In this document: positions 1 to 64,000 of the stretch, one piece after another
How positions within the stretch are numbered: position 1 is the first letter of the stretch
How the letters are laid out: each line of letters begins with the position of its first letter
Source: an uncultured Verrucomicrobiales bacterium
GTDB taxonomy: Bacteria > Verrucomicrobiota > Verrucomicrobiia > Verrucomicrobiales > Akkermansiaceae
Direction: 5' to 3'
Length of the DNA: 64,000 bases
Assembly (NCBI GenBank): GCA_949373085.1
Contig: CASICJ010000013.1
Location: forward strand, 1-64,000
Position numbers and translations under genes: made by a program
The notes under the pieces: model-generated
Database searches by the model: none
Seen by the model: only the letters and a program-made list of their open reading frames with translations
Told to the model about the DNA's origin: nothing

Positions 1-324
1 GTTGCCTCGCTTTTTGACCAAATTAGCCAGCTTCCCTCTTCTCATTTTCCCAATTGGCTGAGGGCTAATGAAATTGAGCTCATCAGTGAAGGAAGTGAAA
101 AAAGTGAAGCTTTAACCCATGGAACAATTAACGAAATTGAATTTTTGGGAAAAACTCAGATGGTTTATGTGAAAATTCCAAACAATCTAGCTCCCATTAT
201 TGTGGAAGTAACCTCAGATAGAGAGTTTAGAATCGGTTCTACAGTCAGCGTAAAACGCAAAGAACTCACCGCAATTCAAAGCAAGAGATTGTCAACCGAG
301 CATAAGCAAGGGAAATGTTTTTGA
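1..324 (+). CDS. ABC transporter ATP-binding protein, C-terminal end (partial)
   Basis: Open reading frame entering from the left edge in frame 1 with no start in the window; 107 residues are visible before the TGA at 322-324. The last ~70 residues (for example EIEFLGKTQMVYVKI, then a VEV...SV.V..KEL pattern) look like a TOBE_2 domain. That beta-barrel follows the nucleotide-binding domain in MalK/PotA/FbpC-type importer ATPases and helps bind substrate or regulate the transporter. The catalytic part lies outside the window, so the substrate cannot be named. Assignment rests on the beta-strand pattern only and is moderate. Confidence 0.55.
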   Translation, partial: VASLFDQISQLPSSHFPNWLRANEIELISEGSEKSEALTHGTINEIEFLGKTQMVYVKIPNNLAPIIVEVTSDREFRIGSTVSVKRKELTAIQSKRLSTEHKQGKCF

Positions 325-741
325 GCTAAGTTTTTTGTGCTGAAGAGTCCCCCCCAAGTTATTTTTACTTTAATGATTTTCTCTGGAGTGCAAGCTCCTC
401 CCTGTTCTATGGTCTAGTGCGTGTGTGTGTGTTGTTCCCATAGATGCAGGGGGGGGCGTTCTTAAGATCCACATCGTAATTCTTGGACTCCTCCTTCGAT
501 TTCTCTGGTGGGAAAGCTTATTTCAAACAATCGAGATTGGGAGGCCACTAAATAAAGCCATTTCCATCCGAAATTGGGTCGTCGATCTTTGAATCCTGAA
601 AGGTCGTTTTTCAGGTTATTAGGGTCGGTGCCGCTCAACCCCGTAGACACCTACTTTGACGATGGCCAAGAAGCCAAAAACTCATCTCGAAAGATTTCCC
701 CACCCTCTTACGTAACTCTCATAATACCCTAGAAACGTACT
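325..741. other. Intergenic region with GT microsatellite
   Basis: 417 bases between the ABC fragment and the DUF1501 operon. It holds a short (GT)6 run at 421-432 and a G8 homopolymer near 450-457. A 62-codon minus-strand frame at 462-650 has no recognisable features and is not annotated as a gene. The promoter of the downstream operon should be in the right half, but I see no convincing -35/-10 pair. Confidence 0.5.
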
Positions 742-2091
742 ATGCTCACAATATCCGGATCCAAAGGCGAAACTTTCTGTGACGGTATGACACGCCGTGG
801 CTTCTTACGGATCGGGGGTCTTGGTCTCGGCGGAGCCTCCCTTCCTCAACTGCTCCAAGCCGAAGCAACCACGCCTAAAAAACTCGAACACAAGGCGGTC
901 ATCATGGTTTTTCTCGCTGGGGGCCCGCCACACCAAGACATGTGGGATATTAAAACCGAAGCTCCCTCGGGTATGCGCGGCGAATTTAATCCCATCTCCA
1001 CCAACGTCCCAGGCATCCAAATTGGAGAACTCTTTCCAAAAATGGCTGGTATGATGGACAAATTTTCCGTCATCCGCTCCATGGTTGGAGCCGGCGGAGG
1101 ACACGACGCAGTCCAATGCCTCACCGGAAGAAAGCTTCAAGGCCCTCAACCCTCTGGCGGTTGGCCCTCAATCGGCGCTGTCCTCTCCAAGCTTCAAGGC
1201 CAAGTCACTCCAGGAGTCCCCTCATTTCTCGGCCTCTCGCCAAAATGCGGACACGACCAATGGGGCGACCCAGGTAAGCCAGGCTTCCTTGGACCTTCAC
1301 ACGCGGCCTTCGCTCCGTTCCGCGGAGGCGGAAAGGATGATATGATCCTTAAAGACATCTCCATCGAACGACTTGCGGACCGCAAAGCTCTCTTAAAATC
1401 TTTCGATAACTTCCGCCGTGATGTCGACGCCTCGGGCGCCATGACCGGAATGGACACGTTCACCGAACAAGCCTTTGGGGTCCTCACTTCCTCAAGACTC
1501 GCCGAAGCCTTCGATCTTTCCAAGGAAGACCCCAAGATGGTCGAACGCTATGGAAAAGGGACTGAGAAACTCACTGCTGATGGGCCTTGGAAACGACTCG
1601 ATCAGTTCCTGATGGCTCGTCGACTTGTCGAAGCTGGGGCCCGCTGCGTCACCTTAGGCTTCTCTCGATGGGACTGGCATGGCAACAACTTCGGCCGCGC
1701 TCGAACCGACTTCCCTCTCCTTGATCAGGGGATTACCGCCCTAGTTCAGGACCTCCATGACCGTGGTCTCTCCGACGATGTCTCAGTTGTCGTCTGGGGC
1801 GAGTTCGGACGCACTCCAAAAATCAACGACAAAGGCGGGCGTGATCACTGGCCAAAAGTCTCAACGGCTCTCCTTGCCGGCGGAGGTATGACCCACGGGC
1901 AAGTCATTGGATCCACGACTCGTGATGGCGGTGAAGCCGATGATCGACCTGTTGAATTCCAAGAAGTCTTTTCCACTCTTTACCATAATCTTGGCATCGA
2001 TGCTCGACGCACCACGGTCGAGGATCTTACGGGACGCCCCCGTTTCCTTGTGGACTCCCAGCACGCCCCTATGAAGGAACTTGTCGGATAA
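742..2091 (+). CDS. DUF1501 domain protein, Tat-exported
   Basis: 449 residues. Residues 17-26 carry a twin-arginine-like signal ([10 protein letters not shown]), so the folded protein is probably exported. The rest matches the DUF1501 family, which has an alkaline-phosphatase/sulfatase-like fold: '[15 protein letters not shown]' near residue 54 and '[11 protein letters not shown]' at 348-358 followed by GGRDHWP are family hallmarks. The N-terminus [16 protein letters not shown] is typical of the family and supports the ATG at 742 over the internal Met16. It is the first gene of a four-gene operon whose other members carry heme c motifs. DUF1501 and DUF1553 genes are almost always paired in Planctomycetes and Verrucomicrobia, and their biochemical role is not established. 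Confidence 0.9.
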
Positions 2092-2114
2092 CTTTCACTT
2101 TATCACCAGCGCCC

Positions 2115-4610
2115 ATGCCCAAGCTCCCCATCATCGCGGCATTCGTCCTTTTTCTTTCTTGTGCGTCGGCCCAGTCTTCAAATCTCGCTTTCGAAAAATC
2201 CTTACCCATTACCCTAAAACACCTTCACGATACACACCAACTTGTCCTCACTCAGGAATCGCAATCTCCGGGTCAAACACCAACCGACCTGACCCACATC
2301 GCCACCTACACCAGCGATCCACCCAATATCATAACTGTCTCCCCCTCCGGTCTCGTCACCGTTCTCACCGCTGGCGAAACGACTCTCACTGCCACCCACG
2401 GTGAACTCAGCATTTCGAAGCCCATCAAAGTAGCTTCTGCTGAAACCACCGCCATTTCGTTCACCAACGACTTTGTTCCCGTTCTCTCGAAATACGGCTG
2501 CAACGGAGGAGGGTGCCACGGAAAAGCCGCCGGCCAAAATGGCTTCAAACTTTCCCTCTTTGGTTACGAACCCTCGAACGACTATAACTATCTTGTACGC
2601 GATTCCCGGGAGCGCCGTATCTTTCGGGCCGCTCCAGAACATTCTCTCCTAGTCCTCAAAGCGACCGGCGAAATCCCCCATCAGGGAGGCTCACGTCTTG
2701 AAAAAAATTCGCCTGACTACCAAGCCATCATTCGCTGGATCAAACAAGGTCTCCCCAACGACCCCAAGGAATTTCCCAAAGCCACCTCCATCTCAGTCTA
2801 TCCAAAGGAACGCCTGACACAGCCCAACTCCCAACAACAACTCCGCGTTACCGCTCACTTCTCTGACAACTCGACTCGCGATATTAGCCACCTCGCGCAG
2901 TACGAATCCAACGATGAAGAACGAGCCAGCGTCACGATGGATGGTCGCGTCACGATGGGTCACATCCCTGGTTCAACCTCCATCATGATCCGCTTCCAAG
3001 AACACGTTGATGTCTTCCGCGCGATCCTCCCTCTCGGAGCCCCCGTCGAAAACCTTCCGCAACCCGCGAACTTCGTCGACCAACACATCTTTACTCAACT
3101 TCAGACTCTCGGGCTTCCTCCATCCGAAAAGAGCGACGACGCCACTTTCCTCCGGCGTGTCACGATTGATATCGCAGGACGCCTTCCTAGCATCGACGAA
3201 ACCAACGCTTTTTTGAGCGATAATGAACCCAACAAGCGGGCGCAAAAAATCGAACAACTTCTCGCGTCTCCAGACCACGCTGATTATTTCGCCGGAAAAT
3301 GGGCCGCCATCCTCCGCAATAAACGCGCCAAACCTGAACACGCCCGAGGCTCTGTTGCCTTTCATCAGTGGCTCCGAAACGCCATCTATAAAAACCGGCC
3401 CTATCAACAAATTGCGCGCGAGTTTCTCACCGCCTCCGGAGAAACCGGCACCAATCCACCCGTCGTCTGGTATCGCACCGTCCGCGACAGCAAAGACCAA
3501 CTTGAAAACGTCGCTCAGGTTTTTCTAGGGGTCCGTATGCAGTGCGCTCAGTGCCACCATCATCCTTATGAGAAGTGGAGCGAAGATGACTATTACGGTT
3601 TGCAGGCTTTCTTCTCACGCATCACCAGAAAACCTGGTCTGCAGCCTGGAGAAGAAATCGTTCTTCACAATCGGGGGCAAGCCACCTCTAAAAATCCCCG
3701 CACCGGCAAAACACTAAAACCAAAACCCCTCGGAGGAGAAGAACTCACCATTCCATCCTATGAAGATCCTCGCGAACACCTCGCCGATTGGATGATTAAC
3801 CCAGCAAATCCTTTCTTCGCCAAGATGCTCGTTAACCGCTACTGGAAACACTTTTTTGGCCGTGGACTTGTCGATCCCGAAGACGATCTACGCGTCACCA
3901 ACCCCGCAACCCACCCCGAATTATTAGAGAGCCTTGCTTCTGATTTTATCGCCAACGGATACGACCTTAAAAGGCTCATTCGTACCATCACCAACTCCCA
4001 CACCTACCAACTCTCAGCCATTCCAAATCAGCATAATTCCGAAGATAGCCAAAACTACTCGCGCTTTTACCCGCGACGACTTCCTGCCGAAATCCTACTC
4101 GATGGGATCAACACCGTCACCGGAGCAAATGAATCGTTCGCCGGCCAACCTGCTGGAACTCGCGCGATTCAGCTTCCGGATGATACCTTCTCCAAATCCT
4201 CATACTTTCTCTCCGTCTTTGGACGCCCCGATATGAACAGCGCCTGCGAATGCGAGCGCAGCGCCGATGTCAATCTTGCGCAAGCGCTCCACCTCGTAAA
4301 TTCGAACAACATTCGACTCAAGCTCTCTTCCGACCAATCACGTCCCGCAAATCTCGCAAAACAAAAGGACGCACAACCTCAAAATCTTCTCGCCCAACTC
4401 TATCTCCACGCCCTTTCCCGCCCACCCCAACCAGAAGAACTCGCCACTGCGCTCGCTTATTTGCAGAGAAAACAAAACGAGCCCGGACCCACCTCGCCCA
4501 AGGAAAGTGACAAGGCCGTACCGGTCGATCCAATTCTGCCCACCCGCCAAGCCTACGAAGATCTCATTTGGGCCCTCCTCAACACGAAGGAATTCCTCTT
4601 CAACCACTGA
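2115..4610 (+). CDS. PSD1-type protein: Big_2-like domains, cytochrome-like segment, DUF1549, DUF1553
   Basis: 831 residues with a signal peptide (MPKLPIIAAFVLFLSCASA). Order: a bacterial Ig-like region (~25-115), a heme-binding segment with C-N-G-G-G-C-H (CX4CH, ~134-140), a second Ig-like region (~225-310), DUF1549 (~325-520) containing a classic CAQCH heme c motif, and DUF1553 (~550-831) beginning 'REHLADWMINPANPFFAKMLVNRYW'. Two heme c sites suggest a periplasmic electron-transfer role. It starts 24 bases after the DUF1501 stop, so the two are probably co-transcribed. The family is strongly expanded in polysaccharide-degrading PVC bacteria; the reaction is unknown. Confidence 0.88.
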   Translation: MPKLPIIAAFVLFLSCASAQSSNLAFEKSLPITLKHLHDTHQLVLTQESQSPGQTPTDLTHIATYTSDPPNIITVSPSGLVTVLTAGETTLTATHGELSISKPIKVASAETTAISFTNDFVPVLSKYGCNGGGCHGKAAGQNGFKLSLFGYEPSNDYNYLVRDSRERRIFRAAPEHSLLVLKATGEIPHQGGSRLEKNSPDYQAIIRWIKQGLPNDPKEFPKATSISVYPKERLTQPNSQQQLRVTAHFSDNSTRDISHLAQYESNDEERASVTMDGRVTMGHIPGSTSIMIRFQEHVDVFRAILPLGAPVENLPQPANFVDQHIFTQLQTLGLPPSEKSDDATFLRRVTIDIAGRLPSIDETNAFLSDNEPNKRAQKIEQLLASPDHADYFAGKWAAILRNKRAKPEHARGSVAFHQWLRNAIYKNRPYQQIAREFLTASGETGTNPPVVWYRTVRDSKDQLENVAQVFLGVRMQCAQCHHHPYEKWSEDDYYGLQAFFSRITRKPGLQPGEEIVLHNRGQATSKNPRTGKTLKPKPLGGEELTIPSYEDPREHLADWMINPANPFFAKMLVNRYWKHFFGRGLVDPEDDLRVTNPATHPELLESLASDFIANGYDLKRLIRTITNSHTYQLSAIPNQHNSEDSQNYSRFYPRRLPAEILLDGINTVTGANESFAGQPAGTRAIQLPDDTFSKSSYFLSVFGRPDMNSACECERSADVNLAQALHLVNSNNIRLKLSSDQSRPANLAKQKDAQPQNLLAQLYLHALSRPPQPEELATALAYLQRKQNEPGPTSPKESDKAVPVDPILPTRQAYEDLIWALLNTKEFLFNH

Positions 4611-4620
4611 AGCCTATCCG

Positions 4621-6660
4621 GTGTTCCCTTTATCTTTCGCATTCTCTCCTTCAAATATTTTAGCGTTCACAGTTCTGTGCTCGCACGTCCTGCTCGCACA
4701 ACTCCCAAACCCTGATTTAAAAACAATCTTTCCCCAGGGCCTACAAGCTGGCACCTCAACCGAAATCACGATCGGTGGAAGCGAACTCGAAGAAACGACG
4801 ACTCTTCACTTCTCACACCCCGGGCTCACTGCCGAATCCATTCAGCATTCCGCTACCGACTACTCCCCTGCCAGACCCAATCCTCTGCGTTACCGTATCA
4901 CAGCGACCCCCGAAACCCCTGCCGGTATTTACGAAGTCTCTGCTCAAACCCGCCTTGGCCTCACAGCGCCACGCGCCTTCGTCGTCAGTCACCTTCCTGA
5001 AAAAAATCATGGCACCAATCACTCGCCTGAGACCGCTGAAATTCTTCCCCTCGACTCGATCATTAATGGCCATACCGATAACACCGCCATCGACCATTAC
5101 AAAATCAATCTTGCCCATGGACAAATCGTTCACCTCCACTGCCAGGCTCAAGTCATCGACTCCCGTTTGGATTCCACCCTTGTTCTACTTTCTCCCGATG
5201 GTCGCGAACTTGCCCGTGACAATGATCACACCACTCACAACCGCGACGCATCCATTACTTTCAAAGCTCCCACCGCCGGCACTTACCTGATCAAAATTCA
5301 CGATGTAACCTTTAGTGGCGGTGTTGAGCACCCTTATCGACTGATCGCTGCCACCACAGCGGTTCCCGATATTGACACCTCTTTCTTGCGCACCAAAGAC
5401 CACCCCACAGATACTGCAGTAACCCTCTCAAAATCTCCGAGTTATCATTCCTTTTCTGCCAAAAAAGATCACCCGCTTTGGATCGAACTTCTCTCCGCAC
5501 GCCTGCATCACCCTTCCGATTCCCTCCTAATAGTCGAACAAGTGACGACCGACCAAAACGGTAATTCACAATACAAGGAAATCGCTTCCAACGACGACTT
5601 CATCCTTCCAAATGGCGGCCGCTATTGCCCTCTTCGAACAAGTGACTCCGCAATCAAATTTAATCCACCTGCCGACGGGCAATATCGCCTCACCCTTCTC
5701 AATCAATTTAGCAAGCCTGCTTCCGCTAAACTCCGCATCCGCCCCCCTGCCTCCGGTTACAAGCTCATTGCCACCCCGTGGCATTTGCACCAAAAAGACA
5801 AATCTCTTCCCCGGCAAACCACCATCATCCGCCAAGGTGGAACTGCACGAATTCGAATCTTCGTCATCCGAGATTCGGGATTCGACGAAACCATCAATCT
5901 CTCAATCGACGGTCTCCCCCCCGGGCTCGACTTCCACCCCAAATCAATCCCCCCTAACAAAACGAGCGCCACCCTCATCCTCACCTCACAACCTAGCACT
6001 GCACCTGCCCACAGCTTTCTAACAATCAAAGGAACAACCAACGAAAAAATAATTACCGCCCTACCCGCCACCTCATCCTGGCATGTCGGAAACTGGGACG
6101 CCGAGCGCCACCTCACCCGGATCGCCCAACTTCTTCCCCTCAGTATTACACACGCTGAAAAAGCACCTCTTGTCCTCAGTCCCGCCAGCAATTCGTTCGC
6201 TCATAAAATTGGCGAGACTCTCGAGATCCCATTCAAACTTACCAAAAATGCCGAAATTAAAGGCGAGATTACAGTCACCCTTGTCAACTCCCCTCACTCC
6301 AAACCACCTCAGATCAAAATCAAACCTGATGCGACAGAGGGGAAAATTACGATTCCGCTCAACGCATCCAACGAGCTTAAAATCGCCCCGAACCAAGCCC
6401 ACCAATTCACTCTTCAAGCCAACTTCACCCTAAAGCACCAAAACAATCTCCCCGCCCTCGAGAACGCCAAAGCAGATCTGAAACGCCTCGAAGATTTAGA
6501 AAAATCGCTGAAAGCCGAATCCAAACCCATCCTCCCTGCATTCAACACAGTCAAAAAGAAAGCCGCTGATTTCCTACGCCAACAAAGCGAAAGGTCCAAG
6601 CCTCGCGATCTCACCCACTCAGCTTATTCTTCGCTCCTCACTCTCACCATCGCACCATGA
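4621..6660 (+). CDS. Secreted protein with PPC (pre-peptidase C-terminal) domain
   Basis: 679 residues from a GTG at 4621. The frame is open back to an ATG at 4507, but that would overlap the previous gene by 104 bases and would put the signal peptide in the middle. The GTG places MFPLSFAFSPSNILAFTVLCSHVLLA as a clean signal peptide 10 bases after the upstream stop. An N-terminal Ig-like part (~30-125) is followed by a PPC domain ('TAIDHYKINLAHGQIVHLHC' then 'STLVLLSPDGRELARDND', ~150-225). The C-terminal half has further beta-sandwich-like stretches and a short helical region (~595-640). Such proteins sit between DUF1553 and cytochrome/WD40 genes in many PVC operons. Function unknown; no peptidase active site seen. 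Confidence 0.8.
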   Translation: MFPLSFAFSPSNILAFTVLCSHVLLAQLPNPDLKTIFPQGLQAGTSTEITIGGSELEETTTLHFSHPGLTAESIQHSATDYSPARPNPLRYRITATPETPAGIYEVSAQTRLGLTAPRAFVVSHLPEKNHGTNHSPETAEILPLDSIINGHTDNTAIDHYKINLAHGQIVHLHCQAQVIDSRLDSTLVLLSPDGRELARDNDHTTHNRDASITFKAPTAGTYLIKIHDVTFSGGVEHPYRLIAATTAVPDIDTSFLRTKDHPTDTAVTLSKSPSYHSFSAKKDHPLWIELLSARLHHPSDSLLIVEQVTTDQNGNSQYKEIASNDDFILPNGGRYCPLRTSDSAIKFNPPADGQYRLTLLNQFSKPASAKLRIRPPASGYKLIATPWHLHQKDKSLPRQTTIIRQGGTARIRIFVIRDSGFDETINLSIDGLPPGLDFHPKSIPPNKTSATLILTSQPSTAPAHSFLTIKGTTNEKIITALPATSSWHVGNWDAERHLTRIAQLLPLSITHAEKAPLVLSPASNSFAHKIGETLEIPFKLTKNAEIKGEITVTLVNSPHSKPPQIKIKPDATEGKITIPLNASNELKIAPNQAHQFTLQANFTLKHQNNLPALENAKADLKRLEDLEKSLKAESKPILPAFNTVKKKAADFLRQQSERSKPRDLTHSAYSSLLTLTIAP

Positions 6661-8882
6661 GACTGATCCTCCTCGCCCTCTGTCCAATCTTGGCACACGC
6701 CGCTCTTCCCGTCGCCTCTCTTCAACGAAATACCCAGGTTGACTTCGCGCGTGAGATTGTTCCTGTGCTCAAACAAAACTGTTTCGCCTGCCATAACGCT
6801 AAAAAGGCCAAAGCAGACCTCAACCTTGAATCCCCTCAGGACATGATAACGGGTGGTGACTCAGGCCCCTCTCTCGTTCCGGGTAACCCAGACAAAAGCC
6901 TAGTCTTCACTTACTCGGCTCACCTCGAGGAAGACCCCATGCCTCCCTCAAAAAACAAATCCAACGCAAGAAATCTTAACCCCCAAGAACTGGCACTCCT
7001 TAGACTTTGGATTGTCCAAGGTGCGCAGGGTTCATCCGCAACCCTTTCCAGCCCTACTGAGTGGTCCTCTCTCAACGAGATCCAAGCTAGCTACGCAACC
7101 GCCATCACTCCACAAGCCCGCTTTGCCGCAGTTTCCCGCGGAAATCGACTTTATGTCTACGATCTCCATCGCGGAGCTTTGGAGGCGGAACTCATCGATC
7201 CAGCCCTCCCCAATTCCGCTCATCGCGATTTCGTTCACACCCTTGCTTTCAATCAATATCAAGTCCTAGCCTCTGGAGGGTACCGGACCCTCAAACTCTG
7301 GCAACGCCATCTGCCGGCAGGAGCCAAAGTTGAGACCCCTTTTCCTGAGCTCCCCCCCCTAGATCCCGCATCGCCCCCAATTGCGCTCCAAGAACTCAAA
7401 GAGCCCATCAGCGCCATCACGCTCCACCAGTCTTCCCAGAGAATCGCGACCGGGCACCCCAATGGCTCCACACGAATCTGGAATGCTAAAGACGGCAAAC
7501 TAATCCTCGAAATCAAAAGCGACCAAGCCGTTCTGCGTAAAACCAAACAACTCCAATTTAAACAGGAACTCGCACAAAAAGTTCACGACCAAGCGAAAAG
7601 CCAACTTGGGATTGCCGAAAAAAAATGGACCGATCTTTCTCTCAAGACCAAAGAGGCGGCCCTGGCTCTCGCCAAAGCGAACACAGCTCTCGATCAAAAA
7701 GAGCACGCCCTTCAAACCCAACAGCAGCTTGTTGACTCGGCACAAACCACCAAGAAACCAAAGGACGAAATAAAAAAACTCACCGACGAACTCAACAAAC
7801 GCCGCAATGAACGTGATAGCTCCCGCGCCTTACTCCGAAGTGCCCAGCACACCCACAAACTCACGATCAAAGATGGCACGACCGCGGCCCAAAATTTCCT
7901 TACCATCCAAGCCCGCGCTTCCGAAACCGAGACCAAATTTATCAGTGCGCAGGAAGCCTTGAAAGCGCACCAAACTGAAGCCGCCAAAACAAATCTCTCA
8001 GCCGTAAAAGCTCTCGCCTTTTCTCCTGATGGCAAGTCCCTTGCCACCGCCAGCGATACCTTCCCCCTTCATCTTTGGAACTCTCATACCGGACAGGACC
8101 TTGATGCCCTCGCACCCCCGCAAACACCAACTGCTCTTACGTTTACAGACGAAACCACCGTTCTCACTCATCTTCCAAACAACTCCGTTTTCGCCTTCTC
8201 CACCACTCCCACCTGGATCATCAAACGCCAATGGGGCAACCCCCAAAAAGCCACCCCGTTTCCCGGTCGTGTCTTGGCTGTCGCCTTCCATTCAAACGGA
8301 CATCAACTCGCAGCCGCTTCCGGCATTCCATCCCGACATTCTCTCATCCACCTCCTTGATCTCGAAAACGAAGCTAGCATCACTACTCTTTCAAAGGCCC
8401 ATCTCGATACCATCACCGCTCTCAGTTACTCACCCGATGGAAACCGACTCGCCTCAGCCTCCACCGACCGAACAATCAAAATCCATCAACTTAACCCCCC
8501 GACTCTCGAAAAAACTCTCGAAGGCCACAACAATCATATCCTCTCGCTTGCTTGGAGTCCGGACGCGTCCATTCTAGCCTCGGCGGGAGTCGACCGTCTC
8601 TACAAACTCTGGAATCCAAAAACAGGTAAAGAAACCAAATCTCAAGGTGGTTTCTCAGCCGAAATTGCCGGCATCTCATTCCTCGGTCACAGCAACCAAC
8701 TCCTCACCGCATCTGCAAAGGACCTCAAAGCCAACAACCAGAGCCTCCCCGGTATTACGGACACCATTCTGTCCGCCTCAACGACCCCCGACGGCGCCTT
8801 TATCGTTGCTGCCAGTAACACCGGGACTCTCCAAATCTGGACCGCACAAGACCGAAAAACTCTCCACACTTTTCCCAAATAA
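6657..8882 (+). CDS. Planctomycete-type cytochrome c (PSCyt1) plus WD40 beta-propeller protein
   Basis: 741 residues; its ATG overlaps the previous stop by 4 bases (ATGA), indicating translational coupling. Signal peptide at the N-terminus (MRLILLALCPILAHA). PSCyt1-like domain at ~25-125 with heme motif CFACH and the typical MPPS.....L...E...L..WI.QGA end. WD40-like repeats start near residue 140, are interrupted by a long charged coiled coil (~285-430), and resume at ~440-741 with repeated 'SPDG..LA(S/T)AS' units. Probably a periplasmic scaffold or electron-transfer partner of the DUF1501/DUF1553 proteins in the same operon. Confidence 0.87.
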   Translation: MRLILLALCPILAHAALPVASLQRNTQVDFAREIVPVLKQNCFACHNAKKAKADLNLESPQDMITGGDSGPSLVPGNPDKSLVFTYSAHLEEDPMPPSKNKSNARNLNPQELALLRLWIVQGAQGSSATLSSPTEWSSLNEIQASYATAITPQARFAAVSRGNRLYVYDLHRGALEAELIDPALPNSAHRDFVHTLAFNQYQVLASGGYRTLKLWQRHLPAGAKVETPFPELPPLDPASPPIALQELKEPISAITLHQSSQRIATGHPNGSTRIWNAKDGKLILEIKSDQAVLRKTKQLQFKQELAQKVHDQAKSQLGIAEKKWTDLSLKTKEAALALAKANTALDQKEHALQTQQQLVDSAQTTKKPKDEIKKLTDELNKRRNERDSSRALLRSAQHTHKLTIKDGTTAAQNFLTIQARASETETKFISAQEALKAHQTEAAKTNLSAVKALAFSPDGKSLATASDTFPLHLWNSHTGQDLDALAPPQTPTALTFTDETTVLTHLPNNSVFAFSTTPTWIIKRQWGNPQKATPFPGRVLAVAFHSNGHQLAAASGIPSRHSLIHLLDLENEASITTLSKAHLDTITALSYSPDGNRLASASTDRTIKIHQLNPPTLEKTLEGHNNHILSLAWSPDASILASAGVDRLYKLWNPKTGKETKSQGGFSAEIAGISFLGHSNQLLTASAKDLKANNQSLPGITDTILSASTTPDGAFIVAASNTGTLQIWTAQDRKTLHTFPK

Positions 8883-8897
8883 ACCGTGAATTAGTGA

Positions 8898-9743
8898 TCA
8901 TTCCGCAGAAACCCGAAGGCGAACCGGATGGTGGTCAGAAGCAGCATTGCCTTTCCCGTCTCCATTAGAATCAACTTGGAGAATTGCCTTTTTATAGAAG
9001 GGCGAAGTGAAAATATGATCAATTCGTAAGCCAGCTTCGAGTGCTTCTTTCCAGCGGCTGGAAGATTTTGTTTTCTTTGTGGCATGGTCGAGAAGGAGCC
9101 CAGACTCTAGAAACTGAATGATCGCAGGATTTTCCGTAGTGGCATTAAAATCCCCCATGACAAGGTAGGGGTCTTCTGGGTGCTTTCTGGTTTTGACTTT
9201 CTTAAGCATCAATTCACCAGATTTCAGGCGAGCGGGTTGGCTACGATGATCCCAATGAGTGTTATAAACGTAAAGAACGGACCCTTTGTCCGGACCTGAG
9301 ATCTTAATGAACCGAGCCCAAGAACAAATCCGATTGTGATAGTTTCCCCAAGTCCGGCTCGCAATAACCTCAGGGGTATCTGAAAGCCAATAAGTCCCAT
9401 GCTCCTCAGCATCGAGTCTCCAGATTTTATGATCATAGAAAATTGGGGAAAATTCGCCGGCCATTTTCCCGTCGTCCCGACCCACTCCGATATACGCATA
9501 GTTTGGCAACCCTTTGGCCATATCGAGAAGCTGGTTATGTTTCACCTCTTGCAGGCCAATGATACTCGCTTTGTGGTTCAATAGATATGTGGCAAGAAGA
9601 GCCTTCCGCCCCTCCCAGTTTCGCGGCCCTTTATCTCCCTGATTATCATTTCGGATATTATAGGAAATAACGGTAAGAGGGGGGGCTTTTTCTGAAAAGA
9701 CAGGGGAAACAGTGAGTAAGAAGGCGGCGAAGAAACGGATCAT
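8898..9743 (-). CDS. Secreted endonuclease/exonuclease/phosphatase (EEP) family protein
   Basis: 281 residues when started at Met 9743. The frame extends to 9848, but the signal peptide (MIRFFAAFLLTVSPVFS) begins at 9743, so I chose that start. EEP signatures are in order: SYNIRNDN, 'IIGLQEV', 'GDFNATTENP' and 'ASDHHPV' near the C-terminus. These supply the Mg-binding Glu/Asp/Asn and catalytic His of the DNase I-like fold. Close relatives are exported phosphodiesterases or nucleases of unknown substrate. It converges on the preceding operon with a 15-base gap and is transcribed alone. Confidence 0.85.
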   Translation of the reverse strand: MIRFFAAFLLTVSPVFSEKAPPLTVISYNIRNDNQGDKGPRNWEGRKALLATYLLNHKASIIGLQEVKHNQLLDMAKGLPNYAYIGVGRDDGKMAGEFSPIFYDHKIWRLDAEEHGTYWLSDTPEVIASRTWGNYHNRICSWARFIKISGPDKGSVLYVYNTHWDHRSQPARLKSGELMLKKVKTRKHPEDPYLVMGDFNATTENPAIIQFLESGLLLDHATKKTKSSSRWKEALEAGLRIDHIFTSPFYKKAILQVDSNGDGKGNAASDHHPVRLRVSAE

Positions 9744-9927
9744 AGCAATTGGTTTTGAATCGGAATGGAACAGTAGTTTAGACGATAAGGTATTTTCTAC
9801 ACTGACACCAACGAACCCGAAAACTGGCGAGAAAAATTTCCTCCACAATCTGATTTTTCCTAGCTGCTTGACTTCAAAACCTTAAAAATCAGGATCCTGT
9901 TAAGCTAAAAGAAAAAGAATATTTCAA

Positions 9928-11412
9928 ATGTATTTCGACAAACTGCCTGCCCCGCTCATCACGATTTTGGCTACCTTTCAGGCAGTTGGATTTTTGCAGG
10001 CCGAGGAATTACCTGCTCGGCCCAATGTTCTCTTCATCGCTATTGATGATATGAACGATTGGACGGGATTTCTCGGCGGCCATCCGCAAGCGCAAACACC
10101 CCATATGGATCGTCTCGCCAAGAAAGGGGTGAACTTTACTAATGCTCATTGCTCGGCCCCCGGATGTTCTCCCAGCCGTAACGCCCTTTTATATGGAGTG
10201 GAGCCCTTCAAATCTGGACTCTACGCCTTTTATGATCAGGACAAATTTTCTAAATCTCAGTTAGAGGACTACACTTCGCTTCCAGAGTTTTTCAAAAACA
10301 ATGGATACGCCACATTTGGCTCGGGAAAAATTCATCACAGGCGAAATCCCACCCCCGTGGAATGGACCGAATTCTATGACCACAAAGCCAAGAAAAGAAA
10401 CCCCATGATCTTTGACGACTCTGGATACCGGCAAGGGAAATCTTCGAAGATGAACTTTAAGCCCACCTTAAATCCTCTCGAAGATCACAACGATTATAAG
10501 AATGCCAGTTTCGGCATGGAAATATTATCTAGAGAGCATGCAAAGCCATTCTTCCTTGCGGTAGGAATCGTGAAACCACACTTAGCCTTCGTCGCACCCA
10601 AACAATTCTTTGACCTCTATCCCGATCCGGTGAAACCACCTAGAATTAGAGTCAAAGATCACGAGGACATTCCGGCGGTTGGTCGAGCTATGGCAAAGGT
10701 CAAAGATGACAAACGGTTCAAGAGTGATAGCGCCTGGAATGAAGTCCGCCGCGCCTATCTTGCGTGTATCTCGTGGGCCGATCATAATGTCGGACGTCTC
10801 ATCGACGCCCTTGAAGCCAGCCCTTATGCCGACAACACCGTGGTAGTTCTCTGGTCAGACCACGGATACGCGTTAGGCGAAAAGAATCATTTCCGCAAGT
10901 TTGCCTTATGGGAAGAAACCACCCGTGTTCCCTTTATCATATGGGACACCCGTGATCAGAATACAGAAGAAGCGCGCGCCGTTGATGATGGGGTCTCGCT
11001 GATTAATATCTACAAAACATTGGCTGATCTCAGCGGATTGAAGACTCCTGATTATGTCGATGGATTTAGTTTGGCTCCCCAAATGCTTGATCCGTCTAAA
11101 CCATTCACAAAGCCCGCCATCTGCTCATGGGGACGCGGTAATTACACAGTGCGTGACAAAGACTGGCGCTATACGCGCTACTACAACGGAGGCGAAGAAC
11201 TTTACCATCATCTCAAAGATTCCGATGAGTGGACAAACTTGTCTGCAAATCCCAAATACGCAGCCCATAAAAAACGTCTCGCTTCCTACCTCCCTGTAGG
11301 AGAAGTCCCGATGGTAAAGAAAGGCATTGAAACCTGGAGCGTCCCTGTCAGTGCAGATAAACCTCTTAAAAACAAAAAGAAAACGGAGCCCGAGAGCACC
11401 AAGAACAACTAA
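9928..11412 (+). CDS. Sulfatase, canonical CSPSR motif
   Basis: 494 residues with an N-terminal signal-like segment (~1-25). Metal-binding 'AIDDMNDW' at 38-45, formylglycine motif C80-S-P-S-R, and 'VVVLWSDHGYALGEKNHF' for the C-terminal metal/catalytic residues. The sequence 'DDMNDWTGFLGGHPQAQTPHMDRLA' and the DHGY.LGEK..F element resemble the iduronate-2-sulfatase-like branch of family S1. It would hydrolyse sulfate esters on polysaccharides outside the cytoplasm after Cys-to-formylglycine conversion. The C-terminus is short and lysine-rich. Substrate is not readable from sequence. Confidence 0.9.
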   Translation: MYFDKLPAPLITILATFQAVGFLQAEELPARPNVLFIAIDDMNDWTGFLGGHPQAQTPHMDRLAKKGVNFTNAHCSAPGCSPSRNALLYGVEPFKSGLYAFYDQDKFSKSQLEDYTSLPEFFKNNGYATFGSGKIHHRRNPTPVEWTEFYDHKAKKRNPMIFDDSGYRQGKSSKMNFKPTLNPLEDHNDYKNASFGMEILSREHAKPFFLAVGIVKPHLAFVAPKQFFDLYPDPVKPPRIRVKDHEDIPAVGRAMAKVKDDKRFKSDSAWNEVRRAYLACISWADHNVGRLIDALEASPYADNTVVVLWSDHGYALGEKNHFRKFALWEETTRVPFIIWDTRDQNTEEARAVDDGVSLINIYKTLADLSGLKTPDYVDGFSLAPQMLDPSKPFTKPAICSWGRGNYTVRDKDWRYTRYYNGGEELYHHLKDSDEWTNLSANPKYAAHKKRLASYLPVGEVPMVKKGIETWSVPVSADKPLKNKKKTEPESTKNN

Positions 11413-11727
11413 AGACAACCCGGAGGCTCGGTAACCGACACATAACGATAAACGGGCTTTGAGATGCTCTTAGATTAATCTTTCACTCCTCTGCTTCTTA
11501 CGTCCACAAGCTGACATGTCTGTTAGGCAGAACTTCCTTGCCCCGAAAACCAGGATGTGAGCCACGATAGTGGATCACATTTCTGAAGTGCGTGTGGCGC
11601 AAGAAATTAATCACCGCAATGGTCACTTTGCCCCATCCTAAGCTCATTTGCTTCATAAAAATGAGGCCCAAAACTAGTTGCCCCCAATTTAAAACTATCC
11701 TCCATCGTAGAGAGCACTTCGGGGGGG
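11413..11727. other. Convergent intergenic region with G/C hairpin
   Basis: 315 bases between two converging genes. Short frames here have no coding character. Just downstream of the LamG gene's stop, 11721-11747 contains GGGGGGG TTATTCGA CCCCC, which can fold into a 5-6 bp G:C hairpin. There is no clear U-tract, so a terminator role is only possible. Confidence 0.35.
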
Positions 11728-13923
11728 TTATTCGACCCCCGGACGGATCCGGAAAAACCGGCGGACGGCACCAGGATCCGTCAATAAACTTTCCTTTATT
11801 ACGATAATAGATTGTGTGTCTTCCGCTGCAATAGAGTCGTCGATTTCCACCCAATTCGCAGCGGTAAGATCAAGGGTAGATTCCAGAGCATAGTTTCGCC
11901 CTGGGACAGAATTAAATGTGAGACGAATTTCTCCCGAGCTAAGGTCGTAATCAATCGCGGTGATGGCCAGTCCACTCGCGCCCCCTGAGATCGCAGTATA
12001 CTTTTCCAAAACCTGCGACTCATTAAGAATTCGCCCTCCATAATAGTTAAATACCGCTATATCACCGTTAAAAGGCTCGAAGGCAAAAGGGTTACCGGCC
12101 GGGATATTCCCACCTTTCCCAAGCTCGGCAAGATCACCTCCATCCCAGTCATCAATAATCCCAGTGCTGGAAATAGGCCCAGCGATAAGTTGGCCATTCA
12201 CATAAAGTGTAGACGTTCCTACCACTCCGGCTCCCACATCGGCAGTCGCTACAATATGAAAAAAGTCACTCGCGCTACCAAGTGCTGAAAGATCAGTGGA
12301 AATGATGATGCGGCCCTGGTCTGTATTGGCAGTCTGGAACCGAAAGTCGAGAGTGCTATCGGTGAGGACGAACGCAGTTCCATCACCATTACCACCCGTA
12401 TTAAAGAGGGTATGGGTTCCACTAAAATCACCTGGGCGAACAACCATCTCCCACGATACATCTGCTTTGGTGGCGAGATCACCAAGACCGTCCTGCCATG
12501 AATCGGCAGGGTTGGAGGACAAGTTGTAGCCTGGACTATTCACCCACGAGGTAACCCCGGTAAAATTACTCGTTCCGCTTTGAACTTCTCCACCAGTATT
12601 ATTGACGAAGGTAATCCCATTATTCCCCGTAGCATTGATCGCCGGATCCCACTGGCCCAGATTTCCATCCGGGAGACCGGCGGCCTCCCATCCAAGGTCA
12701 GGTACACTTCCATCGAGAACCGTCACCGTCAGCTCCTTGGTTGTGGTGCCAAATGGATTGGTTGCGGTAAGAATGAAAGTCGTAGTTTCGGTCGGAGACA
12801 AATCGATGACCTCTTGCCCAGTCACATCAGTCCCGTTAATGCTAAGACTTACTTCGCCAAAGGCATCCCAGCGGATAATAGTCGACTGTCCAGCGAGAAT
12901 TGTTTCGGAACCAGCATTGGTAAACGAATTCAAAAGGGGCGCGCTATCTACCAACACGGTAACCTCGCGCTGGAGAGTATCGCCTCCGCGGTTTCCCGTG
13001 ATTGTGTAAGTTGTCGTCACAGTTGGGTTAACCGTAATCATGCTCAGTCCTGAAACGTCACCAACCCCGCTATCGATTGCCAAAGCATCGTTTCCCGGAT
13101 CACTCGACCAACTCAGCTCAACCGGTGAACCACCAGCTACCACTTCTTCGGAGGCTGCGAAATCGGCAACGATTGGAGTGCCGATTGCGAGTGCCGCAAT
13201 CGCATTTGCATCTAGGGCCTCATCATAAATACGGACATCATCAATCCCACCTTCCCAGTTGTGTGTCGTTTGGAAATCATCACCAATGCGGACGTCGGCA
13301 ATCGAAGCGGTATTAATAGCAACACTTTGACTTGAGCTCGGTGGAGTATCCACATTGCCAAATTCGGCATCCAAAACTCCGTCAACGTAGAGCTTGGCAT
13401 CAAGCACGTCAGGAGTTCCATCGTTAGCCCACGTCACTGCGACATGGTGCCATTCGGCATCCGTAACAACGGTATTGCCGACAAAAAAGCCGCCATTGGC
13501 TTCGATCCGAATAGCACCCGGAGTTCCATTCTGAGTTTGAACCCGAAAAGTCCATTTTTGCGTACCAAGATTTGTGCCCCACGAGACGATTCCTTTGTTA
13601 AGCAGCGTGCTATTGGTCCCGCTCCGAATCCAAGCAGAAATGGTCCGGTCTCCTGTTCCAGAAATTCCTTTATATCCGACAATATCGACTTGGTCGTCGA
13701 CCCCATCAAATTGCAACGCGGCAGAAGATCCGGAAGGGATTGCCGGCAAATCGGTAGTATTCCAAATCGCGCCTCCAGCGATTGTTCCGTTACGATTATT
13801 CGCAGAACTATCACCAGCTGTGGTTCCGGAAGCTTCATCGAAAGTCCAATGGCCAACCAAATCAGCCCGACACAAAAACGCAGAACAGAAAAACCCTAAT
13901 AAATAGAACCCATGTATTTTCAT
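11728..13923 (-). CDS. Large secreted LamG (concanavalin A-like) adhesin or sugar-binding protein
   Basis: 731 residues with signal peptide MKIHGFYLLGFFCSAFLCRA. First LamG/ConA-like domain ~21-250 ('LVGHWTFDEASGTTAGDSSANNRNG', 'WHHVAVTW', 'GGIDDVRIYDEAL'). Two Ig-like repeats ~255-330 and ~330-405 share the pattern V.LSW....D...I..GVGDV...Y.V.PT.TTTYT. A second LamG-like domain covers ~420-640. The C-terminal ~75 residues (ITAIDYDLSSGEIRLTFNS...RFFRIRP) are a beta domain common at the ends of verrucomicrobial exported proteins, perhaps a sorting or folding unit. Probably surface-exposed and polysaccharide-binding; no enzyme motif seen. Confidence 0.75.
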   Translation of the reverse strand: MKIHGFYLLGFFCSAFLCRADLVGHWTFDEASGTTAGDSSANNRNGTIAGGAIWNTTDLPAIPSGSSAALQFDGVDDQVDIVGYKGISGTGDRTISAWIRSGTNSTLLNKGIVSWGTNLGTQKWTFRVQTQNGTPGAIRIEANGGFFVGNTVVTDAEWHHVAVTWANDGTPDVLDAKLYVDGVLDAEFGNVDTPPSSSQSVAINTASIADVRIGDDFQTTHNWEGGIDDVRIYDEALDANAIAALAIGTPIVADFAASEEVVAGGSPVELSWSSDPGNDALAIDSGVGDVSGLSMITVNPTVTTTYTITGNRGGDTLQREVTVLVDSAPLLNSFTNAGSETILAGQSTIIRWDAFGEVSLSINGTDVTGQEVIDLSPTETTTFILTATNPFGTTTKELTVTVLDGSVPDLGWEAAGLPDGNLGQWDPAINATGNNGITFVNNTGGEVQSGTSNFTGVTSWVNSPGYNLSSNPADSWQDGLGDLATKADVSWEMVVRPGDFSGTHTLFNTGGNGDGTAFVLTDSTLDFRFQTANTDQGRIIISTDLSALGSASDFFHIVATADVGAGVVGTSTLYVNGQLIAGPISSTGIIDDWDGGDLAELGKGGNIPAGNPFAFEPFNGDIAVFNYYGGRILNESQVLEKYTAISGGASGLAITAIDYDLSSGEIRLTFNSVPGRNYALESTLDLTAANWVEIDDSIAAEDTQSIIVIKESLLTDPGAVRRFFRIRPGVE

Positions 13924-14008
13924 CGAAAGGAAATGATACCAATTACAGTGATCTATGAGAAGAAAAAGGAGTCCAATTTCACTAATTCGATTCGAGACGG
14001 CCTAACCG

Positions 14009-17000
14009 CTATGGCCGAGCAGTCAATACTAGCCGTGCAAACTTCATCGGCTGGTTCGGTAACACTGGTTCAGGAGCCCGCCAACTGCGCAGCGAAATAC
14101 CGCTAGAGTACTCTTCAGATCCCAAATACAAAGCAGTTCCCCTTTCCCAATTTTCCAAATCTCGAGAGAATTCGATCACAAACTGAGCATCATCAGCCGC
14201 TAATCTTGCGGCCACCGTCACTACTAGATAATCATCAACGCTCCCATTATTATCGAGGTTTTGAAACGACCCTGAAATACCGTTCATTGGATCAGCAAGG
14301 GCATATTCGAAAAGCTCGGCGGCGGTTGAACCATCAAAAGGGAGCGTGTCAGATCTCCCAGGGCTTCCCCCGAGATTAGCACTCGCCCTCCAGTTCACCG
14401 CATCGCTCAAATCTGGATTCGAAGACGGTGATATTAAAGTCAGTGAATAGCCATTCCCATCAGCAGGAAGTGGCCAGGGAGCTCGATCATTATATCTAAA
14501 GTCTAAAATCGACGTCCCATCAGCTGCATCTAGCGAGAGACTTTCCCCCCCATTATCTAACCTGCCAGTGTAAGAACCAACAACCGGAAGATCATCGCCA
14601 AAGGCAGCCTTGAAGCCATCCAGATCCGCCACAAGAAGGAGCCGTTCGCCAGCTTCAAGGATAGTATTATTGGAGAAGCTAAAAGAAATGCCCCCAGTAA
14701 AAACCACATCCGCAAGGCTGATGGCCTCGTCCGCAATATTCATTAACTCGATGTATTCCGTGACCTCGGAATCTCCTGCTGGATGATAGAAAATTTCGGA
14801 GATGACGAGATTATCAGCCGATGCTGGTAGAGCCGTCACAAAGGTCGCTTCATTCAAGGCACTCCAATCGTTTCCATCGAAGCTTCTGGTTCGAACCGTC
14901 GTAGGACCATTGATCGTCACCGCATCGCCCAGTGTATTGAGAGCAGTCAAATCCAACTGCAAGTCCATACCCATGTCAGAGCTCGTGGAACTCCCGTTAT
15001 GAAGTTCGACCGCAATCACATTGATTCCATCCACCAAAGCGGACGGCAGGAAAGAAAAGACATCGATATTACCTTCCCTAATATTACTGTCGCTCGATGC
15101 GAACGTCTCAAAATTAACAGGATCAGCTGGCATATTATCGCGAGCAATTTCAACCCCATTTAGATAAACAATCGCTCCCCCGTCAGACATGACCCGCGCC
15201 GTAGCCTCAGTGATCAAATTCGCGTTTGTAATCTCAAACTCTTTCCTAAAATACACCGTTGTGTTTCTGTCAGGATTAATCCAGGGCCCACCAAAGGGGT
15301 GATTATTGACCGACCCAAAGCCCAGTGGCGCATTACCAATTGCCCATAATGAATCATCATAAGCAGGCGCTCTCCAACTCGTCCCCTGATCGCTCCCATC
15401 ATCAAGGTAACTCCACCCCGGAGCCCCTGCCTCGATCAAGGTCTGATCACTTTTTGCGCCATTGATCTTAATTGAATTGGGATGAATTCCGCCAGCAGCA
15501 AGACGGGGATCACTTCCATCGGTTGTATAATAGATATCGCCCGTATCGTTCGTGATGAGCAGCCCGGAACCCGCCGAGACCTTACCGCCGTGTTGGCTGA
15601 AGACAGGCGGATCAATCTCTGGATAAAGACCCGCAACGCGAAACTGGCTGATGCTAATCGGGGTGCGCCTAGGGAACCAAGTGTTGTATTCCCTTTGGAG
15701 TCCTCGATCAAAATCCACTAAAGTGCGGGGGTTAGAATCGGCGTGATCTCCCCATCGGGCGCTCTCGGCTTTCATTGCTAATCGAATTCCCTGCGCCCGG
15801 GCATCCCACTGGGCGGCTCCATTTTCAGGAGTCAGCGCTCCATTATTAAACATATGCTTGTAGGCCCGGTCTGCAAACCGCAAAGCGTACTCCGGATTGT
15901 CGGACAACCAAGCATTGATCGAAGTTGGACGATGCTCCGTCCCCGAACGAGAATGCGTGATAGAGTTAATGTTCAGGTTACCGGTGGAGAGTCCATTAAG
16001 CCCTGCTCGCTCTGCATCGTGGCAAAAGAACATATATTTACCTGGCGGATTTACACGGCGCATCGCACGGACATTATTCTGATCCCAGTCAGTATTTCCG
16101 GCATGAAAGTTCAACACCAAATAGTCGATAAAACTATCCATATCGAGATACTCTTCCACGGCTGCAAGGTTACCTGCTTCAGCCGCATCAAGGACCGCCT
16201 GCCAACTGTTGAGCATCTGCGAATTTACCTCTGCCGGAGTTCCCTTGATCACCTCGATCCGATTTCCTCCAACGATTCGGAAGCCCTCCCAATCATCCTC
16301 TTCCCCGCCAAAACGCTCAGCGGTCCATTCCTCCTCGATCCGCTCAAAAAGGTGATGCATCCCGAAGTAGAGCCCGTTGAAGTAGACATGAACTTCGTTT
16401 TGAAGAGCTTCGGGATAACCCATCGCAAAGCGGGCATCGCGGAACCACTGGTCGCGAATATACATCCCGTATTGACGCACTGCTGTCGTCGGGTGCACCC
16501 AAGAATTACCATTACCACCTCGTAAAATAATTTGGTTAAAAGTCTCGGTCGGAGCATCGGAACCAAAGAGTGGGAAGCGTAATTTTCCAGCTCCATATTC
16601 ATTACGAAAAGCGAGGCGAAAGTTATGTTTCCCACGATTGGGATTGCGGGAAGCATTACCATTCATCCGCATTCCAGCATCCACCTGGATAGGTGAACCG
16701 TCCGCAAAATCGATCATTTCCACCGAGACGCGCCGCTCAGATGCTGAGCCCGCATCCTGCGGGTTGACTTGAATGCCAGTTTGTTGGTCAAACAAATTCG
16801 CAACATCAGTCACAATTGAAATTGTCGGGAGATCTCGCAAAGATTCCTTGAGCTCTTCTCTTGAGTATACAGATCCAACGATATCGGGATCCATCTGAAA
16901 ATCACCAGGGATCGTGCTTCCATTTCGTGACCTCCAAGGCAGGGGATAGCCTGGTGGCTGTGCCGGTTGATTCAGAACATCATCAAGAAACAAGTAAGTT

Positions 17001-18328
17001 TGAGTATCGACATTCGATGCTCGAAATCCGGCTTTGAATGCCGCCGCTCGAAGCACTGTGCTCGTAGTAACCTCAACCAATGCCGAAGGAAGCGAAGTTT
17101 CATTAGCAGAGATTATCTGTGTTCCATTAAGCAAGGTCGGATTACTGCCATCAGTTGTGTAAATAATTGTAGCTCCGGGAGTTGCGCTTCCGATAGTCAC
17201 GTCGAAAGGAGCTTCAAAAAATCCACGATCGACATCGAAGGTCGTGTCGCGAACGTAGTCTGAAGATTCAATCCCAGCATTTGGAGCTCCAGGAGTAGGG
17301 GCAACCAGATAACCTCCAATCACTCCACCGGAAAGATCACGAGTCTCCGCTGTTAATTTAGGGATCAATAAAACATCGGAACTACCCGTGGCGTCGTTGA
17401 GCATCTGGAATGCCAAGATATTCTCTCCACTCCGAAGCTTTCCCGCGAAGTCGAGAGGGAAGCTTTCCATCGCGTCTCCGTCGCGGATTTCTCGGCGCTG
17501 AGTCGAGATCGAGTCGAAGGCCAAGGGATCAGGCAGATTCGCAGAAGCGACAAGTTCGCCATTAAGATACGCCGCAAAACCATCCTCATAAAACAACTCC
17601 AAAGTCATCTCCACCACCTCGGCAGGGTTATCGACGTCGAAAGGAATTCGGAGATAAGCACTTCCCGCGATCCCGCGCATTTCCGAAATTGTATCCCCTC
17701 CCGCGCCAATGAAATTTGGAAAACTATAACCATACCCGATCCCAGTTTGGGCAGAGTTCCACCCAGAATCATCAAACCCAGTTAAGCGCCACGAATCTTC
17801 AAGGTCAGCTGGAGGGACCGTCCAAGTTCCCGTCGCAGGCCAAGGAACCAAGGTCTTCGATTCAGTGACCGAGTTTGTGCCCGTTCCATAAGCCACCCCA
17901 AAAAACTGTTTTGGAAATTCCGGAGCAAATTGGCTTAGAGGTGTAATGCCATCAGTATCAATTAACGCGAGATACTCACCACCGGCAGAGAGCGAAAAAT
18001 TGGCATGAAGGTCGCCCTGCGGATCTTTTCGATCCTTACCCGACGCAAAAATCACAAGATATCCTCCCGCCGGAATCGTCACATCAGGTAACATCCATTG
18101 GGTGAGATCGGAAGCATTGTCCGTTAAATACAAGCCATCTGTTGAAACCGCACTTGCTCCAGCGTTGCTCAACTCAATCCAATCCGACGCCTCATCATCG
18201 CTATCTAAATACGAACCATCATTATCAGCAACAAACTCTGTGATACTGAGCTGCCCGATGGCAATCGCAGGAAAGAGAAAGAAGAATAACCATGCGGTCA
18301 CGGCCCGCCGGCTCAAAGTTAATATCAT
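14009..18328 (-). CDS. Giant secreted protein with lamin-tail domains and CotH kinase-like domain
   Basis: 1439 residues with a signal peptide (MILTLSRRAVTAWLFFFLFPAIAIG). Lamin-tail domain ~25-130 ('LSITEFVADNDG...SDWIELSNAG'). A beta-sandwich with 'YLRIPFDVDN' and 'AYLNGELVASANLP' (~180-330) is repeated later (~1010-1140). A chitobiase-type 'IIYTTDGSNPT' segment (~385) recurs as 'IYYTTDGSDPR'. A CotH-like domain covers ~490-850 (LPTISIVTD, MRMNGNASRNPNRGKHNFRLAFRNEYG, 'FFCHDAERAG'). A second lamin-tail domain is at ~1165-1310 ('NLVISEIFYHPAG'). The final ~80 residues resemble the C-terminal beta domain of neighbouring exported proteins. CotH proteins phosphorylate coat or extracellular proteins in some bacteria; activity here is unproven. 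Confidence 0.82.
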   Translation of the reverse strand: MILTLSRRAVTAWLFFFLFPAIAIGQLSITEFVADNDGSYLDSDDEASDWIELSNAGASAVSTDGLYLTDNASDLTQWMLPDVTIPAGGYLVIFASGKDRKDPQGDLHANFSLSAGGEYLALIDTDGITPLSQFAPEFPKQFFGVAYGTGTNSVTESKTLVPWPATGTWTVPPADLEDSWRLTGFDDSGWNSAQTGIGYGYSFPNFIGAGGDTISEMRGIAGSAYLRIPFDVDNPAEVVEMTLELFYEDGFAAYLNGELVASANLPDPLAFDSISTQRREIRDGDAMESFPLDFAGKLRSGENILAFQMLNDATGSSDVLLIPKLTAETRDLSGGVIGGYLVAPTPGAPNAGIESSDYVRDTTFDVDRGFFEAPFDVTIGSATPGATIIYTTDGSNPTLLNGTQIISANETSLPSALVEVTTSTVLRAAAFKAGFRASNVDTQTYLFLDDVLNQPAQPPGYPLPWRSRNGSTIPGDFQMDPDIVGSVYSREELKESLRDLPTISIVTDVANLFDQQTGIQVNPQDAGSASERRVSVEMIDFADGSPIQVDAGMRMNGNASRNPNRGKHNFRLAFRNEYGAGKLRFPLFGSDAPTETFNQIILRGGNGNSWVHPTTAVRQYGMYIRDQWFRDARFAMGYPEALQNEVHVYFNGLYFGMHHLFERIEEEWTAERFGGEEDDWEGFRIVGGNRIEVIKGTPAEVNSQMLNSWQAVLDAAEAGNLAAVEEYLDMDSFIDYLVLNFHAGNTDWDQNNVRAMRRVNPPGKYMFFCHDAERAGLNGLSTGNLNINSITHSRSGTEHRPTSINAWLSDNPEYALRFADRAYKHMFNNGALTPENGAAQWDARAQGIRLAMKAESARWGDHADSNPRTLVDFDRGLQREYNTWFPRRTPISISQFRVAGLYPEIDPPVFSQHGGKVSAGSGLLITNDTGDIYYTTDGSDPRLAAGGIHPNSIKINGAKSDQTLIEAGAPGWSYLDDGSDQGTSWRAPAYDDSLWAIGNAPLGFGSVNNHPFGGPWINPDRNTTVYFRKEFEITNANLITEATARVMSDGGAIVYLNGVEIARDNMPADPVNFETFASSDSNIREGNIDVFSFLPSALVDGINVIAVELHNGSSTSSDMGMDLQLDLTALNTLGDAVTINGPTTVRTRSFDGNDWSALNEATFVTALPASADNLVISEIFYHPAGDSEVTEYIELMNIADEAISLADVVFTGGISFSFSNNTILEAGERLLLVADLDGFKAAFGDDLPVVGSYTGRLDNGGESLSLDAADGTSILDFRYNDRAPWPLPADGNGYSLTLISPSSNPDLSDAVNWRASANLGGSPGRSDTLPFDGSTAAELFEYALADPMNGISGSFQNLDNNGSVDDYLVVTVAARLAADDAQFVIEFSRDLENWERGTALYLGSEEYSSGISLRSWRAPEPVLPNQPMKFARLVLTARP

Positions 18329-18381
18329 AGGCGTCGTGAGGCTTAGCGCGACCCTCTATCCCTGAGCAAGAGTAAATTCAT

Positions 18382-19010
18382 CTAACCGTTCGCTTTACCT
18401 GGTTTGCTCTTACCGAAGACTGATTTTAGATCGGTCACTTTAGTTAAGACGACCCGCCCGTTGCGCTCGCTTGTAGTTCCCGTCAAAATGATCGGAGTCC
18501 CAACATAGTAAGCCAGATTAAACCCATGAAAATCACCAAAACTGACCTCAATCCGAACTGGTGACTTACCAGAAACATCAATGTAGAAAACCTTCGCTTC
18601 ATCGAGATTATCAGACATCCGTAGACGCGCTTGGATCGTAATTGTGCCTTTCCCAGTTTTTACCCAGCTCTAGAAAGGCTGTTCCTGATATTCATCAACC
18701 TCGCCGCCATCAAGACCCGGCAGTGGGGTCAAGGAATTCGCAAAAGAATCCGAATTGACTCCGAACTTTTGCAGTAAAGAAAGATGACGTCGCCCAAGCT
18801 CCTAATTCTTGGAGTAGCGGAGGTAACGTCCAGTCTTGAGCTTCCCTCCTCCCTTTCCAGCAAGCACGATGGGAATTCGCTGGGCCGTGTGATTGTCACT
18901 GTGACCCATCCCAGATCCAAAGAGAACAACACTGTGATCGAGAACCGTTTTCTCCAATCCGTCACGCTGGCTGTAATCTCCGAGGAGATTTTCTGGATTG
19001 ATGTGGCTGA
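18382..19010 (-). pseudogene. DUF1552 protein, 3' remnant with two in-frame TAG codons
   Basis: Reading the minus strand in one frame gives ~205 residues of DUF1552 character: '...GLEKTVLDHSVVLFGSG', then HSDNHTAQRIPIVLAGK, 'LKTGRYLRYSKN', a TAG at 18802-18804, 'HLSLLQKFGVNSDSF', 'TPLPGLDGGE', a second TAG at 18670-18672, and a beta-rich tail ending at TAG 18382-18384. No frame change is needed. The N-terminal half of the family (normally ~400-450 residues in total) is missing; the 5' edge runs into plus-strand PEP-CTERM sequence near 19005-19015. I read this as a truncated, decaying gene. The last 78 codons alone, from ATG 18618, are unlikely to be a real gene. Confidence 0.7.
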
Positions 19011-19220
19011 TACAAAGGCACCCTACTCAACGGCACCAGAGATTTCCGTCTCGGTAGCTACAATGGCAACAACAACCAAGATTTCACCGGCATCATGGAT
19101 CAGTTCCGCATCAGTGACACCGCGCTGACTCCTGCCGAATTCCTGACCACGGTTCCAGAGCCCAGTACTATCGGCTTACTTGGACTCGCCGGACTCGGAC
19201 TCATCCGCCGACGTCGCTAA
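19011..19220 (+). pseudogene. LamG/PEP-CTERM protein, C-terminal end only
   Basis: Frame open after a TGA at 19008-19010, with no start codon. It encodes ~69 residues: the end of a LamG-like domain ('FRLGSYNGNNNQDFTGIMDQ', then FRISDTALTPAEFL) followed by a textbook PEP-CTERM sorting tail: VPEPS, a hydrophobic helix, and RRRR* at the end. PEP-CTERM tails are processed by exosortase and mark secreted or surface proteins. The 5' part of the gene is gone; it abuts the head-to-head DUF1552 remnant. A terminator follows directly, so this is the genuine 3' end of a former gene. Confidence 0.75.
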
Positions 19221-19246
19221 ACGATCCAAATTCTCAAATTCCTACA

Positions 19247-19282
19247 AAGCTCCTCAGGATTTCCTGAAGGGCTTTTCTTTTT
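19247..19282 (+). terminator. Rho-independent terminator after PEP-CTERM gene end
   Basis: AAGCTCCTCAGG - ATTT - CCTGAAGGGCTT forms a 12-position stem with one mismatch and one G:T pair around a 4-base loop, followed by TTCTTTTT. It lies 27 bases after the PEP-CTERM stop codon. Confidence 0.75.
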
Positions 19283-19300
19283 CCCACCGTAAATATCACG

Positions 19301-19504
19301 ATTAAAATCTTCTTCTCTCTCCTTCTTACCTGCTGCCCCTTGCTTGTATCGACCACGCCCCTCCTCACCGATGGCGCCAACACCAAGCTCCTCTCCTTCC
19401 GAGTTTCTACCACCGAGAAAAAGAAGACTCTTAAGTTCGTCGACTTCGCTCTCACAGGGTCCGCCAACATCGACGAAATCTCTTTCGACCGGGCTAAGAG
19501 CTAA
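19301..19504 (+). pseudogene. Secreted protein fragment, possibly sialidase N-terminus
   Basis: 67 codons beginning at an ATT where a start codon would be expected: (I)KIFFSLLLTCCPLLVS is a good signal peptide, then 'LLTDGANTKLLSFRVSTTEK' and a beta-rich stretch to TAA 19502-19504. No ATG, GTG or TTG is positioned upstream of the signal peptide in this frame. The opening mature region resembles the N-terminal domain seen before BNR repeats in some PVC exo-sialidases, but this is a weak resemblance. Most likely a 5' gene remnant whose start codon has mutated and whose body has been lost. Confidence 0.4.
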
Positions 19505-19589
19505 AAGCCAATTGCTAATAGCCGACGTCGCAAATCGTGTAGCGATCTTGATCGCCCTGATAGCTCACCTGTCCTTTCTCGCTGCTTTA

Positions 19590-20600
19590 TTATTTATCGA
19601 TCGGGTCGACTGCCAGGCTGAACTGGAGGATCGAGTCGCCATTTCCGGGTGACTCATGGTTGAAGATCGCGAGGTAGAGTTTCTTCTCCTTAGTCGTGAG
19701 ATAGTAGGGCGTCATGCCCTTGGGGACAAGAGGACTGAGGTCAGTCCAATCCCCGGAAACAAGGTCTTCCAGCTTCTTGAAGCGAATGAATTTATGCTCA
19801 TCCGGATCGGTCCCTCGGGCATAGGATTTCGTAAAATAACTCGTCGCGTAAAAGTAGCCGTCGAAGAAATCGAGATCGTTGAGCACCAGCCCTGTCTTCT
19901 TCCACGAGCCTGCGGACCCGGAGCGCTTCGTGGGATCAAAACTGTCGTAGATCTTGAACTCTTTTTTCTCCCAATCCACGACTTCCACAACGCGCCCCTT
20001 TGCCGAATTAATGACATAGAGCTTTCCATTCACAAAGGTCAGGGCTCGGGAATATCCCTGAACGGGAACCTTGAGCACAGACTCATCTTTCCCGATTGCT
20101 TTGAAGCGAAAGACATACCCTGAATTGGGATTGATGGCATAAATCCAACCCGTCTCAGGATCGAGGACGATATCGTGGGGGCGATCCAAAGCAACGCCGG
20201 CAATCTTTTTAGTCTGGGCGCTAATCTTATTACTGGTGGGGCTCTTGAAGGCGATGATGCGATGGTGATCGGTATCGTTCAGGTAATAAAGCTGGTCTGC
20301 CGGATGATAGACAAGCGAGTGATGCTTCTTAAGCGCGAGCGGCGAAACCTTGAAGGGCTCCTTGGAACTTTCACGGAACATGATCTGACTTCCGGTGCAG
20401 TCGCTCACGATCTCCAGATCTTTTGCCCCGAAGGCGAGATGAGTAGCCCCTTTAATTTTTGTCGTAGGACTGCTTGAAACATAGACCGCGACTTTCAACC
20501 CAAAATCTTCCTGATCGTTCGACTTCTCATCGCTGAAAACTGAAGGTGACGACAGGGCCAATACCGTGCCGATTAGGAATCGGATTTTTCTGAGTTTCAT
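19590..20600 (-). CDS. Secreted NHL/SMP-30-like beta-propeller protein
   Basis: 336 residues with signal peptide (MKLRKIRFLIGTVLALSSPSVFS). Repeating blade-like units include 'VYHPADQLYYLNDTDHHRI', 'DIVLDPETGWIYAINPNSGYVFRF' and 'ALTFVNGKLYVINSAKGRVVEV'. These fit a six-bladed NHL or SMP-30/gluconolactonase-like propeller, but the metal ligands of a true lactonase are not obvious. It is intact in an otherwise decayed region. Function unknown; could be a binding protein or a hydrolase of the propeller class. Confidence 0.6.
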   Translation of the reverse strand: MKLRKIRFLIGTVLALSSPSVFSDEKSNDQEDFGLKVAVYVSSSPTTKIKGATHLAFGAKDLEIVSDCTGSQIMFRESSKEPFKVSPLALKKHHSLVYHPADQLYYLNDTDHHRIIAFKSPTSNKISAQTKKIAGVALDRPHDIVLDPETGWIYAINPNSGYVFRFKAIGKDESVLKVPVQGYSRALTFVNGKLYVINSAKGRVVEVVDWEKKEFKIYDSFDPTKRSGSAGSWKKTGLVLNDLDFFDGYFYATSYFTKSYARGTDPDEHKFIRFKKLEDLVSGDWTDLSPLVPKGMTPYYLTTKEKKLYLAIFNHESPGNGDSILQFSLAVDPIDK

Positions 20601-20642
20601 CGTGCTTCCGGGATGGAATTTTGGGTGTCCAGAAACTGGTTC

Positions 20643-20690
20643 AGGGACCCTCCGACAAAAGCAAATTCCTGGCAGCCAGCAAGATCAAAA
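20643..20690 (-). repeat. Dispersed repeat, copy B
   Basis: One of three well-matched copies of a ~45-50 base element. On the minus strand it reads GCTGGCTGCCAGGAATTTGC and its surroundings translate as ...LLAARNLLLSEGP followed by a stop. It matches copies at 21216-21264 and 22041-22090. It may be the end of a longer (~190 base) GC-rich unit extending to ~20840. Confidence 0.55.
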
Positions 20691-20857
20691 GCCAGAGGCA
20701 ATCCTTTGGCGCCTCGGCCACCTGTCCTGACTTGATCGACTCCCAAGCCGCGGTGACCAAGTTGGCGCCATCCGGCACGACGTTGATCCTTTTTGGGGTG
20801 AGCCCCGGCGGGGGCGGCGTTACAAAAAGTGTAGGTCAATCCCAGGTTCGTTCGCCC

Positions 20858-21166
20858 TTATTCCCTGACTACCCGGTAGAACTTGTGCGGATGATTCTGG
20901 GTATTAAAAACCACCTGGCTGGTGGTGAGGCTGCCCTGCGAGGCGATGCCTTCCCTGCCCAGCACCGTCGTCCAAGGACTCTGCATGTCCGGGAATGATT
21001 CGAGCCGGTAGGTGCGATCAGCGATCGACGTCCAGGCAATCTGTAACCTAGTGCTTTCCCCGTCCTTGCTGAGCTGTTGCCACTCGACGATCTCCGGTTG
21101 GTTTGGCCCCGCGGGTGGATCCCCCGCCCTCACGGCCCTGCCCACCAGTGACTGTTCCTCGACTTT
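20858..21166 (-). pseudogene. C-terminal fragment of an exported protein
   Basis: Frame with no convincing start: it opens after a stop near 21169-21171 and has only a GTG at 21145. It encodes ~102 residues whose second half ('LQIAWTSIADRTYRLESFPD', 'WTTVL', 'HKFYRVV' before the stop) matches the beta-domain found at the C-termini of the two large exported proteins at 11728 and 14009. The N-terminal body of the protein is missing and the upstream sequence is a dispersed repeat, so this is a truncated remnant. Confidence 0.5.
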
Positions 21167-21215
21167 CCATCAACCCCCTTTCTCCCCCATGTATTCCGCC
21201 CAAACCCGTTCTTCA

Positions 21216-21264
21216 CGGCCTTTCCGCCAGAAGCAAATTCCTAGCAGCCAGAACGAAGATTAAG
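21216..21264 (-). repeat. Dispersed repeat, copy C
   Basis: The minus strand reads CTGGCTGCTAGGAATTTGCT and its surroundings translate as LIFVLAARNLLLAERP followed by a stop. It is the closest match to copy B, and the stop falls at the same relative position. It ends at the 3' end of the membrane-protein gene at 21260. Confidence 0.55.
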
Positions 21265-21979
21265 CACTTTGTCCGCTTAGACGTGACTGTCGAGTTACCA
21301 GTTCCTCAAATACACCCATGCCTTCTTCCATGAATTTTTGTAATTGTTCCACATCCGGAGCGACACGTGTATAACGATGATAATACAGAATTGTCCCCTC
21401 CCGAGCCTCGCAACAAATATTATCCTGAACAGCAAAGAAATCTAATAGGATCGTATCCATGTAGATTCGAACTTCTTCTTCGGACTCCCCTTTGAGAACG
21501 TATTTTTCGGAGAAGCTTGGGTGCTCTACGAAATCGATATCTTGCCCGCCAAAAACGGATCCCACTTTGGACCAAAATCCTTCCGGTCGCAAATTGAAAA
21601 CAGGATGAACCAGGCCCGTTGACTCCACCGACATTGCCGTTTGCCGAAGGACTCTGCGGCTCTTTCCATGGCCGGTTACATAGCGATAATCAAATATTGC
21701 TATGTCGGCGGAAGGACAATCAACGGAGATCACGTTTTCTATTTTTTTACCGCGGCCGATGTTCATTAACGGAAAAGCGACCAAACGTTCTAGGCGTTCA
21801 GGGTCCATCGCGGCTTGAAACGGATAACCCAACTCCTGGGAAATCGTCGCCAATTTTTCCGTGCGAGCTTTTTCCCGCCTTCTGGAAATGAAGAAAATGG
21901 CGCCGAAAATTGCAATAATCACGGCCGGAAAAATAAGCTCTAGCATTTGAACAATAATCGTTCCTTTATTAACTAGCAT
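21260..21979 (-). CDS. Membrane-anchored protein of unknown function
   Basis: 239 residues from 21979, or 228 if started at Met 21946, which puts the transmembrane helix (ELIFPAVIIAIFGAIFFIS) at the very N-terminus; I cannot decide between them. A basic stop-transfer (SRRREKAR) follows, then a soluble cytoplasmic alpha/beta domain: 'DIAIFDYRYVTGHGKSRRVL', 'SEKYVLKGESEEEVRIYMD'. The layout (one or two N-terminal helices, then a domain describing 'Y.Y.TG.GKS') is similar to DUF3137-like proteins. I do not recognise an active site. Confidence 0.5.
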   Translation of the reverse strand: MLVNKGTIIVQMLELIFPAVIIAIFGAIFFISRRREKARTEKLATISQELGYPFQAAMDPERLERLVAFPLMNIGRGKKIENVISVDCPSADIAIFDYRYVTGHGKSRRVLRQTAMSVESTGLVHPVFNLRPEGFWSKVGSVFGGQDIDFVEHPSFSEKYVLKGESEEEVRIYMDTILLDFFAVQDNICCEAREGTILYYHRYTRVAPDVEQLQKFMEEGMGVFEELVTRQSRLSGQSA

Positions 21980-22040
21980 ACTGAAAAAATAAATGAAAGG
22001 AGCCTTTCGCTATTTTTTCCTGCCGAGTAAGTTAGCTAGC

Positions 22041-22090
22041 CGATTTTTGTTGTCTGCTAGAAACTTGCTTTTGGCAGGAGGGCTTTGAAG
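22041..22090 (+). repeat. Dispersed repeat, copy D
   Basis: Opposite orientation to copies B and C. The plus strand reads GTCTGCTAGAAACTTGCTTT and translates as RFLLSARNLLLAGGL followed by a stop. It lies in the 196-base region between the membrane-protein gene and the second PSD1 gene. Confidence 0.5.
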
Positions 22091-22175
22091 GCTTATTTGG
22101 ATGAACTTGAAAGTTTTCTTATAGTTCTGGGCTATATATTCTGTTGGGCCATTTTTTAAGCATCTCCATCCATTC

Positions 22176-24614
22176 GTGAAACCGCTACTCCAAATCTTCT
22201 TTTGCGTAATGCTGGCTCTCAGCGGAAACGCTCTCGCCAAAAAGAAAAAAGATGTTGAGCCCTCCAATCATTGGTCGTTCCAGCCAGTGGCCGCTGAACA
22301 TCGACATGGCAGAGTGGACGCCTTTCTGAATGAAGCCATGGCGAACAAGAATTTAAGACCACTCGGTCGCGCTGAGCGAAGGACGCTCATTCGCCGAGCC
22401 TATCTCGTGATGTTAGGACTTCCACCATCCCCGGAGGAAGTGGCGCAATTTCTCAATGACGATTCCCCCCAAGCATGGGACAGACTTGTCGACCGTATCT
22501 TGGCCAGTCCGCACTACGGCGAGCGGATGGCGCGGCACTGGCTTGACCTCACCCGCTTTGCCGAAAGTAATGGCTTTGAAACCAATCGGGAGCGTCCAAG
22601 CGCGTGGCATTTTCGAGACTATGTGATCGAGTCCTTCAATGATGACAAACCCTACGACCAGTTCGTCAAAGAACATCTTGCGGGAGATGCCATGGGGGCT
22701 GACATCGGAACCGGGTTTCTAGTGGCAGGACCCTACGATATTGTCAAAAGTCCGGATCCTAATCTGACCTTAATGCAACGGCAGGATGAGTTGGCCGATA
22801 TGATCAACACCACCGGAACAGCCTTCTTGGGGATGACGATCGGTTGCGCACGGTGCCACGATCACAAGTTTGATCCCATTACCCAGCGTGACTATTACTC
22901 GATGCAGGCGATCTTTGCGGGCGTAAAATTTGGTGAGAGAGAGATGAAGAAAGAGGTCACGCCTAACGACACTAAGAAGGTGGCCGCTTTACGTGAATCG
23001 TTGACTGTCGCAGAACGCGAACTTGAAAAACTACGGTCAATGGCAGCAACAAACGAAAAAGGCCTTTCCGTGTTACGCCCAGCCGTTAACGCTCGACTGA
23101 ATACAGAGACTTTTGAGGCAACGTCCGCAAAATTTGTTCGCTTCACCATCAACAAAACCAACGGGGCCGAGCCCTGTCTCGATGAACTGGCCGTCTTTAA
23201 TACAAGGGGCGGGAATGTTGCGCTCGCGAAAGCCGGGGCGATCGCAACTTCGTCGGGCAACCTCCCGGGCTATCCCATTCACCAACTGGCTCATCTCAAT
23301 GATGGGAAAACCGGTAATCAGTGGAGCTGGATTTCCAATCAAGTTGGCAGAGGTTGGGTAGAGATCGAGTTTGCAAAGGCGTCTTTGGTCGAACGCATCG
23401 AATGGTCGAGGGACCAAACCGGCCGTATCAACGATCGCCTCGCTATCGACTACAAGATCGAGTTATCGATCGATGGGAAAAGTTGGTCTCTCGTAGCCAG
23501 CTCGAATGATCGCGAACCATTCGGAGGCAAAGCCGACCCGAATGCTTTTTTGGCGAAACTTCCTGCACCTGAAGCGAAGCGAGCCAGCGACTTAATCGCC
23601 GAGATTGATCTTAACCGGTCGCGGATCGCCGCGATGCAAAACGGCGTAAAAGCGTGGGTCGCAAATTTTTCCAAACCTGGCGTAACCCATCGCCTTCATA
23701 GAGGTGAACCGATGGCAAAAAGGGAAGAAGTCCCGCCAGATGCCCTAGAGGTGATTGGGTCTCTTGACCTAGCCATGGACGCGCCCGAGCAAACCCGCCG
23801 GCTAGCCTTAGCAGAATGGATCGCCAGCGAAAAAAATCCCCTAACAGCGAGAGTAGCTGTCAATCGTCTTTGGCAGTTTGTCTTTGGAACCGGCATTGTC
23901 GACACACCCAGTGATCTTGGGACGAATGGCACCCTACCAACCCATCCGGAACTCTTGGACTGGCTGGCTGATGACTTCGTGAAACACGGCTGGTCGATGA
24001 AGCACACCTTACGCCTTCTGCTCAACTCGAATGCTTTCCAACGATCCAGTCAACCCAATTCAGCGGCAGCCCGTATCGATGCCAGCAGCCGGTTTTTTTG
24101 GCGATTCCCACCGCGGCGCCTTGAAGCTGAAGCGATCCGCGATGGGATGCTCTCAGTGGCCGGAACTCTAGATCGGAGGATGGGAGGCCAAGGATTCCAC
24201 CTCTTCGATGTCGACCGCGAGAACGTCGTTCATTATCACGCAAAAGATGAAACCGGCCCGGCCGAGTGGCGCCGCATGATCTATCTCTTTAAAATCAGAC
24301 AAGAGCAAGATGCGGTCTTTGGTTCCTTCGACTGTCCCGATGGTAACCAAGTGATTCCGACCCGCAGTCGCTCAACCACTCCACTACAAGCTCTCAACCT
24401 TTTCAACAGCCGCTTTACAATGCAACAGGCCCAGAAACTGGCCGAGCGGCTCGGAGCTCATGCAGACCGCGTGCCGCAAACCTACGAGCTCCTTTACAAC
24501 CGCCCTGCCACTTCAGATGAAAGAAGGGACGCGGAAAAATTCATCGGAGATCACAATTTTTTGGCGTTCTGTCGTGCCATGTTAAACACCAGCGAATTTC
24601 TCTTCATTTTTTAA
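22176..24614 (+). CDS. PSD1-type DUF1549/DUF1553 protein with discoidin-like insert
   Basis: 812 residues from a GTG at 22176; the signal peptide KPLLQIFFCVMLALSGNALA fixes this start. It lacks the N-terminal PSCyt1 domain of the other two PSD1 proteins here. DUF1549 ~50-255 includes 'HYGERMARHWLDLTRFAESNG' and a CARCH heme c motif. A short coiled coil (~265-295) precedes an F5/8-type (discoidin-like) beta-sandwich (~310-445: 'TSAKFVRFTINKTNGAEPCL', 'WVEIEFAKASLVERIEWSRD'). DUF1553 runs ~530-812. It abuts the following DUF1501 gene with no gap. The discoidin insert suggests glycan binding. Confidence 0.88.
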   Translation: MKPLLQIFFCVMLALSGNALAKKKKDVEPSNHWSFQPVAAEHRHGRVDAFLNEAMANKNLRPLGRAERRTLIRRAYLVMLGLPPSPEEVAQFLNDDSPQAWDRLVDRILASPHYGERMARHWLDLTRFAESNGFETNRERPSAWHFRDYVIESFNDDKPYDQFVKEHLAGDAMGADIGTGFLVAGPYDIVKSPDPNLTLMQRQDELADMINTTGTAFLGMTIGCARCHDHKFDPITQRDYYSMQAIFAGVKFGEREMKKEVTPNDTKKVAALRESLTVAERELEKLRSMAATNEKGLSVLRPAVNARLNTETFEATSAKFVRFTINKTNGAEPCLDELAVFNTRGGNVALAKAGAIATSSGNLPGYPIHQLAHLNDGKTGNQWSWISNQVGRGWVEIEFAKASLVERIEWSRDQTGRINDRLAIDYKIELSIDGKSWSLVASSNDREPFGGKADPNAFLAKLPAPEAKRASDLIAEIDLNRSRIAAMQNGVKAWVANFSKPGVTHRLHRGEPMAKREEVPPDALEVIGSLDLAMDAPEQTRRLALAEWIASEKNPLTARVAVNRLWQFVFGTGIVDTPSDLGTNGTLPTHPELLDWLADDFVKHGWSMKHTLRLLLNSNAFQRSSQPNSAAARIDASSRFFWRFPPRRLEAEAIRDGMLSVAGTLDRRMGGQGFHLFDVDRENVVHYHAKDETGPAEWRRMIYLFKIRQEQDAVFGSFDCPDGNQVIPTRSRSTTPLQALNLFNSRFTMQQAQKLAERLGAHADRVPQTYELLYNRPATSDERRDAEKFIGDHNFLAFCRAMLNTSEFLFIF

Positions 24615-26123
24615 ATGATCGACACTCGTCATCTTCTCAACCGTCGTAATTTCCTTTCCCACTCCGTGAATGGATTGGGCGGAGTTGCTTTGGCATCAAT
24701 CCTGAATCAGGAGGGACTTCTTGGAGCAGAAAAGCTACGAGAGAGCGCCGCTGGTAAAATGCCCATTCGGCCTTCGATCGATTCGACAAATCCCCACGCC
24801 CCCCGGCTTCCTCATACTGTGCCGCGGGCCAAGCAAGTATTGATGATTTTTTGTTCCGGAGCGATCAGTCAGGTCGACACCTGGGACTACAAACCTGAGC
24901 TTATCAAACGCCACGGTCAACCGATGCCAGGTGGCGACAAACTCATCACCTTTCAGGGAGAACAAGGGAACTTGATGAAAAGTCCGTGGGAATTTAAGCC
25001 ACGGGGGCAGAGCGGCAAGATGATCACGGATCTTCTTCCGAGGCTCGGTGATCTCGCTGATGAGATGTGTTTTCTCCACGGTATGACTGGGAAAACCAAT
25101 ACCCATGGACCTGGCGAAAATTTCATGTGCACCGGCTTCACTCTCGATGGTTTCCCCAGTGCCGGAGCTTGGACAACCTATGCCCTCGGCAGTGAAGCTG
25201 AGGATCTCCCCGCCTACGTCGCCATTCCCGATGTCCGTGGCACTCCCCAGTCGAGCGTAAATTGCTGGGGCCCTGGTTTCCTCCCAGCAGCCTTTCAGGG
25301 AACCAGCTTTAATGCCGCGAAAGCCGTGCGAAATCTCGCTACTCCCAATGGGCTCACGGGCACCACTGACGCCGCCACCCGAGCCTTTCTTCAGCGCCAA
25401 AATTATCGCCACCTTCAGAATCATCTCGGCGACTCACAGCTCGAAGCGCGTATCGCGAGTTACGAATTAGCAGCCCGGATGCAGCTGAGTATTCCGGAAG
25501 TGACGGAGTTAAGCAACGAACCAGATTACATTCTAAAAGAGTATGGCGCAGACGAATCAGGAAACAAAATATTGGACCTCCGCGCCGCCTACGGACGCAA
25601 CTGTATTCTTGCGCGTCGCCTCATCGAAAAAGGAGTAAGATTTGTCCAGCTTTTCAATGGGGCCTATCAAACCGGCGGAGAGGGTGTCAGCAACTGGGAC
25701 GGCCATAAGAAGATCAAAGAACAATATGATATTCATGGGCCTGTTCTCGATCAACCCACCGCGGCCCTTCTAAAAGACCTTAAGGTCCGAGGCTTACTCG
25801 ACGACACTCTCGTCGTGTTCTGTTCCGAGTTTGGCCGTATGCCTACCTTCCAAAAGGGCGCGAGTGGTCGTGATCATAATCCCGATGGCTTCACCGCCTG
25901 GTTGGCCGGAGCAGGCGTGAAAGCTCCTTTCAGCTATGGTGCGACTGATGAATTCAGCCACAAGGCCGTGGAAGGAGTCACCACGGTTTATGATTTTTAC
26001 GCCACGATCCTCCACATCCTCGGCCTCGATCACGAGCGACTGAGCTTTTATCACAACGGAATCGAACGCCGCCTCACGGACGTTCATGGCGCGGTGATCA
26101 AAGAAATCCTAGCTTCGTCTTAA
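24615..26123 (+). CDS. DUF1501 domain protein
   Basis: 502 residues; ATG immediately follows the PSD1 stop codon, so the pair is co-translated. N-terminal Tat-like [20 protein letters not shown] (residues 9-28). DUF1501 landmarks: '[20 protein letters not shown]', '[20 protein letters not shown]', '[20 protein letters not shown]' then DHNPDGF. Expected to be exported and to work with the upstream heme-containing partner; activity unknown. Confidence 0.92.
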
Positions 26124-26137
26124 AAGCGGAGGGCAAC

Positions 26138-28844
26138 CTACCACCCTTTTTTTACTCGTAAGCTTTCTGCCGCTGCCCGCAAAATCTCGTCCTTTGACTT
26201 CCGTGCTTGCTCAACATCCCTCCGGGCACCTTTCTCTTCCAGAAAGACCAAACGCCGCAGGCAAGCAGCCTGATAAAATGATTGGCCTACGTTCTCTCTA
26301 ATCAACGATCTGCAGGCTGTCGCTTCTAAGTTTTTGCTTTCGAACAAAGCTAAGGTCACGCGCCAATTGTTCATCCACAAGGGTGTGCAAGCTCTCTAAA
26401 ACTGGAGCATTCTGATCGTTTTCGATGGTTGCGATCACCTCCTCAAGTGACTTGCACGATTTTCACTGCCTTCCTTGAAATTGTTACGCAAAGCTCTCAA
26501 TTGCGATAGATAAGGTTTTGCGCTTCCACCATAAGATTTCAGAGTTTCCCAACGATGAGGGAGACGCATTCCTGAACCCCAATCCGTCAGATCGAAAGAA
26601 TTGATTGTCAGAGAAATTCCCTCCTCAATTCGGTATCTTGATAAGAGGCTGAGCGCATGCTGGCGAGCATCGTCACTAAACATGCGATAGTGCGGCGCAG
26701 GCTTTGTGATCGCATCGTAAACCTCCTGCGCCATCGCGGCGAGATCCTCCCGCGTAAAATGAGTAAAGGCATACGCCGCTCCTCCGCGGGTTCGGCCGCT
26801 TGGATCTTTAAGAAGTTTTGCAAGAGCCGGATGCAAGAGCTTCCGATCAACACCCTCCAAAGGATTTCCTTCCTCAGCTAAACCAGGCAAGAGTCCGTCA
26901 AAATAGAGCGGAGCAACACGGCCGGGATTGTATCCCAATCCAAAAGCCATCGCCTGATGAATGGGCCGCATCTCACCGCCTTCTTTACGATCCAAGACCG
27001 CACGTAAAATCTCCGGCATCACTTTAGCCGCCGGCTTGCTGATCCGGGCCAAGGCATAGCTTGCTGGAATCGCCACGATCGGGTCGTCGGTGAGCGCTTT
27101 TGCGAGAAGTTCCACCGCCGCACCCGCTTTTCGCCCTGGTATCCCAGCGCTGAACACGCTCCGGCCCGTGCTTCGGCTTTCTCACTCTTCAGTAGTTTGA
27201 TCAAACGAGGAGTATGATTCCCCTCCTTAGTTCCGAGATGCTTGGCAATCCATTCACGTCCCATTGGAGACCAGCAATCCAACTGGAAAAAAGTTCTTCC
27301 GCACTCAGTGAGGCGGGATCAGCGAGACGCCATTTCCCGGCCGCGATGGTTTCTGATATCTCCTGTTTGTTGAGTAATGGTTTTTCCCCCATCTCTTTTC
27401 CGGTGAGGAAGAGCGCCCGCCGTGGCATCGTCGCGATGAGCACCTGCGCCGCCGTGGGATCGAGAAGCCCCTTCCCATAGATCCCTCCAAGCGCTTGATA
27501 CACAAAACGACCATCCGGCTTTCGCGTCAGGGCATGATACCAATCGATCTCTTTGAGAAAAGCTGTCGCAAGTTTTGGACCTCCGCAATTCGCCCCAAGA
27601 ACATCCCAAAAGTAACTGTAGGAATTTCCACTGTGGCCATACTCCATCGTATTGGAGAGCGAAGCAGTGAGACGCGAGAAGAAGTGCGTCGCTTTTTCAT
27701 TCCCGAGGAGACGAAAAGCCACCGCCGCAATTCCATTCTTTCCCATTCCCTGACATTCCGTTACTGCCATTCGCATGGATCTCAAGGCTCGGCCGGTGGA
27801 ACCCATACCCGATCGAGCCGTGCCCGACGAAGCATTCGAAGAACTCCGAAGCCCGCGCGATGGCGTGCATCAATCTCGGGATGCTCGACGCCACACTTTC
27901 TTGGCAAGAATGAGCGAAAGGAAACACGGCAAGCCCGGCCTGATTGAGCGCACCGTAACCACGCAGGCGGCCGTGAATTTCGCCACCGTTTGTCACCTTC
28001 CACGCAAAGCCGTGTCCCCAGGTTCCCTGCGCTGCTTTGCCCCATGGAAACCTTAACGGCATACTCGCGGATCGCCGGGAGAACATACTCGTCCCCCGTC
28101 GCGAGGTAAGTACTCGGTGAGCAGCAGATTGTGATACCCATAGCCCCAGCAAACGAGACCCGCCGTCGTCCAAACTGATCTCAAGATCCGGCTTCGCGAA
28201 TCCTGCCTGCGTGGAGGTAGTCGCGAACCAAGGGGATGGTATTTCTTCTCGCCCGTCGCCAGAAGAGCCAGCGCCTTATCTCCAAATCTCCCCCAGTCCT
28301 TTTTCGTCCAGTAAATGCAAGCCACCGCCTGATCCAAGATTCGGGCGGACTTTTGGCACACTCGTAAGGAGTCGTCGCAGCGACCAAGTTCCGAGCACGG
28401 GCAGCTTAACCACAACCGCCTCTTCTTTCCCCTGCCTTCGGAGTTTCGTCGCCTTCCACTTGGCGCCAGCGAATCAACTTCGAGCAGGCCGCCACCCTCT
28501 CTCCGATCTCTGCATCCACATGATCGCCCGCCCCAGGGCTTTGCGGGCATCTCCCGAGAATGGCGTTACCGTTCACACCCAGGATCACATCGCCTTCCTG
28601 CCAGCACTCCCTCCGCCGGACATCCGGCCTCCACTTTGGTGATCAAGATCTGCCGCGCTTCAGCCGTCATAGAATTCCGGCTCACGTGCATCCAGCCCAT
28701 TGCTCCGGTTGGTCCCGAGTGAAATTCCCCGATCCGCTCAAAGTCGATCTCCTTTCGCAAGTCTCTTACTGGCCCTGCCAAAGGCCGGGGAATCGCTGAG
28801 AACGCCGGCACGACTATCATGAGCAAACAAAGGAGAAGTTTCAT
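26138..28844 (-). pseudogene. Large PDZ/HEAT-like exported protein (DUF6288-like), broken by many frameshifts
   Basis: The minus strand carries a clear gene remnant scattered over all three frames. It starts with signal peptide MKLLLCLLMIVVPAFSA at 28844. A PDZ-like part follows ('ILITKVEAGCPAEGVLAG' in one frame, VILGVNGNAILG in another), then all-helical prenyltransferase-like pieces ('ARILDQAVACIYWTKKDWG', 'YLATGDEYVLPAIREYAVKV', 'FSRLTASLSNTMEYGHSGN'). HEAT-like repeats include 'ALTDDPIVAIPASYALARIS' and 'LAKLLKDPSGRTRGGAAYAF'. A helical end reaches the stop at 26138. At least eight frame changes are needed to read it through (about 900 codons). Intact genes flank it, so gene decay is likelier than poor sequence, but an assembly problem is possible. 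Family name is tentative. Confidence 0.6.
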
Positions 28845-29054
28845 CAGGGTATTTTTACGGCTCTTACCAACCATTCCTGCCAAAAAAGACCGCTACGACC
28901 CCGATAACTACCGACGAAATTTTCTAACTTCTTGAGATCTTACCTGATTCACAAAACACTCTTCATTAGTTCATAGGGAATTCATCTTCAGTAAATTATC
29001 GTTCCCTCAAGTCAATGAGACCACTCTTCAACACCCTAAAGTAGTAAAACCATC

Positions 29055-30179
29055 ATGAGACACGTCTTGCTTGAATCGATCACAGAAACGGAAGCTGACG
29101 GCTACTACTTTGGACGATTCAAATCAATGGATCCCATTACTTTGATGGGCACCCTAGATGATCCAATCTGCCTCATTCATCGTATGGAGTTGGAACGGGC
29201 TCGCAACGAGGGCCAATTTAAAGAGGTCTACGAACTCGTCGAATACCAAGACAAGGCTGAACAGAGATTTGGGAGTAGGGGCAAACCCGCCGCAATCGCT
29301 GTCCTGATCGAGGAGTTAGCTTATCCCACTCTGACTCTGCCCCATCACTATCCGGTGGCTTACTACGAAGAATTGACCAAATTCGGAGTGAAAGTAGAGA
29401 TTGAACATGGCGATCTCTTTCCCGAAAGGTGGCTCAAATCGACGAAAGAAATCGAAGGCTGCCGCAAGGGGGCTCGAATCTCAGAAGCAGGATTCGCGAG
29501 GGTTCGCGAAATTTTATCCACCAGCGAAATTGGATCTAACAAAACACTTGCCTATAATGGAGAAGTCTTGACCTGCGAGACCCTGCGCCGGGAAATCCGC
29601 GTGGCCACTTCAGCCATCGGAGGCGGCACCAACAGCCCCATCGCCGCCTCGGGTCTGCAAGCGGCGGACTGCCACTGTATCGGCTTTGGACCAGTAAAGG
29701 CACACGAAATGATCGTGGTGGACATCTTTCCACGCGACGATGACAGCTTCTACTTTGGCGATCTTTCACGGACCTTCATCAAAGGTCAACCAAGCGAGAA
29801 GCAGCAGCACATTTACGATACTGTTTATGCCTCCCATCTCGCTGCTTTGGCAGAACTTGGTCCGGGTAAAAAGCTGGGCGCTGTCGACCAAGCCTCGCGG
29901 AAGATTCTCGATGAAGCTGGCTACCCCACCCGCCAGCGCGAAGACGGAAAGTGGGAGGGGTGCTACTGTGGCATCGGACACGGCGTGGGTCTCGAAGTTC
30001 ACGAGCCACCTTCACTACGCGACCACGACAGAGCGATGGAGCCTGGCCACGTCCTCACGATCGAACCCGGCCTCTACCTTCCCGAGCACGGCGGCTGCCG
30101 GATTGAAGATACCGTGGTCATCACCGAAGAAGGCTGGGAGTTTATCAACACTCCCACATACGACTGGGTGATCGCATAG
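29055..30179 (+). CDS. M24-family metallopeptidase (Xaa-Pro aminopeptidase-like)
   Basis: 374 residues, no signal peptide, so cytoplasmic. The C-terminal pita-bread domain (~135-370) has all five expected metal ligands: D223 (VVDIFPRD), D236 (GDLSRTF), H309 (GIGHGVG), E337 (TIEPGLY) and E351 (CRIEDT), with H316 in 'VHEPPS'. The N-terminal ~130 residues are a creatinase/prolidase-type substrate domain. Likely cleaves Xaa-Pro dipeptides or the N-terminal residue of Xaa-Pro peptides. Monocistronic. Confidence 0.88.
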   Translation: MRHVLLESITETEADGYYFGRFKSMDPITLMGTLDDPICLIHRMELERARNEGQFKEVYELVEYQDKAEQRFGSRGKPAAIAVLIEELAYPTLTLPHHYPVAYYEELTKFGVKVEIEHGDLFPERWLKSTKEIEGCRKGARISEAGFARVREILSTSEIGSNKTLAYNGEVLTCETLRREIRVATSAIGGGTNSPIAASGLQAADCHCIGFGPVKAHEMIVVDIFPRDDDSFYFGDLSRTFIKGQPSEKQQHIYDTVYASHLAALAELGPGKKLGAVDQASRKILDEAGYPTRQREDGKWEGCYCGIGHGVGLEVHEPPSLRDHDRAMEPGHVLTIEPGLYLPEHGGCRIEDTVVITEEGWEFINTPTYDWVIA

Positions 30180-30282
30180 TGTTACAGGAGATCTTCCCGA
30201 GAAAGTCGTAGATCATGAGGAGCCGAATGCGACCAGCATCCTGAAACGCCAGATCAAGCCAACGAAAAAAGTAAGGCGCCTT

Positions 30283-31743
30283 CTAAGCTATCCACTCATC
30301 GATGATTTTGGATTTACGGGTCACGCTGGTCAAACGATGTTCCAGTCCGCCATGGCGGTGGGTGAGGCGCTCATGATCGAGGCCAAACATTGCCAACAGG
30401 GTTGCGTGGAAATCGTTGGCGTGCACCGGATCAACAGTGGGATCCCAGCCAATCTCATCGGTCTCGCCATAAGTCAGCCCTCCTTTGACGCCTCCTCCTG
30501 CCATAAACATTGTGAAGGCATTCGGATGGTGATCACGTCCAGTGTTGGCTTTTCTGCCAGGGCGATTTTCACCCAGTGGCGTGCGGCCAAATTCGGATCC
30601 CCAGACAACAAGAGTTTCATCAAGTAGGCCGCGTTGCTTGAGATCCTTGATAAGCGCCGCGACTGGCTGATCACTCATGCCGGCATTGAACTCGAGTTCA
30701 TGATCGAGGTTTGAATGGTGGTCCCACGAGGCATGCACGATATTGACGAAGCGAACTCCGCGCTCGACCATTCGACGCGCGAGGAGGCAATTACGCCCGA
30801 AAATTTCATAGGTTTCGCCGCTGCCGCTCCCACGCCCACCACCTTTCGGGTCCTCACGGTTGAGGCCGTATGCCTCCTTGGTGGCCTCACTCTCGCCGCT
30901 GAGATCGGCGAGTTCCGGTGCTGCTGATTGCATCCGGAAGGCAAGTTCGTAACTTGCAATGCGACTAGCAATCTCGGGATCATGCATCTTCGCGTGACGC
31001 ATTGCATTAAGCTCATTCAAGGCATCGAGTCCCCGTCGCTGCAGTTTGTCCGGGAGGCCTGCCGGATTGGTGAGATTCAAGACCGGATCACCAGAATTTC
31101 GGAAGCGCACTCCTTCGTAAACCGAAGGAAGAAACCCGCTCTGCCACAGCGTTGCTCCTCCACTCGAACCTCGACCAGCAGTGAGAACCACGTAGCCAGG
31201 CAGGTTTTGGGTTTCGCTGCCCAGACCATAGGTGAGCCACGAACCAATCGCTGGGCGACCAAAATTGGCCTCGCCAGTCTGCATCAGAAGTTGTCCTGGG
31301 TGATGATTGAACTGATCCGTGTGCAAGCTACGCACCATGCACAAGTCGTCCGCACAAGTGGCGAGGTTTGGCACCAGGTCGGAGAACCACATTCCACTTT
31401 GTCCATGCTGCGCAAATTTTCGATTCGATCCCATCAAGACTGCTGACTCTTTTTTGATGAAGGCAAATCGTTTTCCTTCCAAGAGTGAGCCGTCCATCTT
31501 CTTGCCATCCAGCTCGTTGAGTTTTGGCTTTGGATCAAAAAGATCGAGCTGCGAAGGCGCCCCAGCCATGAAAAAGAAAATGCAGTTCTTTGCCTTGGGC
31601 GCAAACTGCGAGAGCTTCGTTGCCATCGGGCTGGTCAAATCCGAACCAAGCATGGAAGCAAGGGCAGTTCCTCCGATGCCCCCGGCAGCTGAAGTGAGAA
31701 AATGCCGGCGGGTCAGTTGCTGATGTTCTTCGATTGGATGCAT
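30283..31743 (-). CDS. DUF1501 domain protein
   Basis: 486 residues from the ATG at 31743, two bases after the upstream PSD1 stop; the frame runs on to 31803 but that would overlap the PSD1 gene. N-terminal Tat-like signal 'LTRRHFLTSAAGGIGGTAL'. Family hallmarks: 'CIFFFMAGAPSQLDLFDPKP', HHPGQLLMQTGEANFGRPA, 'VVWGSEFGRTPLGENRPG' then 'TGRDHHPNAFTMFMAG'. Third member of its family in the window and most like the usual 'HHPGQ..MQTGE' subgroup. Coupled to the PSD1 gene upstream. Confidence 0.92.
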   Translation of the reverse strand: MHPIEEHQQLTRRHFLTSAAGGIGGTALASMLGSDLTSPMATKLSQFAPKAKNCIFFFMAGAPSQLDLFDPKPKLNELDGKKMDGSLLEGKRFAFIKKESAVLMGSNRKFAQHGQSGMWFSDLVPNLATCADDLCMVRSLHTDQFNHHPGQLLMQTGEANFGRPAIGSWLTYGLGSETQNLPGYVVLTAGRGSSGGATLWQSGFLPSVYEGVRFRNSGDPVLNLTNPAGLPDKLQRRGLDALNELNAMRHAKMHDPEIASRIASYELAFRMQSAAPELADLSGESEATKEAYGLNREDPKGGGRGSGSGETYEIFGRNCLLARRMVERGVRFVNIVHASWDHHSNLDHELEFNAGMSDQPVAALIKDLKQRGLLDETLVVWGSEFGRTPLGENRPGRKANTGRDHHPNAFTMFMAGGGVKGGLTYGETDEIGWDPTVDPVHANDFHATLLAMFGLDHERLTHRHGGLEHRLTSVTRKSKIIDEWIA

Positions 31744-31745
31744 GC

Positions 31746-34664
31746 CTAATTGCGGACGATAAACTCGTCGAGGTTGGTGATAATCCGGGCGGTGGCGACC
31801 CATGCGGCGGCCTCGCCCGGATCGGGATGTTTGGAGGGAGCCAGTTTGAGAGCTGATTCCTTGTCGTCCTGATAGTATTCGCGATTATCTTTGAGCAGAC
31901 CGGTTAGAGTGACGAGCTCGGCCTCTTCCGGAAATCTGGCAAGACAGGTACGGAACGCATAGATCAGTCGCTCCGTGTCAGTTTGTAGTGCAGGATTTTC
32001 CAGCAGGTTTTTAGTGAAAGTTTGCGCGGCTTCGTGGAAGACTTCGTTTTGCAGCGTCGCGAGAGCCATCAGCGGTGTGTTGGAACTCGAACGGGAGATA
32101 ACCGTCAGATTGGAATCCGGGCAGTCGAAGGTGAGCAAGTTGGGATCAGGCGCGGTGCGTTTGAAAAAGGTGTACATCCCCCGGCGGTAGCGATCACTCC
32201 CGCTGCTGGTTTTCCACTTGAAGCTAGAGGCATAGCTCTGCGCGGCAACGTCCGCGGGAATTGGTGGGAATACGCTCTCACCGCCAACTTTCTTCGACAA
32301 GAGCCCGCTCACCGACAGATGGAGGTCACGCACGATCTCCGCTTCGACGCGGGGCCGGTTCTGGCGGTGCAGCAGCCGATTGTTAGCATCGAAACTGATC
32401 AGTTCCGGGCGGTGGGCGCTCGCTTGGCGATAGCTCCGGGACATGATGATCGTTTTGATAAGCTGCTTGCGGCTCCAACCGAGGCGGATGAATTCGTTCG
32501 CGAGCCAATCGAGCAATCGCGAATGAATTGGCCTTGGTGCGCGGGCGCCGAAGTCGTCGAGTGTGGGAGCAAGACCTTCTCCAAAGAGGTGCGACCAGAT
32601 AACATTGCTAACGACGCGCGCGGTGAGCGGATTCTCTTCGGCAACCAGCCATCTGGCAAGATCGAGACGCGTGGCATTCTCTTTTTCGAATCGATGGGCC
32701 AGCGCAGGCGGCGTACTCTTCACTGCACCTAGATCTTTCTGTGGTTGGAGAAAATCGCCACGGTGGAAGATATAGGTTGGACGTGGGGATTTGTCACGTT
32801 GCCTGATTACGCGAGCATTGACCCGATTGCGCTTTTTTGCTTCGGCCAGCTCTTTGGCGAGTGCGGCGGTCGTTTGATTGATCCGGGCGAAGTAGTGTTG
32901 CTCCAACTCATCAAATTGATCCGGTCTCAATTTGCGCAGCTCACTTGGCACCGGACGTTGCTCCCCGCTGATCGCGCTTAATCGAAACCGTCCAATGACA
33001 TGATTGCCGCCGTAATTTTGCACCAATTTTACCGTGATTTCGCCGGGCTTAGCGATTCGAGTTTCGAACTCGAAGGTCGCCTGATGTGTCTTCCCGTTCT
33101 CCGGGCTGATCGCCCAACCCGTTTTGTCTGTATCTTTAAGCGCCCCATTTGAATCAAATTTTTGTTGATGGTAATCTGCAGTTGCCGAAATTAGCCGGTG
33201 CTCCTCGACGAGAATTTGCTCGAGGACAAAGTTGCCATTCTTGGCGCGGCCGGGGCCGTTTTCGGGGAGGCCTTCGTCTGGTAAAACCTCTAGTTTGATA
33301 GCACTGACATCTGCTTGGGAAACGCTCAGGCGCAGTGTGTAAACGTCCTTGTCCGGGATCGCTCCCGTAACCAGCAACGAGCCATCTTTTTGCAATTCCA
33401 ATTTCGCACCAGAGGCAGATTCGGCTTTGAGAACTTTCGGGACTTCAGTCGTGGAAGGATACGCGGCATTATATGCGAGAGAGGCGCTCATGTTCTTCAC
33501 CCATAGCTCTGCTTCGGCTCGTGCCAAAACCTTCGCTTTTTCTAGGGTGGCTTCTTTGGGAGCGAGATCAGAGACGCGAAATTTCGGCACGCCGACCGTC
33601 GATTCGTCGGCGTTGTTGAAGAAGGAGTAGAATTGATAGAATTCCTTTTGCGTAATCGGGTCGTAAGGATGGTCGTGACACTGCGCGCATTGCATCGTCA
33701 ATCCGAGCCAGGTTGTGGCAGTCGTCGTCGCGCGATCGATCACGCGCTTGGTTCGATCCTCTTCCGGATCGACGCCACCCTCACGGTTGAAAAGAGTCTG
33801 GCGATGAAAAGCAGTAGCGAGGTGCTGTTCGGGCGTCGCATCCGGGATCAGGTCGCCGGCGATCTGCTCGATCGTGAATTGATCGAAGGGCTGGTCGCGA
33901 TTGAGAGAATCAATCACCCACTGGCGCCACACCCAGGCGTCGCCACGGGCATTGTCTTTTTCATAACCATCAGAGTCGGCGTAGCGTGCCTGATCCAGCC
34001 AGTGGCGTGCCCAGCGTTCACCGAAATGGGGAAATGCCAAGTAATGGTCTACGATCTTCTCATAGGCATTTGGTGATTTGTCAGCAACGAAGGCATCGAC
34101 CTCGGTGAGGCCCGGCGGCAGCCCAGTAAGGTCGAGCGCAACGCGCCGAATCAAAGTGTAACGATCGGCCTCCGGCGAAGGCTCAATTCCCGCGGTCTCG
34201 AGATTCGCAAGAACATAATAGTCGATCCCGTTCACCGGCCAGGTGGTATTTTTATTACGCGGCCGTATCCCAGGATTACGCGGCGCGAATGCCCAGTGCT
34301 CCTGCCATTCCGCACCAGATGCGATCCACTCCTTCAAGATCTCAATTTGCTCTGGTTCCAAGGCGTCGCCCTCTGGCGGCATCCGCTCGTCAGGATCGGC
34401 ATGTCCAATGCGTGCGATCACTTCGCTGTTCTCCGGCTTGCCCGGGACGATGGGAATCGCGCCGGACTTGGCGGGCGCGAATAAGGTCCGATAATTCGTG
34501 AAAGTGAATCCGCTCGTCTTCTTCACTCCGCCATGACAACTGGCACACTTGGCACTGAAAATTGGCAAAACATCACGACCAAAATCAACCTCAGCACGAA
34601 CCGGAAGAACCACTACCAGAATGGCGGCCAAGCGAAGAAGAGATGGTGTTCTTGAAAAATTCAT
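31746..34664 (-). CDS. PSD1-type protein: PSCyt1, DUF1549, DUF1553
   Basis: 972 residues from Met 34664, where the signal peptide MNFSRTPSLLRLAAILVVV starts; the frame is open to 34709 but adds a non-signal extension. PSCyt1 ~25-120 with heme motif CASCH and 'ERMPPEGDALEPEQIEILKE'. DUF1549 ~130-335 with a second heme motif CAQCH. A beta-rich middle segment (~395-560) may be a CBM-like insert. DUF1553 ~650-970 ('NPLTARVVSNVIWSHLFGEG'). First gene of a two-gene minus-strand operon with DUF1501. Likely periplasmic. Confidence 0.92.
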   Translation of the reverse strand: MNFSRTPSLLRLAAILVVVLPVRAEVDFGRDVLPIFSAKCASCHGGVKKTSGFTFTNYRTLFAPAKSGAIPIVPGKPENSEVIARIGHADPDERMPPEGDALEPEQIEILKEWIASGAEWQEHWAFAPRNPGIRPRNKNTTWPVNGIDYYVLANLETAGIEPSPEADRYTLIRRVALDLTGLPPGLTEVDAFVADKSPNAYEKIVDHYLAFPHFGERWARHWLDQARYADSDGYEKDNARGDAWVWRQWVIDSLNRDQPFDQFTIEQIAGDLIPDATPEQHLATAFHRQTLFNREGGVDPEEDRTKRVIDRATTTATTWLGLTMQCAQCHDHPYDPITQKEFYQFYSFFNNADESTVGVPKFRVSDLAPKEATLEKAKVLARAEAELWVKNMSASLAYNAAYPSTTEVPKVLKAESASGAKLELQKDGSLLVTGAIPDKDVYTLRLSVSQADVSAIKLEVLPDEGLPENGPGRAKNGNFVLEQILVEEHRLISATADYHQQKFDSNGALKDTDKTGWAISPENGKTHQATFEFETRIAKPGEITVKLVQNYGGNHVIGRFRLSAISGEQRPVPSELRKLRPDQFDELEQHYFARINQTTAALAKELAEAKKRNRVNARVIRQRDKSPRPTYIFHRGDFLQPQKDLGAVKSTPPALAHRFEKENATRLDLARWLVAEENPLTARVVSNVIWSHLFGEGLAPTLDDFGARAPRPIHSRLLDWLANEFIRLGWSRKQLIKTIIMSRSYRQASAHRPELISFDANNRLLHRQNRPRVEAEIVRDLHLSVSGLLSKKVGGESVFPPIPADVAAQSYASSFKWKTSSGSDRYRRGMYTFFKRTAPDPNLLTFDCPDSNLTVISRSSSNTPLMALATLQNEVFHEAAQTFTKNLLENPALQTDTERLIYAFRTCLARFPEEAELVTLTGLLKDNREYYQDDKESALKLAPSKHPDPGEAAAWVATARIITNLDEFIVRN

Positions 34665-34939
34665 GGTCGACTGGTAGGTCAGCTTTTCATTTTTTGCGTG
34701 GGCCTGCAAGATCCCGTAGCAAAGGGACAGACAGACCTACGGACAGCACTAGAGTAGGCGGTGACTGGAATGTTTCCGGTGAGGGGTTAGGCCACCTCCC
34801 ACGTAATTTCTTGGATAATTCGGCCAAAATTGATTGTATTATTAGGAAGCGACGGTGTTTTCCTTTATAATATGAGACAGATACTATTGATTTAGAGATA
34901 TATAAGCTGGTTCCCGCCTCTCGCTAACCTATTGACCAA
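34665..34939. promoter_or_regulatory. Divergent promoter region
   Basis: 275 bases between the minus-strand PSD1/DUF1501 operon and the plus-strand AraC operon, so both promoters should lie here. A perfect TATAAT sits at 34866-34871 on the plus strand, 74 bases before the AraC start, but no good -35 lies 16-18 bases upstream of it. An activator-dependent promoter is possible. Confidence 0.35.
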
Positions 34940-35842
34940 ATGAGCAAACACGACATTCAGCCGCAGGATCAACTCCCCCGTCGGAGCCGTCCCGCCGATG
35001 TCCACTTTCCGGAACACGGACTAACCGTGATCGAAAGTCACCACGCCGAAACCTTTCACATGGAGCGGCAACAATGGCCCTTTCACAAGTTTTGTTGGGT
35101 CGCAATGGGCCGGGGTCAACTCGAACTCAAGCAGGGAATAATCTCCATTCAGCGAGACCAATTCCTCGTCCTTCCTGCAGGCCTCGAGCACCGCTTCATC
35201 GATCACCACACCGAACCCCTTACTCTTGTCATCGCCTGTATGAATGACCGCTTTCTGGTTCCCGGAGGCCGGCGCGAAGCAGTGTGGAAGGAAGCATGCG
35301 CCAGCCTTTCCCCCGGCCTTCCTCGTCACGCCCGGGGAGCGTTTCAGCACAGCGAGATGATCGACCTACTCAAGCTCATGCTCCGTGAGCAGACCCTCTC
35401 TCAGCCCGGCTGGGAACTCGCCAGCATTTCGGCGGCAGGGGACCTGCTCGTGCACACCATCAGGTCCTGTATTCCTGCGGACCACTCCGGACGAAATAGC
35501 AATCATGCCATCGACGCGATCATCGAGCATCTCGATGCCAACTTCTACAAGCAGATCCTTCTCCCCGAACTTGCCGCGCGGTGCAACTTGTCTTCCCGCC
35601 GCTTCACCGACCTCTTCAAATTACGCACCGGGCGCACTCTGACCAACTACGTGAACGAACGCCGTATCAAGTATGCCATGGAGCGTCTTCGTGAGACCCA
35701 ACACATTCTCTACTCCTGCTACGAGTCGGGCTTCCGCGATGTGGCCTACTTCTATCGGGTCTTCAAACGCCAAAGCGGAATGACTCCCGGAAAATTTCTC
35801 AACCGCGGCAGTTCCGCCGACCACCAACCCATCGCCTCATGA
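34940..35842 (+). CDS. AraC-family transcriptional regulator
   Basis: 300 residues. N-terminal cupin-like sensor domain (~20-110: 'WPFHKFCWVAMGRGQLELKQ', 'QFLVLPAGLEHRF') and a C-terminal double helix-turn-helix (~190-290): 'LLPELAARCNLSSRRFTDLF', 'RIKYAMERLRETQHIL', ESGFRDVAYFYRVFKRQSGMTPGKF. The last block is the standard AraC signature. Its stop overlaps the next start (ATGA), so it is probably part of the operon it controls. The ligand is likely the compound carried by the downstream symporter. Confidence 0.93.
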   Translation: MSKHDIQPQDQLPRRSRPADVHFPEHGLTVIESHHAETFHMERQQWPFHKFCWVAMGRGQLELKQGIISIQRDQFLVLPAGLEHRFIDHHTEPLTLVIACMNDRFLVPGGRREAVWKEACASLSPGLPRHARGAFQHSEMIDLLKLMLREQTLSQPGWELASISAAGDLLVHTIRSCIPADHSGRNSNHAIDAIIEHLDANFYKQILLPELAARCNLSSRRFTDLFKLRTGRTLTNYVNERRIKYAMERLRETQHILYSCYESGFRDVAYFYRVFKRQSGMTPGKFLNRGSSADHQPIAS

Positions 35843-36075
35843 CTGATCCACCTACCGACAAGCTCCGACCGCTCCGCATCCGCTTGACGGTCGTGTTCCT
35901 CGCCGCCCTCCTGATTGGTCCCGGCCTCGGCTCCCACCTCGCCGGCGGCGACCCCGAAAACGTCCGCTTCCTCTTCGGTGTGCCTGCTCTTTACCTCTGG
36001 CTCGTCTTCACCTGCCTCGTCATGACGAGTTGTATTCTCATCGCCGCCCGCACCCTCTGGAGAGACGAAGACTGA
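35839..36075 (+). CDS. Small two-helix membrane protein, predicted SSF symporter partner
   Basis: 78 residues with two transmembrane helices (~14-32 'LTVVFLAALLIGPGLGSHLA' and ~47-68 'GVPALYLWLVFTCLVMTSCI') and a charged C-terminus. Overlaps AraC by 4 bases and the symporter by 1 base (TGATG). Small two-helix proteins (DUF3311/YhdT-like) precede sodium:solute symporters such as the PanF group; I infer the same pairing here from position and topology. Likely inner-membrane. Confidence 0.7.
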   Translation: MTDPPTDKLRPLRIRLTVVFLAALLIGPGLGSHLAGGDPENVRFLFGVPALYLWLVFTCLVMTSCILIAARTLWRDED

Positions 36076-37718
36076 TGGACTACATTCCACACATTACCCT
36101 CATCCTCTATCTCGTCGGGCTCCTTGCCCTCGGGATCCTTGGCCTTCTGAAGGGCCGCCGGGCCAAGCACGCCGAAGCGGACTACTACCTCGCAAGCCGT
36201 GGGCAGGGAGTGCTCACCACCTCGCTCACCATCATGGCGACCTATTTTTCGGGCTTCGCCATCCTCACCTTTCCAGGATGGGTCTATGGCAACGGCGTCC
36301 CGCCGATGTTCTATGCCCTCAATCTCCCGGTGGCCGCCGCTGCGATCTACATCCTCGGTAATCCCATCCGCCGCATCGGTCGCAAGCGCGGATACATCAC
36401 CCCGGCCGACATGATCGCGGACTACTACGGCGACTCACAATTCATTCGCGGAATGGTGGCCTTTCTCGGAGCCCTCTACGTTGTCCCTTACGTTGTGATG
36501 CAGGTAAAGGCCGGAGGCATCCTCGCCCAAGGTCTTTTCCCGGATATCGCCAATGTGACGCTTCTAGGTCAGGAGTTGACCATGGAAAATGCCGGGGTCG
36601 GCGCCCTTTCGCTGATAACGATGACCTACGTGATCGTGGGCGGGATGCGCTCGGTGGCCTGGACCGACGTCTTGCAGGGATTGCTCCTCCTCTCAGCAAT
36701 GCTCCTTTCAGGAGTTGTCGTCATGCACGCCCTTGGCGGTCCGAGTGGCTACTTCAAGGAAGTGAGTCAACTCGACGGCCAGCTCCTCACCATGCCGGAT
36801 GCCCCGGCCAAATTTAACGCCTGGCATGCCGTCACCTTCTGCGCTTTCGCATCGCTGGCTAGCATCGTGCAGCCGGCGCAGTGGATGCGATTTTATGCGG
36901 CCCGCGACTCCGCCACCTTGCGGCGCACCGCCATTGCCTTCTCTACCATCCTCCCGATCTGCTTCATCTTCGGCGTCTTCCTGGTCGGCCTTGGTGGGCG
37001 GACCCTTTACCCGATGCTTGCCGACGGCTCTCTGCCCGTAGGCCTCACCAATCCGGATCAGATCGTGGTGAGAGTCATTCAGGATCTCTTCCCCGAACTC
37101 CTCGGAACGGTGGGCGTCATCCTTGTCTCCCTAATTCTCGTGGCAGTCATGGCAGCCTCAATGTCCACGGCCGACTCGAACCTCCACGCCCTCTCCGCCG
37201 TGGCCACTCGCGATGTTTATCATCAACTCCGCCCCAAAGCCGGGGAGAAGGAACGCACCTGGTTTGGAAGGGCCGTTATCGTGATCGCCACTCTGGCGGC
37301 AGCGGGAATCACCTACGCGGGATCCGGGACAAACCTCCTTAATACTATCGCTGCCTTTTTCTTCCTCGCCATGGCCTTCTCGGCTCAACTCCTCCCCATC
37401 ACCATCGACCTCCTCTTCCTCCGTCGGGGCACCAAGGCGGGTGCGGTCGCGGGACTGGTCGCCGGTATGATTGTCGTCTTCCTCTTCCCGCCTCTCGGAG
37501 CCCTCCTCTTTGGCGAAGACAGCGCGCTGATCTCTAGCACCGGCAAACTCAAGGTCCTCCTCGACGTCGGCTTCTGCGGTATGGTCGTTAATACGATCGT
37601 CTTCGTCGTCGTCAACCGCTTCACGACGGCACCAGACGCCGCGCATCGCGAGGCCTTTGCCCAAGACTTGAGAAACCAACCACAACTGAAAGCAGACCTA
37701 CCAATTTCCAAACAATGA
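36075..37718 (+). CDS. Sodium:solute symporter (SSF family)
   Basis: 547 residues from ATG 36075, which overlaps the previous stop; the longer frame from 36030 is less likely. About 13 transmembrane helices. SSF features: 'ADYYLASRGQGVLTTSLTIM' with the sodium-site region, 'YFSGFAILTFPGWVYGNG', 'TMTYVIVGGMRSVAWTDVLQ' (the family's G-G-x-x-a-v-x-w-T-D-x-x-Q signature), and 'AAFFFLAMAFSAQLLPITID'. Sodium-driven import of an organic solute; the substrate cannot be read but must connect to the MetE-like enzyme encoded next with a 4-base overlap. Confidence 0.92.
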   Translation: MDYIPHITLILYLVGLLALGILGLLKGRRAKHAEADYYLASRGQGVLTTSLTIMATYFSGFAILTFPGWVYGNGVPPMFYALNLPVAAAAIYILGNPIRRIGRKRGYITPADMIADYYGDSQFIRGMVAFLGALYVVPYVVMQVKAGGILAQGLFPDIANVTLLGQELTMENAGVGALSLITMTYVIVGGMRSVAWTDVLQGLLLLSAMLLSGVVVMHALGGPSGYFKEVSQLDGQLLTMPDAPAKFNAWHAVTFCAFASLASIVQPAQWMRFYAARDSATLRRTAIAFSTILPICFIFGVFLVGLGGRTLYPMLADGSLPVGLTNPDQIVVRVIQDLFPELLGTVGVILVSLILVAVMAASMSTADSNLHALSAVATRDVYHQLRPKAGEKERTWFGRAVIVIATLAAAGITYAGSGTNLLNTIAAFFFLAMAFSAQLLPITIDLLFLRRGTKAGAVAGLVAGMIVVFLFPPLGALLFGEDSALISSTGKLKVLLDVGFCGMVVNTIVFVVVNRFTTAPDAAHREAFAQDLRNQPQLKADLPISKQ

Positions 37719-38734
37719 ACACTCCGTCTATTCCCAGCTCCCCTCGTATCCTGACCACCACCGTCGGCTCCTATCCGGTCCCTGATTGGCTCAGCGCCCT
37801 GCCTTCCGAGCAGGCTGTCATCGACGCCACCCGCGTGATCTTCGACACCCAGCGTCAGTCCGGCATCGATCTCCCCACCGATGGAGAACTTTATCGCTTC
37901 GACGTCAATCATCCGGACACCAACGGGATGATCGAATATTTCGTTGGCCCAATGGGTGGCTGTGATTCCACCATCGGACGCGCCGACACCGAGGCCTTCC
38001 GCGCCAAGCAGGAGATGGGCTTCCGCTCCAAACCTGCCGCCGTGGTCCGCGAAGCTCTGTCCGGCGGGGGACTCAATCTCATCGAAGACTGCCGCCGCGC
38101 CGGGTCCGTGGCCGGTGGTGCCTTCAAGTTCACCGTGACCAGCCCCTACATGCTGGCACGCACTTTACTCGACACCCACTACGGCGACTTCGACGCCCTC
38201 ACCCTCGCCATCGCCGATGTCCTCGCCAAACAAGTCAAGGACCTCCCCTGCTCCTGCCTGCAAGTCGATGAGGCTAACATCCCAGGTAACCCAGAACACG
38301 GCCCGCTCGCTACTGAAGCCATAAACCGCGTCCTCGACGCCTTCGACGGGCCAACCGCCGTCCACTTCTGCTTCGGTAACTACGGCGGTCAAACTATTCA
38401 GGCCGGTCAGTGGAAGCCACTGCTTGAGTTTCTCAACGCGCTGCACGCCGATCACCTCGTGCTTGAACTTGCCCACCGACCTAAAGACGACCTTGAAGCC
38501 CTCAAGGAGATTCGCCCAGAAATCGGAATCGGTTTGGGTGTGGTCGACATCAAAGTCAACCACATCGAGACACCCGATCAGATCGCCAAGTCGATCGACG
38601 AGGCCGAAGTAGCCCTTGGCGAAGGCCGCGTCAAGTTCATCCACCCCGACTGCGGATTCTGGATGCTCAAGCGCTCCATCGCCGACCGCAAAATTGCCAA
38701 CCTCGCCAAGGGGCGCGATCTTTACTTGGGATAG
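37715..38734 (+). CDS. MetE C-terminal-like zinc methyltransferase
   Basis: 339 residues, a stand-alone version of the catalytic half of cobalamin-independent methionine synthase (UROD/MetE-like barrel). The zinc site is complete: H217-F-C219 (MetE H-M-C), E251 ('LVLELAHRP') and C313 ('HPDCGFW'). The N-terminal 'TTTVGSYPVP' and 'DLPTDGELYRFDV' are typical. There is no N-terminal folate-binding domain, so the methyl donor may not be methylfolate. Overlap with the symporter gene suggests it acts on the imported solute, possibly as a methyl or alkyl transfer from a sulfonium or betaine. Stand-alone homologues also include archaeal MetE and epoxyalkane:CoM transferase, so the exact reaction is open. 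Confidence 0.85.
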   Translation: MNTPSIPSSPRILTTTVGSYPVPDWLSALPSEQAVIDATRVIFDTQRQSGIDLPTDGELYRFDVNHPDTNGMIEYFVGPMGGCDSTIGRADTEAFRAKQEMGFRSKPAAVVREALSGGGLNLIEDCRRAGSVAGGAFKFTVTSPYMLARTLLDTHYGDFDALTLAIADVLAKQVKDLPCSCLQVDEANIPGNPEHGPLATEAINRVLDAFDGPTAVHFCFGNYGGQTIQAGQWKPLLEFLNALHADHLVLELAHRPKDDLEALKEIRPEIGIGLGVVDIKVNHIETPDQIAKSIDEAEVALGEGRVKFIHPDCGFWMLKRSIADRKIANLAKGRDLYLG

Positions 38735-38769
38735 AATCAAAGTCACAAGATCAATCGACGAACAGAATC

Positions 38770-38997
38770 ATGAACATCAGATCGCTCATCGCAATCGGAG
38801 CCGTCCTATTCACATTCACCGCAGCAAGCACCGCTTCGTTGCCGGCGAAGGCGCGGGTCAATCTCGCCGTCGATCCGCGACACAAGGAAAGACTTCTCTT
38901 AGACCGTCAACAGTTGCTTAACGAACTGATATGCACTAGGGCGAACCTGGTTGAGAACCTGCCGGCGGTAAGGACAACCATGCAGGAGATGAAATGA
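38770..38997 (+). CDS. Small exported hypothetical protein
   Basis: 75 residues: signal peptide (MNIRSLIAIGAVLFTFTAASTAS) then ~50 mostly charged, helical residues (RHKERLLLDRQQLLNEL). Its stop overlaps the sulfatase start by 4 bases (ATGA), and the sulfatase Shine-Dalgarno (GGAG) is inside it, so translation would be coupled. No recognised domain. It could be a leader for the sulfatase or a chance frame; the in-frame signal peptide and coupling favour a real gene. Confidence 0.4.
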   Translation: MNIRSLIAIGAVLFTFTAASTASLPAKARVNLAVDPRHKERLLLDRQQLLNELICTRANLVENLPAVRTTMQEMK

Positions 38998-40628
38998 AGA
39001 GGGTATTTCACGGAAACAGAAGCCGAGGGCGCCGCTCCAGCGGGATTCTGACAGCCGCATTTCTGGGCGGACTCGTCGTGACTCACGCTCAGGAACAGGG
39101 AGGAACGGCCGGAACCCTTTCCGCTCCCGCCACCGCTCCCTTGTCTTCTTCAAATCAGTTGATCCAAGAGGGGGGCGAGATTGTTCCAGGGAAGGACGGT
39201 CGCCCGCTCACGCTGCTGGGTGAGGCTGTGGCTACATCCGTACGCAAGGCTCTCGCGACGGAATCACCCCAAGATGAAGAGGAGCATACAGCTCCTCCCA
39301 ATGTCCTGATGATTTGTATCGATGATCTCAATGACTGGACCGGATTCCTTGGAGGTTATCCCGGGGCGCTCACTCCCCACATGGATGCGCTTGCGAAACG
39401 GGGTCGAAATTTTGCCAATGCCCATTGTGCTATTCCAGTTTGTTCCTGTTCGCGGATTAGCGTGATGTCGGGAGTGGCAGCGACAACGCATGGGAGTTAC
39501 GAGATCGGACCCTCTTACCAACAATTACCTGCTTTGAAAAAGATCCCTACGGTCCAGCAATATTTCAAGGATCATGGGTATCTCACTTTGGCTGGTGGAA
39601 AGGTTTTGCATCAGGACTTCAATGGGCGTTTGGCTGGTGCGATTGATCGGTCCCTTGGGCGGAAAAGGAGCCCCAGAACTAAGAAACCAATGAGTCGCCC
39701 CGCTGACTGGAGCGCGGCTTGGGATTGGGGTGCCTATCCGGAAAAGGATGCCGAAATGGCCGATGTTCAACTGGCAGAGAGAGCGGCTAAAGCGCTCCAG
39801 GAAGATTTTGAGAAACCCTTCTTTATGTCGGTCGGATTTTTTCGCCCCCACGTTCCACTCTTCGTTCCTCCCAAGTGGTTTGGGCTTTACGATGCAAAAA
39901 GCTTGAGGCTCCCGCAGACTCCGATGTCAGATCTCGACGACTTACCGAAGAACTTTCTCGGGATCAATGACTATGCACTAGCTCCGACTCATGCCGAAGT
40001 GATTGATTATGGAAAGCAGCGAAGCTTGACCCACGCTTACTTGGCTTCCGTTAGTTTTGTCGATCATTGTGTGGGCACCGTTCTTGAAGCTTTAAAATCC
40101 AGCCCGCATGCCGAGAATACTCTAATCGTTTTGTGGAGTGATCATGGATTCCACTTAGGTGAAAAACAGCATTGGGCAAAGCGCACGCTGTGGGAGGAGT
40201 CAACAAAGGTCCCGTTGCTTTTTGTGGGGCCGGGAATTAAGCCGGGAGAGGCTTGCCGGGAACCCGCTAGCTTGCTCGATATCTATCCCACTTTGATCAA
40301 GCTTTGCGATTTGCCTCCGAATTCCCATCTCGAAGGGGTTTCTCTTTTGCCCCAACTCAATGATGCGATGGCAGCTCGGAAAACTCCCGCGATCACTTCT
40401 TCCTACTTTGGTAATCATTCAATCCGTTCCCGGGATTGGCGTTTGATTTCCTATGAAGATGGCGCGAAGGAACTCTATGACCATCGGACTGATTCGGATG
40501 AGTTCCACAATCTCGCAGATGAACCAGGCCACAGGGATACTCTTGAGGATCTCTCCGAATGGTTACCGAAGAAGGCGGCCCCCGAGTTCAAGGCCAAGTC
40601 CGAGAGAGCTCGTGTTCGTAAGAAATAA
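38994..40628 (+). CDS. Sulfatase with altered formylglycine motif (CSCSR)
   Basis: 544 residues. Signal peptide (~1-32), then a ~65-residue low-conservation stretch before the sulfatase domain ('PPNVLMICIDDLNDWTGFLG', ~101-120). The activation site reads A-I-P-V-C150-S-C-S-R: the Pro of CxPxR is a Cys. C-terminal metal/catalytic elements are intact ('LIVLWSDHGFHLGEKQHW'). Close to the iduronate-2-sulfatase-like branch, as is the sulfatase at 9928. A GGAG ribosome site lies 8 bases before the start, within the small ORF. Possibly part of the AraC/SSF/MetE transcription unit, 260 bases downstream. Confidence 0.9.
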   Translation: MKRVFHGNRSRGRRSSGILTAAFLGGLVVTHAQEQGGTAGTLSAPATAPLSSSNQLIQEGGEIVPGKDGRPLTLLGEAVATSVRKALATESPQDEEEHTAPPNVLMICIDDLNDWTGFLGGYPGALTPHMDALAKRGRNFANAHCAIPVCSCSRISVMSGVAATTHGSYEIGPSYQQLPALKKIPTVQQYFKDHGYLTLAGGKVLHQDFNGRLAGAIDRSLGRKRSPRTKKPMSRPADWSAAWDWGAYPEKDAEMADVQLAERAAKALQEDFEKPFFMSVGFFRPHVPLFVPPKWFGLYDAKSLRLPQTPMSDLDDLPKNFLGINDYALAPTHAEVIDYGKQRSLTHAYLASVSFVDHCVGTVLEALKSSPHAENTLIVLWSDHGFHLGEKQHWAKRTLWEESTKVPLLFVGPGIKPGEACREPASLLDIYPTLIKLCDLPPNSHLEGVSLLPQLNDAMAARKTPAITSSYFGNHSIRSRDWRLISYEDGAKELYDHRTDSDEFHNLADEPGHRDTLEDLSEWLPKKAAPEFKAKSERARVRKK

Positions 40629-40664
40629 GCTCTTCTCTTAATCCTTGGGACATAGATCGGCCTC

Positions 40665-42053
40665 CTACTTGGTCTCCAGCAGCTTCATCATCGCTTCACC
40701 CATCGCCAATCCAACATCCATGTAGGTTTGAGCGTTGCCATTGTAATGGCTATTCGACGCTCCGCCCTGACTAAGAGGATGAGTATAGACGGTAGAAACG
40801 TTTCCTTTAAAGTCAGGATATTTTTTAGCGGTTCCATCGACCGCGAGTTGAGCATCGAGAATGAGTTTCTCATTCACGTCAGTGCTATCCTTCGCGGTTT
40901 GCCCGAGAGTGGCGACAACGAATTTGGCTTTGGGCACTTTGAATTCAGCGCGCAGGGTTTTGATGAGATGCACAAGGTTCTCCTCATACTTTTTGGCGTG
41001 CGCCAGATTGTAGCGATCCTTGTCACCCTGCCACCAGGCGAAGCCAACGATCTCATATCCTCTCCCCTTCCAGTGTGGAAACTGCGTATCGAAATTATCA
41101 AGAACCTCGTGGGCTGCGGAAAAACAATCATCGTACTGCTTCCCCGCATACCACCCGATCGGCTTGGGCTCCGTGCCCTTATCCCAATTCAAGGGCGACT
41201 CCTTATAGCCAGCATAAAACTTCCCTTCAAATTCATACCGCTTGCTTCCCGGCGAAAGAAAGTCCCATCCAAGAGAACGATTCCCCTGCGAAGTTTTCAA
41301 AACAAGTACTGGCTCATCAATAGCTTCACCGACCGAATGCCCAAATCCCAATTCTGGCCCGATTCTTCCTCCTTGGACTCCCATCCATCGGCTCCCCGTC
41401 GCGGTAATAACCCCTCGATAGTAAACATCGTCACGAGCCGTCCACTGACCCTTGTCATTCATCAAGTAGGCATACTTTCCTCCGAACTTCACGAGCGTCT
41501 TCAAAGAACCAGGGACATCCAGTCGGGCCGTCCAACCCAAGCCATTAGCATCGCGAGTGAAGTAGGTGATCTTAAACGGGACCTTCTGCCCTCCTTCCAG
41601 TTTGATCTCAGCTTGGACAACCTCGCCGCCCGCTTCCTGCCGATGCACTTCCTTGCCGCCTACTTCCATCAAGCAATTCGAAGAACCCCCGTAACCAGGC
41701 CGGAATTCGTAGATTCCAGATTCCTTGGCCTGCACGAAACCCCGTGTCACCTGAACCCCACCACCGGGATAAGGAGTCGGCTCCGTTCCTCCAAACTTCT
41801 CCAGCTTAAGCGTCTTAATCGGTTTCAAGGAATCGTAATCCGCCTTCGAATCGTAGTTCCCCTCGTAAACCGAAACCACCGGACCAATCATCTCGGCACC
41901 CCACCGAGTTCCACCTCCATCTACTTTTCCCGCACCCACCATGTTCGATTGCCCAGATAGGATGAACACTTTGACGGGATTTTTTTCAGCATGGACCGAG
42001 GTAACCGTAGCAAAAAGAAGCAGGGACGTTTTGAAAAGGAGATTTACGTTCAT
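40665..42053 (-). CDS. SASA-family (SGNH) carbohydrate esterase
   Basis: 462 residues from Met 42053, where the signal peptide (MNVNLLFKTSLLLFATVTSVHA) begins; the frame extends 24 bases further. The sequence 'FILSGQSNMVGAG' carries the nucleophilic Ser of the sialate O-acetylesterase (SASA, PF03629-like) block I, with 'VGFAWWQGDKD' as the later oxyanion/Gly block. A ~150-residue insert (~80-235) with 'YGGSSNCLMEVGGKEVHRQE' looks like a PA14-type or other beta sandwich. Likely removes O-acetyl groups from polysaccharides. Convergent with the sulfatase before it. Confidence 0.82.
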   Translation of the reverse strand: MNVNLLFKTSLLLFATVTSVHAEKNPVKVFILSGQSNMVGAGKVDGGGTRWGAEMIGPVVSVYEGNYDSKADYDSLKPIKTLKLEKFGGTEPTPYPGGGVQVTRGFVQAKESGIYEFRPGYGGSSNCLMEVGGKEVHRQEAGGEVVQAEIKLEGGQKVPFKITYFTRDANGLGWTARLDVPGSLKTLVKFGGKYAYLMNDKGQWTARDDVYYRGVITATGSRWMGVQGGRIGPELGFGHSVGEAIDEPVLVLKTSQGNRSLGWDFLSPGSKRYEFEGKFYAGYKESPLNWDKGTEPKPIGWYAGKQYDDCFSAAHEVLDNFDTQFPHWKGRGYEIVGFAWWQGDKDRYNLAHAKKYEENLVHLIKTLRAEFKVPKAKFVVATLGQTAKDSTDVNEKLILDAQLAVDGTAKKYPDFKGNVSTVYTHPLSQGGASNSHYNGNAQTYMDVGLAMGEAMMKLLETK

Positions 42054-42270
42054 GGTCGAATCGCAAAAATTCTCCACCAGCTCTGCAGCAATGAAAGAAC
42101 TAATCTCAAATCATCCTACCCCAAAAAGAACAAGTTATTATTCTCCTAAGATCCTATCTAAAAATAGATTGTCGCCATTAAAACTTCCTTCACAAGGTAT
42201 GGGTCCCAACCGCCGTAATCTTTGCTAAAATTCTTGTCATAATTGACGCGAGATCCCCGTAATCTTTGCC

Positions 42271-42855
42271 ATGATTAAAAAAGATTTCATCATCAGACTC
42301 CTCTTATCAGTCACCCTTCTGACTTCAGCCTCTGCCCAAAATAATCGCGTCTCCCTCTTCAACGAAAAGAACTTGGACGGCTGGACAGTCCTCAAATGCG
42401 AAGCTGAAGTGCAGGGCGGTAATATATTTATAAAAAGCGGGAACGGTTTGGTGCAGTCCGCAAAAAAATACCAAAACTTCGTACTCGAATACGAATGGAA
42501 AGCTCTTGGCAAAGACAAATGGGACAGCGGCGTTTACTTTCGCTACACTTCAGTTCCCAACGGCCGCCCTTGGCCTAAACGCTATCAGGCGAATCTCTTA
42601 AAAGGCAAAGAAGGCGATGTTGGCGGCATCAAAGGAGCGTCCAGCAAAGGCCTGCTCAAGGATCGCGAGTGGAACAAATTCAAGCTCACCGTAGACGGTG
42701 CGAAGATCTCTCTCATGATTAACGAGAAGGAAGCATGGAAAGGAGAGGGCCTTGAAGATCTGGAGGCAGGATTTATCGCTCTGCAAGCGGAGGTTCCTGG
42801 TGGCGGACAACACTTATTCCGTAATATCTTCATTACCGAGCTCGAATCAGATTAA
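42271..42855 (+). CDS. DUF1080 (3-keto-disaccharide hydrolase-like) secreted protein
   Basis: 194 residues, signal peptide MIKKDFIIRLLLSVTLLTSASA. One ConA-like jelly roll with DUF1080 hallmarks: 'SLFNEKNLDGWTV' at the start, 'NFVLEYEWKALGKDKWDSGV' in the middle, 'REWNKFKLTVDG' and 'EAGFIALQAEVPGG' at the end. The family includes 3-keto-glucoside hydrolases and is greatly expanded in PVC and Bacteroidetes genomes. It precedes the sulfatase at 42910 by 54 bases and is probably co-transcribed with it. Confidence 0.85.
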   Translation: MIKKDFIIRLLLSVTLLTSASAQNNRVSLFNEKNLDGWTVLKCEAEVQGGNIFIKSGNGLVQSAKKYQNFVLEYEWKALGKDKWDSGVYFRYTSVPNGRPWPKRYQANLLKGKEGDVGGIKGASSKGLLKDREWNKFKLTVDGAKISLMINEKEAWKGEGLEDLEAGFIALQAEVPGGGQHLFRNIFITELESD

Positions 42856-42909
42856 CTCCCAATCAATCTTTTTATGCCCACTCATAATTTCGGCATCTAG
42901 GATCTCATC

Positions 42910-44469
42910 ATGCGCCTCACTCTCATATTTCTTCTTCTTACCCTCTGGGCTGTGGCTCAAGACAAGCCGAACATCGTCATCATCATGGCTGATGACCTCG
43001 GATTTTCTGACCTTGGCTGCTATGGCTCAGAAATCAACACCCCCAATCTAGATGCTCTAGCAAAAGAAGGCCTCCGCTTTACCCAATTTTACAACACCGC
43101 AAAATGCCACTCCTCCCGTGTCTCGCTCCTCACCGGCCTCTACTGTGACCAGGCCGGCGGGGCATCACTCTCACGCGGTGCAAGCATCGCCGAAGTCCTC
43201 AAACCCGCCAATTACCATACGATGATGGTCGGTAAATGGCACCTTTCCAAACAGCCTACCGACTTTGGCTTCGACCGCTACTGGGGCCACCTCTCCGGAG
43301 CAACCAACTTCTTCACCGGCGACAACACCTTCCGGCTCGATGGCAAGCCATGGAACGTTCCCGCTACTCACAAAGGAAAACCATTTTACACCACAAATGT
43401 TATCACCGACTACGCTCTCGATTTTATTGATCAGCATCGGAATCTCAAAGAGAGGGAAAATCCAGCGCCATTTTTCCTCTACTGCGCTTACAACGCTCCG
43501 CACTACCCACTGCAGGCTCCGAAAACAGAAGTCACAAAATATAAGGGCAAGTATACTAAAGGATGGGACATCCTTCGCCAACGACGCCACGAAAAACAAA
43601 TTGAATCCGGCCTACTTCCTGCCAAATGGCCACTTTCGCCGCGAGCCGCCCATATTCCAGCATGGAACAGTCTATCGCCCGAAGCCAAACAATGGGAAGA
43701 AGACCGCATGGAAGTTTATGCGGCAATGGTTGACGTCCTCGACCAAAACATCGGCCGTCTCGTCGCCCATCTTAAAAAGAAAGGCATCTATGACAACACT
43801 CTCATCATGTTTTGCTCCGATAACGGAGCCTGCCCCTTCGATCGCACCCGTGGCAAAGAACTCAAACCTTGGGATCCAAAATCCTACTGGTGCTATGATG
43901 TCGGCTGGGCCTCACTCGGCAATACTCCCTTTCGTCTTTACAAGCAGAACCAACACGAAGGCGGAATTTCGTCGCCCATGATTGTGCACGGTCCCAAATC
44001 TCTCCTAAAGACGAGACCTAATTCTTTTACCCGTCAACCCTCTCACCTCATTGACTTCATGGCAACCTGCATAGAGATCAGTGAAGTTTCTTATCCAAAG
44101 AAAATTGGCGCTCGCACGATCGACCCTCTTCAGGGGAAATCTCTCCTCCCCATCTTTGCCGGACAAGAACGCGAAGCTCACAATCCTCTCTACTTCCACT
44201 TCTCCAAAGACCGCGCTCTCCGCTCTGGTGACTGGAAAATCGCCTCTGCAAAAATGGGCCGTTGGGAGCTTTACAATCTTAGCGAAGACCGAACAGAACT
44301 CACCGACCTTTCCGCAAAGCACCCGAAGCGGGTTAAAAAAATGGTGGCCCAGTGGCGTGAGATCGCCAAAACCAAAGACCGCCTGCCCAAGAACCAACTC
44401 AAATCAGTCAAAGATACTCTCACTCTCCAGAAATTTGGGGTCCGCTCGGATCCCGGTGCAACAAAGTAA
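42910..44469 (+). CDS. Sulfatase with CHSSR activation motif
   Basis: 519 residues, signal peptide MRLTLIFLLLTLWAVA. 'VIIMADDLGFSDLGCYGSEI' (~24-42) binds the metal. The activation motif is C66-H-S-S-R with Ser in place of Pro. 'GKWHLSK' and 'LIMFCSDNGACPFD' contribute further active-site residues. The family of arylsulfatase-like enzymes with 'NTAKCHSSRVSLLTG' is frequent in PVC bacteria. Sulfate ester hydrolysis of polysaccharides is expected. Located with DUF1080 upstream. Confidence 0.9.
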   Translation: MRLTLIFLLLTLWAVAQDKPNIVIIMADDLGFSDLGCYGSEINTPNLDALAKEGLRFTQFYNTAKCHSSRVSLLTGLYCDQAGGASLSRGASIAEVLKPANYHTMMVGKWHLSKQPTDFGFDRYWGHLSGATNFFTGDNTFRLDGKPWNVPATHKGKPFYTTNVITDYALDFIDQHRNLKERENPAPFFLYCAYNAPHYPLQAPKTEVTKYKGKYTKGWDILRQRRHEKQIESGLLPAKWPLSPRAAHIPAWNSLSPEAKQWEEDRMEVYAAMVDVLDQNIGRLVAHLKKKGIYDNTLIMFCSDNGACPFDRTRGKELKPWDPKSYWCYDVGWASLGNTPFRLYKQNQHEGGISSPMIVHGPKSLLKTRPNSFTRQPSHLIDFMATCIEISEVSYPKKIGARTIDPLQGKSLLPIFAGQEREAHNPLYFHFSKDRALRSGDWKIASAKMGRWELYNLSEDRTELTDLSAKHPKRVKKMVAQWREIAKTKDRLPKNQLKSVKDTLTLQKFGVRSDPGATK

Positions 44470-44508
44470 AAGTAACCAACAACTCTAACTTGCGGACCTT
44501 CAGCCCAA

Positions 44509-45564
44509 TCAGATCAGCGAATCTAGAATTAAATTCACCGACTCAACAATGCGCTGATCACGCGGACGTAAATCCGGGGCAAAAGGTTCCCCCGTAATAT
44601 GCTGGAGACCTTCAATATAACGAACCGCGATCTCATTTGCCTGTTCTTCGGAAAACTGTTGCTCGTTCTGATCTTTAACCATTCCTCGCGCAAATTCCTT
44701 GGAAAACGATACCGGTTTACCATCTCGAGCCACCACCTCACCCTGGTCATCTAATCTCCAAAAGCGGGACGAATCCATTGTGTAAAGCTCATCGGCCGCC
44801 ACGATCTCCCCTGCCGAATTGATTCCGTGCTCGGTTTTTGTATCCACTAAAATCATTCCCCGCTTCGACAAATATTGCGAAACAACTCCAAAGGCCATCA
44901 ACGAAGAATTACGAATCGCAGCATATTGTGGTGCCGTGCAAACACCTTCGTTGACGAGATAATCCGCATCTACAGTCCGATCTATTTTATCCTTCGTACT
45001 TGGCGTATCCATTAAATACGGAAGTCGACCATTTGGCTCAAGTTTTCCAACTTCTAAATCATGCCCGGCGTAATGCATGATCTTAGTTCCTGTCTCTTTG
45101 GCGATAAGCCAGTGTTGGTAAAGTGAAGTTGATGTCGAACTCTCCGCCATATATAAACGGACCACATTTTCCAACATCACAAGAGTTAAGTTTTCTGCCG
45201 GAATAACCGTTGAACTAGGGGCTAAGCCTTGCACTTCAAACTGCGAACTTCCCATGAAGTCTTTCACCAACCGCAGCATGTGATCGTGATTCACTGCGAG
45301 CACCTGATCTTTAAACGGAATGGCTCCGCGATTTACATCATGAGTAGAAATTCGATTATTTCTAAACATCAAACGGATGGACCTACCATCGCGACGAATC
45401 AGAGATCCTCCAAAAACGGAATCAGAAACCTTCCCATTTAAAACGGTGCAACCCTCAAGTCGAGAGATCTCACCATCGTCAATCAACTGCTTGATTGACC
45501 GCCCTTCATTCACCGCTGGCCCATGCTCAGCAACCAATTCCTGGATTTCCTGAATTCCTAACAT
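44509..45564 (-). CDS. purC: Phosphoribosylaminoimidazole-succinocarboxamide (SAICAR) synthase
   Basis: 351 residues, cytoplasmic. Catalyses ATP-dependent addition of aspartate to CAIR in purine synthesis. Recognisable parts: 'GKVSDSVFG' (GK..D.Y ATP-site start), 'NNRISTHDV', and 'MILVDTKTEHGINSAGEIVA' then ADELYTMDSSRFW, which corresponds to the conserved lysine and D-E segment before the S-R-x-W end. About 100 residues longer than the short bacterial PurC and closer to the longer type seen in several phyla. A perfect palindrome precedes the gene. A lone housekeeping gene in an accessory region. Confidence 0.9.
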   Translation of the reverse strand: MLGIQEIQELVAEHGPAVNEGRSIKQLIDDGEISRLEGCTVLNGKVSDSVFGGSLIRRDGRSIRLMFRNNRISTHDVNRGAIPFKDQVLAVNHDHMLRLVKDFMGSSQFEVQGLAPSSTVIPAENLTLVMLENVVRLYMAESSTSTSLYQHWLIAKETGTKIMHYAGHDLEVGKLEPNGRLPYLMDTPSTKDKIDRTVDADYLVNEGVCTAPQYAAIRNSSLMAFGVVSQYLSKRGMILVDTKTEHGINSAGEIVAADELYTMDSSRFWRLDDQGEVVARDGKPVSFSKEFARGMVKDQNEQQFSEEQANEIAVRYIEGLQHITGEPFAPDLRPRDQRIVESVNLILDSLI

Positions 45565-45582
45565 TCGCTTGAAAAATTATCT

Positions 45583-45597
45583 CCGACATTTTGTCGG
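45583..45597 (-). promoter_or_regulatory. Palindrome upstream of purC
   Basis: Perfect inverted repeat CCGAC-AAAAT-GTCGG (minus strand) ending 18 bases before the purC start codon. It could be an operator or a 5' leader hairpin. A possible promoter, TTCACT with an 18-base spacer to GATAAT, spans it. The core GACAAAATGT recurs in front of the acetyltransferase gene near 51380-51391. Confidence 0.35.
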
Positions 45598-45721
45598 CGA
45601 GTGAAATACTAGCCGCTTAGCCAACAACTACAAGCACAGCGCAATACTTCACGCGATTCTGGCAAGGAAGATTCCGACTCACCCGACCTTACCACATCAA
45701 ACCACCGGGAATAGGAGCTCA

Positions 45722-47419
45722 TTAATCGATGATGTAACCCAGCGTTGCAAAAAACATTTCTTCAAAGCTTTGTTCACCCCACCTAATCGTTTTGGTTGGA
45801 TCTGGGTTATGGGGATTATAAGGAGAATTATCCCAAGCATTCCGGACATGCACCTGTGTTCCGGCAGTCAGTTTGCGTGGCTCTTTTAAGACGTAGGTCC
45901 GCTGCCAATTGAAGTTGTAATTTGGAACCGAAAGTAACATCTCGCGCTTTCCATCCGGAAATTCTGCTTCGAATTCCATAAACTTCCCCCGAAAATGCAT
46001 GTGAGGATTGATTGCATAGAGCGTGACATTCCTTCGAATAGGTAAGGTTTTCTGCTGTTTATATTCTTGAGCGCCAGCCGGAATTTGGAAGCGCCTCTGA
46101 GCAATCACCGCAGTCCTAAAAATCTTAGCAGTTGGTTCATCAGAAATATGAAGGCCAAGCTCTGTCTCATCTACTTCAGGCTTTCCAGAAGCCGTATAGT
46201 GCAGCTGGAACCGTAATTGATGGCCCTTCTTCAAAAACACAGAACTTCCTTCTGGGTAACGTTGACCCTCGGTCCCCGGCGCATACCCGGTCACCCACTG
46301 TGAGCTCCTTCGTGTTCCAGCTGGATGGGAAGTGACGATGACATGATGCAGAACTCTCGTATTCCCGGGACGGATTTCGGTCGCCTTTAGCCAAACATCC
46401 CGATCGAAAGGGTTGTCCATCGTAACATAGCGATAGTCAAAAACGCCCTCGGCCCTGACCTTCTGCGCCGGCAATGTGATGATCTTATCGGGCTTTCCAA
46501 GGAACCATTCAGGCACCTGTCTTTCCAAACCCTCCAAAGGATCCGGGCCATCACCTTTCGGACTCCCATCAGCCACCCAGCTAACAACCTTGTTCGCTTC
46601 TTCAGCGGTGAGGCTGCAATCGTTTGAAAATTCCCCAACCTCAGGATCTGCCTGCCATGGAGGCATTTGCCGGGTCATGATGACTTCTGATATCATGTCA
46701 GACCAACCCACAACCTTTCGGTAGCTACTCATGGCGAAAGGACCAAGGCCCCCTTTGGTGTGACAGGAAGTACACTTTTGCGCTAGAATTGGAGCAATAT
46801 CCCTCGCGTAGGTCAGACCTTTCGGATACTTGGGGAAAGTGATTTTGCAGCCGGGAGCCTCGGTCTCCGCTGGTTTAATTTCATTTCCCCCAAGAAGATT
46901 ATCAAGAGCATCGCGAAGGTAGTGCTTTGTCGCCACCGGCTTCGCAGCTTGGTAACTCAGGCGGTCATCGAGTGCCCCCCGATAGACAATTTTTCGACCT
47001 GCCGAACTGATCAAATAAACCTCTGCGGTTCTCTCCACACCGAGCGAGCGAGCCACAATCTGTGCCTCATCCTTAAGCACTGGCATCCTAATTTTAAACT
47101 CCTCAACTTCCTTCGAGATATCAGCCCGACTATCCTGAAGATTCGCATTAAGCATACAAAAGAGGACACCTTTATCCTGGTAGGTCGCACTCATACGATT
47201 CAATTCCGGAATACGCTTCTGAACTAAGGGGCATCCATTACCCTGCACAAAAACTACCAATCCCTTCACGCCCTTTATCTTAAGATAGTAGTCCAATTCG
47301 TGAGACTTCCCTTCATGATCAATGAGTGCAAAATTTTCGGCCCGAGAAGTGCTATTCCCAGCATTCGCATGAAATGACAAAAGGATTGAGAAGAAAAAGA
47401 TTAAATAACTATAATTCAC
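45722..47419 (-). CDS. Redoxin / cytochrome c / copper-monooxygenase-like fusion protein
   Basis: 565 residues with signal peptide (MNYSYLIFFFSILLSFHANA). N-terminal thioredoxin-like redoxin domain (~25-175) with a single active-site-type Cys C63 in VVFVQGNGCPLVQKR. Cytochrome c domain (~205-290) with C216-T-S-C-H220 and 'WSDMISEVIMTRQMPPWQAD'. C-terminal region (~300-565) resembles the type II copper ascorbate-dependent monooxygenase (PHM-like) fold: 'TRVLHHVIVTSH', 'LHYTASG', 'INPHMHFRGK' supply His ligands. The order redoxin-cyt c-PHM recurs in PVC bacteria. Reaction unknown; likely periplasmic oxidation. Transcribed divergently from the candidate selenoprotein. Confidence 0.75.
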   Translation of the reverse strand: MNYSYLIFFFSILLSFHANAGNSTSRAENFALIDHEGKSHELDYYLKIKGVKGLVVFVQGNGCPLVQKRIPELNRMSATYQDKGVLFCMLNANLQDSRADISKEVEEFKIRMPVLKDEAQIVARSLGVERTAEVYLISSAGRKIVYRGALDDRLSYQAAKPVATKHYLRDALDNLLGGNEIKPAETEAPGCKITFPKYPKGLTYARDIAPILAQKCTSCHTKGGLGPFAMSSYRKVVGWSDMISEVIMTRQMPPWQADPEVGEFSNDCSLTAEEANKVVSWVADGSPKGDGPDPLEGLERQVPEWFLGKPDKIITLPAQKVRAEGVFDYRYVTMDNPFDRDVWLKATEIRPGNTRVLHHVIVTSHPAGTRRSSQWVTGYAPGTEGQRYPEGSSVFLKKGHQLRFQLHYTASGKPEVDETELGLHISDEPTAKIFRTAVIAQRRFQIPAGAQEYKQQKTLPIRRNVTLYAINPHMHFRGKFMEFEAEFPDGKREMLLSVPNYNFNWQRTYVLKEPRKLTAGTQVHVRNAWDNSPYNPHNPDPTKTIRWGEQSFEEMFFATLGYIID

Positions 47420-47596
47420 GTAAGGGGAAGGGGTTTAGCGAGAATACCATACTTTGAAAATCAAACAAATTACTCCCGCAGGATCCATTTTAAGTGCTTC
47501 GTCTTCCTACTTAAAGAGATCAATCAAGCCGTGAAACAGTTGAACCCGATCAATTCTCCGTTGTATTGAGAGCAAATTTTTTAAAGACTCTCCCAT

Positions 47597-47618
47597 TTCA
47601 TCTTAAATTCATCTTAAA
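47597..47618 (+). promoter_or_regulatory. Tandem 11-bp direct repeat (PHO-box-like)
   Basis: TTCATCTTAAA occurs twice with no gap, 21 bases before the start codon at 47639. Abutting 11-bp direct repeats are the binding-site architecture of PhoB/PhoP-type response regulators, whose boxes begin with a TTCAT- or GTCAT-like 7-mer. The match is by architecture only. Confidence 0.4.
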
Positions 47619-47638
47619 TCCATAGATTACTCCATGTT

Positions 47639-48790
47639 ATGAAGAAATCCTTCGTCCTCTTTCTTTCCTCGCTCATGTTACTGAGCAATTTCCTTTACGG
47701 ACAGCGCTCACAGACGCCGGGACAGCGGTCCGGCGGAGTGGACACACCCCGCGGTGAACGCCCACCTAGAGGCGGTAAGCCATCACGGGGCAATCGCCCA
47801 CCAGGGCGAGGTCAACGGCCCGGAGGACAACGAGGCGGTGGCCCGCGGCCCGAAAACCTTGCTGAGTCGCCAGCCGAACTTGGCTCAGCCGGTATCGCGT
47901 GGTATCCCATCCTCAAAGACGGATTGGCTGAAGCCAGGCGCACCAATAAACCAATTCTCTTCATGGCCGTGGCCTCGCAATGCGGCGGTATTTCAGGTGT
48001 TTTCTGACCTGGCTACACCAACACGCAGAACCGTGAGTTCAGCAATCCAAAAGTCATCAAAGCCACCCGCGATTTTGTCTGCATCCGAATCGACTCTTAT
48101 GAGAGTGAAGAAGCCCAAAAAATTGTTCGCGGCTACCTCAATGGTCGCTTCGAAAATACCGCCTTTTGCCTTCTCTCTCCCGATGGAAAACAAAAGCTCA
48201 CGAGAAGCAGCCGTGGACCAAACCAAGTCCTCGGAGGCGACTTAGTGTCAGCCTTTGCAGGGATCGCTGATGACTATAGAACAAAAGGAAAAAGCGAAGC
48301 AGCAGCAGTTCCAGATTTTCCAAACTTTCGCCTCGGACTTAATGTCGCCTCCGCCGACCAACGAGTCATCATTCTTATCAGCGGTAATGAGAAAGAAATT
48401 AAAGAAGCCCGGAAATCCATTCCTGCAGTTAGTAACGACCCCGAAATTATTGGTAGATTCCACTACGACTTTGAAACTGACCCAAAGACTTGGACCGGAA
48501 TTCTTACCGGAAGCAAATCAAAATCGGGAATTAACATTATTGTCCCTGACACTTATGGTCAGAAAGGAAAAATCATAAAATCGCTTCCACTCGATATCAA
48601 AGTAGATGATCTTAAGGCAGCGCTGCTCAAGGCCAATGAGACTTTCGTGAAAACCACTGAAAAGAAAGACTATCAGAGCCACGTTCAAGAAGGACGTCGC
48701 AAAGGTATTAAGTGGACAATGCCCATGGAGTTCGGGGAAGACCGTGATGGCGACGGTAAGATTGATCAACGCGCTGGGCGGAGACGTTAA
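47639..48790 (+). CDS. Candidate selenoprotein: thioredoxin-like domain with in-frame UGA
   Basis: One frame of 383 codons is interrupted only by TGA at 48005-48007 (codon 123). Before it: signal peptide (MKKSFVLFLSSLMLLSNFLYG), an Arg/Gly/Pro-rich low-complexity stretch (~22-75) and the start of a thioredoxin-like fold ('KPILFMAVASQCGGISGVF' with C115). After it, in the same frame and with full coding character: PGYTNTQNREFSNPKVI, 'ATRDFVCIRIDSYESEEAQ', 'NTAFCLLSPDGKQKL', and a C-terminal domain to 48790. The N.EFSNPKV..A..DFV element is the usual region after a thioredoxin active site. A hairpin fitting bacterial SECIS rules follows the TGA. If UGA is Sec the product is 383 residues; if not, this is a pseudogene or a truncated 122-residue protein. 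Confidence 0.65.
48025..48043 (+). promoter_or_regulatory. SECIS-like hairpin downstream of UGA
   Basis: GCAGAAC-CGTGA-GTTCAGC folds with stem GC.A.GAAC / GTTC.A.GC (six pairs, one A.A mismatch) around a 5-base loop CGTGA. It starts 17 bases after the TGA. The loop has G in position 2 followed by U, with that G 26 bases past the UGA. This fits the published bacterial SECIS model (loop 16-37 bases from UGA, upper stem of at least 4 bp, G among the first two loop bases). Confidence 0.45.
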
Positions 48791-48855
48791 AGCAATAGGT
48801 TCTAGTTACTTCAGCAGCCGGAACGATCTGTTTTGGCTGCTTTTCTTTATAGCAA

Positions 48856-50136
48856 TTACTTCCCGATCTCTCTTGGGAAGCGGAGGATTTTCGCCACTAC
48901 GAGGAAAATCGAAAAAGCTGCTAAAAATACCCACGGTTGTAATTCTAGAGTCCACTTTAGAGAATCATCATCCGTCTTCCCAAACTTCTTTTTCTGCAAG
49001 AAAACCGTACCGGCAAAAACCAAACTCGCAGTGCCGTAACCAACATTAAAAAGTAGTCCTTTCACGCTTAGTACTGTTGCACGTTGACTCGAATCAGCGA
49101 GGCCATTCAAATATCGGCTCATTAAAAATCTCAGATGTGACATTCCCGCCATCACTCCAACTCCTGGGACCACTCCCCAGTGAACCCAGGTTTGACCGAG
49201 TGTGTAGAGACAGAAAAAACACCACCCTGCTATCATCACAAAATTAGTTAGCGGAGTATAGGTGCCGACTAAATAACGCGAAAGACGTGGCACATAAACC
49301 CCAAGCATCGCCGCTCCGGCTGCAATAAATCCAAAAGTGTATGTCGGAATCTCAATCAACCTATAATATTCACTATTGATCGTAGCAAAATTTCGAACGA
49401 CTCCGTCAATCAGAAGTCCACCCACCACAATCAAAATCGCCACCTTGGTCGTAAAGACCCACTTCGTAGCCCTCCAAGTCTGCTTAAAAATTGCCATAAA
49501 GCCTGCAGCTTTATCTCCCCCATTAAATTCCTGGAACCTCAGCGAAATTAGAAAGGCCCCGATCGCCTGAAAAAAGCAAAAGACGATAGGTAGACGATGA
49601 GCAAGCTCCACATTAAGCCCAATTACTCCTGCATCATAAACCAAGGCACCCACCACCATCGCCACCACCATTGCGCTCGATCGAAGCTTGAAGGTGATCT
49701 CTAAAACTTCATCCCAATCTTCATCCCTCTCCAAACTATCAAACGCCAGTGCCTCATCCGCACCACTCGCCGCAGCCTCCGCTAACCCACTCAAAACACG
49801 ATTCACTACACAAAATCCAAATAGCCAAATCCCCGCGTCCTTAGGTGCCACCAGCAGCACCAACATCTCAAGGACCATTAAACCTGCTGCGGTAATCAAG
49901 AGCTTGCGTCGCCCGATCAAATCCGCCAAGGCTCCGGATGGTACTTCTGCGAGAAAAATTGTTACGGCCCAAATCGCGTTTAAAGTCACAAATTGTGACA
50001 GCGTCAGCCCAAGATCGAGGAACAAGATTGCAAGAATCGGGTAGTAAAACCGGGCATTAAACAGTGTAGTAAACCACGCATACAAACGAATATTAGGTTG
50101 GGCGAACGGACCCGTGGCACGAAGTAAGGACAACAC
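48856..50136 (-). CDS. Major facilitator superfamily transporter
   Basis: 426 residues, about 12 transmembrane helices. MFS signature between helices 2 and 3: 'AEVPSGALADLIGRRKLL'. Charged cytoplasmic loop at mid-protein (~'SLERDEDWDEV' and 'FQEFNGGDK'). Substrate unknown; the 'GALADLIGRRKLL' type occurs in drug or metabolite exporters. Convergent with the candidate selenoprotein gene, 66 bases apart. Confidence 0.85.
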   Translation of the reverse strand: MLSLLRATGPFAQPNIRLYAWFTTLFNARFYYPILAILFLDLGLTLSQFVTLNAIWAVTIFLAEVPSGALADLIGRRKLLITAAGLMVLEMLVLLVAPKDAGIWLFGFCVVNRVLSGLAEAAASGADEALAFDSLERDEDWDEVLEITFKLRSSAMVVAMVVGALVYDAGVIGLNVELAHRLPIVFCFFQAIGAFLISLRFQEFNGGDKAAGFMAIFKQTWRATKWVFTTKVAILIVVGGLLIDGVVRNFATINSEYYRLIEIPTYTFGFIAAGAAMLGVYVPRLSRYLVGTYTPLTNFVMIAGWCFFCLYTLGQTWVHWGVVPGVGVMAGMSHLRFLMSRYLNGLADSSQRATVLSVKGLLFNVGYGTASLVFAGTVFLQKKKFGKTDDDSLKWTLELQPWVFLAAFSIFLVVAKILRFPREIGK

Positions 50137-50206
50137 ACACCACGGTTAGTGGTCAAATCTCGGATTTGCAACTTCCCACTTTTCTCTTCATCATTTCGCC
50201 CAAACC

Positions 50207-50749
50207 ATGACGTCCACCCCCGAACCCAAATCGTGCTGTAGCAGTCAACCTCCCGAAACCGAGAACAGAGAACTTGGCTTATCTGCCTATGCTCCCCTGT
50301 TTGTCATTCTTTTTGCCGCCGCTTTGGGAGCCGCCGCGCGACATCATACAGAAGTCAATTGGTCTTGGCATATCTGGATGCATGATTTTATGGGCTTATT
50401 TCTCCTCGTCTTCGCGATGGTAAAACTTTTTGACCTATCGCCCTTTGCCACCGGGTTTGCAAAGTACGACCTTCTCGCTGCACGGTCTCGCACCTATGCA
50501 CTCATCTATCCCTTTTTAGAACTCGGCCTCGGTCTCGCCTACTTATCACGATGGCAAACTCAAGCCACCTACTTTGCTACCATCGTTATTCTCTCGTTCG
50601 GCGCACTCGGAGTCTTAAACACCATGCGGCAAGGCAAACAAACCAATTGCGCCTGTATGGGAAAAATTCTCGAGGTCCCTGTCTCGACGGTGACTCTTAC
50701 CGAAAACTTCAACATGTCCATAATGGCTCTAGCCATGCTCCTGATTTAG
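50207..50749 (+). CDS. DoxX/MauE-like membrane protein
   Basis: 180 residues with four predicted transmembrane helices (~28-45, ~58-78, ~100-118, ~122-142). The signature 'TNCACMGKILEVPVSTVTLT' is typical of MauE/DoxX-type proteins, in which a Cys pair sits after the last helix of the core. An N-terminal Cys pair (SCCSS) could bind metal or take part in redox. Such proteins often sit near redox or metal-handling genes. Followed by a terminator-like hairpin. Confidence 0.65.
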   Translation: MTSTPEPKSCCSSQPPETENRELGLSAYAPLFVILFAAALGAAARHHTEVNWSWHIWMHDFMGLFLLVFAMVKLFDLSPFATGFAKYDLLAARSRTYALIYPFLELGLGLAYLSRWQTQATYFATIVILSFGALGVLNTMRQGKQTNCACMGKILEVPVSTVTLTENFNMSIMALAMLLI

Positions 50750-50762
50750 ACACACCACCACC

Positions 50763-50783
50763 CCATCGAAGATGGCTTATTTT
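50763..50783 (+). terminator. Possible terminator after DoxX/MauE-like gene
   Basis: CCATC-GAA-GATGG hairpin followed by CTTATTTTTA, starting 13 bases after the stop codon. The stem is only 5 bp with a 3-base loop, so modest support. Confidence 0.45.
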
Positions 50784-50851
50784 TACGATCTGAACGATAC
50801 ACTTACCCGGAGGAAGAGATCAACACACAAGCGACCATTCAAAAATGGTTT

Positions 50852-51328
50852 CTAAAAAACGTCTTCAAAAAGAAGGTAGCCAGTCTCAACAAACCCATGC
50901 TTCAAATAAACCTTCTGAGCTGACTGATTTTCAGTCTCAACATAGAGTCGGCACCCACAAACGCTTTCATCCTCTTTGGCCCTTCGGCGCGCCTCTTCAT
51001 ATAGCTCTCTGAAAACTCCCTGACGTCGATATTCCGGCAGAACATAGACACTCTGGATCCACCAGAAATCACCATTCCGCCAATCGCTCCACTCCTTGGT
51101 TATCATCAATGACCCAGCAACTTGGCCCTCTATCTCCGCCACCAAATAAAATCCCCTAGTCGCATCCTCAAAGACCCCCCTAACTCCAGCTTGCAAAATC
51201 CCCGCATCTAGTTTTCTCCCCTCAGTCTCCAAGGCAATCTCCATATTAAAACTAACGAGGTAGGGTAAATCGGCCTCTTCCGCCGGACGAATCTTGATCA
51301 AATTCACAACGTGAACTTCCTCTGACAA
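50852..51328 (-). CDS. GNAT-family N-acetyltransferase
   Basis: 158 residues. GNAT motif A region 'WWIQSVYVLPEYRRQGVFRE' supplies the acetyl-CoA-binding Q/R-x-x-G-x-G/A loop (here RRQGVF). 'CRLYVETENQSAQKVYLKHG' and 'FVETGY' are the conserved helix and C-terminal strand. Substrate unknown. The start could be MSEEV (51328) or a few codons later. A GACAAAATGT element, as found before purC, lies ~50 bases upstream. Confidence 0.85.
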   Translation of the reverse strand: MSEEVHVVNLIKIRPAEEADLPYLVSFNMEIALETEGRKLDAGILQAGVRGVFEDATRGFYLVAEIEGQVAGSLMITKEWSDWRNGDFWWIQSVYVLPEYRRQGVFRELYEEARRRAKEDESVCGCRLYVETENQSAQKVYLKHGFVETGYLLFEDVF

Positions 51329-51487
51329 TCAGGGTTCAAACAAGCTCTTTTTGAGCAAATCAAAAAATCTTGAAGGGTCTCACATTTTGTCGGTCAAGAT
51401 AGAGTTGTTTGTTCGGTTCCAGATTTCTCTTCAACCGCATCATCGCAATCAGTAGCCTACCAGCGCGACTAGTGACCGCCTCCTAAA

Positions 51488-52589
51488 ATGAAACTTAATA
51501 TCGATTCCATGAACCTCTTTGAGAGAAAGCTTACACTTTGGGTAAGCCTTTGTATCGCGGCTGGACTTATTCTTGGAAAAGGATTTCCAGGACTCTCGAA
51601 ATCGCTCAACGGGATGGCCATTATGGTAAATGGCGCGCCGGTGGTTTTCACTTCCCATCGCGATTTGTCTCTTTTTTCATGATGTATCCTATCATGGTGA
51701 AGATTGATTTTTGGAAATGCCCTAGTAGCACGGGGGGACTCTCAAACCAGTTTTTGCTTACCTTAATCATAAAATTGGGCCTGTCAAGCCCTTCACGATG
51801 TTTGGAATTGCCGCATTTTTTCTCGGCGTATTATTTAAAGGCTTTTTTGCCTGGGACCGAGATTCTTAAAGATGGGACCGAGGTGGAACTTTATCGCTCT
51901 TACATTTCCGGAGCGATCCTTCTTGGTATCGCGCCCTGCACAGCGATGGTTTTAGTCTGGGGATTTTTGGCTAAGGGAAACCAAGGGCTGACCCTTATCA
52001 TGGTGGGCGCTAAATTCATTATTGATGTTGGCTTTCTATGGGTTTACTGGGCAAATGGCTTCTTGGCGTGAATCAAATGCCGGTCCCCTGGAAAAGCGCT
52101 TTTTGCTATCCATTTTCCATCTATGTCGCGCTACCTCTAGTTGCAGGATATTTTTCACGGAAGTGGATTCTGAAAACCAAGGGGCAGAGTTGGTTTGATG
52201 AAAAATTTCTTCTTTATCTCAATCCGGTCTCAATTCTAGCGCTCCTAGCGACCCTAATCATTCTGTTCAGTTTAAAAAGTGAAACGATTCTCACGTATCC
52301 ACTAACGATCCTCTGGATTGCGATTCCCCTAGCTCTTCAGACTCTCCTGATTTTTTTTATCACCTACTTTGCGGCGAAAGTGTTGGGATTTCGATACGAA
52401 AATGCCGCGCCATCGGCCATGATTGGGGCATCTAATCACTTTGAGGTCGCTATCGCCACAGCTGTGATGCTTTTCGGCCTTGGCTCAGGCGCAGCCCTCG
52501 CCACCGTGGTCGGAGTTTTAATCGAAGTTCCACTGATGCTCATGCTTGTGAGTTACTGCAGAAGGACAAGCCATTGGTTTGCGAGTTAA
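51488..52589 (+). pseudogene. ACR3-type arsenite efflux permease, frameshifted
   Basis: The coding sequence is spread over three frames in order. '[20 protein letters not shown]' and '[16 protein letters not shown]' come first (start 51509 or 51488). '[13 protein letters not shown]' and 'GAILLGIAPCTAMVLVWGFL' in a second frame contain the conserved C-T-A-M active site of ACR3. '[20 protein letters not shown]', then '[19 protein letters not shown]', '[20 protein letters not shown]' in a third frame run to the stop at 52589. Together this covers nearly the whole ~350-residue family, but at least two or three indels break it (one after ~51610-51680, one near 52050). Not functional as read; recent decay. 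Confidence 0.75.
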
Positions 52590-52664
52590 AGCGAAGAAAG
52601 AAGAAGATATCATAGAGTCCCGATATTTTTCATGGTTGGAACCCTCGAGCTTCGATAGGATTTT

Positions 52665-53972
52665 ATGGTGATAGGAATTTCGAAATTAGCCGGCCATATA
52701 GTCATCCTTTCTCTTTTGGCCTGTGTCTTACAACTCTCCGCACGTAAGCCCAATGTCATAATAATTTTCACCGATGACCAGGGTACCGTGGATATGAATT
52801 GCTACGGAGCCAAAGATCTAGTTACACCAAATATGGACGGACTCGCAAAACGCGGAGTGCGTTTTACCCAGTTCTATTCGGCCGCTCCTGTTTGTTCGCC
52901 CTCGCGGGTCGGTTTAATGACAGGTCGCACTCCGCAGCACGGAGGTCTCAATGGTAATGTCCCGCTCGATTCAGTTGGAATGCCTTCGCAACAAATTACG
53001 ATCGCCGAAAAGATGAAAAAGGCAGGCTATGCCACCGCGCACATTGGCAAGTGGCACCTCGGACACCACAAGGAAACCATCCCGAATGCCCAAGGTTTCG
53101 ATCACTCCTTTGGTCACCTCGTCGGCTGCATCGACAACTATTCGCACTTCTTCTACTGGAGCGGACCTAACAAGCATGACCTTTGGCGTAATGGTAAAGA
53201 GGTCTTTCATAATGGTGAATTTTTTCCAGATCTCATGGTGAAGGAAGCAGGCGAATTTATTGATAAAAACAAAGACCAACCTTTCTTCATCTATTTTGCC
53301 CTCAACACTCCACATTATCCTTATCAAGGGTCCCCGAAATGGCTGGAGCATTATCGGGATCTTCCTTACCCGAGAAATCTTTACGCAGCATTTCTTTCCA
53401 CTACGGACGACCGAATCGGAGCACTTTTAGATCAAATAGAGAACGCTGGACTCACGAATGATACCATCATCATTTTTCAGTCTGATCACGGTGCATCAGA
53501 AGAAGTTCGAGCTCATAAAGGAGGCGGGAGTGCGGGACCTCACCGAGGTGCAAAATTTAGCCTCTACGAGGGTGGTATTCGAGTGCCCGCAATCATTTCT
53601 TGGCCAGGCAATCTGCCGCAAAACGAAGTGCGGAAGCAAATCGCCACAGGTTGCGATTGGTTCCCAACCATTATGGAGCTTTGTAAGATTCCGGCTGCTG
53701 AACATAAGATCGATGGCAAAAGCCTGCTCCCAGTGATCAATTCAAAAAGCGCTAGTTCACCTCATAAAATTTTTCACTGGAAATCAGGAAAGTCGGTGGC
53801 AGTTCGTGAAGGAAAATGGAAGCTCGTGATGAGTGGAAAAAAAGCAGAGCTTTTTGATCTTCCAAATGATCTTGGCGAATCGCGTAATCTTATAAAAGAA
53901 CATCCTAGGACGGTGGAAAAACTTCGCGAACAAAGTGCTATTTATTGGCAGAGTATTAGTGAATCTAAGTGA
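52665..53972 (+). CDS. Sulfatase (arylsulfatase A-like), canonical motif
   Basis: 435 residues. Signal segment ~1-26. 'VIIIFTDDQGTVDMNCYGAK' binds the metal. Activation motif C77-S-P-S-R followed by 'VGLMTGRTPQHGGLN'. 'HIGKWHLG' (~125) and 'IIIFQSDHGASEE' complete the active site, and 'PHRGAKFSLYEGGIRVPAII' is the conserved C-terminal substrate-loop segment. Shortest of the five sulfatases here. Monocistronic. Confidence 0.92.
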   Translation: MVIGISKLAGHIVILSLLACVLQLSARKPNVIIIFTDDQGTVDMNCYGAKDLVTPNMDGLAKRGVRFTQFYSAAPVCSPSRVGLMTGRTPQHGGLNGNVPLDSVGMPSQQITIAEKMKKAGYATAHIGKWHLGHHKETIPNAQGFDHSFGHLVGCIDNYSHFFYWSGPNKHDLWRNGKEVFHNGEFFPDLMVKEAGEFIDKNKDQPFFIYFALNTPHYPYQGSPKWLEHYRDLPYPRNLYAAFLSTTDDRIGALLDQIENAGLTNDTIIIFQSDHGASEEVRAHKGGGSAGPHRGAKFSLYEGGIRVPAIISWPGNLPQNEVRKQIATGCDWFPTIMELCKIPAAEHKIDGKSLLPVINSKSASSPHKIFHWKSGKSVAVREGKWKLVMSGKKAELFDLPNDLGESRNLIKEHPRTVEKLREQSAIYWQSISESK

Positions 53973-54009
53973 ATACAAGACGCCAGAGGCAGAACTCTCT
54001 TAAAGCATC

Positions 54010-55074
54010 TTATTTGATCTCTTCGCGCTTGCCGTTGGCATCCACCATGGTGAGCATCCCACCAGTCATCTCCGCAATCGTTTTAAGATCAGCCTTGGCC
54101 TTTGGATGCATCAAAGCCACGCAATTGATAATGACACCCATTTTCTTTGCGCGCTTCCCAACTTCTTGAGCCCACTTTGCCGAACCACTCGCACTTCCGT
54201 CAGTCATGAAATAGATAGTTTGCGGCGGCGGATCCATATCAAGAGCCATATGAATCGGGTGATGCCAAATCGTACCCCAGACCAACTTAGTCTCATTCAC
54301 AATCTTCTGGAGCCTCTTGACTTCGCGATCTCCAATCTCCCACCAAGGAGCTTTTTGCTTGGGCCCATCTGGCTGCCATCCATTGGCCCCCCCTGTCGTT
54401 TTCCATTTATAATTTTTCCCCTTTGGGGGGTCGACCACGGCCTCCTTTTGCTTGATCATTTTCACCTTATCTCCAGCCACCCAAGCTGGGCCAGCGAAAA
54501 AGATCATCCCGATTTGCAATCCGTTTTGCATTTTCTGTAACGAGCGAGAGAGCTCCTTCCTCATGATTTGGTCACGACCTTGCGACCTCATCGAGGCCGA
54601 ATAATCGATGACATAAGCCAAGCGCTCAGCAGTCGAAGTTTGACCAAAAAAAGTCGAGCCACCACCATTCCCAAATCCTTCGCCATCACCCCAGCCAGCC
54701 CCAAAATCATCGCCGACCCCAATATCTATCGATACATCCTCAACTTCAATTTGCGGAATCGGAATTGAAGTTGGTGACTCGGTATTTGCCACCAACATCT
54801 TAGCAGCCGCCATGCTCGGCGCAGCCGGCTTGCGCTGCACATTGGTTTGAATCTTTGGCTGCTTAATCTTTTGCTCTGGCTCGGAGGCTCCCGAATAAGA
54901 CACCAATGAAGGTTGTTCGACCGGATTGGCCGTCATCAATATTACTGCAAGAATAAGGCCAATGAGAACCATCAACAGGAGCGCGGTGATCAAACTCACC
55001 AAAGTCGCAGTTCGCTGCTGGCGTTTCACGATTGATCGCGCGGATGGTCGCGGAGCTTCTGCTGCTTCGTTCAC
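54010..55074 (-). CDS. VWA-domain membrane protein
   Basis: 354 residues. Cytoplasmic N-terminal tail, one transmembrane helix (~25-50 'LVSLITALLLMVLIGLILAV'), a Pro/Ala-rich linker, a Gly-rich stretch (~125-150) and a von Willebrand A-like domain (~155-350). The MIDAS motif D-Y-S-A-S is present in 'LAYVIDYSASMRSQG', with 'IYFMTDGSAS' as a later metal-binding loop. Anchored protein facing the periplasm, likely protein-binding. Diverges from the gene at 55249. Confidence 0.75.
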   Translation of the reverse strand: MNEAAEAPRPSARSIVKRQQRTATLVSLITALLLMVLIGLILAVILMTANPVEQPSLVSYSGASEPEQKIKQPKIQTNVQRKPAAPSMAAAKMLVANTESPTSIPIPQIEVEDVSIDIGVGDDFGAGWGDGEGFGNGGGSTFFGQTSTAERLAYVIDYSASMRSQGRDQIMRKELSRSLQKMQNGLQIGMIFFAGPAWVAGDKVKMIKQKEAVVDPPKGKNYKWKTTGGANGWQPDGPKQKAPWWEIGDREVKRLQKIVNETKLVWGTIWHHPIHMALDMDPPPQTIYFMTDGSASGSAKWAQEVGKRAKKMGVIINCVALMHPKAKADLKTIAEMTGGMLTMVDANGKREEIK

Positions 55075-55248
55075 GGTATTGAATAGTGATTGGAAAAACC
55101 CGCCGAGGGATTACCCTCGCCTGATTTGCGACTTTAACGATTAAATTTTAGCACCCACCAGCCCTAAATTCAGCCCTTCCAGAATTTTTTCAAAATTCAA
55201 AGCTCCTTTCGTGACTGTCTCATCAATTCGGAATAGGCTAGCAATGTA

Positions 55249-56568
55249 ATGATGAAGCAACTTCTAAATCTCACAAGCGCCGGCCTTTTGGCCATCTTTG
55301 CGGGGATAGTAGTTACCGGACTTACCTTCAACCTTACGAAGCGTAACAATGAATTCCTAGAAAATGGATTAACGCGTCCAGGACGCATTATCAGCGTCCA
55401 CGAATCCAACACCGCTCCCGATTCCAAAGTCAAGCACACCGCTCAGATTCAAGCCAATCTTGCGAGCTCGGAAGAAGACACGCTCCTTAGCATCGTAGAA
55501 GTCGATATCCCGCCAGATTTCTCAGCCAAACTCGAAATCGGCTCTCAAATCCCGCTCCTCGTGCTCCCTGGAGATTCGCCCTCTGTCCGGCTCAAAACCA
55601 AAAAAAAAGAGGTCACCTTTGAGATCGGTTATCTTCTCGCGACTAGTCTCGGTATTCTCGGCTTAGTTCTTATCTGGCATACCCGTAATAACCGCAGCCT
55701 AGGTCCGGCCTGGCGCGGACGCACAGTCCCCCTTCCCCGGGGGCCAGTCCTCACCGCCTCTCTTCAAAAAATTTCCGTTAAATCCACTGTTCTTTACAAA
55801 GGTCCATTCGAGTTTTCCTACGCCGAAGAAAAGACGCGCATCGACCTTAACGACGGAACCTCGCTTCGTATTAACCAATATCGGCCGCTAGCCGAAATTG
55901 CTCTAGAGGTCCCCGAGCAAGATATCCTAAAGATCTTGCGTACTGCCAAGAGTGACTGGAATCTCCCTGCTGGAGCGGATGCGAAGACCGCGCTAACTCA
56001 CCTTTTAAAAGAAGGACAAATCACCAACACTGATCAATTCTTCATCAATCGCAATCATCTTGGAATTCTTTCGCGGGATGAAGTCGACAACAACCACTGG
56101 CACTCGTGGGTTCGTGGGGTCTGGCAACTTTCCTCGACCGGACGAATCCTCGCTGGTCTCCTTTCCGAGAATCCAGCCTTCGTTCGGAAAGCCGCAGAAA
56201 AAGTGCTTTATCACGACGACTTCTCCCTTGTCTCCTCCCTTGCTCCCCACCTTACCAAGATTCGTAAATCTCCTTCGGGGACTTCGAATGACAAGCGAAC
56301 TCTTGCTCTTGCCATAGCGCTCATTGAAGATCTTCACGATAAGAAATGCCCATGCCAAACCTATACAAATCACCCGTATTTCTCCCCCAAGCTTCTTCTT
56401 GAAAAGAAGAAGATGAAAAAAAAGAACCCCGAAGGTAAAGACAACCCCTCCACTGCACAAAAACTCTGTTGTAACTACTGCAAGCGCATTTACTCAGTCA
56501 CCACCAAGCTCAGTTCCGGTCAACAACAGTTCCTTTGGAAACTACTCACCAGTCCCGAAACAAAATAG
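55249..56568 (+). CDS. Two-helix membrane protein with C-terminal cysteine cluster, unknown function
   Basis: 439 residues. Transmembrane helix near the N-terminus (~8-28) and a second at ~127-146 ('GYLLATSLGILGLVLIWH') flank a DUF3592-like beta-rich extracytoplasmic part ('FLENGLTRPGRIISVHESNT'). The cytoplasmic C-terminal half is charged and helical. Near the end 'KKCPCQTYTNHPYF' and 'QKLCCNYCKRIYSV' supply five Cys that could form a zinc-ribbon-like site. Not recognised as a named family. Only 174 bases from the divergent VWA gene. Confidence 0.55.
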   Translation: MMKQLLNLTSAGLLAIFAGIVVTGLTFNLTKRNNEFLENGLTRPGRIISVHESNTAPDSKVKHTAQIQANLASSEEDTLLSIVEVDIPPDFSAKLEIGSQIPLLVLPGDSPSVRLKTKKKEVTFEIGYLLATSLGILGLVLIWHTRNNRSLGPAWRGRTVPLPRGPVLTASLQKISVKSTVLYKGPFEFSYAEEKTRIDLNDGTSLRINQYRPLAEIALEVPEQDILKILRTAKSDWNLPAGADAKTALTHLLKEGQITNTDQFFINRNHLGILSRDEVDNNHWHSWVRGVWQLSSTGRILAGLLSENPAFVRKAAEKVLYHDDFSLVSSLAPHLTKIRKSPSGTSNDKRTLALAIALIEDLHDKKCPCQTYTNHPYFSPKLLLEKKKMKKKNPEGKDNPSTAQKLCCNYCKRIYSVTTKLSSGQQQFLWKLLTSPETK

Positions 56569-56698
56569 AATTTTTTTCTTCAACGCATCCTAATTCTTCA
56601 AATAATTTTAGCTGCGAAAAATACCCCTGCCAAAAAGTCCAAGGCATGGGCCAAAAAGAAGGGACTGTAATCCTTGGCCCTCCCGAATTGCTGGAGAT

Positions 56699-58177
56699 CT
56701 AATTTTTCTTTCGATCTCGCGATGATAACATTTTTGCTTTCTCCACCGCATCCAAGTAACGATCAAAAAGAGTGATATATTTCTGATATCCATTACCCTT
56801 TACAGCCTCCTTCTTCCAATGCATGAGCTGGAAATCATACTTTTTGCGCATGATTTCGAGCCGCTTCTTATGCTTAGGCGCCTGAACAAGATTAGTTAGC
56901 TCAAGGGGGTCGTTCTTAAGATTAAAAAGCTCTTCAGTTGGCTTCATCTCATCGTTCTCGAACCACCAATAAGTGTATTTGAAAGGCCCCGACACAATAC
57001 TCATGCAAGTCGTGGGCGCAGGCGGATAAGTATTCATCAACGCCAAGGTTTCATGCCCCCCTTCTTTTGAGTTCTCAAGCAATGGTAGAAGGCTCTTGCC
57101 ATCCATATTTTCGGTAGCTTCCAAGCCCGCGAGCTGCAGAATAGTCGGAGCAAAATCAATGTTTCCAGTCAATCGATCACACCGAATCCTCTTGCCTGAG
57201 CTCTCAACGCGAGGATCAAAAATAATCAGGGGGACGCGAGCTGACTCTTCCATGGGCAAGACTTTAGACCCATAACCATGGGATCCACAGATAAAGCCAT
57301 TGTCGCTCGTGTAAATGATTACGGTATTATCAACAATCTTTTGCGATTTCAGCTCATCGCGAATCATGCCAAGAGCAAAATCAATCGCATAAATTTGCTG
57401 GTAGTAGGTCGCCATAACCTCATCGTAATTCTTATCGTAATCCCACGATTCAAAACGTTCAAACTGTCTACCCTGCTTACTCTGCGGCGAGAGATGCTCA
57501 CCGTAACGCCGCCCATAATTTGCCGGTTTAGTAAATTTCTTTCCTTTATAGACGTGGTCAAAACGAGGGTCCGGAGTGGTCGGTCGATGAGGTGCTTTAA
57601 AGCTAATGGAAAGGCAAAATGGTTTCTTCTTCTCAACCGACTTCCTGATCACCTCTTTGCTGAACGCCCCGTATGACAGAGTCGAGTGAGGATACTTTTT
57701 GGCAAAGCGCTTCATGGAGAAATTTTTTGATGTCGCGTAATTTGTCTGGCCCTTCGCCCCGCCATAGAAGTCAAATTCATCTTTACAAATCCCTTTCCCG
57801 TCGACCACGATTCCGAACTTTCCTGCGAATGCAGTCAAGTATCCCGCCTCTCGTAAACGCACCGGGTATGACTTGCTCCAAATTTGATTAGACATGTCTC
57901 CGTGGACGAAATTGCACCCCGTTTTATACTCATACATTCCCGTGAAGACATTGGCCCGGCTCCCCATGCAGATCGCGGTGGTATCGTAGTGACGATCAAA
58001 GATCATCCCATCATTTGCAAGCCGATCCATATTCGGCGTTTCTACCTCGGGATTCCCATAACACCCCATCGATAAGGTGTTCTGATCATCCGCCATTAGA
58101 AAGATAATGTTGGGTGGGACTTGCTCTTGGCCGACTAGCGAACCAACAAATGCGAGAATCAAAAAGGCCAATTTCAT
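56699..58177 (-). CDS. Sulfatase with altered formylglycine motif (CMGSR)
   Basis: 492 residues, signal peptide [16 protein letters not shown]. '[20 protein letters not shown]' (~24-43) and '[20 protein letters not shown]' give the metal and active-site frame. The activation motif reads T-T-A-I-C70-M-G-S-R: Gly instead of Pro or Ala at the CxPxR position. Related enzymes usually show CMASR or CNPSR here. '[20 protein letters not shown]' and the trailing 'NDPLELTNL' are typical. The enzyme should act on sulfated glycans. Faces the gene at 55249 across 130 bases. Confidence 0.9.
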
Positions 58178-58255
58178 AAGTTTTTGGAGTTATGAGCAAG
58201 AAACCCTCGCAGGCCAAGAGAGAAGGGATATAGACCACTCGCCCGGAAGATCCTC

Positions 58256-60994
58256 CTAGACGCCAAAGTGCGAACGGAAAGCGGCGGCATCCTGCCCCAC
58301 TCCATTAATCTCTCTGTCGACTGATTCCAACTGAGTCTTCAATCCACCGTCTTCAAAAGTTTGGCGGAGCTTCAGCAATTTCGTGAGGTAGCTTTGTCGA
58401 AGTGATTCCAACTTGGTATTGAAGGTCTTTTTCTTGCGTGCTTGGCGGCCCTTGGCCTTCACAAGGTCCTGATTCACCTCAGCAGGAAACTCGCTAATGT
58501 TAATTTCTCCGGAAAGATCACCATTCTTAGGAAGCTTATCTTCCAAGGACTGATAGGGTATCTCGAACTCAATTCGGCTATTAATAGAAAGCGTTTTAAA
58601 CCAAGTGTCCACGTCTGAGACAAAGAAATCACGATTACCAACGAGATACTTGTTATAATCAGCGACTTCCTTGGTGACTAGGCGACGGCCAATTCCTCGG
58701 AGCTTGGCAAGCTGACCAGTTGCCGCACTTGGATTGTCCTTGGTCACGGCCGAAGCGCCATTGCCGTCGGAACTCCACTCAATAATGAATCCGGCGGCCT
58801 CCCCCGCTTTAGGACTGGCGTCATCCCAGCCAACTCCAGCAGAGCTCTTGAGATAGCGGAGTGCGCGAGCAGATGGGCCCCCGTCAGGTGAATTCGGCGC
58901 CCATGAGCCTTTTGTCCAAGACTCACCATTTGACCAATACCATGTATCGTCTTTTTTGCGGCCACCCAACCAGACGGACTGCTCAAGAAGTAGGGCTGAG
59001 TCGAAAAAATTACGCAGAAAAATTCCTTCTAGTGGCTTCGAAATGACCGCGAGGTGGCCATCAGCCGAACCAGCAATCAAGTCTGCTTCATTCCAAGACA
59101 CCGGCTTTTGCACGAGCAAGAAATGGCGATTCTCATGAGCGACTGTGCCAGGAGGCCAATCTGGGCTAGGTGAATCTAGGGTAGGAACAAGACGCTCAAG
59201 TTGCGAAGCAAGAGCTCCAGAATTCAGACCATCCTTAGACCACTGAATGACGAAGGGATTTTTCTCACTATTAGGCCGAGCACGAATCACTCCGCTACTG
59301 CTCAGAGAAGCATACGAACCCAAAGCAGTTCCAGGGTTATCAAACTTCCAATCTTCTCCAGAAACCCAAGTCCAACCCCCCTTCCCCTGAGCACCCCCAC
59401 CAATCCAGACCCGGCGTAACTCGAGATCGCTAATATCTTTGGAGAGAAGATCGATATCAGCTTGGGCGGACGGGGTTGCAAGATGGGCACCATGCATTTC
59501 GGCGAATTCCGAGGCTTTGGTCCAAGTCATGGGAGTATTCACGAAAAAGAGGAAATGGCTGCTCCGATCGATCGTGTCATCCGGAAAACGATCACGACGT
59601 CCATCGTAGAGAGCGGTCCGATATTCAGCGAGGCGATCCATTGGAGTCCTAGCATTTTCGATCGCGAGCAAGCGTCGACGTTCTTTTTCAAGCTGGCCCT
59701 CACGCGCTTTCTTTTCTTCTGCTAAAAGAGCCTTTTTTTCTTCGTCACGCTTCGCTTGCTCGACTTGTGCTTTACGCCCTATTTCATCGTTCTTTAGTTT
59801 TAGCTCTCTAGCATCAAGCTCCTTTTTAATCCTAGCTTGCTTGTCTTGATAAAGACTCCACGTAAAGATGATAATCGGGATCAGAACCGCGATGATGATG
59901 AGATTACGAATGATAGGCCAGTTGCTTCCAGCCTGAACAGGGACAGCAGCAGGAGCCACAGTTTCCACTGGCGCCGAACGTCTGTCGTTCTCCGCCTTTA
60001 GAAATGATTTTGGCAATGGTTTGAGCCGTGAACCAGGAGCTCCCTCCCCTTTGGCAAGAGGGACGAGTTTGGGCTTTCCGGATTCCGTTCCGCCAGAATT
60101 CGTATCGTGAGTCATCCGACGCTTCAGCATCGTTGCGGGTGCCTTTCCATCGGCCGCGGTACGCACCACTTTTTGCCCACTTGCTCCAATATTGGGGAGG
60201 ACCTTCTCAAGGTCATTCGCTATCTCATCGGCCGATTGAAAACGCAAGGCCGGGTTCCGGCGCGTTGCTTTTTTGAAAATCGGATCCAACCTCCGATCAC
60301 ACTTAGCGATTGAAGAAGGAGGGCTTGCAGGCTCCTCAGGCATCTTACCAGTGAGGAGCTCGTAAAGAATCACACCAACCGCATAAATATCGGACTGGAT
60401 TCCAATCGCCTTCGGGTTAGAAAAAATTTCAGGAGCGACATAGCCGGGAGTTCCGAAGATAGGGCTATCTTCCGAATGCTCTGAATCGCTGGCGGCCGCT
60501 AAACCAAAATCACCAATCTTAGGCTTAGCGTTAGGGTCGAGCAAAATATTTGCAGGCTTGATATCACGGTGGATGATATTCGCTTTGTGCGCATGCGCGA
60601 GACCGCGACAGATCCCAATGACTAATTTGACAGCGGTCGCTTCATCGATGACCTTCCCGTAACTAGAATGATGAAGCGACTTGCCCGCAACTAATTCCAT
60701 CACGATGTAAGGCATCCCATCGGCCTCACCAAAATCATAGATCCCGATCAGATTGACGTGATTGAGCTTGGCCATCGAACGAGCCTCGGCCTCAAATTGA
60801 TCCCTAAATGACGGATCTTCTCCAAATTCTACCGGCAGCAGCTTGATCGCCACATCTCGGTCGAGAGAGACCTGATTCGCCTTGTAAACCGCTCCCATAC
60901 CACCAGTCGCAATCAACGAGGTTACTTCGTAACCATCAAGAAGTTTGCTCAACTCGGAAAAGTCCGGTGGATCAAATTGGATTGGTTCACTCAT
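58256..60994 (-). CDS. Membrane Ser/Thr protein kinase with two C-type-lectin-like domains
   Basis: 912 residues. Kinase domain ~22-268 with an intact glycine loop (ATGGMGAVYK), K51, catalytic H142-R-D144 ('IIHRDIKPANILL') and D162-F-G, followed by 'GTPGYVAPEIF'. A Lys-rich juxtamembrane linker, one helix (~362-382), then an extracytoplasmic coiled coil (~385-450). Two lectin-like domains follow (~478-610 'SHFLFFVNTPMTWTKASEFA' and ~640-775 'RHFLLVQKPVSWNEADLIAG'), each ending in W.G.....W.W.....W. A final helical stretch is at ~830-900. Kinase inside, sugar- or peptide-sensing outside. Confidence 0.88.
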   Translation of the reverse strand: MSEPIQFDPPDFSELSKLLDGYEVTSLIATGGMGAVYKANQVSLDRDVAIKLLPVEFGEDPSFRDQFEAEARSMAKLNHVNLIGIYDFGEADGMPYIVMELVAGKSLHHSSYGKVIDEATAVKLVIGICRGLAHAHKANIIHRDIKPANILLDPNAKPKIGDFGLAAASDSEHSEDSPIFGTPGYVAPEIFSNPKAIGIQSDIYAVGVILYELLTGKMPEEPASPPSSIAKCDRRLDPIFKKATRRNPALRFQSADEIANDLEKVLPNIGASGQKVVRTAADGKAPATMLKRRMTHDTNSGGTESGKPKLVPLAKGEGAPGSRLKPLPKSFLKAENDRRSAPVETVAPAAVPVQAGSNWPIIRNLIIIAVLIPIIIFTWSLYQDKQARIKKELDARELKLKNDEIGRKAQVEQAKRDEEKKALLAEEKKAREGQLEKERRRLLAIENARTPMDRLAEYRTALYDGRRDRFPDDTIDRSSHFLFFVNTPMTWTKASEFAEMHGAHLATPSAQADIDLLSKDISDLELRRVWIGGGAQGKGGWTWVSGEDWKFDNPGTALGSYASLSSSGVIRARPNSEKNPFVIQWSKDGLNSGALASQLERLVPTLDSPSPDWPPGTVAHENRHFLLVQKPVSWNEADLIAGSADGHLAVISKPLEGIFLRNFFDSALLLEQSVWLGGRKKDDTWYWSNGESWTKGSWAPNSPDGGPSARALRYLKSSAGVGWDDASPKAGEAAGFIIEWSSDGNGASAVTKDNPSAATGQLAKLRGIGRRLVTKEVADYNKYLVGNRDFFVSDVDTWFKTLSINSRIEFEIPYQSLEDKLPKNGDLSGEINISEFPAEVNQDLVKAKGRQARKKKTFNTKLESLRQSYLTKLLKLRQTFEDGGLKTQLESVDREINGVGQDAAAFRSHFGV

Positions 60995-61120
60995 GGGGTT
61001 AGATAAAATATCAAAAGGTTTTGAAATTGGGGGGGTATCGAGGACCCTGAAGGATCAAAGGAAAAGCGGCAATCCTTGATTTTCAAAGATCGCACGCCAA
61101 TCTTCAAAAATAAAACATCG

Positions 61121-61516
61121 ATGAATGAAGAATTGATTTACGCGACATTGGGAGAAGAAGGCTTCACCCAATTGGCTTCCAAATTTTATGAAAAAATGAA
61201 GGAAGATAAGCTAGTCGGCCTGATGTATCCGGACGATGACTGGGAAGGCTCCGAGGAGCGCCTTCGCGACTTTCTCCTTTTCCGATTTGGAGCAGATCAG
61301 CGCTACCTCATTAAGCGAGGACATCCGCGCCTTCGAGGTCGCCACATGCCCTTTAAAATTGGCATCGCAGAACGCGATCGATGGATGAAACTTATGGGAG
61401 AAGCCGCTGATGAAGTGATCGTCGATTCCTCGATTCGTAAATCAGTGATGGAGTTCTTCGCCCAAGTTGCCGACTTTATGCGCAACCAACCAGAGGCACC
61501 CTGTGACCATGTATGA
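61121..61516 (+). CDS. Truncated haemoglobin (group II-like)
   Basis: 131 residues from ATG 61121; the frame is open to 61076 but the extension is not conserved-looking. 'LYATLGEEGFTQLASKFY'-type start and 'GHPRLRGRHMPFKIG' with the proximal His (~75), followed by 'DRWMKLM' with the group II Trp. Heme protein that binds O2, NO or related ligands. Its stop codon overlaps the rhomboid start by 8 bases, so the two are translated together. Confidence 0.88.
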   Translation: MNEELIYATLGEEGFTQLASKFYEKMKEDKLVGLMYPDDDWEGSEERLRDFLLFRFGADQRYLIKRGHPRLRGRHMPFKIGIAERDRWMKLMGEAADEVIVDSSIRKSVMEFFAQVADFMRNQPEAPCDHV

Positions 61517-62150
61517 CCCACTGATGAAACATCGAGCCCCAGTTCTCATTCTAATTGGAGTCATTTCTGTCGTCTCTATCCTGAATTGGATACATGATTA
61601 TGGGGCGTGGATGATAACCCCAGTCAAAGTCGTTAATGGATGGGAAATTGCCTCGGGTGGAAATCTATCGAGTGACGTTTTAGCGACCCTCGCCACTACC
61701 CTGACAGCGGGTTTTCTTCACGCCGATGGAAGCCACTTGGGCGGTAACATGCTCTTCCTCTGGCTCTTCGGAGTCGTGGTTTGCGAGCTATGTGGTTGGC
61801 GCTGGATATTAACCGTCTTCCTTCTTACCACTATTGGCGGATCAATCGGCCAGCTCTTATTGGATCCGGAGAGCCCAATTCCAGGACTTGGAGCCAGCGG
61901 CGGGGTAATGGGCTTAGAGGGATTTTACTTCGGTCTAGCCTTCCTACATCCTCGTCCTAATTCACATGTTTGGCCACTTGCCCGGCCCGTCAATTCGACT
62001 CAACTCGCTGCCGCCGGAGTTGTCGGAGTTGGCTTGGATTTCCTTGGCTTAATGGGCCCGGCCAGCAACATCGGTCACGGCGCTCATATCGGCGGCTTTG
62101 TCACTGGAATGCTTTTGAGCACCCTAGCGAATCGCCTTGTTTCCCGTTAG
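61509..62150 (+). CDS. Rhomboid-family intramembrane serine protease
   Basis: 213 residues from ATG 61509 inside the end of the haemoglobin gene (61524 is an alternative). Six predicted helices. Rhomboid landmarks: 'HADGSHLGGNMLFLWLFGVV' (HxxxN element), GASGG with the nucleophile S130, and 'GHGAHIGGF' with catalytic H193. Cleaves membrane proteins within the bilayer. The pairing with a truncated haemoglobin is unusual. Confidence 0.88.
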   Translation: MYDPLMKHRAPVLILIGVISVVSILNWIHDYGAWMITPVKVVNGWEIASGGNLSSDVLATLATTLTAGFLHADGSHLGGNMLFLWLFGVVVCELCGWRWILTVFLLTTIGGSIGQLLLDPESPIPGLGASGGVMGLEGFYFGLAFLHPRPNSHVWPLARPVNSTQLAAAGVVGVGLDFLGLMGPASNIGHGAHIGGFVTGMLLSTLANRLVSR

Positions 62151-62176
62151 TAGCAAGGAACGATCGCATTTAAATA

Positions 62177-63778
62177 CTAAGATGCTTTACTGCGCTTTCG
62201 GGCCGCAAGCGGATGAGCCGAAACGGGTTGAAGCTGGTCAAGGCCCAGGAATTCGACAGTTCCGCCGGCACGGGTGTAGTCATCATCAAAATGATGCAGA
62301 TTCTCCATAACAGAGTGATCAATCACGACTGTTTTTGTGAGATCTAAAACGATCGCCTTACCTTCGGGAATCATATCGAGATGCTTCTTAATGCCGAGGT
62401 AGTTGGTGAAGATGGCAGCATTCCCCAATCGAAGAACGTAGCGATCAGCATCATGATCAACGGCCGCTCTTGCTTGGAAAAGAGACCTCGGAGACACCCC
62501 GCGACTGAAATGGATTATCGCCTTCAAGACCATTCCCGCCGCGATACCGACCAGCAGATCCTTAGCGAGCGTGAAGAAAATTGTTGTGATGAAAATCGCA
62601 AGCTGCTCCGGCCCCACCTTAAGCATGTGGATAAATTCCTTGGGATGAGCTAACTTGATTCCTACTGCGATTAACATGGCTGCAAGCGCAGCATTCGGAA
62701 TGAGTTCAAGAACTTGATAAGCAAGGAGGACCGATAAGAGGAGAAAGAGACCATGGAAAAAATTTGCCCAGCGGGTTCGAGCACCCTGCGCAACATTAGC
62801 CGAACTTCGCGCCACTTCAGAGATCATGGGTAGTCCGCCGAGGAGGCCAGCCAATGAGTTCGATACACCTATTGCGATGATATCCTTGTTCGGATCAGCT
62901 TTCCGCTTCCACGGATCAAGCATATCAATCGCTTTCACGGTAAGGAGACTTTCCAGAGTTCCCACAAGCGAAACCATAATGACGAACTTGATGAAAATCC
63001 CGGTCTGAGAATAGCCTTCAGCGCTCGCATTAATACCAACTTGATCGATAATCTTCCCCACTTTTACCAGCGTGTAATCGGGAGCTTCAGCACCCAAATT
63101 CATCATCAAACTTGCAGGAACCGCAAAAATTAAAACCAGCAACGGTGCTGGAATTTGCTTCAAAAGCGAGTGTTTTACGAATCCCCAGCCCAGCATGATG
63201 GTAAGACTCACACCACCAATAATACTGACTTGTGAATCTAAATTGGCAAAGAACGAAGGGATAGCGGCGAACAAAGCAAGCGGACCTTTCCCCGCTGCGA
63301 GGGATGGGTCGACGTTCAAAAGAACGGGAACTTGCTTTGCGATAATGATGAACCCGATCGCTGCCAACATTCCATGAACCGCTGACAAAGGAAAGATATC
63401 GACAAACTTTCCCCATTTGAAAACTCCCATGAGAATCTGAATGATTCCTGCCACCACCATCACTCCGAGGGCGAGGCGCCAACCTTCGATTCCACCACCA
63501 AAGGCGCCCACACAATCGGCTACAATAACAATTAAACCCGCTGCCGGACCTTTAATGGAAAGTTGGGAACCCGTGAAAAAGGTGGCAACTAGACCACCAA
63601 TGATCGCCGTCAAAACCCCCATAATGGGAGGGAAACCAGAGGCCGCGGCAATCCCGAGACTGAGAGGGAGGGCGAGGAGGAAGACCACAAATCCAGATGT
63701 GGCATCCTTCCCAAAATTCTGCGTCAACCCAGCAAGTCCGTCTTTAGGCAATTGAGATATTTGATGATCTTTCTCCAT
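62177..63778 (-). CDS. SulP-family anion transporter with STAS domain
   Basis: 533 residues, about 10-12 transmembrane helices followed by a cytoplasmic STAS domain (~430-520: 'KAIVLDLTKTVVIDHSVMEN'). SulP N-terminal motif 'ALPLSLGIAAASGFPPIMGV' and 'SQLSIKGPAAGLIVIVADCV' are clear. Members move sulfate or bicarbonate. Near sulfatases it could import released sulfate, but several such genes in bacteria are bicarbonate transporters linked to carbonic anhydrase; I cannot choose. Converges with the rhomboid gene with a 26-base gap. Confidence 0.9.
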   Translation of the reverse strand: MEKDHQISQLPKDGLAGLTQNFGKDATSGFVVFLLALPLSLGIAAASGFPPIMGVLTAIIGGLVATFFTGSQLSIKGPAAGLIVIVADCVGAFGGGIEGWRLALGVMVVAGIIQILMGVFKWGKFVDIFPLSAVHGMLAAIGFIIIAKQVPVLLNVDPSLAAGKGPLALFAAIPSFFANLDSQVSIIGGVSLTIMLGWGFVKHSLLKQIPAPLLVLIFAVPASLMMNLGAEAPDYTLVKVGKIIDQVGINASAEGYSQTGIFIKFVIMVSLVGTLESLLTVKAIDMLDPWKRKADPNKDIIAIGVSNSLAGLLGGLPMISEVARSSANVAQGARTRWANFFHGLFLLLSVLLAYQVLELIPNAALAAMLIAVGIKLAHPKEFIHMLKVGPEQLAIFITTIFFTLAKDLLVGIAAGMVLKAIIHFSRGVSPRSLFQARAAVDHDADRYVLRLGNAAIFTNYLGIKKHLDMIPEGKAIVLDLTKTVVIDHSVMENLHHFDDDYTRAGGTVEFLGLDQLQPVSAHPLAARKRSKAS

Positions 63779-64000
63779 GGCTCCTTTTTCTAAACCTATG
63801 AGATAGATTTAATGATTGTAAATATGCTAGGTGACAATTTTGACACATAAGAGCCTAGACACATCTAAGGTGCTTAGAACCTCCTTGAATCTGTCAAAAA
63901 TAAATGAGTTTTCATAATAGGGTCGCCGAGCTGAATATCCTAGAAAGCAATTCTGATCGAGAGTTCCGCAGAGGGGCTTTGCACAGATTTGGATCAAATC
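63779..64000. other. Upstream region of SulP gene at window edge
   Basis: 222 bases with no frame I can support. It includes the likely promoter and leader of the SulP gene; no operator or promoter is obvious. Confidence 0.4.

Follow-up and report, generated by a model that had tools for sequence, protein, structure and literature searches.

The window analysed here is the whole 64,000-nucleotide stretch of contig CASICJ010000013.1 from an uncultured Verrucomicrobiales bacterium. Its forward strand carries a frame of 383 codons (47639-48790) in which translation finds one internal stop, the TGA at 48005-48007, which is codon 123 (Table 1). An earlier note, made from the letters alone, had described this frame as intact but for that TGA, and translation bears out the description. 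Near the C-terminus, the stretch GEDRDGDG is invariant in alignment A2 (55 rows) and lost in the divergent homologue L071; we take it to be a possible Ca2+-binding loop. The divergent neighbour gene (45722-47419) encodes a redoxin domain of the AhpC-TSA/ResA-like kind, followed by a weak match to cytochrome c. When the neighbourhoods of the window and 79 other loci, some of them short-flanked, were compared, clusters formed by the gene itself or by overlying frames being set aside, no widely conserved neighbour gene emerged among the loci listed; the commonest cluster, sulfatases, occurs at 16 of these 80 loci and at scattered positions.

Table 1 Features of the candidate selenoprotein gene in the window
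Feature	Position	Strand	Basis
Selenoprotein gene, 383 codons, UGA 123 predicted to be read as Sec, stop TAA	47639..48790	+	Translation; homologues in 55/192 relatives
Probable signal peptide, residues 1-21	47639..47701	+	Lys-Lys start, hydrophobic stretch, LYG end; by eye
R/G/P-rich low-complexity linker, residues 22-70	47702..47848	+	Translation; outside the conserved core of alignment A1
Thioredoxin-like domain, matched residues 85-159	47891..48115	+	Weak Thioredox_DsbH and Thioredoxin_7 matches
Cys115 codon, 8 residues before Sec	47981..47983	+	Invariant: A1 30/30, A2 55/55, 97/97 distinct sequences
UGA, predicted selenocysteine, residue 123	48005..48007	+	TGA in 97/97 distinct sequences; TGT in Cys homologue L201
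bSECIS-type hairpin	48025..48043	+	Core stem 48028-48031 with 48037-48040, loop CGTGA 48032-48036, invariant G 48033
Cys148 codon, possible alternative partner	48080..48082	+	Nearly invariant; column C78 of A1 and A2, at least 90%
C-terminal region, about residues 190-365	48206..48733	+	No Pfam/NCBIfam family above cut-off
GEDRDGDGKID, single EF-hand-like acidic loop, possible Ca2+ site	48734..48766	+	Sequence pattern

Five other TGA codons of the window (19650, 20121, 27699, 30169 and 34074) lie in frames that run open for 100 codons or more to each side. These are probably shadow frames, and their presence means that an interrupted frame proves little by itself. Since the hairpin that follows TGA 123 is also unremarkable when the window is viewed in isolation, the case for a selenoprotein rests on the relatives.

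Among 192 related genomes, 57 gave a match to the window protein, and two of these (G052 and G122) are not family members, which leaves 55 family genomes, the window's own included. The codon-123 column is TGA in all 55, each homologue has a single in-frame TGA, and the 54 other homologues are 33-91% identical to the window protein. This count omits two fragments of the C-terminal part, located at the ends of contigs, an additional N-terminal piece from G026, a G124 match that is weak and contains both TAG and TAA, and a different TGA-containing protein from G134. A scan of genome_contigs with two peptide patterns, one of which had Cys at the Sec site, gave at least 83 stretches encoding a relative, at 80 or more loci; 79 of the loci listed cover the site, with TGA in 79 of 79 and a Cys form in none. 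By title, the carriers among the matches listed belong to Verrucomicrobiota (Akkermansiaceae, Roseibacillus, Rubritalea) and to Planctomycetota (Rhodopirellula, Rubripirellula and other Pirellulaceae), the closest named genome among them being that of Akkermansiaceae bacterium UBA1518, at 93% identity. Rubritalea profundi SAORIC-165 and planctomycete K23_9 are examples of carriers that are named strains. The 55 relatives and the 79 genome_contigs loci listed were pooled into 134 members, many from the same genomes, which yield 97 distinct sequences over 240 bases at the site. A set of 387 genomes from across the window's phylum contained a clear homologue in only three, all from the window's own family and the window's genome among them, each with TGA; the remaining eight matches in this set are weak, thioredoxin-like and stop-free.

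Neither Trp nor Arg occupies codon 123 in any homologue that covers the site, and the proposal of UGA as selenocysteine (Sec), made in the earlier note, is supported by the comparison, with one Cys form, described below, as the sole departure. The same holds for its claim that coding continues past the TGA: in five pairs, dN/dS over the next 100 codons is 0.05-0.12, and by this measure the frame 3' of the TGA is under purifying selection.

A second branch of the family was found in planctomycetes. The order to which planctomycete K23_9 belongs was covered by 376 genomes, 30 of which matched. TGA forms account for 25 matches in 20 of the 376 genomes: seven carry FUPGY (U denoting the TGA-encoded position), and 18 are divergent, with WUPGK or WUPGF. 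The divergent form is also present in L071 (G045), from the window's own family. One homologue, L201 in genome G701, is near full-length and stop-free and has the codon TGT at the site (SC-AGVSGMW-C-PGK); the rest of the matches in these 376 genomes are either weak or fragments lying outside the site. L201 put an end to an initial supposition that Cys forms are wholly absent from the family. It is the only Cys form found in everything examined and lies on a distant branch. In a tree of 76 rows, the FUPGY sequences form one group with support 100/100, as do those with WUPGF (100/100); support for WUPGK is weak, and close to it, on a long branch whose exact place is unsure, lies the Cys row. In one planctomycete genome (G890:C186), WUPGF and WUPGK copies stand in tandem (L195, L205).

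The domain surrounding the TGA is thioredoxin-like. Thioredoxin_7 (PF13899) is matched at E of 0.1 or lower in 28 of 30 family members (best 1.6e-6) and Thioredox_DsbH/DUF255 (PF03190) in 17 of 30. The window protein itself scores 17.0 bits with the former and 18.4 bits with the latter against a gathering score of 27, and reaches no Pfam or NCBIfam cut-off. NCBIfam matches of the 30 members are weak (best E 0.0013) and include thioredoxin-like selenoproteins as well as unrelated models. These matches agree with the thioredoxin-like setting that the earlier note envisaged for the Sec; the site is, however, not an ordinary CxxU or UxxC but an expanded loop, C-x7-U, which in this branch takes the form FUPGY (ISGVFUPGYT). 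The Cys of the loop is Cys115, which had been placed eight residues ahead of the TGA; it is found there and is invariant in the alignments.

The Sec of this loop probably corresponds to the first Cys of CxxC, as judged by alignment. Against WCPPC proteins (L160, L162), it falls on the first Cys, and in a profile comparison with the VPGUxxT selenoproteins, it falls on the Sec of the latter with a probability of 93%. The best alignment with DsbH-type CHWC proteins opposes this placement, with Cys115 on the first Cys and Sec on the second. We prefer the first-Cys placement because Pro follows Sec as it follows Cys in CPPC. A search of solved structures gave no match for the window protein and, for the family profile, only matches at E 0.2 and 0.81; there was no match in plasmids, phages or PADLOC.

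The extent of the domain bears on the alternative that survives best, namely that UGA 123 is a regulated stop, with a 122-residue protein as the main product and readthrough that is minor or depends on selenium. As a general rule, termination is in competition with the insertion of Sec, and the first part of the frame already holds the probable signal peptide and Cys115. Such a product would, however, end within the thioredoxin-like match, and after the Sec, 25 columns are invariant in A2 and 18 in A1. We consider it improbable that the short product is the main one.

Past the TGA, the window can form the hairpin GC.GAAC-CGTGA-GTTC.GC, with four contiguous core pairs, an A.A mismatch and then two outer pairs. 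Its loop has G in the second position, and this G (48033) is the 26th base after the UGA, the geometry that the earlier note had reported. The computed energy is -5.0 kcal/mol for the 20-nt core and -6.1 kcal/mol for 45 nt, short of the limit of the published bSECIS model, which PMC13188914 gives as at most -7.5 kcal/mol; the energies of the relatives' hairpins fall on both sides of this limit. Taken alone, the window hairpin is weak. It is raised above chance by the comparative evidence, that is, the TGA column, the freezing of codons and the pairing of the core across homologues.

The freezing is local. Synonymous diversity, taken as observed over expected across the 97 distinct sequences, has block means of 0.92-0.97 upstream of the TGA and of 0.96 at codon +15 and beyond; between these blocks, it is 0.70 at codons +1 to +6 and 0.36 at codons +7 to +14, with values of 0.0, 0.0 and 0.01 at codons +7, +8 and +9. 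These last three codons form the 5' side of the stem together with the apical G, and each is frozen to one form (Gln CAG, 80/80; Asn AAC, 86/86; Ser AGT, 51/51). Judging from such codon usage, the hairpin is under RNA-level selection. The four core pairs are formed in 98% of the cells of 90 distinct segments, against 18-49% in versions slid by 1-3 columns. The loop G is invariant (90/90), all four core pairs are present in 83 of the 90 segments, and the pair 26-34 is broken in seven. Changes on both sides of the core amount to six cells: AAC...TTC is replaced by TAC...TAC in L012, L014 and L015, and L071 has a different stem. When all eight drawn pairs are considered, pairing is found in 74% of the cells, and both-sided changes are more frequent with a slide of -1 (51 cells) than in the stem as drawn (24); the outer stem is thus not conserved.

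We also applied a hairpin rule modelled on bSECISearch, which calls for G in the first two loop positions, 16-37 nt after the UGA. With the planctomycete branch added and the window included, this rule finds a hairpin in 106 of 112 distinct segments and none in the other six, so that the hairpin type is retained among relatives, as the earlier proposal implied. In 200 synonymous recodings of the same set, the mean was 36.0 and the maximum 50 of 112, and stretches 60 nt further on have a hairpin in 29 of 93 cases. The Cys homologue L201 has no hairpin by this rule. In three segments, the loop is GTT and lies 33 nt after the UGA, and in a fourth, it is CGTGC at 32 nt; folding suggests that these farther-downstream hairpins belong to the WUPGF type.

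The genes for Sec insertion, which the earlier note had singled out as a check, are present: the window's genome encodes selA (E 6.8e-145), selB (317.8 bits against a cut-off of 242.25) and a tRNA-Sec (the product of selC; 53.6 bits, anticodon tca). In the set of 192 genomes, all 55 with the family have selA or selB above the cut-off (selA in 54, selB in 49), none of the 98 without selA and selB has the family, and 39 have selA or selB without it (Fisher p 7.5e-23, kinship ignored). A search with the tRNA-Sec family at E 0.001 gave matches in nearly all relatives and in all 14 controls and, being unselective, was left out of the counting. TGA forms occur in 20 planctomycete genomes; of these, K23_9 and 16 others have selA, and G884 has selB only. 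G834 and G780 contain TGA homologues, yet have no selA or selB above the cut-off, which counts against the Sec reading; these two genomes may be incomplete. G701, the carrier of the Cys form, likewise has neither gene above the cut-off. As a rough control, 12 loci of VPGUxxT relatives were fetched and sequence was obtained from 11: eight are Sec forms, all in genomes with selA or selB, and three are Cys forms in genomes without selA and selB (G175, G070 and G181). G167, which has selA but a stop-free form, is an exception.

A changed code or a suppressor tRNA, by which UGA would be decoded as Trp or Cys, is very unlikely in view of these observations. The Cys homologue would fit UGA as Cys, an indirect point in favour of such decoding. 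Against it, eight of 30 family members themselves terminate at TGA by a script count, the tca tRNA of the window's own genome is, in the stretch examined, the tRNA-Sec, and the gene follows selA/selB and carries a hairpin that appears to be under RNA-level selection. That a nonsense mutation or sequencing error produced the TGA in a two-piece pseudogene, as a single stop in an otherwise open frame and the five other such TGAs in the window might suggest, is refuted by the homologues: 97 distinct sequences, drawn from two phyla, share this TGA, and the frame 3' of it is under purifying selection.

Our reading, drawn from comparative sequence evidence and given a probability of about 0.92, is that the gene encodes an apparently exported thioredoxin-like selenoprotein in which UGA 123 is read as Sec. 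SelB would bring Sec-tRNA(UCA) to this UGA, directed by the hairpin with its apical GU about 25 nt downstream. The Sec would then sit at the nucleophilic place, that of the first Cys of CxxC in the Thioredoxin_7 fold, followed by Pro-Gly and with no resolving Cys at +3. Instead, the Sec may be resolved as a selenenylsulfide (C-x7-U) by Cys115, which lies in an inserted loop eight residues before it. Outside the cytoplasm, the protein would be likely to reduce or isomerise disulfides, or else to reduce peroxide or sulfenic acid. In the FUPGY subfamily, Sec might even be obligatory, with no Cys form, because the C-x7-U chemistry needs selenium, an idea that we regard as rather doubtful.

Several known families resemble the one described here. 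The VPGUxxT selenoproteins (NF041382, NF041383; OS_HP5) share with it a thioredoxin-like domain, an exported appearance (by eye) and a Sec that comes after a V-P-G turn. The VPGUxxT forms seen here have a resolving Cys at +3 (UxGC; EVPGUxGC), whereas the window family has none at that position, adds two residues before the Sec (VPG-MW-U, ISG-VF-U) and has the invariant Cys at -8. NF041382 is matched by 10 of 30 members of the window family (best E 0.0021; curated score 350 bits); it is absent from the matches of the window protein at E up to 1 and has no match in the window's genome. VPGUxxT relatives do occur in the window's order, in Cys forms (L168, L174, L178) and in Sec forms (L167, L169-L173, L175, L177).

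The Trx7/PDZ selenoprotein NF041199 also combines a Thioredoxin_7-like domain with Sec and is weakly matched by 15 of 30 members (best E 0.0068); for two proteins from the other branch, the scores are 14.4 and 17 against a cut-off of 300 bits. Its motif is CxxU in the table of a 2026 review, as opposed to C-x7-U in the window family. Thioredoxin_7 and Thioredox_DsbH/DUF255 represent the same domain type, and the relatives compared use CxxC (CHWC, CPPC). The TsoB rhodanese/DsbD fusion-like model NF045694, listed in the review table as a two-Sec protein, weakly matches the thioredoxin-like stretch in 11 of 30 members, the window protein scoring 15.1 bits against a cut-off of 805. Identity with the listed GOS_B family was considered and rejected: NF041374, a GDCCVxC model of 58 positions, is unmatched in the genome.

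The earlier note had suspected an undescribed family, and the searches agree. NCBIfam gave nothing better than E 0.0013 for the window protein, the 30 members and two members of the other branch, and the accessible part of the review's table, which covers 119 families and subfamilies, contains no C-x7-U or FUPGY family. In the literature that combines the motif or the taxa with selenoproteins, a body that excludes preprints and includes few subscription papers, we recognised no earlier description; the list in supplement S9 of PMC4807772 could contain the family. This is probably a new selenoprotein family, distantly related to the VPGUxxT selenoproteins. A separate case is the 557-aa protein encoded at L072:1448-3121 (G134:C16), which has one in-frame TGA (locus position 2216; NGHPCGETUNNG), is weakly thioredoxin-like against the family profile and has no Pfam or NCBIfam match; the fold after its TGA is strong, with an energy of -15.6 kcal/mol in 51 nt. 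It is possibly another undescribed selenoprotein.

According to the deep-Sep authors, Cys homologues now seem to exist for every known selenoprotein, and their own method may miss selenoproteins that have none. The present family is nearly Sec-only, so that methods requiring Cys homologues may miss it, and standard annotation would be expected to cut the gene at the UGA. Its recognition would add a conserved, apparently exported selenoprotein family for Verrucomicrobiota and Planctomycetota, with an active site unlike the UxxC and CxxU that are common in the review's catalogue. Why Sec is kept in this family is a question that is directly testable in the carriers with named strains.
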